The notes below the pieces were generated by a model, which saw only the letters and a list, made by a program, of their open reading frames with translations, did no database searches and was not told where the DNA came from. The position numbers and the translations under genes were made by a program. This document shows positions 1 through 23,264 of a stretch of DNA of 23,264 nucleotides, piece after piece. The stretch's first letter is position 1. The number at the start of each line of letters is the position of its first letter. This DNA is from a virus: positions 1 through 23,264 of the IMG/VR virus record IMGVR_UViG_3300026184_000191; one strand, written 5' to 3'.

Positions 1-73
1 TATTTCCTGCCCATCCGGTTCATCCTGTACGGTTGCACATTATTTGCGACAAGTTTGCACATTATTTGCGACA
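1..73 (-). mobile_element. Possible end of an IS21-like insertion sequence
   Basis: Two direct copies of a 19-base sequence (ttgcacattatttgcgaca) sit at 33-51 and 55-73, 22 bases apart. On the minus strand each reads TGTCGCAAATAATGTGCAA, beginning with TGT. Tandem transposase-binding repeats at the tip, just before the first transposase gene, are usual for IS21 elements. A minus-strand ATG at 23-21 opens a frame (MNRMGRK) that runs off the window and could be the start of istA. The family call rests only on the repeat layout and TGT tip; no transposase domain is visible. Confidence 0.4.
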
Positions 74-114
74 CGATTTCTGCGCTTTTTTACCTGCTCT
101 CCTGACATTCTGGC

Positions 115-148
115 GCATATAATTATGTTTTACGATATAATTATATGC
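115..148. repeat. Perfect 12-bp inverted repeat
   Basis: GCATATAATTAT at 115-126 is the reverse complement of ATAATTATATGC at 137-148, with a 10-base loop. It lies between the putative IS end and the operon terminator. There is no T tract next to it, so it is not an obvious terminator. It could be a protein-binding site or an insertion scar. Confidence 0.6.
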
Positions 149-170
149 CTTTTAATTCCGGTTTAAAACT

Positions 171-203
171 AAAAAACGGCGCGGTATTCCCACGCCGTTT
201 TGT
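171..203. terminator. Bidirectional intrinsic terminator after the tail operon
   Basis: AAAACGGCG (173-181) pairs with CGCCGTTTT (193-201) around an 11-base loop. An A run lies on the left and T residues on the right, so it can work on either strand. On the minus strand it falls about 30 bases after the stop of the fibre-like gene, which fits the end of the late operon. Confidence 0.8.
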
Positions 204-229
204 TGGTTTAATTCTTACTGTTTATTTAA

Positions 230-1492
230 TTATTGTGCCCGTTTAATACGCTGCCCGTTTAATACCTCCACAACCGGGTGTTTCCACTTGATCGAGCACT
301 CCTGATATGCTTCATTTTTCACCTCGATATCAATTTCAGTTGATCGCATTGTCGGGCTTAGTCCGTCATCGTCTAATATATTAGTGATATTCCATCCAAG
401 CGTAACGAGCACCCAGTCTGTTGCTGTGCCCGGCACAGTGCCCCATTCACTGTAGGTTAATGTGTCCGGGTGCGCCATTCGGATACCAGTAACCGCCGAC
501 GTAGGCCCAACTACATCAAGTTTAGCCAGCACTGACAGCCGTAAATACTTATCCTGAACCACGCGCTGATTCCAGACAAAACGGCGCTTGACTTCGGCAG
601 CAGCGGCATTGTTTTCAAAGGTTGGCAGGGCTGGCGCTGTGTCTCCGGTAGCCCCGGTTGGTGCTACTGCAACATCATTATAAATAATACGGCTCAATGT
701 CTTTTCCGCAATGGCACTCGACGATATCTGTTTTTTAGCTATCTCAAGATCAAGCTGTCTAATCAGGTCGAATATACTGGGATCAGTTAGTATATCCAGA
801 TAGTTGGTACCGTTGGTGTTGATCGTTCCTATTTTTGACAGCAGATCGCCCAGCGCGCCCCATACCTTGCTACTAGTAGGAAAATCGGTCTGATTGGCAG
901 GCAAATTGATATTATTGGCATCATTACTGGTCATGTTAAAAAGGTTCGTAAGTTGTGAACTGATTGAAGTAGAAAGAGAGTTAAGATCTGAGGTTTTCGC
1001 ATAAGTCTCCTGGAGTTTGTCCGGAGTTACTGCGCCGTCCTGGATCAGTTCTGCGATGATCGCCGCCAGCGCTATCTTCTGGGAAGTCACTGCGCGGTCT
1101 TTCAAATAATCCGTATCAATGCTTCCCTTGACAAAGGTGACTTTCTCGCCGTCCCACTTCAGAAAGGTCGTATCCAGTTGCCCGCGATGGATGTTGCGAA
1201 TCGTAGGGATATAGACGCCTTTGCGCTCATCCTGAGCGACGCCGTTAATGAGGACGGCATACACACCGGGATTCAGGTCTAATTCCTCCATATTCCAACG
1301 ATATGTGCCGTCGCCGTTATCTGTGATTGTGCCATCGTCGGTGGTGGCGAGGATAGAACCGGTCAATTGATTATTCGCATCAACCGCCTGCAGTTCGACC
1401 TTGGCGTTCGGCTGGAAGCCATAGACAATGTTTCCGTCGTCATCAATATACGGTTGTGTTTGTAGGACTATACTATCATTCGATACTGCCAT
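230..1492 (-). CDS. Putative tail fibre or tail-tip appendage protein
   Basis: This 420-aa protein is the last gene of the tail operon. The start is supported by GAGGAGAG a few bases upstream of ATG. The N-terminal 95 residues look like a beta-rich module (repeated polar loops such as NGDGTYRWN). A middle part follows with the pattern common in phage fibres, where short repeats around ITSQKIA- and VTPDKLQ-type motifs precede a helical, Asn/Ser-rich stretch (about 165-215). The C-terminal third has beta-sandwich-like composition. No enzyme motif is seen. The position after the tape measure and tip genes supports an adsorption or structural role, but the family is not recognised. The terminator at 171-203 follows directly. 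Confidence 0.6.
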   Translation of the reverse strand: MAVSNDSIVLQTQPYIDDDGNIVYGFQPNAKVELQAVDANNQLTGSILATTDDGTITDNGDGTYRWNMEELDLNPGVYAVLINGVAQDERKGVYIPTIRNIHRGQLDTTFLKWDGEKVTFVKGSIDTDYLKDRAVTSQKIALAAIIAELIQDGAVTPDKLQETYAKTSDLNSLSTSISSQLTNLFNMTSNDANNINLPANQTDFPTSSKVWGALGDLLSKIGTINTNGTNYLDILTDPSIFDLIRQLDLEIAKKQISSSAIAEKTLSRIIYNDVAVAPTGATGDTAPALPTFENNAAAAEVKRRFVWNQRVVQDKYLRLSVLAKLDVVGPTSAVTGIRMAHPDTLTYSEWGTVPGTATDWVLVTLGWNITNILDDDGLSPTMRSTEIDIEVKNEAYQECSIKWKHPVVEVLNGQRIKRAQ

Positions 1493-1521
1493 TGTTCTCT
1501 CCTCACGTCATCGACACATCA

Positions 1522-1956
1522 TCAATTCACAATAAAAGACCGGACTCCACCGACTCGGTAAAATTCTTGCGGACCTATTTTCCTGGCATACAATTTTTTC
1601 GATACCAGCCGCACCCAGTACCCGTCCAACCTTCGATAATCTTCCACGTAATATTCCCGTTCATCATCGACATCCATATTGAAACGCGGCCCCGCCATTC
1701 CCCACGGCGCAAACCAGCACTCACCGGCGTTGGATAACTGAGTAAATATTTCTCCGATTTTCGGCGGGAACTGACGCCATTCCATCCCGTCCGTGCGCCG
1801 AAAGCCATATCGCAAGACCTTGCGGTCCCGCTTAATGTTTTTCCAGACGTTTTTTTCTTCCGTCCACGGATCGGGATCGTGCTTGTACGGTTGCGGGAGC
1901 GTATATTGCACGCCCTTAATCCAGACAACCGGATTGCCTATGCCCCATTGACTCAT
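1522..1956 (-). CDS. Hypothetical tail protein (144 aa)
   Basis: A 144-aa protein rich in Trp, Tyr, Arg and Asp, with no signal peptide or membrane segment. It starts at ATG 1956, where an ATGA overlaps the stop of the 509-aa gene upstream, so the two are translationally coupled. It lies between the large tail-tip protein and the fibre-like protein. That position suggests a small baseplate or tip component, but no family is recognised. A second frame open through the same region (1575-1928) is a shadow. Confidence 0.7.
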   Translation of the reverse strand: MSQWGIGNPVVWIKGVQYTLPQPYKHDPDPWTEEKNVWKNIKRDRKVLRYGFRRTDGMEWRQFPPKIGEIFTQLSNAGECWFAPWGMAGPRFNMDVDDEREYYVEDYRRLDGYWVRLVSKKLYARKIGPQEFYRVGGVRSFIVN

Positions 1957-3482
1957 TGCGCCGCTCCGGTGGCTTCGATGTTGATGGTCTGATTCCGATA
2001 ATAGGTGATGCGATTGACCAGACCGACCTCCTGTGTTCCGGAGCGTATCCAGCGACCTGGACGCAACGCCTCTCCCAGATTGGCGTAATAATGTATCCGG
2101 TGGTACGCGGTTTTTTCGCCGTAGATCGCGTCCATATTATCCACAATCGCCGCTCTCAATCCGGTATTGATCTTTAGGCTGTCGCTGGGATAATAATCCT
2201 GTTTCTTGCGCTTTTGGATGGTGGTTTTCCAGTCCAGGATATCGTCAGGGTTCAGGTTGACCATTTCGCTGAGGTCTGGCTTGATCCGGCTATCCATAAT
2301 AATTTCGCCGCGCTCGGCATACCACATTCCAGAGATCATCTTGGCGACATCGTTCCAGACTTCGGAAGCGGAAGGATTGCTATAATCCGCACGGACATAG
2401 TGGTTCAGAAAGTTTGTTGAGTACCACAAGCGATATTTCATTCCGGCGGAAACCGGCAGCCAGGAAGGGCCACCATCGCCGCCACTTACTCTTATGGATT
2501 GCGTCTCCATATATTGTATCATACCCCAGAATGGACCAGTGCCGTCATCATAATTGTAATGATAACTTTTCACCTGTGTGCGCTCTATTTTGGTCTGTGA
2601 GCCGTCCGGGTTTTCAACGATTACCGAATCTGTATCTGGCACCTGATCTTGAATTGCCGGGTCGTCATACCAGTCTTCGGCATTATTCCAATCCTGCTGC
2701 TCTATGTGGTCAATATTTTCAGGATGCCTCCATTGGCCAACCAGGCGCATCGAGCCTTCTCTGGAGAGATAATAGAACTCCTTGTTTTTTGTAGTGGTAT
2801 GTTCTGCGCCTCGGGAATCATAATATGTATTCGTTCGATAGACATGTAGATACAGCCCGGCATTGAGGATCACTGAACTATCATCATCATCCGTGGCGGT
2901 GATCTGTCCGTCGAGGGTGTATTGCCGCAAAAATAGGGTGTCTCCTTTAGCGAGATCGCTCCAGAACGCCAGCGAATTTTCTTCCAGCGTGACCGGTTCG
3001 GTCAATACGACATCCTGTTTGGTTTTATACGGCGTCTCGAAGTTAAAATAATCGAACAGATAGCCCTCTCTGCCGTTGTCGCCAAAACGAGAAAACGACG
3101 GCAGCAGGAGTTCCTGTACCAGGTCTGATATGTGATCAACCGAGATGTGATAATCGGTGTCCTCATATTTTCCAAAGTTGATACGCCCGCATTGAAAGTC
3201 TTTTAAACGCTTTGTAATTGGGCTTAATGTTAGTTTTTTCACCAGCGTTTTTTGATCTTCCTCGATGCTCTCCACGAAGAACGAATACGGGAGCGGCATT
3301 CCGTATGCGGAGAGTTCAAATTCATCGTCAATATCAAGATTCTGCACCCGCTCGGAGATATTTTTTAAGGAGATCTCGACGGACTTCGCCTCATATTGGT
3401 GCGGCGCGTCCCGTTCGAATCCCACCATAATGGAATCCAGGTCGTCGGCGATCAACTCATCTGTAAAGATGTCCAGTTTCAC
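1953..3482 (-). CDS. Putative tail-tip/baseplate hub protein
   Basis: A 509-aa soluble protein encoded directly after the tape measure, with an ATGA overlap (start 3482, tape-measure stop 3479-3481). In siphophages this slot usually holds distal-tail or tail-associated hub proteins. The first 110 residues (MKLDIFTDELIADDLDSI onward) are beta-rich with many acidic residues, and the last 130 residues again look like a compact beta domain (GRWIRSGTQEVGLVN). No peptidase motif is evident. The function is inferred from gene order and size, not from a recognised domain. Confidence 0.6.
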   Translation of the reverse strand: MKLDIFTDELIADDLDSIMVGFERDAPHQYEAKSVEISLKNISERVQNLDIDDEFELSAYGMPLPYSFFVESIEEDQKTLVKKLTLSPITKRLKDFQCGRINFGKYEDTDYHISVDHISDLVQELLLPSFSRFGDNGREGYLFDYFNFETPYKTKQDVVLTEPVTLEENSLAFWSDLAKGDTLFLRQYTLDGQITATDDDDSSVILNAGLYLHVYRTNTYYDSRGAEHTTTKNKEFYYLSREGSMRLVGQWRHPENIDHIEQQDWNNAEDWYDDPAIQDQVPDTDSVIVENPDGSQTKIERTQVKSYHYNYDDGTGPFWGMIQYMETQSIRVSGGDGGPSWLPVSAGMKYRLWYSTNFLNHYVRADYSNPSASEVWNDVAKMISGMWYAERGEIIMDSRIKPDLSEMVNLNPDDILDWKTTIQKRKKQDYYPSDSLKINTGLRAAIVDNMDAIYGEKTAYHRIHYYANLGEALRPGRWIRSGTQEVGLVNRITYYRNQTINIEATGAAQ

Positions 3483-5560
3483 AGCAATTCTTTCTGTTTG
3501 TCCTCCAGCGCCCGATATGTGCCTTCCGGGTCTTGGATTACCGTGATATCTTTCTGCATCCGGCTCAGTTGCCGCTCCATTGAGCGCAGGGTATCCAGCA
3601 TCTGTGTTGCCGTTTTCCCGTTGCCTATACCGCTTTTCCGCTCAACATTGGTCATCCACTGCTGGAGCATTGGCTCCATTTTGTGCTGTGGCGCCACGAT
3701 TTCCGCTGAGCGTCCTTCGCCGACGATCATCTGCGTGGGCTGAGTTACTGCCGTACCCTCAGCAGCGCCCGGCAGCGAGAATCCGGAGCCGAGCGCATTA
3801 AACATAAATTTCCCGAAGGACATTGTTTCCCCAAAGACGCCGCCGGTGAACAGGTTGAGCAAGAGAAATATTCCGGCGTTTTTCACCATCGTCGCAATCA
3901 GAGACAGGAACGCGGATTCCATCGCCTTAAAGCCATTTTGTCCCTGCAAGGTGGCTTGTGTCCAGGCGCTTTGTAATTGTTCGGTAACCGCCAGCGTAGT
4001 TTTTTGTTGGTTATCAAGTGAATTCACCGCCGCCGTGAGCGCGTCAACCCGGTTCACATCTTTCTGTTCAACCAATTTAATGGGATCAACTATATATCCC
4101 ATTCGCATTTTAGCGTCAATAACACCCTGATATTTTTGGGCCAATTCCTCTAATGCTTCATTATAATTTTTCGTGCTATTGGCTGCATCGTCTACACCCT
4201 TACCAAGATTACTGGCATTTTTAAACGCTTTATCATAATTCTCTTGCGCATCGTTCATCGACTGAATATGCCTGTCAATTTCTTTGTTAAGGTTTTCAAT
4301 GGTTTGTTTTACTTTTTCAGGATCTGCCAGTAGTCCCTCTTGAAACAACGGCACTTCGCCTTGATCCTGTAATTCTTTGCGAATTTGTTTGTCGCGCTCC
4401 AGGGCAAGGGAAAGTCCTGTTACTTGCTGTGTAAGGTCAGCAACTTTTTTTCGTTCTTTTTCCTGTATTTGCTGGAAGGCCTTTAGTCTCATTTGCTCCT
4501 TAAAGGCCGTATTTGCATCATTTATTGCCGTTTCGAGTTTGTTATATCCGGCTTTTTCCAGATCGATATTTCCCAGATAATCAGAATACTTGCTCTGTAG
4601 TATGCCAATGATACGATTGCGCTCCTCGGCAGTTGTATTGCTATTCTGCAGCGTCCGCATCAACGATATAAATTCAATTCGCTGCTGCCGAATTTCATCT
4701 ACAGGAGAAATCTTAATGTAATCTGTAATAGTTTGTATCGTATCTGCATACGAGCCTTTGAGTTGTGCAAGTACAGGTAATAACCTTACTCCAACGGCCA
4801 CCTGTAAATCCTTGGTTGCCGCCTGAGCGCCCTTGGATGTATTGGCGTATTGATCGGCTGTTCTCGCGGCGTCTCCGATGGCATCTTTAGAGCCTTTCAT
4901 AATTAAATTCAATCGCGCCTGAACTTTTTCAGTCGAGGTCAGTTCTCGCTCGCTCTCAATTATGCCGCTATTAAGGGCTTCCTGTTTGAGTTGCGCCTCT
5001 GTTAATACGATTCCATATTTTCGCACGGTCTCGTGATTGCCAACCAAGGCGCTCTGGAAGTCCCGCATTACATCGACATCCTGCGCGTCGTTAAAACTGG
5101 CGACATCCACAGCGAGTTCAGTGAGTCGTTTGGAAAGTTTTGTGGCTTCATCGCGGGCAAAACCGAGCGGGACAAAAGTATCCTGCACCGTGGATGCCAT
5201 CTTGATGAGATCATAGCGGGAGCGATTGATTTTCGCGCTCAGGTTATCTGACCATTGATTGACAGAATCCATATTATCGCCAAAGACCACACTCGCCTTA
5301 CTCAGGCTCTCATTCACGGCGCTGGTTGTATTAATAATCGCCGTCAGCGGCTTCAGCACAGTATAGTATACGGCGGTGAGTCCCCCTGCGATTCCCACCA
5401 GTTTCTGCATAGACAGACCCTGCTTATCTGCCGCGTGACTATATTTCTGTGTTTTTTCTTCAACGTCATCGACCTCAACGCCGATATCCCGCAGCTGTTT
5501 CTTGGCGTCTTTTCCCGCCACAATCACCGCAATTTTCAGATCGCCGAGTTTGGTTGCCAT
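3479..5560 (-). CDS. Tail tape measure protein
   Basis: A 693-aa, largely helical protein. It has long Gln/Lys/Glu-rich coiled-coil stretches (about 330-500) and hydrophobic segments typical of tape measures, near residues 53-78 (LVGIAGGLTAVYYTV) and near 560-580 (AGIFLLLNLFTGGVFG). It sits directly after the frameshifted tail-assembly chaperone, the classic siphophage order. ATG 5560-5558 overlaps the stop of the frameshift product as TAATG. The C-terminal part, with AEGTAVTQPTQMIVGEGR, resembles the end of many tape-measure proteins. By the usual rule of about 0.15 nm per residue it would specify a tail of roughly 100 nm; that is an estimate. Confidence 0.85.
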   Translation of the reverse strand: MATKLGDLKIAVIVAGKDAKKQLRDIGVEVDDVEEKTQKYSHAADKQGLSMQKLVGIAGGLTAVYYTVLKPLTAIINTTSAVNESLSKASVVFGDNMDSVNQWSDNLSAKINRSRYDLIKMASTVQDTFVPLGFARDEATKLSKRLTELAVDVASFNDAQDVDVMRDFQSALVGNHETVRKYGIVLTEAQLKQEALNSGIIESERELTSTEKVQARLNLIMKGSKDAIGDAARTADQYANTSKGAQAATKDLQVAVGVRLLPVLAQLKGSYADTIQTITDYIKISPVDEIRQQRIEFISLMRTLQNSNTTAEERNRIIGILQSKYSDYLGNIDLEKAGYNKLETAINDANTAFKEQMRLKAFQQIQEKERKKVADLTQQVTGLSLALERDKQIRKELQDQGEVPLFQEGLLADPEKVKQTIENLNKEIDRHIQSMNDAQENYDKAFKNASNLGKGVDDAANSTKNYNEALEELAQKYQGVIDAKMRMGYIVDPIKLVEQKDVNRVDALTAAVNSLDNQQKTTLAVTEQLQSAWTQATLQGQNGFKAMESAFLSLIATMVKNAGIFLLLNLFTGGVFGETMSFGKFMFNALGSGFSLPGAAEGTAVTQPTQMIVGEGRSAEIVAPQHKMEPMLQQWMTNVERKSGIGNGKTATQMLDTLRSMERQLSRMQKDITVIQDPEGTYRALEDKQKELL

Positions 5561-6083
5561 TATTTGATATCTTTATCGCGTTTTGCTAAGGTGTGAAGCC
5601 AGAACTGTTTGATGATATCCAGCCAGGTCATTTTTCGGACGTCGTCAATCGGTGTATTATAGACCATACTAACAAGATAGATGATTTGAGCCGGCGTGCG
5701 AGGCGACGCATCACTGGCATCGCGTAGGGCTGAATCTGGAATCCGATGCGCGCGAATAAAGTCAACAAAATCCTGCTGGTTTTGGGATAGAATAAAAAAA
5801 AATCCTCAAACCAGATCTGCGCGAAGACCTCCGCAGGAATCGGTTCGCAATCCCGCTGATCCACGCCGTCAAGAATACAGGTCGTGGCTTTGGCTGCCTG
5901 CTCGGAGGCGATTGCCTTGCCCACCAGTTCAAGCACGTTGCCGCTAAAGATCTCACTCACATCGGTTTCGCCTTTGATTCCGATGATATTGAACAATTTT
6001 TCGATGTCTTTGCCAGTCAGGTCGGTTTTCAGTTGCGCAAAAACCCGCTTGCCGTTGGCTGTCCAGGTATAAGTTGGTTGCAT
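5560..6083 (-). CDS. Tail assembly chaperone, -1 frameshift product (gpGT-like)
   Basis: This is the extended product that arises if ribosomes slip back one base at T TTT TTA (5799-5793). The first 97 residues are shared with the 0-frame protein. The -1 frame then runs 77 codons from ATT at 5793 to TAA at 5562-5560, giving about 174 residues. The -1 frame carries a protein-like sequence (PAQIIYLVSMVYNTPIDD, then VRKMTWLDIIKQFW) and ends exactly at the TAATG joint with the tape-measure start. A weak stem-loop (5766-5784) lies 8 bases past the slippery site. Lambda-type tail chaperones are made this way, and the position before the tape measure agrees. A natural one-base indel in the T9 run is the alternative. 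Confidence 0.7.
5628..6083 (-). CDS. Tail assembly chaperone, 0-frame product (gpG-like)
   Basis: The 0-frame ORF is 151 aa and starts at ATG 6083, two bases after the stop of the 264-aa tail protein. Its N-terminal 97 residues (MQPTYTWTANGKRVF onward) are acidic and helical and plausible as a chaperone that coats the tape measure. After the T9 run the 0 frame continues into a basic, low-complexity-looking sequence (RRLARRLKSS). This may be only the read-through tail of the unslipped product. The same DNA is better protein-coding in the -1 frame, so the functional pair is probably this short form plus the long frameshift form. Confidence 0.7.
   Translation of the reverse strand: MQPTYTWTANGKRVFAQLKTDLTGKDIEKLFNIIGIKGETDVSEIFSGNVLELVGKAIASEQAAKATTCILDGVDQRDCEPIPAEVFAQIWFEDFFLFYPKTSRILLTLFARIGFQIQPYAMPVMRRLARRLKSSILLVWSIIHRLTTSEK
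5793..5799 (-). promoter_or_regulatory. -1 ribosomal frameshift slippery site T TTT TTA
   Basis: On the minus strand a run of nine T ends in A (5802-5793), containing the canonical X XXY YYZ heptamer U UUU UUA in the correct phase: 0-frame codons TTT TTA. After an 8-base spacer, CAAAACC can pair with GG(A)TTTTG around AGCA (5784-5766). Slipping joins the chaperone N-terminus to the frame that ends at the tape-measure start. Confidence 0.7.
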
Positions 6084-6084
6084 A

Positions 6085-6879
6085 TTACTCCAGTGCCAGT
6101 GCGCCGTTGACGGTTACGGTCTGATTTTCGGGGATGACACCATCATCCGCCAGAGAGGTGATCGCGGCAGTATAGTGGCTGTCTGCTGTAATCCGGCGGA
6201 TGCGCCAATACCAATCTTGATTGGCGAGTGCATCGAAAACCGGATCATTATTGTCGATCAGGATGCCTTGGCTTCCGTCGATTCCCGCTGCCGGAAAAGC
6301 AACGCTATCCGCTGACCAATTGGATTGATCGGCGGAGGAATTGACCGAGGCATTAATGCCGCTAAAATCGCTGACATCATCCAGTTCGATGATGAAATGC
6401 GTGCCCACCGGTCGGGGAAGCGCAGTATTCAGAAATTGAAAATCAAGATACGGATCGCGATTGTTCGGGCGCTTCACCACGGTGATATTATCTGGCGTGA
6501 AATCCACTGCGCCAATCACATAGGTTTCAGTCGCGGTTTCGCGTCCGGACTGATTCGCCCGGTCATATAAGGAAAGGCGAACTCGCACTTCCGCAAAATC
6601 ACCATACCAGAGATCGTCGATCGCACTCCAGATCAATGTGAAACGAGTGACTTTCCCGGGGATTGCAAACGTATCCGGATCAAATGAAATATCGTTGGAA
6701 ATATCAGCGGCATTCCAGGTCGTTCCGGCGTCGGTGCTATATTGAAAATCGGCGATGGAGCCGGGATGTGAATAGGGATTCGCGGCCGTGAAGACAATAT
6801 TGATATTGCCCGCAGCATCCAGCGCGTGACTCACTATCTCAAGCGCAATTTCCGAGGGTGTCTTGGTGAGCCGGCTCAT
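6085..6879 (-). CDS. Putative tail protein with Ig/fibronectin-like beta domains
   Basis: A 264-aa beta-rich protein without transmembrane segments. It starts at ATG 6879 in an ATGA overlap with the gene before it. The sequence suggests two consecutive beta-sandwich units. The first, about residues 1-125, includes YSTDAGTTWNAADIS, a pattern common in fibronectin-III-like modules. The second, about 130-250, contains VSDFSGI and QDWYWRIRRIT-type strands. Such modules decorate tail tubes or bind carbohydrate in siphophages. Its place between the DGR and the tail chaperone supports a tail role. The domain call is from sequence impression only. Confidence 0.55.
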   Translation of the reverse strand: MSRLTKTPSEIALEIVSHALDAAGNINIVFTAANPYSHPGSIADFQYSTDAGTTWNAADISNDISFDPDTFAIPGKVTRFTLIWSAIDDLWYGDFAEVRVRLSLYDRANQSGRETATETYVIGAVDFTPDNITVVKRPNNRDPYLDFQFLNTALPRPVGTHFIIELDDVSDFSGINASVNSSADQSNWSADSVAFPAAGIDGSQGILIDNNDPVFDALANQDWYWRIRRITADSHYTAAITSLADDGVIPENQTVTVNGALALE

Positions 6880-7184
6880 ACGTCAATTTCTCCCAGCGTC
6901 ACATCCGCCAATTCGCCCAGCGTCCAGCCTGTAACAGTACCTACCTGCATCGGGACGGGCAGCACACCGTAATTGAGTGCTTCCGGTGTTCCGTAACTGC
7001 CATCACTGTTCTGCACAACCGTGTACAGGATAATCCGGCTGTCTGCATACGCGCTCAAATCCACGTTCGGAAAACTATATTCGAAGCCCGGAAAAGTCGT
7101 GGTGGAACCCAGCAGCGTATCCGTCACCGGATCAGGCGTTGCGCCATCTTGCCGAAATAATTTCACAGTCTGCGGCTGAGACAT
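6876..7184 (-). CDS. Small tail-region protein (102 aa)
   Basis: A 102-aa protein that is beta-rich by composition (for example SRIILYTVVQNSDGSYG) and ends in an acidic segment. Its start at 7184 shares bases with the stop of the upstream gene (TGATG), and its stop overlaps the next start (ATGA), so the three genes are coupled. It may be a minor tail or fibre-associated component. No family is recognised. Confidence 0.65.
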   Translation of the reverse strand: MSQPQTVKLFRQDGATPDPVTDTLLGSTTTFPGFEYSFPNVDLSAYADSRIILYTVVQNSDGSYGTPEALNYGVLPVPMQVGTVTGWTLGELADVTLGEIDV

Positions 7185-7501
7185 CAGACCTCCTCAAGCG
7201 CCTGCCGGGCGGCGGACTTGCATTGCTTCACATAGTCCTCGAATGCGATACGATCAAGATCATCTGGCGCCTTATCCCGGAGGTTGAACTCATCGTTCAC
7301 ATCGTACTTCGCCCGGATCTGCGCATCGACCAACTTCTTGCAGGTGATATCACCTGCGATTTCCACGTAATCGTACTTGTAGAAGGTCTCCGTTTCGCCC
7401 TCAAACTCCTTCGTAACTTCCCGGATGTTGAAGCGGAACTGGGTGACGCTGCCGCGTTCGACAAAGGTCTCTGGATAATCTTTTGATGTGCCTGTTTTCA
7501 T
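7184..7501 (-). CDS. Small phage tail-region protein (105 aa)
   Basis: A 105-aa charged, soluble protein. It has a beta-rich first half (TQFRFNIREVTKEFEGETE) and a helical C-terminus (FEDYVKQCKSAARQALEEV). It starts at ATG 7501 with GTTGAGGA as a ribosome binding site. It begins only 39 bases after the stop of the truncated reverse transcriptase, so the break point of the DGR lies directly before it. No family is recognised; its coupling to the downstream tail genes suggests it belongs to the tail operon rather than to the DGR. Confidence 0.7.
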   Translation of the reverse strand: MKTGTSKDYPETFVERGSVTQFRFNIREVTKEFEGETETFYKYDYVEIAGDITCKKLVDAQIRAKYDVNDEFNLRDKAPDDLDRIAFEDYVKQCKSAARQALEEV

Positions 7502-7540
7502 AGTATCCTCAACTCAGTGTGTAATACCGATTAATCTTTT

Positions 7541-7708
7541 TTATTGCTGTTTCAGCATCTCTGCAATCTTGGGTAAATATATGTCCGGATTTTTGTCTAC
7601 CATCTGTACTTCGTGATAATGCGTTTTTTTTCGCCGGGCGTTTTGATGCGCCAGGTGAATATTCTCTATGGCACAGACATCCTGGTATAAGTTGCCGTAG
7701 CGCTTCAT
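7541..7708 (-). pseudogene. Truncated DGR reverse transcriptase (N-terminal 55 codons)
   Basis: This short ORF begins MKRYGNLYQDVCAIENI and continues with LAHQNARR and EVQMVDKNPDIYL. It matches, from memory, the conserved N-terminus of DGR reverse transcriptases (the start MKRYGNL, then the ARK/ARR and the VQxVDKNPDxYL segments). It has a strong ribosome binding site (GGGGAGG, 9 bases before ATG) and lies immediately 3' of the template repeat, the normal position of the RT. It ends at TAA after KIAEMLKQQ. An intact enzyme is some 300 residues longer and carries the YxDD catalytic motif, which is found in no plausible frame here. The gene is therefore a remnant or a deletion product, unless the rest lies elsewhere in the genome. 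Confidence 0.85.
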
Positions 7709-8013
7709 GTGCTTATACCTCCCCGGAAGCGTTCGAGTCCAAACAGACCTACTAACATCGTATGGGGCTTACGTGATTTTTTGGCAAGAGCCAAGGATAC
7801 TCTGCTATGCCGGATTTTTTTAAGGTACAAGCGCAGCTGAGCACCGATATTGGCATTGTCATTCGCGGAATCGTTATTCGTATTCAGCGTGAACGCGCCA
7901 GATTGGGAACTGTTATTCGCATTCCCGCCTACCAGCGCGATCTGCCAACGTGAGCAGAGCACCCTCAAAAATTTTGCCCGTGTTGCGTGTTTACGTTTCA
8001 TTCGTGTTCCATG
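7709..8013 (-). ncRNA. DGR template RNA region (TR plus flanks)
   Basis: The 305 bases between the variable gene stop and the RT start hold no convincing gene. They carry the template repeat (7831-7947), a 66-base upstream spacer and a 122-base segment between TR and the RT start. In known DGRs the RNA spanning TR and its 3' flank up to RT is the cDNA template and priming scaffold. The exact RNA ends cannot be seen, and no avd gene fits in this space. Confidence 0.6.
7831..7947 (-). repeat. DGR template repeat (TR)
   Basis: A 117-base sequence aligned without gaps to the 3' end of the variable gene (8029-8145). Of 21 mismatches, 18 are at adenines of this copy on the minus strand, and 18 of its 30 adenines differ in the variable copy. 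It is rich in AAT/AAC codon triplets, as DGR templates are, because these allow the widest residue choice. It lies upstream of the RT remnant and downstream of the variable gene. The apparent 98-aa frame through it (7705-8001) is not considered a gene. Confidence 0.93.
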
Positions 8014-9366
8014 TTAAGCACTTCTATAGCACAGCCGAGCACCAATACCGGCATTGCCAATCGCGGAAGCGCTAGTCGCATGCAGCGCGAACGCGCCAGA
8101 TTGGGAACCGTTACCCGCATGCCCGCCCACCCGCGCGACCCGCCAGTCATCAAAGGCCGGAGTGAGGTTACCAAAGTAGGTGTAATAGTAATCTGTTATC
8201 CACGTAGAGGAAGAACTTCCAATCGATGATGGTAAAAACAATCCGAAGGTGTCAATCAGTAGTTTTTGATACCCAGCGACCTCCACCAGATCGCCCGCAC
8301 TCTCATAGTCCGTGTCGGTATCATCCGCGTAATTGGCGGGGTTGTTCGCCACATACGCCCGGCTATAACTCGTACCGCCATCATCGTCAAAGTTGTGGAT
8401 ATTCAGCCCGTCGATGAACTTCCAGACGTTGCCGTACCAGTTTTCAATACCCCGGTACGACATATACTCTGTATTCGTGGAGCCATCGTTCGGGTCAGTG
8501 ATCGTCAGTCCACCCTCGGCGGTGTCGGAGGCGTTCGTTCTGTTGCCGTCAGCATTGGAATAACCAGTATCGCCAACATCGTTGTCATAATCCCACGCAT
8601 CGTAGGAGGTGTTGCCGTTGCCGATCACGTCCTGCGTATTGAAAGTCGCATACTCAATCAGAATCAGCAGGTCGATGGCATCCCGAATATATTTATCTTC
8701 GAGTTGCCAGCCGCTCCCGACGTTCCCGGCGATGGATCGAAACTCCGCGCGGGTTTCATCTGTCAGGGGTTTGTATCCGGAGACAGAGCCAAGTTTGTCA
8801 TTGGCTGTATCAATCGCCCCGCCGTTGAAGTTACTCGCCGCAGCACCAGTGCCATCATTATACGCCCCAGCCCCGGCATCATACGCGACGCCTTCGTATG
8901 CTCCAATAAATATTCTATCGAGAATTGTCCCCTTGGGATTGAACACCGGATACGGCACAAATCCAGGCAATGGACCCGGTGCGATATCATGTTGTACCCA
9001 ATCACCACTTGTGGAGTAGCGGTAGAAAAATACCGGGCGATCCACAACTACCTGTCCGTCAGTCCCGTCAATATTCGCGGCATCGCCATTCACTTTTTTT
9101 GTGGAGTCGGCCGCATCCAGATAATATTGTATCTCTCCAGAGGCATTCACAACACAGCGCTGCTGTGCCGCCTGCATAGGTAAGAACGTATTACCAGGGG
9201 ACTGGCCCACCGTAAATCCCTTCAAGGCACCGGTGCGCTGAATTTCGCCGGTCACCTGATTAATTTTCACGCCGTAACTGTAGACGCCGGTGGCTAATGC
9301 CGCAATTGCATCCCGGACCGTATCTCCGGATTGTGTGCCGGCAGTTCCAATATCTATCATACTCAT
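8014..9366 (-). CDS. DGR variable protein, C-type-lectin/FGE-like receptor-binding protein
   Basis: A 450-aa protein whose C-terminal half has the formylglycine-generating-enzyme/C-type-lectin features of DGR target proteins: RGIENWYGNVWKFIDGLN near residues 325-345 and the final GDWR-like DDWRVARVGGHAGNG, SGAFAL and GIGARLCYR elements. Residues 408-446 are encoded by the variable region (8029-8145), and the protein ends four residues later. The first 130 residues (MSMIDIGTAGTQSGDT, then QVTGEIQRTGAL) look like a separate attachment domain, probably to the tail. It starts at ATG 9366, ATGA-overlapping the previous gene, with GAGGTG upstream; MIDIG at 9360 is an alternative start. Its likely role is diversified host-receptor binding at the tail tip. 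Confidence 0.9.
   Translation of the reverse strand: MSMIDIGTAGTQSGDTVRDAIAALATGVYSYGVKINQVTGEIQRTGALKGFTVGQSPGNTFLPMQAAQQRCVVNASGEIQYYLDAADSTKKVNGDAANIDGTDGQVVVDRPVFFYRYSTSGDWVQHDIAPGPLPGFVPYPVFNPKGTILDRIFIGAYEGVAYDAGAGAYNDGTGAAASNFNGGAIDTANDKLGSVSGYKPLTDETRAEFRSIAGNVGSGWQLEDKYIRDAIDLLILIEYATFNTQDVIGNGNTSYDAWDYDNDVGDTGYSNADGNRTNASDTAEGGLTITDPNDGSTNTEYMSYRGIENWYGNVWKFIDGLNIHNFDDDGGTSYSRAYVANNPANYADDTDTDYESAGDLVEVAGYQKLLIDTFGLFLPSSIGSSSSTWITDYYYTYFGNLTPAFDDWRVARVGGHAGNGSQSGAFALHATSASAIGNAGIGARLCYRSA
8029..8145 (-). repeat. DGR variable region (VR)
   Basis: This 117-base 3' segment of the variable gene is the recipient copy of the template at 7831-7947. Adenine-site changes comprise 13 A to G, 4 A to C and 1 A to T, alter residues such as Asn to His, Gly, Thr, Ser or Ile, and leave the intervening GGC/GCG/TCC/CTG scaffold unchanged. 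The three non-adenine differences are CTG/CGG near the 5' side and ATC/ATT and CGC/TGC near the 3' side. The 3' ones fall where an IMH/IMH* distinction is expected. Confidence 0.93.
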
Positions 9367-9836
9367 GCGTACACCTCGTCATTATTCGTGCGATTCAATT
9401 CCAGTTCGCCGCAATGGCCCTCGATAATATCAAGAAAAGAATGCCAGGCGCTTTTTCGGATAGTCAAACATCCGGCGGATCCACGCCAGGTCTCCGACCA
9501 GGCGGAGTGGATATCCACGTGATCGGCAAAGAGTTTTCCGCCTTGATTGGGATTCGGGGCGATCGTATCAATCGGTTGATTGTTGTTGATGTTAATCGCC
9601 GGTTCGCCGTTATGGGCTTGATCGCCATATTTCCAGGCATACACACCGCTTCGAACGCAGCCGTAAGCGTCAATAGTGCGAATATTCGCATCTTTCGGCT
9701 TGTGTGGATTGGGATAGGTACTCCCGGCGCAGGTATAAATCGGTACGCCGGCATCGTCGAAAACAGACACAACCGCCCGGAATGAGCGGTCGCCCTGGTC
9801 TTCCCAATTACCATATTCGCGGAAAATAATTTTCAT
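9363..9836 (-). CDS. L,D-transpeptidase (YkuD)-like protein, possible lysin
   Basis: A 157-aa soluble protein. Residues 106-126 read HVDIHSAWSETWRGSAGCL, close to the L,D-transpeptidase catalytic pattern His-x(n)-Ser-x-Gly-Cys (H110, S120, C123 here). A PYTC/YGCVRSGVYAW-type strand region at about 34-70 would form the rest of the beta fold. Such domains cut or cross-link peptidoglycan peptides through the cysteine. It follows two small membrane proteins and precedes the variable protein, so it may be the lytic enzyme of a lysis cassette, or a tail-associated peptidoglycan-active protein. The start at 9836 overlaps the previous stop (ATGA). The family match is by motif only. Confidence 0.6.
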   Translation of the reverse strand: MKIIFREYGNWEDQGDRSFRAVVSVFDDAGVPIYTCAGSTYPNPHKPKDANIRTIDAYGCVRSGVYAWKYGDQAHNGEPAININNNQPIDTIAPNPNQGGKLFADHVDIHSAWSETWRGSAGCLTIRKSAWHSFLDIIEGHCGELELNRTNNDEVYA

Positions 9837-10132
9837 CGATTATCGCTCCGCAGGCCACGGACAAACTCCTGTATTCCCGTGACGATTACGTTGTCGATAA
9901 AGTCGATAATCCACGCCTCAATCACTTTTTCCCACGCTTTTTTTAGCCAGCCGATGGAGCTGGTTTTGAGCGTCAGTTTCACGCCAAGGCTGTACATCCA
10001 ACTGCCCCAGCGCGCTTTAATTTTGTGGTTGGGAATCTTCTTGAAAATCCAACCGATGATAAAGACCGCGATGCCTCCGGCAGTCCATTGGATGGCCTGC
10101 ATTCCCAAATGTGCTGTGATCCATTCTAACAT
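9833..10132 (-). CDS. Small membrane protein, holin-like
   Basis: A 99-aa protein with one clear hydrophobic segment at about residues 14-31 (WTAGGIAVFIIGWIF). A basic stretch (KKIPNHKIKARW) and amphipathic helices follow. Its start shares bases with the upstream stop (TAATG at 10132), and its own stop overlaps the L,D-transpeptidase-like gene. A small membrane protein next to a peptidoglycan-active gene suggests a holin or holin partner. The sequence resembles no holin class that I can name, so the role is inferred from context. Confidence 0.6.
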   Translation of the reverse strand: MLEWITAHLGMQAIQWTAGGIAVFIIGWIFKKIPNHKIKARWGSWMYSLGVKLTLKTSSIGWLKKAWEKVIEAWIIDFIDNVIVTGIQEFVRGLRSDNR

Positions 10133-10425
10133 TATTTCCTCCCATAGTTTTCGAGCAAATCATTGAAGCGCTGGTTCATCGTCTGCACCGCGCCCAGTGT
10201 CTTTTCGCCGTTGGTTTTGATCGCGGACATATCCGCGCGGATATCGCTGATATCCTTATCGTGCTGTTTCAGCCGGCGTTCGTGTTCACCGATCACAATT
10301 TTATTTTCCTTGCTGACTGTGCCGTCATAAAGCCATTTAACAATGAAGCCCATAGAGCCTCCGAACAAAGTGCTAAAAAGCGTAATCAGCCAGAGGGGAA
10401 GTTCGACAGTAAGATTCATTCGCAT
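10132..10425 (-). CDS. Membrane-anchored coiled-coil protein (holin/BhlA-like)
   Basis: A 97-aa protein with an N-terminal transmembrane segment at about residues 9-31 (LWLITLFSTLFGGSMGFIV). A charged, heptad-like helix follows (GEHERRLKQHDKDISDIRAD and onward). The layout recalls BhlA/UviB-type or other phage holin-associated proteins and some spanins. ATG 10425 or ATG 10419 can serve as start. Neither has a strong Shine-Dalgarno sequence, but the stop of the upstream gene lies within ten bases, so coupling is likely. Confidence 0.6.
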   Translation of the reverse strand: MRMNLTVELPLWLITLFSTLFGGSMGFIVKWLYDGTVSKENKIVIGEHERRLKQHDKDISDIRADMSAIKTNGEKTLGAVQTMNQRFNDLLENYGRK

Positions 10426-10428
10426 TTA

Positions 10429-10689
10429 TCATTCGGGGAGTTCCCAGTTGAGTTCTTTGCAGATCATTCGCTGCATCGGCTTCTTGTTCATCCGATCCGG
10501 ATCCAGATCCAGATGGGGCAGATTACGGGCAGCCCAGTCGTTTAGTTCGTCCTTCGTCATCGCCAGCACGTCATCCCGTAAGTCATCAACAACGACAGAC
10601 CACCCGTATAGTTTATGTTGCTGGATCTGAGAGACCGGCGCTTGCACCGCCCGTCCATACCCAGCCATTTTCACTGTGAGTTCGTTCAT
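10429..10689 (-). CDS. Hypothetical phage protein (86 aa)
   Basis: An 86-aa soluble protein that follows the tail-tube gene, separated from it by a stem-loop. The middle is acidic and helical (VVVDDLRDDVLAMTKDELNDW), and it ends with KPMQRMICKELNWELPE. It starts at ATG 10689 after GAGGGC. In siphophages a small protein can lie between the tail tube and the chaperones, but this order is broken here by the lysis and DGR genes. No family is recognised. Confidence 0.65.
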   Translation of the reverse strand: MNELTVKMAGYGRAVQAPVSQIQQHKLYGWSVVVDDLRDDVLAMTKDELNDWAARNLPHLDLDPDRMNKKPMQRMICKELNWELPE

Positions 10690-10708
10690 AATATTGCCCT
10701 CTTCGGGT

Positions 10709-10742
10709 CCGCTTAAACCCGCTTTCAGCGGTCTTTAAGCGG
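10709..10742 (-). other. Strong stem-loop between tail tube gene and next gene
   Basis: CCGCTTAAA pairs with TTTAAGCGG (10734-10742 with 10709-10717), and inside it CCGC pairs with GCGG (728-731 with 719-722 of the 10-kb block). Two more CCCCGCTTAA copies lie just upstream on the minus strand. There is no T tract, so it looks like an mRNA end-protecting or processing structure rather than a terminator. Confidence 0.6.
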
Positions 10743-10767
10743 GGCTTAAGCGGGGTTCATTTTCAGG

Positions 10768-11226
10768 TTATGCGTTATCTTCGAGCGTATACATCGAGCC
10801 AAGCAGGGTTGTCAGATCAGAGCCGGTTACCACCTTCTTGATCTCGACCTGCGTTCCCCAGCCGTCAGCCGGCAGCGCCCGGACGTGATCGAGCGTATCG
10901 AATGTGATCGTCTTGCCGGTGCCGTTTGCGCCTCCCTTGTTGGTAGCGACCTTCACGACCTCGGCGGAGTCGTTTAGACTATCGATGTCCGTCTGATCGA
11001 GTTCTTCCAGATTGTATGTCACCATACCGCGCAGTCCGACGATATCGGAGAGTTCAGAGGCGTCGCCCAGATCGGTGTCCACGGTTTTCAGTTCCATATT
11101 CAGCGAGAGATTGTCCCCGTTCGCCACGTAGACACTCAAGAGTTCCGCTGCAGATCCATCCTCGAAAGTGATCGTAAACGGGGGTCTCGCCAGCATTTTG
11201 GTTTTATCGATTGTTCGTGCAGCCAT
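10768..11226 (-). CDS. Putative major tail (tube) protein
   Basis: A 152-aa protein with an alternating beta-strand character (FTITFEDGSAAELLSVYV, VEIKKVVTGSDLTTLLGSMY). It is encoded after the neck proteins and preceded by an unusually purine-rich leader with GATGAGGAGG, a sign of high expression. Size and position fit the tail-tube protein of siphophages. The strong stem-loop behind it is in line with a highly expressed structural gene. No named domain was recognised. Confidence 0.65.
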   Translation of the reverse strand: MAARTIDKTKMLARPPFTITFEDGSAAELLSVYVANGDNLSLNMELKTVDTDLGDASELSDIVGLRGMVTYNLEELDQTDIDSLNDSAEVVKVATNKGGANGTGKTITFDTLDHVRALPADGWGTQVEIKKVVTGSDLTTLLGSMYTLEDNA

Positions 11227-11253
11227 TACAGCCTCCTCATCCTCATCGTCGTC

Positions 11254-11679
11254 TTAGAATATGTCTTCGGTTTCCCATACGATCCGTATTCCGACCTGCT
11301 CGTGCGTGCCAACCTGCCAAATGACCGGTCCCTGCATTCTTGCCGGAGCGAATGTATAGAGTGCATTGTTGTATTCCACCGGATTCAGCGCATCCCGCAA
11401 CTCACGGTAGAGTGTGTCGATATGATCCCGCGCTGCTTTCCGGCTCTGATATTTCGAAATCTTGTCTACTAACAGGCAGGATATTTGGCGCGTCTGCCCG
11501 ACCATCCCGCTGAATCCGGATGAATCATATAGGTCTTCCACTTCATCGAACACGTGCGCCGGATATTGCTCATCATTTTCCGTAAACGGCTCGTCAAACC
11601 AGAAGCAGTTGCTGTCCAGATGCTCCGTCGCATACTGCATAATCGCCAGCGTCCCGTTGAGTGTTTCGGTGTCTACCAT
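11254..11679 (-). CDS. Putative tail terminator/neck protein
   Basis: A 141-aa protein encoded between the gp10-like protein and the tail-tube protein, where the tail-terminator or neck protein usually lies. The helical N-terminal half contains AIMQYATEHLDSNCFWFDE. A C-terminal beta segment ends in HEQVGIRIVWETEDIF. The ATG at 11679 overlaps the upstream stop (TAATG). The assignment is from gene order and size only. Confidence 0.6.
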   Translation of the reverse strand: MVDTETLNGTLAIMQYATEHLDSNCFWFDEPFTENDEQYPAHVFDEVEDLYDSSGFSGMVGQTRQISCLLVDKISKYQSRKAARDHIDTLYRELRDALNPVEYNNALYTFAPARMQGPVIWQVGTHEQVGIRIVWETEDIF

Positions 11680-12143
11680 TACGCCAGCCCAATGCGGTGA
11701 ATTAACAGGTCAATAATTTTTGGTTTGTAAGCCTTGTATACGGAGAGCATAAATGGCTTGCCCTCAGTGCCGTCGTGCGCAATTTTCCATTGGACCTGAA
11801 ACGCCACTTTTTCCGCTTCCTTGCCGGTGAAGCCTAATTTCTTGACCACCCAGACCCGGATCGGATCGATGGGCGCCCAGTGCGGGCGAGTGCCTTCGTG
11901 ACGATAGATCGCATAGTGCACATTCGGACCGATTCGCATCGTCAACTGTCCGACCATCTGTTGGACTTCCGCGTGCAGTGATTTCTTGATGCCGCCATCG
12001 ACATTGATCTCCTCGTCATCGAGATACTGGCGCACCGCCGCGACCATATCATTGCCGACCCATTGTAGCGCAGATTCCAGCCGCTGCCAGAGATCCTTTT
12101 CGAATCCCGGAATATCAATCGTATTTGAAATTTGAACTGGCAT
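11679..12143 (-). CDS. HK97 gp10-like head-tail/neck protein
   Basis: A protein of 154 residues if started at MPVQISNTI (ATG 12143). A longer frame back to 12197 would run into the tRNA gene and is not used. The sequence has the features of HK97-gp10-type neck proteins: an amphipathic N-terminal helix (WQRLESALQWVGNDM), then HYAIYRHEGTRPHWAPI, which includes the frequent Y-x-x-H/E-x-G-T pattern, and a C-terminal helix. Its order after the connector and before the tail terminator is canonical. The Shine-Dalgarno match is weak (GCGCGAG). Confidence 0.7.
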   Translation of the reverse strand: MPVQISNTIDIPGFEKDLWQRLESALQWVGNDMVAAVRQYLDDEEINVDGGIKKSLHAEVQQMVGQLTMRIGPNVHYAIYRHEGTRPHWAPIDPIRVWVVKKLGFTGKEAEKVAFQVQWKIAHDGTEGKPFMLSVYKAYKPKIIDLLIHRIGLA

Positions 12144-12170
12144 CTCGCGCGTTCTATTATATAAGGTTAG

Positions 12171-12242
12171 TTGCGGGGGCAGGAATCGAACCTGCATAAG
12201 AAGGATATGAGCCTTCTGAATAGTCCACTTTTCTACCCCGCC
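12171..12242 (-). tRNA. tRNA with CAU anticodon (Met elongator or Ile2)
   Basis: A 72-nt cloverleaf folds by eye. The acceptor is GGCGGGG/CCCCGCA (6 pairs plus a G1-A72 mismatch), the D arm has the conserved GG, the anticodon stem is GAAGG/CCTTC with loop CTCATAT, the variable loop is TTAT, and the T arm is GCAGG-TTCGATT-CCTGC. The anticodon CAU is at 12209-12207. There is no encoded CCA; the 3' flank is CTAACC. The anticodon stem lacks the three G-C pairs of initiator tRNAs, so it is an elongator Met or a lysidine-modified Ile tRNA, a kind phages often carry. Confidence 0.85.
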
Positions 12243-12371
12243 GTAATTTTATGCTTTGGTGTTTCATCAGAATCAACAGAACCCCGTTTAAATTCGTTTA
12301 AATTCATAGGCATATCGTTTTCGCGACTCAGTATGTGCTAAATCCATCTAAATGGATTCTGCGGTGTCTCA

Positions 12372-12848
12372 TTAGATCGCCACCATCGTCAGGCTGCCCG
12401 CATCAAGAATGTCGTCAGCGGTCTCATCCTCTGAGATATCCGGTTCCGGGATATACGCGGCGATCAGATCGACCGCCTCGCTGTAAAATCCGCTGCGAAT
12501 GGACTCAACTTGTCCCTCGGACATAAACGACTGCCGGCTATTTTCCCAGCCGGTGGAGGCGACAATGCCACCGCCCTCAATAATTTTGAGATTGAGTTGT
12601 CGCAATCCGAACGAGAGCGTGAGCAATCCTTCCGCGCGCTGGCATTCCTTCAGTTGCCGGGCGTCAGACTCATTTGTCCCGCCAAAGCCATCGACGGTCA
12701 TCGGATCGTAGACGGCATCACTCAGAAGAGAGCGCATTCGCTTTTCGGCGGACGCTAAGGGACCATCCAGACGTTTATCTTCTGCGTTCGCAAACTCAGA
12801 AGGCAATCCGAAGTGATCGATCAAATAATATTTATTAATGAGCGCCAT
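12372..12848 (-). CDS. Putative head-tail connector protein
   Basis: A 158-aa helical protein (MALINKYYLIDHFGLP, then LRQLNLKIIEGGGIV). Size, helical content and position after the major capsid block and before a gp10-like protein fit head-tail connector or adaptor proteins (head completion). It starts at ATG 12848, inside the end of the small zinc-finger frame, so the two are probably translationally coupled. The ending ILDAGSLTMVAI is typical of nothing known to me. It is followed by about 130 bases with short direct repeats and then the tRNA. Confidence 0.6.
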   Translation of the reverse strand: MALINKYYLIDHFGLPSEFANAEDKRLDGPLASAEKRMRSLLSDAVYDPMTVDGFGGTNESDARQLKECQRAEGLLTLSFGLRQLNLKIIEGGGIVASTGWENSRQSFMSEGQVESIRSGFYSEAVDLIAAYIPEPDISEDETADDILDAGSLTMVAI

Positions 12849-12951
12849 TTACTTTGCCGTGCTCTGCGCGATTGTGGGCGCTGAGTCCGCGCTGTGATCG
12901 TGCGCGATAGTCGCAGGACTCAAACCGGCACCGAAATGGTGCGGGACCCAT
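12835..12951 (-). CDS. Small C2H2 zinc-finger protein (38 aa)
   Basis: A minus-strand frame from ATG 12951 to TAA 12837-12835 encodes 38 residues. Its core, CRFESCDYRARSQRGLSAH followed by NRAEH, has C-x4-C-x12-H-x4-H spacing (C8, C13, H26, H31). Tyr and Leu lie at the usual hydrophobic positions, and the SxRGLxxH helix is typical of short phage-encoded C2H2 fingers. It fills the gap between the coiled-coil gene (stop 12960) and the connector, overlapping the start of the latter by 14 bases. The Shine-Dalgarno site is weak, so translation probably depends on coupling. It may bind DNA or act as a head-assembly or regulatory factor; the function is unknown. Confidence 0.65.
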   Translation of the reverse strand: MGPAPFRCRFESCDYRARSQRGLSAHNRAEHGKVNGAH

Positions 12952-12959
12952 CAGCGCCG

Positions 12960-13361
12960 CTATTCTTTTTTTTTCAGTTTGGATTCAGCGGATTTCGCTT
13001 CCGCCCAGGAACCTTTGTGTTCGCTGCCATCGGAGAGCTCCCACGTGCCATCACCGGCTTTCTGAGGAAACACATTCTCATCGTGGACTTCACCGAGTTC
13101 GGCTTTCAGTATCGTATTTTCCTCTGCGAGCGATTGACGTTCCTCCTCGATTGCAGCCACCCGTTCCTGCAGGGAAGCCACCTGTTCGCGGAGCGCGTTC
13201 ACGCCCTGGTTAGCGGTCACCGCTTCAGACTCTTTGCAGTCCTGTTGCAAAGATTTTGGCAGCGCCTTCACCTCGTCTTCGGTCAGGCGATCGCCGCGAT
13301 GGACCTCAAGGCCCTCTTTCTTGTTAACATATGTTCCACCTTGATACACATATCCAGACAT
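12960..13361 (-). CDS. Coiled-coil phage structural-region protein (133 aa)
   Basis: A protein of 133 residues starting at MSGYVYQGG (ATG 13361, with TGAGGT upstream); a start 39 bases further up lacks a ribosome binding site. The N-terminal 45 residues form a small beta-type domain (YVYQGGTYVNKKEG). A heptad-rich coiled coil follows at about 60-100 (LREQVASLQERVAAIEEERQ). The C-terminus reads DGTWELSDGSEHKGS, then a Lys-rich end. It is encoded directly after the major capsid protein, so it could be a head decoration, head-tail or trimeric structural protein. The family is not recognised. Confidence 0.65.
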   Translation of the reverse strand: MSGYVYQGGTYVNKKEGLEVHRGDRLTEDEVKALPKSLQQDCKESEAVTANQGVNALREQVASLQERVAAIEEERQSLAEENTILKAELGEVHDENVFPQKAGDGTWELSDGSEHKGSWAEAKSAESKLKKKE

Positions 13362-13445
13362 AGTTGACCTCATGTTAGTAATGAAACCGGGACACCCCAC
13401 AAAACAGAGAGTAGAAAACGGAGCGCCCCGGTGGATTAGTTAGGA

Positions 13446-14381
13446 TCAGGTTACGGCGTAAGCCACGACCAGCGCGTCATCCACAGCAATCTTGGCATCC
13501 ACTGAGGTGCGCATTGTCACCTCAATGCGTCCGGCCCGGTTATATACATCCCGGCCGACTTCCATTTCACGTCCCCAGCCGATCGCCAGATTTTTCATTG
13601 GCGTCAGGTACAGGTACCCGTCTACCTGTCCGAAAACAGGAATCACAGGAATGCCGTTAAAGGTAATGGGTTGACTACCGATCAGTGCGTTATCACCAGC
13701 AGATGTGGCGCGTTCGCCGATCTGATCGCGATAATGCCAGTAACGTGCAAACGAGACCAGATACACCAGGTTTTCTGGATCCTGGTAATCGGTCGGCACG
13801 GCGTCCCGCATATCGGGGAACACTTCGCCCAGCAAATCAGTGCTGTCGGTTTCGCCGGTCAGATCTACTTTATGCACATCCGAACTGGCAGCGGCCTGTA
13901 CGTTGAACCCGTTGAAAGCCCGGAGGGCTTTGTTGGTCCGGGTCGTATCGGCCAGTGTCGTATCGCCGCGAAACGCCATCATCACTACATCCTTGCCGTG
14001 GCGTTTCGAGAATACCCGGTTGAGGGTGGTGTTGATGTTCTGTCCCTCGATATTCTCGCGGATGGTGTCGAACGTGACATCATAATCCACGCGGACTTTG
14101 ACAGGTGTCAAGGTCTTGGGATTAAACGTCGGCGCGATAATTTCAGCCGCGGCCGGGTCGGTGTTTTCCGTGTCTTCGTGAGTCACCGGCTCGCCCAGTT
14201 CGATGTTGTCAAGTTTGCGTCCGGTGACAATCCCGGTTTCCACGCGCAGTTTTTGCAGTATCGACAGTTGTTCTTTCGACAGGTCGATGAACTCCCGCGC
14301 GTCCTCGGCACTGACTGTCGTCGCTACCGAGGTCGTGATGGCCGCTTTTTCCAGCAAAGCCATAATTTCTTGGTTCGTCAT
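13446..14381 (-). CDS. Major capsid protein (HK97-fold type)
   Basis: A 311-aa protein encoded right after the protease/scaffold gene, where the major capsid protein lies in siphophages. The N-terminal region (TNQEIMALLEKAAITTSV, then SAEDAREFIDLSKEQ) resembles the E-loop/N-arm lead-in of HK97-fold coats. The C-terminal part, with WGREMEVGRDVYNRAGRIE and the ending DALVVAYAVT, matches the usual A-domain end with a predicted beta tail. A strong purine-rich leader (GAGGAGGAT) precedes ATG 14381, consistent with the most abundant phage protein. The fold is assigned by position and general pattern. Confidence 0.8.
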   Translation of the reverse strand: MTNQEIMALLEKAAITTSVATTVSAEDAREFIDLSKEQLSILQKLRVETGIVTGRKLDNIELGEPVTHEDTENTDPAAAEIIAPTFNPKTLTPVKVRVDYDVTFDTIRENIEGQNINTTLNRVFSKRHGKDVVMMAFRGDTTLADTTRTNKALRAFNGFNVQAAASSDVHKVDLTGETDSTDLLGEVFPDMRDAVPTDYQDPENLVYLVSFARYWHYRDQIGERATSAGDNALIGSQPITFNGIPVIPVFGQVDGYLYLTPMKNLAIGWGREMEVGRDVYNRAGRIEVTMRTSVDAKIAVDDALVVAYAVT

Positions 14382-14416
14382 TAGTCTATCCTCCTCGTCA
14401 TCTTCCTCATCATCTG
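14382..14416 (-). promoter_or_regulatory. Purine-rich GA(T/G)-repeat ribosome-loading leader of the capsid gene
   Basis: The sequence GATGATGAGGAAGATGACG, then GAGGAGGATAGACTA, directly precedes the capsid ATG. Similar GAC/GAT/GAG-rich leaders precede the tail-tube gene (11227-11253) and the internal scaffold start in the protease gene (14711-14730). Their extended SD content suggests high-level translation of these structural genes. Confidence 0.55.
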
Positions 14417-14434
14417 CGACCCCACCGATGTCAC

Positions 14435-14710
14435 TTAGACAAATTTGATACCCTTCGACTTTTCGACATCGTCATCGTCCTGGCCATCGGGCTGTGCCGA
14501 GCCATTGGTGCCTTTCTCCAGCGCCTCGATGCGAGACTGCAACGCCTCGAAGTCCTCTTTCGTGAACTCGTCGGCTGCCGCATCGTCGTCATCAGAAGCG
14601 TCAGCGTCGTCGGTCTGGGCTTTCTCCAGTTTCTCCAGGGATGCCTGGATGGGTTTGAGTTTCTCGTCCAGCCGTGTATCCACGACTTCCTGGACTTCTT
14701 CGTTCGTCAT
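14435..14710 (-). CDS. Nested in-frame scaffold protein (internal start)
   Basis: ATG 14710-14708, codon 248 of the protease frame, is preceded by GACGACGAGGAGGAGACG, a near-ideal Shine-Dalgarno at 4-7 bases. It would yield 91 residues beginning MTNEEVQEVVDTRLDEKL. The leader and first codons resemble those of the capsid gene that follows (GAGGAGGAT before MTNQEI). Separate production of the scaffold part from within the protease gene is known in other phages (lambda C/Nu3). Here it is inferred from the internal initiation signal and the domain boundary. Confidence 0.6.
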   Translation of the reverse strand: MTNEEVQEVVDTRLDEKLKPIQASLEKLEKAQTDDADASDDDDAAADEFTKEDFEALQSRIEALEKGTNGSAQPDGQDDDDVEKSKGIKFV

Positions 14711-15451
14711 CGTCTCCTCCTCGTCGTCATCGGATTTCAGCACCAACGTTTCACCGTCCAGTGCCGCCAAAAATTGGTCGAAATTGGTTTGTAATTGCGC
14801 CTTGCGTTGGTCGCCGGTCAAATTCTTGTCGTAAATCGCATCCCAGATTGACGCCCAGAGCGCATCCACCGCGTCGTAAATCACTTCCCAGCGATATTCG
14901 CTGTTGAAATCTTTTTCCATATTGGGGGTAAAAAGGTCTTTTAAACGGCTGAAAAACCCTTTTTCAACGGGACTGCGATTTGCGGATCCCGCCATACTCA
15001 AACCGTTGTATTCGCCGGACTTTACCAGCGCCCAAGTCTCATCGTTTTCGACCTTGATGCCTACCGCCCAGGAGCCGGTTGGCTCGTCGGGGAAAATGGA
15101 ATCGTTTTCCTTGGTCAGCCACGTTTCACCGACAAAACCCACGTCCGGATCGTAGTCGTGATCATCATCAACCTTATCGATTCGCGCGTTTTTCATAAAA
15201 GCATAGGCCGCCTTTTCAATCTCTTCGGCGGTCGCCATATCGCCCTGGCTGTCCACTTCGCCGGGAGAATACACAATGCCATACACAACGTGCTTCTCTT
15301 CGTCGATTTTCTTGATATCAAAGCGTTTCAGTTCCGGGGTATCGGTGTCAGCGTCGGCAGACTTCCAGATGATTTCCTTGCCGTTGGCGCCTTTTTTCAC
15401 GATGGAGATAAAATTGACATCGATGTTGCTCAGTTGATTGACAGTTGCCAT
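14435..15451 (-). CDS. XkdF-like prohead protease with C-terminal scaffold domain
   Basis: A 338-aa protein with two parts. Residues 1 to about 170 form an XkdF-type domain (HVVYGIVYSPGEVDSQGD, DDDHDY, GEYNGLSMAG). H98 and S152 are candidate catalytic residues of the serine protease that matures procapsids, by analogy with Herpes-assemblin-like phage proteases. Residues about 240-338 are acidic and coiled-coil, the usual composition of an internal scaffold. An internal ATG at 14710 with GAGGAGGAG upstream would make the scaffold alone. ATG 15451 is preceded by AGGGAG at a long spacing. The gene lies between the MuF-like protein and the capsid gene. Confidence 0.8.
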   Translation of the reverse strand: MATVNQLSNIDVNFISIVKKGANGKEIIWKSADADTDTPELKRFDIKKIDEEKHVVYGIVYSPGEVDSQGDMATAEEIEKAAYAFMKNARIDKVDDDHDYDPDVGFVGETWLTKENDSIFPDEPTGSWAVGIKVENDETWALVKSGEYNGLSMAGSANRSPVEKGFFSRLKDLFTPNMEKDFNSEYRWEVIYDAVDALWASIWDAIYDKNLTGDQRKAQLQTNFDQFLAALDGETLVLKSDDDEEETMTNEEVQEVVDTRLDEKLKPIQASLEKLEKAQTDDADASDDDDAAADEFTKEDFEALQSRIEALEKGTNGSAQPDGQDDDDVEKSKGIKFV

Positions 15452-15534
15452 AGATGTGTGGCTCCCTATCCTGCGATACCATATATATGTGGTTTTCTAA
15501 ATGTCGCATTTAATATGCAAACTCAGAGTGCTCT

Positions 15535-15549
15535 TTGGTTAGAGCAGGA
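15535..15549. repeat. 15-bp repeat, copy 1
   Basis: The sequence ttggttagagcagga is identical to 20035-20049, upstream of the terS gene. Here it lies in the 115-base intergenic region before the protease gene. Conserved position before operon sections suggests a regulatory site, but no -10/-35 pair is obvious next to it. Confidence 0.5.
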
Positions 15550-15566
15550 TTTTATGGGATTCGGGA

Positions 15567-16526
15567 CTATTCGGTATACTGGTCGGTGGTGGTGCGGCAA
15601 TCAAAGTGATAAGGCGGTAACGCGATATCTGAGGGGACATCCACACCGTCCATCGTGCTGAGATTTTTCCAAGCGCCATCGATATTAATTTCGATAGTTT
15701 CGCCGTCAGCGGCTTCTCTGGCGCGATACCAGGGGGCGATATGCTTGACATCTTCCGGGTCCGTGGCGTTGAGCAGTTTATCCCGCTGATCAACAAACCG
15801 CTTGATGGTAAAGACTTTGCCGTTCATTCCGCGACAAATCTCGCTGGTGCGTCGGTCGATAATCGCGTTGATGACAATTTTCAGCGTCCCGGCTTTTTCA
15901 TACGCGGAAACGCTGGAGATTTCCCGGGAGCGGGTGACAGCGTGGTTGGCGTAGCCTTCCCAGTATCGGGTGCCGTATTGCTGGTAGGTTTCCGCCAGTT
16001 CCTTTTCAAAGAGCTGCCCGGCTTCGTGGCGGGACAAGCCCTCACGCATCACCTGTTCGCCCAGTTGCTGGACCTTCTCGGAGAGGTTGTTGTCGTAATA
16101 GTTGCGCACCCAGTACAGATTATGCTCGTGCAGGACATCAATGGCTTTTTCGTCGATCAGATTGAAAGAGAAGTCCGTACCGAGGATCCGGCTCTGCCCC
16201 AGATCATAGGCGGCAAGGTGCGCTTCATAGAGCGGGCTTTTCATCGCCTCCAGAATGCCGGGTCCCAGCCGGTCTCGCAGATCACTCAGGACTTTGTTGA
16301 TTTCGGTGTCGGTCAGGGTGCCAACGCCGTTCACCAGTTCCCGGATGGCGTCGTTCAGCGCCTCTTTCGAGGCCTCGTCCCAGGTGGTCAGGAGCGCATC
16401 CTGCAGGTCGCGGATGATCTCCGTTTCCTTGTCGGCTTTTTTCAGCCCGATGCGTTCCTGCAGCCGGGCGTATTCGTTTCTTGCCAGGATGTCGTAGACG
16501 GTTTTGGCGTCGGTGTCAACGCACAT
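15567..16526 (-). CDS. MuF/SPP1 gp7-type head morphogenesis protein
   Basis: A 319-aa, mostly helical protein. The C-terminal 90 residues hold the minor-head (MuF) signature: AIIDRRTSEICRGMNGKVF near 220-240, and PPYHFDCRTTTDQY at the end (Cys and His positions typical of the family). The central helical region includes AVTRSREISSVSAYEKAG. It follows the portal gene (start 16526 directly after the portal stop at 16529) and precedes the protease, the usual order. It probably sits inside the head around the portal and may be ejected or aid DNA entry. Confidence 0.85.
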   Translation of the reverse strand: MCVDTDAKTVYDILARNEYARLQERIGLKKADKETEIIRDLQDALLTTWDEASKEALNDAIRELVNGVGTLTDTEINKVLSDLRDRLGPGILEAMKSPLYEAHLAAYDLGQSRILGTDFSFNLIDEKAIDVLHEHNLYWVRNYYDNNLSEKVQQLGEQVMREGLSRHEAGQLFEKELAETYQQYGTRYWEGYANHAVTRSREISSVSAYEKAGTLKIVINAIIDRRTSEICRGMNGKVFTIKRFVDQRDKLLNATDPEDVKHIAPWYRAREAADGETIEINIDGAWKNLSTMDGVDVPSDIALPPYHFDCRTTTDQYTE

Positions 16527-16528
16527 AA

Positions 16529-17872
16529 TTACTCATCGAGATACTTGTTAATACTTTTCAGTAGATGGTACAGCCCCTCGGTGCCCTGGAGCGTCAGCGT
16601 ATCGCCCGCCTGCTTGATACTGCCCCTGGACTTTTGCACCGCGATGTCCAATGCTTCCTGCGCCTGCTGGATATCACCGATGCCGGTGGAGACCAAGCCA
16701 GACCACGCGCTGGCGTTCCGCGCCCAGTCGTCGATGTCCATTCGCTTGAACTCCAGACGCCATTTTGTGCCCTCGAACAGCGGACGAAAGACCTTGTGGT
16801 TCAGCCAGTATTCCAACCGCATCTGATCCGGTTCAATGTGGATTTCCTTGAATACCTGCATCTGTCCCTCGACCTCACCGGTACCGCCCAACTGCGCGGC
16901 GCTCATTACTCCGGCGAGCCGTGGCGGGACTTTGTGCATTGTCAGGATACCGTCGCGGGCATCCGTCCGGCCGTCGTGGAATGAGAGGTCTTTGTTCTTG
17001 GCGATTTCCTGCCAGAGGTGTGTGATATCCACCTTGGCGCCTTCTTGCTGAATTTCCAGCAGCAGGGTCCGCCCGGCATTTTTAATGCCTTTGAGATTGT
17101 TGCTGGCAAATTTCCGGATATTTTTCCGGGTCTGTTCGCCAAATTCTCCGCCGGTGACCGTCATAATGATTTTGCCGGTCATTTCATTCTGGAACATATT
17201 AATGTTGAACTCCACGGCGGAGCGATCCAGGGCGATCTCCCCGATAGCCGCCACCCAGTACGGTACTCCGTAGTATGTGGAGAGTGGGTCGTAGGTCATA
17301 TAATGATACATCTCGTTGTGGTCTGGGTCTCCTTCACCGGGATAGCGAAAATCTTTGGTGGCGTTGCCGCGTATCTGTCGGTAGCCGCCATACTTGGCGT
17401 ACTGATTCACTTTCTTTGGGAGCGTCCGGCGGATGGTATAGCCCGGCGCATGATAGAATTCGCCCAAATACTCCGAAGAGCGAGAGAGCGCCCGCTCCAA
17501 ATAGCTGTTGCCGATGTTGAGATGATCGAAATAGAAGCGGTCCATCACCTCCTGAAAGCCGTAGTCCGGAAAGCCTTCATCCATAAAAAAGGCATTAATC
17601 CGCTTGTAGTCGTCGTCTGGCTCTTTGCTCTCGTCGTCGGTGACCAGATCCCAGCCCAGCCCCACGGTGACGGCTTTTTTGATGTCGATACAGGTGCGAT
17701 GCCAGATGTTCAGTTCGGAGTAGGAGAGCAGGGTGCTGAAATCATAGCGCGGCGTAATAGCATACTCCCCGTATGCGTTTTCCGCAATTTGCTGGCTGCT
17801 GTCTGCCTTGGCAATCGGCACGTCTGATGTAAAATCAACGTCTATTACTTCACTTTGGACAAGATTACTCAT
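16529..17872 (-). CDS. Portal protein (PBSX-type phage portal)
   Basis: A 447-aa protein with the features of the HK97/PBSX portal family: an N-terminal helix and ring domain with LNIWHRTCIDIKKAVTVG, the motif YDPLSTYYGVPYW (about 200-215), and the C-terminal stretch VPPRLAGVMSAAQ (about 315-328). It forms the dodecameric DNA gate at the head vertex. It starts at ATG 17872 with GAGGTGATTT just upstream, the GAGG overlapping the TerL stop (TGA at 17883-17881). It sits in the canonical terS-terL-portal-MuF order. Confidence 0.9.
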   Translation of the reverse strand: MSNLVQSEVIDVDFTSDVPIAKADSSQQIAENAYGEYAITPRYDFSTLLSYSELNIWHRTCIDIKKAVTVGLGWDLVTDDESKEPDDDYKRINAFFMDEGFPDYGFQEVMDRFYFDHLNIGNSYLERALSRSSEYLGEFYHAPGYTIRRTLPKKVNQYAKYGGYRQIRGNATKDFRYPGEGDPDHNEMYHYMTYDPLSTYYGVPYWVAAIGEIALDRSAVEFNINMFQNEMTGKIIMTVTGGEFGEQTRKNIRKFASNNLKGIKNAGRTLLLEIQQEGAKVDITHLWQEIAKNKDLSFHDGRTDARDGILTMHKVPPRLAGVMSAAQLGGTGEVEGQMQVFKEIHIEPDQMRLEYWLNHKVFRPLFEGTKWRLEFKRMDIDDWARNASAWSGLVSTGIGDIQQAQEALDIAVQKSRGSIKQAGDTLTLQGTEGLYHLLKSINKYLDE

Positions 17873-17880
17873 AAATCACC

Positions 17881-19356
17881 TCAATAAAGTTCGGATTCGA
17901 CCACGCGTGATTGGTCGTTTTCGTGCATTTTAATCGCGCCTTCCAGCGCATCGGCGCCGTCGTTGCCGTCCGGCCAGTCCGGGGTGTCGATGAGCTGCTG
18001 TATCAATCGATCCTGATCAGAGTGTCCCTTGCGAAACCGGATTTCTCCGCGCTCGATAAACGGTCCCAGCCGCGAGATGCGATCCTCTTTGTTCAGCGCC
18101 TGATTCACAAGTTTCCAGGGCAGTTTGTAATTGCGTTCCTTGGCGACCATATCCAGTGCGTTGGTGAGATAGCGTCCGGCCACGTTCTTTTCGAGTCCCG
18201 GCTTGGAGACCGGATAGAGTTCGTGCTGGTTGTACATCTGCCGGATCATCCCGAGGGAGCTGCTTTTGCGGATATAGGCATAGAGCACATAATACACCAG
18301 GGTGTCCGGATGCACGCCCACCACAATCACGGCATCGTCTGAGCCGGTGCCGCCCACCTTATCCGACTTCCGGGGATCGCCGTAGATATATGTATGCAGA
18401 GTCACTCCGGCGATTTCACCGGGATGATAGTATTTAATCCATTCCTCCAGGATGACGCCGCTGTCGGACTCCGGCCGCTGCATCATCTCCTTGGCGAAGG
18501 AACGGGATCCCAGTTTTTTCAGGATCTGGCGCACCACCGGCATCGGGAACTTCTCCGGCCACCGGGAGCGCGTATTCTCGGTAATGGGAAATTCGGTGAG
18601 CAGGGTGTAAATGTGATGCTTGAATTCGTCTCCCTGCACAATATTATGGGTTACGGACGGCTTGCGGGTATAATTGCCCACATAGATCGCCGTAAAGTTC
18701 GTGAGTTCCGCCGCACCCAGAAAGTCATCGGTGATGGCTTTGGTCTTGCGCTTGATAATACTGGGCGAATCTCCGGCGCGGGGGTTTTCGATATCTTCGA
18801 AAATGATGTGATCGGGACGATGGGGGCCGTTGCGCAGGGAGCGGGGAGACTGTCGCCACGAGATGGCTTTAATCCGGACACCGGTCGAGGTGAGAAAATC
18901 GTCCCACTCCCAGCGACCGTGGGTCGTCAGGTCGCCAAAGTCCTGCACGATACGCGGATTGTTTTCCAGCTGTACCCGGATCGGCCCGGTGAATTCTTCT
19001 TTAGCTTTGTCGGTGGTCTCCGAGACGAATAGTTCGAACCATTTTTTCTTGAACAGGATTTTATGAGTCGCATCGATCAGACTGATATCCACGGACTTCC
19101 CGAGGCCGCGATAACCGAGAAACGCCTGCGGCGCCTGGGTATTGTCCGCTAAAGTGAACATTTCTTTGTGGTCCCTGGAGAACCCGACACTCACATAATC
19201 CGGGAAGTAGGTCTTGGCGAAGTAGAGTTTATCGCGCTCCGCCTGTTTGACGCGCTTGTCTTTCCCGGCTTCCGGCAAAGGATTGAGATCGCCCACGCGC
19301 TGCGCCAGCGATGCCATCTCCTTTTCGAACTGTTTTTTAGTGAGCCGTGTCGTCAT
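17881..19356 (-). CDS. terL: Terminase large subunit
   Basis: A 491-aa protein. Residues 81-89, GYRGLGKSV, form the Walker A loop of the packaging ATPase, and IIFEDIEN at 184-191 is the Walker B with catalytic Glu. The C-terminal nuclease domain carries YIYGDPRKSD (D327) and DGADALEGA (D466/D469), acidic residues expected for metal binding in RNase H-like terminase nucleases. It packages DNA into the procapsid together with TerS and the portal. ATG 19356 has no Shine-Dalgarno sequence; an 8-bp tandem repeat lies in its place. The ORF reads in phase from the start to the nuclease without breaks. Confidence 0.93.
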   Translation of the reverse strand: MTTRLTKKQFEKEMASLAQRVGDLNPLPEAGKDKRVKQAERDKLYFAKTYFPDYVSVGFSRDHKEMFTLADNTQAPQAFLGYRGLGKSVDISLIDATHKILFKKKWFELFVSETTDKAKEEFTGPIRVQLENNPRIVQDFGDLTTHGRWEWDDFLTSTGVRIKAISWRQSPRSLRNGPHRPDHIIFEDIENPRAGDSPSIIKRKTKAITDDFLGAAELTNFTAIYVGNYTRKPSVTHNIVQGDEFKHHIYTLLTEFPITENTRSRWPEKFPMPVVRQILKKLGSRSFAKEMMQRPESDSGVILEEWIKYYHPGEIAGVTLHTYIYGDPRKSDKVGGTGSDDAVIVVGVHPDTLVYYVLYAYIRKSSSLGMIRQMYNQHELYPVSKPGLEKNVAGRYLTNALDMVAKERNYKLPWKLVNQALNKEDRISRLGPFIERGEIRFRKGHSDQDRLIQQLIDTPDWPDGNDGADALEGAIKMHENDQSRVVESELY

Positions 19357-19362
19357 AAATTA

Positions 19363-19394
19363 GTGTTCGAGTGTTCGAGTGTTCGAGTGTTCAA
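19363..19394. repeat. 8-bp tandem repeat (gtgttcga x4) between terS and terL
   Basis: Three perfect copies of gtgttcga and a fourth, gtgttcaa, lie in a row at 19363-19394, directly upstream of the TerL start. They are followed within the same intergenic stretch (19357-19439) by the near-repeat acgcatcacgtatcacgcatc. They replace the ribosome binding site. A role as packaging start site (pac/cos) recognised by TerS is possible; repeats next to terS are common there. Confidence 0.7.
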
Positions 19395-19439
19395 GTACTT
19401 CCCAGGTGAATGTTTTTTTTACGCATCACGTATCACGCA

Positions 19440-19976
19440 TCAATATTCGTATTTCTCCGCCATTGCCTGACCAAACGGTCCCACGTACGGCAACAGGCTT
19501 TGGTGCAGGTCGGGATCCGCGACCGCCAGGAACTCCAGTAGTTCATTGATTGCGGTCAGTATCGAACCGTACATTTGCTTGTTGGGCGTCATTTTCTGGA
19601 TGCTGGAGACCAGTTTGACCAGGCGATCCACATCTTTGGAATCGATGCCGCCGGGCTTGTGATCCAGTCGGGTCAACTCGATGTCGAGGATATCCCACAA
19701 CTTCGCGGCGATCCGCTCCGGACTCCGCTGGGCGCGATCCCGCTGTTCTTCCCAGCCGTAGTCGGTGATCCACCGTGAGACCGTGCTGGGATGCACATCC
19801 ACGCGCTTGGCAATTTCCTTGCGGGTGGTAATGCCCTGATTCACAAACAGTTCGCGGGCGTGCCGCTGATCATCTGTGAGAAAGGTCAGCTGCTTTTCAT
19901 CGCGGATATGGATATCCGGATTGCTCTCCCGGAGTTTTTCGGCTTCCTGATGTATTTGCTCTCGTGATTTTCCCAT
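19440..19976 (-). CDS. terS: Terminase small subunit
   Basis: 178 residues with start MGKSREQIH (ATG 19976, AGGA upstream); a longer start at 19994 has no better signal. Residues about 48-75 form a helix-turn-helix: TTRKEIAKRVDVHPSTVSRW, followed by ITDYGWEEQRDR. This is the DNA-recognition part of phage small terminases. The C-terminal part is helical (VDRLVKLVSSIQKMTPN), suited to oligomerisation. It is encoded directly before the large terminase gene. It would select the phage DNA and deliver it to TerL. Confidence 0.8.
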   Translation of the reverse strand: MGKSREQIHQEAEKLRESNPDIHIRDEKQLTFLTDDQRHARELFVNQGITTRKEIAKRVDVHPSTVSRWITDYGWEEQRDRAQRSPERIAAKLWDILDIELTRLDHKPGGIDSKDVDRLVKLVSSIQKMTPNKQMYGSILTAINELLEFLAVADPDLHQSLLPYVGPFGQAMAEKYEY

Positions 19977-20034
19977 AGTGCTTTTCCTGCACATTTATCC
20001 CATTATTGCACAATATCTGCGATATTTGGGGATA

Positions 20035-20049
20035 TTGGTTAGAGCAGGA
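20035..20049. repeat. 15-bp repeat, copy 2
   Basis: The sequence ttggttagagcagga is identical to 15535-15549. It lies about 60 bases upstream of the terS start and downstream of a terminator, next to a short inverted pair (AATATC/GATATT). Confidence 0.5.
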
Positions 20050-20062
20050 ATAAAATGGATAT

Positions 20063-20092
20063 AAAAAAACCCCCGGTGGTTGCCGGGGGTTT
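20063..20092. terminator. Intrinsic terminator before terS
   Basis: AAACCCCCGG (20067-20076) pairs with CCGGGGGTTT (20083-20092) around a six-base loop. On the minus strand it is followed by a T-rich run (rc of ataaaaaaa). It ends the transcript of the 61-aa paralogue and separates that unit from terS. Confidence 0.85.
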
Positions 20093-20118
20093 ATTGCACA
20101 TCAAAAAGCCATCTGTTT

Positions 20119-20304
20119 TTATGGAGAATCCATTCGATTGACTTCGTTGATGGTATCGGTGAGGTCTTCGTAACAGAAGTGCAGTCCGTCCAGAAGCCGG
20201 TTGTTCGTGACTTCCGTGCAGGCGCCTTCAATGACCGCACCGAGGATGCTGACTTTGCGGTTCAACTGGTCCAGTAGGTCCGCGTGTACTGTGCGTTTCG
20301 ACAT
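20119..20304 (-). CDS. Small paralogue A (61 aa) of a phage protein family
   Basis: 61 residues starting at MSKRTVHADL (ATG 20304, GGAGTG upstream). It is clearly homologous to the 67-aa protein at 20998-21201: the segment DLLDQLNRKVSILGA, then IEGAC and LTDTxxxVN, is shared. It is small, helical and acidic, with no known domain. It is the only gene between its own promoter (20460-20488) and terminator (20063-20092) and is preceded by a structured leader (20335-20448). The family is not recognised. Confidence 0.75.
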   Translation of the reverse strand: MSKRTVHADLLDQLNRKVSILGAVIEGACTEVTNNRLLDGLHFCYEDLTDTINEVNRMDSP

Positions 20305-20334
20305 GCTTTCACTCCGTTTGACTGTAGGATTCAC

Positions 20335-20448
20335 AAGAAAGCCCGACCTCTGACGTGCACGCTAAGCGACACCCCGAGCCTCACGGTCTTCGGGAAGGTC
20401 GGGCCTTCGAAATCCCGAGCCCCGAGACAGCGGGGTGCTGCTTAGCGT
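20335..20448 (-). ncRNA. Structured leader RNA, copy A
   Basis: This untranslated leader lies upstream of the 61-aa gene. GAAGGCCCGACC (20408-) closes with GGTCGGGC...TTCTT (20350-20335) around two inner hairpins. The first is CCCGA/TCGGG capped by a GTGA (GNRA) loop; the second is CGC-TTA-GCG. The 5' end of the transcript (20448-20431) can pair over 16 of 18 positions with 20376-20359, that is, with hairpin 1 and 2 strands. It resembles copy B (21784-21919) in fold and in conserved sequence (AAGGCCCGAC..TTCCC, GAGGC). It may be an RNA regulatory element controlling the gene. Confidence 0.65.
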
Positions 20449-20459
20449 TGTGTCAATCT

Positions 20460-20488
20460 ATTGTATAAAAACCTGATTCGGCATACAA
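20460..20488 (-). promoter_or_regulatory. Sigma70-like promoter of paralogue A
   Basis: On the minus strand TTGTAT (20488-20483), 17 bases and TACAAT (20465-20460) fit a -35/-10 pair. It lies immediately downstream of the terminator at 20490-20520. The predicted start near 20453 puts the long-range pairing arm about 5 bases into the RNA. Confidence 0.7.
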
Positions 20489-20489
20489 T

Positions 20490-20520
20490 AAAAAAGCCCC
20501 CGACGGGTCGGGGGCTTTGA
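20490..20520 (-). terminator. Intrinsic terminator after the lipoprotein gene
   Basis: AAAGCCCCCGAC (20493-20504) pairs with GTCGGGGGCTTT (20507-20518), with 12-bp arms. On the minus strand a T-rich run follows. It closes the unit containing the BRO-like, 67-aa and lipoprotein genes. Confidence 0.88.
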
Positions 20521-20545
20521 GCCGTATCACTTTAACGGGGTAATG

Positions 20546-20971
20546 TTACCAGGGGAGTATTTTTATCTGATGTATTTTAAAATACTCGATGCCGGATTCA
20601 TCAATCAGATCACCATCTTTCAAATAAAACGTCACATGCTGAGACGTGCTGGGATTCAATGAAACAGATTTTTGTTCATCAGATATAATATAATAGTCTA
20701 AATTATATTCACCTCCGTTGGCAATGACTTTCATATTTTCTGTTGCTAAGTCGATCTTAATGGGTTTTTTACCTTCATTAATAAAAAGCGCGGGGACCCA
20801 CAGTTGCTTACCGACACCCTCTTTTGACGTATAAATACCAATCGTCAGGCTGTCTGACTGAAATAAATAATCCGCGCCAGACAGATCTTCCGGGGTCATT
20901 GTCGGCGCGTTATAACAACCAGATAATGCAACAAATAAACCAATCAACAGAATCATTAATAATTTCTTCAT
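20546..20971 (-). CDS. Predicted phage-encoded lipoprotein
   Basis: 141 residues starting MKKLLMILLIGLFVALSGC, a short type II signal peptide with lipobox LSG-C19. The mature part is about 120 residues, beta-rich and acidic. It starts at ATG 20971, preceded by a GGAGG-type SD, 26 bases after the stop of the 67-aa paralogue. Base composition is visibly more A+T rich than its neighbours, which suggests a morphogenesis-unrelated acquired gene. A lipoprotein encoded by a phage often serves lysogeny, such as superinfection exclusion or host surface change; the function here is unproven. Confidence 0.75.
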   Translation of the reverse strand: MKKLLMILLIGLFVALSGCYNAPTMTPEDLSGADYLFQSDSLTIGIYTSKEGVGKQLWVPALFINEGKKPIKIDLATENMKVIANGGEYNLDYYIISDEQKSVSLNPSTSQHVTFYLKDGDLIDESGIEYFKIHQIKILPW

Positions 20972-20997
20972 CTCAACCTCCAGGTTGTGACGAGGCG

Positions 20998-21201
20998 CTA
21001 ATGCGCCTCGTCGGTGTACGATGTACTGGTATTATTGACGGCCGAGACGGTATCAGTCAACTCCTGATAGCCGAAGCGCAGGCCGTCGGTGACCGTCTCG
21101 TCGCTTAGTTCGCTGCAGGCGCCCTCGATAGTGGCGCCCAGAATACTGACCTTCCGGTTTAACTGGTCCAGCAGGTCCAGATCTATTTCCCGCGCGGCCA
21201 T
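20998..21201 (-). CDS. Small paralogue B (67 aa)
   Basis: 67 residues starting at MAAREIDLDLL (ATG 21201, GGAGGCC upstream; the start lies just past the stop of the BRO-like gene). It shares DLLDQLNRKVSILGA, IEGAC and LTDTVxxVN with the 61-aa protein at 20119-20304. It differs by a longer, Ser/Thr-rich C-terminus (SYTDEAH). It follows the BRO-like gene and precedes the lipoprotein in one transcript started at the promoter at 21933-21961. No known domain is recognised. Confidence 0.75.
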   Translation of the reverse strand: MAAREIDLDLLDQLNRKVSILGATIEGACSELSDETVTDGLRFGYQELTDTVSAVNNTSTSYTDEAH

Positions 21202-21202
21202 C

Positions 21203-21757
21203 TTAATTGGCCTCCGAAACCGGAAACTCTTTGTATTCCACTTCGTCCGGCTGGGGATCCCCAAACAGCTGAAAAAACAGACTGACTTCACGTTCGTGAA
21301 TACCGGCGGCTCTGGATGCGTCCATCAATGAAACGCCCAGCGAGCGAAGCCGATAGGCTTTTTTCAACGCCTTGTGTTTTTCCGGCGCGATCTGCTGAAA
21401 CGCCAGTGTGCGCCAGTCCCCGGACTGCACCGAGGCCAACACGTGCTTGGCCCACTGCCGGAAGTCCTTCGCCAGCGGCTGCTTGCTGAACATGCCGATG
21501 AGCACCACGCCGGTCTGGAAAAAGATTGTTGTTTCCTGCGTTCCACCAGGTGTGGTCAATTTGACTCCACCTTTATAATCCACACCTTCTTCGAATTCTT
21601 CTTTGTTGCGGTTGAATAATCTGACAACCTGCCTCCTTGGCTCTGCGTATTCTAACGCATAGCCAATGGTCTCTGATGTGAAACCTTTTTTACCATCAAT
21701 CTCAACAACTTGTAAATGATGATTCTGAAACCGAACGACTTGTGATTGAGCACCCAT
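21203..21757 (-). CDS. BRO-N/antirepressor-like regulatory protein
   Basis: 184 residues. The N-terminal half (about 5-105) has the features of phage BRO-N/antirepressor domains: YALEYAEPRRQVVRLFNR, and TIFFQTGVVLIGMFSKQPLA followed by DFRQWAKHVL. A C-terminal helix-turn-helix-like stretch (SLGVSLMDASRAAGIHERE) lies at about 143-160. It probably binds DNA or partner repressors. It starts at ATG 21757, with GGAGGT at ideal spacing, directly after structured leader B. It is the first gene of the unit transcribed from the consensus promoter at 21933-21961. Confidence 0.75.
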   Translation of the reverse strand: MGAQSQVVRFQNHHLQVVEIDGKKGFTSETIGYALEYAEPRRQVVRLFNRNKEEFEEGVDYKGGVKLTTPGGTQETTIFFQTGVVLIGMFSKQPLAKDFRQWAKHVLASVQSGDWRTLAFQQIAPEKHKALKKAYRLRSLGVSLMDASRAAGIHEREVSLFFQLFGDPQPDEVEYKEFPVSEAN

Positions 21758-21783
21758 TTGGTACCTCCGTTGATTTTAGACAT

Positions 21784-21919
21784 GAAGAAAGCCCGACTCT
21801 GTCTACGCCTCAACGGAAGCGTCCCGCGCCTCGCGGCTTTGGGAAAGTCGGGCCTTCATTTACGTGTATTTTCCCGCAAATAAAAAAGCCGCTTTGACGG
21901 CGCGGTTGCCGCCGTTGAG
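21784..21919 (-). ncRNA. Structured leader RNA, copy B
   Basis: This untranslated leader lies upstream of the BRO-like gene. GAAGGCCCGACT (21857-) pairs with AGTCGGGC..TTCTTC (21798-21784) around two hairpins: TCCC-aaa-GCC-GCGA-GGC-gc-GGGA, capped by the GNRA loop GCGA, and CGCTTC-CGTT-GAGGCG. The 5' part of the RNA (CTCAACGG, 21919-21912) can instead pair with CCGTTGAG of hairpin 2 (21816-21809). It has the same architecture as copy A, with different sequence in the long-range pair. It also overlaps an attenuator-like terminator (21880-21916). Confidence 0.65.
21880..21916 (-). terminator. Attenuator-like hairpin and T tract behind the BRO-unit promoter
   Basis: On the minus strand ACGGCG-n7-CGCCGT (21916-21898) is followed by GCCG-tcaaag-CGGC-TTTTTT (21902-21882). 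The two hairpins share bases and exclude each other. The T tract lies about 40 bases after the expected start of transcription, so many transcripts may end here unless anti-termination occurs. It also serves the upstream 51-aa gene as terminator. Confidence 0.65.
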
Positions 21920-21932
21920 TATAGACAACTTT

Positions 21933-21961
21933 ATTATACCGGGAAAATCTCAGTTTGTCAA
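21933..21961 (-). promoter_or_regulatory. Perfect consensus sigma70 promoter
   Basis: On the minus strand TTGACA (21961-21956), a 17-base spacer and TATAAT (21938-21933) match the full consensus at both elements and at spacing. The -35 overlaps the stop of the 51-aa gene. Transcription should begin near 21926. The RNA then meets the attenuator hairpin at once and leader B behind it. Confidence 0.88.
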
Positions 21962-22113
21962 GAAACTTTACTGTGGCCATCGACAGGTTTCTGCGATGTG
22001 TCGATGGCTTCGACAGGTTTTTTCAGTGGATCCGGCGCTTCGGGCACGGCCGCGGTCGTAAAAGCGGGCAGCGGCTCGCCGCGCATACGCGCCTCCCAAT
22101 CTTCCTGTTTCAT
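21958..22113 (-). CDS. Small hypothetical protein (51 aa)
   Basis: 51 residues from MKQEDWEARMRGEPLPAF (ATG 22113, GAGGCC upstream), starting in an ATGA overlap with the stop of the 64-aa gene. A start 30 bases further upstream is possible but has no ribosome binding site. It is rich in Pro/Ala and Asp/Lys and probably unstructured. The sequence EAPDPLKKPVEA, then DTSQKPVDGHSKVS, suggests a linker-like protein. The function is unknown. Confidence 0.6.
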   Translation of the reverse strand: MKQEDWEARMRGEPLPAFTTAAVPEAPDPLKKPVEAIDTSQKPVDGHSKVS

Positions 22114-22304
22114 TCGGCCTCGTTTTCGATGTTGACGATACACATACTAATGCCCTCGGCGATATATTTCCATTTGCTGGCGCTGGGATAGTCGCTGTGC
22201 TCTGCAAAATGCCGCTCGGTATGCTTGGCGCGGTTCCGCATATGGTACAATCGCGCCACGGTCACCTGTTTTTCAATGAGATGCACCTGTTCGTCCTCCG
22301 GCAT
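22110..22304 (-). CDS. Small hypothetical protein (64 aa)
   Basis: 64 residues from MPEDEQVHLIEKQVTVAR (ATG 22304, with GGAGGG 8 bases upstream). It starts 3 bases after the stop of the DUF4406-type gene and is followed by an ATGA-coupled 51-aa gene. It is helical, basic and His-rich (HMRNRAKHTERHFAEHSDYP). No domain is recognised; the gene probably belongs to the early block of the phage. Confidence 0.65.
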   Translation of the reverse strand: MPEDEQVHLIEKQVTVARLYHMRNRAKHTERHFAEHSDYPSASKWKYIAEGISMCIVNIENEAE

Positions 22305-22307
22305 CGG

Positions 22308-23177
22308 TCAACCCTCCTGGGTTAATGTCTGCGTTGTCAACCGTGAATAGTTACGGCAATCATAACACGCCGCAAAGTATTCGCCGTTGCGCTCCCACAG
22401 TACGGTGCGGTGTTCCAGGTCATTTTCACACCGCTTCCCAGTGATGGGGATGCCGTCCCGCTTGGTCTCCGTGAACCCGTTCTCGTGCATCACGCTCCGG
22501 TACGGCTTCGCGTTTTCATCGTCCGCGATTGCTCCGGAGCGATACTGTTCCATCGGCTCAATCTGCGAGGCGAACATCCCGACGCTGGGATTTTTCGCGG
22601 CGAACTTCGAGACGCTGAGCCACGTCCGGAAAAAATACTTCAGCAGTTCCGTCCCGCGCTCAACCCCCAGGGACTCCGCGACCTCCCGCATTTTTGGTTT
22701 GTCGCGGGCGATCCGCAGAAACGGATCGCGGTTTAACCGGCGTTCAAAGAGTATTTGATAGCGGTTTAAAAGCGTCTGTGCTGGGTCCATATATTGTTGT
22801 GCCTCTCCATTCTGCGGCGTCAACTGCTGCAAGACCGCCTGAATATGCGTGATATCCACCGGCTCCAGCGACCAGGCGTCGATGATATCCATCTTCAGCA
22901 CCACCGCAATTAATACCTCCACAGATGCGCCACGCGACCTGTCCCAATTTTTCAGCACCGCCACCGTGTCCGCATTGGTGAGTTCGGCGATATCCATCCG
23001 CATAAGATCAGTCCAGGCGAATTGATCCGCTTCCCCGGCATCCACCAACTCGGCGGGGTTATAGACCTCGTATCCCTGCGACCGCAGGTTATTCGCCACC
23101 GTGTTGAATGCGGGATGGTTGTATTGCGGCAGACCGGTCATCGGTCCGCTTAGGTAGATAGTATTTTCTCGATTCAA
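22308..23177 (-). CDS. DUF4406-type protein with extended C-terminus
   Basis: 289 residues. The N-terminal 100 match the DUF4406 pattern, related to nucleoside 2-deoxyribosyltransferases: TIYLSGPMTGLPQYNHPAF, EVYNPAELVDA, and DADTVAVLKNW-like acidic motifs. The C-terminal 185 residues are unrelated: a helical middle (RDPFLRIARDKPKMREVAES) and a Cys-containing end (CENDL, then ACYDCRNYS) that might bind metal. The start codon is TTG at 23177 with GAGAGGAAT upstream; the next Met lies inside the SGPMTG motif and is too late. This is probably an accessory nucleotide-metabolism protein; the fusion is unusual. Confidence 0.7.
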   Translation of the reverse strand: MNRENTIYLSGPMTGLPQYNHPAFNTVANNLRSQGYEVYNPAELVDAGEADQFAWTDLMRMDIAELTNADTVAVLKNWDRSRGASVEVLIAVVLKMDIIDAWSLEPVDITHIQAVLQQLTPQNGEAQQYMDPAQTLLNRYQILFERRLNRDPFLRIARDKPKMREVAESLGVERGTELLKYFFRTWLSVSKFAAKNPSVGMFASQIEPMEQYRSGAIADDENAKPYRSVMHENGFTETKRDGIPITGKRCENDLEHRTVLWERNGEYFAACYDCRNYSRLTTQTLTQEG

Positions 23178-23197
23178 CTCAATTCCTCTCGATGCCG

Positions 23198-23218
23198 TAT
23201 AAGATTACATATAAGATT
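23198..23218. repeat. Two 9-bp direct repeats upstream of the DUF4406 gene
   Basis: tataagatt occurs at 23198-23206 and 23210-23218, a 12-base period. The pair lies 20-40 bases upstream of the TTG start, where a regulator-binding site or promoter would be expected. No convincing -35/-10 pair was found around it. Confidence 0.45.
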
Positions 23219-23264
23219 GGTCACGTCAGATAGTCTGGTGTAATTGCTTGGGTTAAGTGGCGTT

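Follow-up and report, generated by a model that had tools for sequence, protein, structure and literature searches.

A phage DGR locus probably inactivated by a recent deletion of the reverse transcriptase core and most of an accessory gene

The window analysed in the present study is an entire IMG/VR viral record of 23,264 bases, which represents a genome fragment. It harbours a DGR locus comprising a target gene with its variable repeat (VR), a template repeat (TR), a spacer, the beginning of a reverse transcriptase (RT) gene, the end of an accessory gene and a downstream gene of the tail region (Table 1).

Table 1. Features of the DGR locus, with their positions in the window and the evidence for each assignment
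Feature	Position	Strand	Evidence
Target gene of the DGR, encoding a phage tail protein of 450 aa (phrog_5302) with the VR at its C-terminus	8014..9366	(-)	phrog_5302 E 1e-79
Variable repeat (VR)	8028..8145	(-)	Direct repeat of TR, spacing 198; adenine-biased mismatches
Template repeat (TR), 30 adenines	7830..7947	(-)	Direct repeat; same place in relatives
TR-to-RT spacer, expected 3' part of DGR RNA	7709..7829	(-)	Alignment of 18 loci, covariation
DGR reverse transcriptase remnant, codons 1-53	7550..7708	(-)	phrog_1423, IMG/VR and phage-record matches
Accessory-gene remnant, last 13 codons and TGA	7509..7550	(-)	Family HMM, C-terminal HMM, L010 identity
Small intact gene of the tail region (105 aa), 3' of the deletion	7184..7501	(-)	Homologs in related loci

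The RT remnant is read from a minus-strand ORF at 7541-7708, which begins with the ATG at 7708, consists of 55 codons (the junction codons included) and a stop, and encodes MKRYGNLYQDVCAIENIHLAHQNARRKKTHYHEVQMVDKNPDIYLPKIAEMLKQQ. As the first-pass annotation had described, it terminates at 7541 with KIAEMLKQQ-TAA and is followed after 39 bases (7502-7540) by the ATG of the gene at 7184-7501. Residues 1-54 of the 55-aa product match phrog_1423 'Reverse transcriptase' (E 4.4e-7); its identity to the DGR RTs in IMG/VR reaches 65%, and annotated phage RTs are also matched, for instance that of Psychrobacillus phage Perkons (59.6%, E 4e-14). The start codon, the ribosome binding site and the frame are all intact, in agreement with the earlier description of an undamaged RT start. 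The claim that the RT is cut off after 55 codons holds for its coordinates and its identity, with the refinement that the genuine RT amounts to 53 codons: the true RT sequence stops at codon 53 (K, base 7550), and the terminal QQ-TAA of the ORF is accessory-gene sequence in the wrong frame. A search for the RT domain (PF00078) in the whole record found none and a six-frame [YF]xDD scan gave matches solely in unrelated genes or meaningless frames, bearing out the statement that no YxDD-bearing frame follows the remnant. The DGR-type RT with catalytic YxDD that characterises an autonomous DGR is represented here by codons 1-53 only.

The sequence TAIKKINRYYTLS-TGA, which lies in a frame different from that of the RT remnant, corresponds to the C-terminal end of a family of OB-like proteins, ~98 aa long, whose genes lie downstream of the RT. 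In many relatives, genes of this family have 96-109 codons, lie directly after the RT and end in IKKI(N/D)(R/K)YYT(L/F)(T/S)-stop. The accessory gene is directly 3' of the RT in the related loci L001, L008, L018, L025, L031, L040 and L058, in the archaeal virus ANMV-1 and in vir525, and close downstream of it in L068. In a search of the six frames of the window with the family profile, the segment ranked first (E 0.023 for the full profile), the alignment covering the last model positions up to its own stop codon, while an HMM of the accessory C-terminus scored the window at 25.2 bits, with none of 60 shuffled windows exceeding 10.4. The closest accessory tail is that of L010, in which IKKINRYYTLS and the stop are identical and 33 of the 42 nt of the segment are shared. 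All the differences in the 11 shared codons are synonymous, indicating that the segment was under coding constraint until lately. Assignment of AIKKINRYY to the C-terminus of the RT itself was rejected, as it is mismatched by the RT C-termini of the relatives and matched by their accessory C-termini.

The deletion junction is located at ~7550, where RT codon 53 is joined to the 13th-last accessory codon. The presence of an accessory C-terminus at this point suggests that one deletion joined the two genes. On the basis of the RT (~351 codons) and the accessory gene (~98 codons) of the relatives, the missing DNA would measure ~1.15 kb. The accessory protein of an autonomous DGR is thus reduced to its last 13 codons, out of frame. 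Selection for the 55-aa product itself, say in an RNA-binding or regulatory role as an RT-derived peptide, would be compatible with the undamaged frame and its intact start codon and ribosome binding site; however, its two final codons stem from the junction, none of the viral relatives examined encodes a similar short form on its own, and 53 codons are too few for showing selection after the deletion, making this explanation highly improbable.

Members of the accessory family are found, for example, at L001:4323-4610, L008:7062-7379, L031:3467-3760 and L208:3504-3800, the last being that of ANMV-1 (AJP62065.1), where it follows the RT, as it does in vir525 of Methanosarcinales; both records call the protein hypothetical. 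Searches with the accessory gave no convincing match in Pfam and weak matches in PHROGs, all to families of unknown function (best E 3.5e-7). The AlphaFold2 model has a mean pLDDT of 83 and the order strand-strand-strand-helix-strand-strand. Its comparison with solved structures using Foldseek gave no match at E 0.001 or better, and many of the weak matches are chains that contain OB-type domains, such as RuvBL, HIN and RPA. The model thus suggests an OB-like and possibly nucleic-acid-binding protein, and the small family downstream of the phage DGR RTs is a candidate DGR accessory factor.

The relatives of the target protein include those of L001 (38%) and Methanosarcina virus MetMV (36.6%), and also occur in crAss-like phages. 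A few codons separate the end of the VR from the stop codon of this tail protein, and the TR of the relatives commonly lies ~115-125 nt before the RT start. The two repeats of the window differ at 21 of 118 sites, of which 18 are TR adenines; in their core, changes affect 18 of the 30 template adenines and 2 of the 84 other sites, an evident adenine bias. Among 69 related loci scored in the same manner, there are no non-adenine mismatches in 38, one in 22 and at least two in nine, so that the count of the window is within the range of cassettes with an intact RT. Of the two non-adenine changes in the core, one (T-to-G) lies close to the 5' edge of the repeat, and several relatives with an intact RT also have such a change near that edge. 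With regard to an IMH/IMH* and a hairpin downstream of the VR, the TR/VR identity continues up to the 3' end, where two C-to-T differences occur; a search for an inverted repeat after the VR found none in the window, and none is obvious in L001. Divergence at the adenines with no excess of other changes indicates that the loss of the RT was recent, although remnants of 53 and 13 codons offer few sites on which to judge the recency.

A mechanically called minus-strand ORF of 98 codons (7705-8001) spans the TR and resembles the C-terminus of the target (phrog_5302); it is unlikely to be a gene and is regarded as template sequence. Two related loci, L019 and L061, carry 9 and 11 non-adenine TR/VR mismatches, respectively, despite their full-length RTs, unlike all the others, and the template copy in L061 has only 14 adenines, as if a VR copy had overwritten it.

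The spacer of the window (z -2.0) retains the hairpin UUGGC-UCUU-GCCAA and the conserved GTAG and CGAACGCT motifs seen in the alignment of 18 loci, across which the hairpin pairs covary, including a C-G/G-C swap in the window, and a structured spacer RNA is therefore preserved. The 105-aa tail gene gave no match in phage records; its homologs are found near the RT in related loci and after the accessory gene in L008, L031 and L058, whose order of RT, accessory gene and tail gene homolog is the arrangement that an ancestor of the window would be expected to have had.

The conserved and apparently intact state of all the cis elements, together with the lack of excess non-adenine mismatches between TR and VR, would also be consistent with a non-autonomous DGR, for which RT and accessory protein come from elsewhere (the rest of the phage genome, the host or a co-infecting phage) and act in trans. 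DGR components can function from separate plasmids (PMC12875486) and diversification in trans has been inferred in Thiohalocapsa (PMC10907252). The record, however, contains neither an RT nor another adenine-tolerant match to the TR: an adenine-tolerant TR scan gave the VR with agreement at 85 of 88 non-adenine sites and a next best match at 40 of 88, while in the related loci compared the best match agreed at 63 of 88 and lay in an orthologous locus. An RT elsewhere accompanied by a TR that matches the VR at all the non-adenine sites was found neither in the record nor in the compared loci, and it appears that no other RT serves the cassette. The clean TR/VR pair is equally well explained by a recent deletion, and in a single genome this could not be told apart from supply in trans. 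The supply of the proteins from elsewhere is thus considered quite unlikely, and it is doubtful that the locus is a cis-only phage cassette (target, TR and spacer RNA) still diversified by the RT and accessory protein of a host or co-infecting element. The first-pass annotation had called a phage DGR using a foreign RT unusual, which is upheld for phages; it does not extend to bacteria, since trans-acting and RT-less loci are known in Thiohalocapsa PB-PSB1 (PMC10907252).

The frequency of comparable losses was examined in the RTs of 80 related viral loci, nearly all of which are ~315-367 aa long with an in-frame YxDD. A second survey, blind to truncation, employed a DNA pattern for MKRYGNLY in viral contigs with at least 1,100 nt after the start; the in-frame YxDD is kept after 56 of the 58 distinct starts. 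One of the remaining two is L010, whose RT has an internal deletion; the other, L193, was rejected as a second RT remnant, being a chance match in an unrelated region that is not a DGR. Apart from the window, core loss therefore affects one of 57 genuine viral loci (L010) and is rare among the viral loci sampled here.

The RT of L010 (L010:309-761, IMGVR_UViG_3300009374_000549) is a 150-aa DGR RT that has no YxDD and has lost ~200 internal codons in frame; a homolog of the tail gene and an accessory gene, which is intact, lie after it, and the contig ends before the VR. In L087 (497 onward), the RT frame is broken after 80 codons and YMDD occurs in another frame; its TR/VR pair is clean (1 of 79 non-adenine mismatches), and the break is read as a frameshift or sequencing error. 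Truncated DGR-like RT starts were also observed in bacterial, mainly cyanobacterial, genomes (L103, L107, L111, L112, L132 and L133), but these short ORFs have no TR/VR pair nearby and were rejected as parallels.

The rarity of core loss, with L010 alone among 57 comparable genuine viral loci, would favour an assembly artefact or a mixed population, wherein the virus, or the greater part of its population, would have a complete RT and accessory gene and the deleted path was assembled or chosen. The source is an IMG/VR virus record, and long reads from Thiohalocapsa PB-PSB1 reveal that variants with intact and disrupted RT coexist (PMC10907252). On the other hand, the junction has no direct repeat of at least 20 nt, and the sole pair found nearby is TR and VR; although these would be the likeliest repeats to cause a misassembly, they are kept apart correctly and are distinct, and the coding sequence is clean on both sides of the junction. 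The deletion is probably real in the virus, and an origin in assembly or population mixture is considered unlikely.

The locus is best explained as a freshly inactivated phage DGR, in which one recent deletion probably took the RT core and most of the accessory gene. No near relatives were found in IMG/VR by exact DNA pattern or by TerL, and the proposed ancestral order, namely target with VR, TR, RT (~351 codons), OB-like accessory gene (~98 codons) and tail gene, is that of loci with at most 65% RT identity. A single deletion of ~1.15 kb would have fused RT codon 53 to the 13th-last accessory codon, leaving the VR, the TR and the structured spacer on one side and the tail gene on the other. 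With this genome alone, the template RNA would still be made and its reverse transcription would be impossible, so that the tail-tip sequence would be frozen at its last variant. A recent deletion accounts for the remnants of two adjacent genes, the flanking synteny, the unspoiled cis elements and the clean TR/VR pair. Among the readings offered initially, the best supported is thus that of a fresh deletion by which an RT remnant came to adjoin the tail genes, but the loss of the accessory gene and the 13-codon remnant at the junction had been missed.

Cassettes of phages with a MKRYGNLY-type RT (L001, L008, L031 and L058) and of the archaeal virus ANMV-1 (PMC4372165) resemble the window in having a tail protein as target and share the order of VR, TR ~120 nt before the RT, spacer hairpin, RT start, accessory gene and tail gene, whereas the window lacks the RT from codon 54 onward and retains the last 13 codons of the accessory gene. 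L010 likewise has a viral RT of the MKRYGNLY group devoid of the catalytic core, but its deletion is internal and in frame, with the RT C-terminus and the accessory gene kept. Thiohalocapsa PB-PSB1 provides a precedent for degenerate loci, action in trans and coexisting intact variants (PMC10907252): its degenerate or trans-acting loci have, like the window, a target and repeat with a missing or broken RT. The losses there are associated with transposons and MITE-like arrays within one bacterial genome that has intact sister loci, while the window is a viral fragment that displays a simple deletion and for which no sister locus is known. The truncated DGR RTs of DiGReF, read as recent inactivation or sequencing error (PMC3521204), are similarly cut short in otherwise normal-looking cassettes; they are due to transposon insertion, nonsense or frameshift, in contrast to the deletion across two genes seen here. 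A large metagenome survey of DGRs required an RT of 250-550 aa (PMC8144416), a threshold at which a cassette such as this would be missed.

With its cis elements kept and its RT core missing, the locus is a degenerate DGR, which is a known kind, and its anatomy is unusually clear. It represents a natural knock-out, in which the cis half of a phage DGR is separated from the protein half at base resolution, and suggests that the small OB-like accessory gene can be lost together with the RT in one step. The locus would be important only if VR variation were shown in an RT-less population: a VR that still varied in populations with the deleted form only would be evidence for phage DGRs driven in trans. 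Otherwise, the locus would stand as a clean case of a DGR inactivated recently, of a kind seldom met with in the sampled viral loci.
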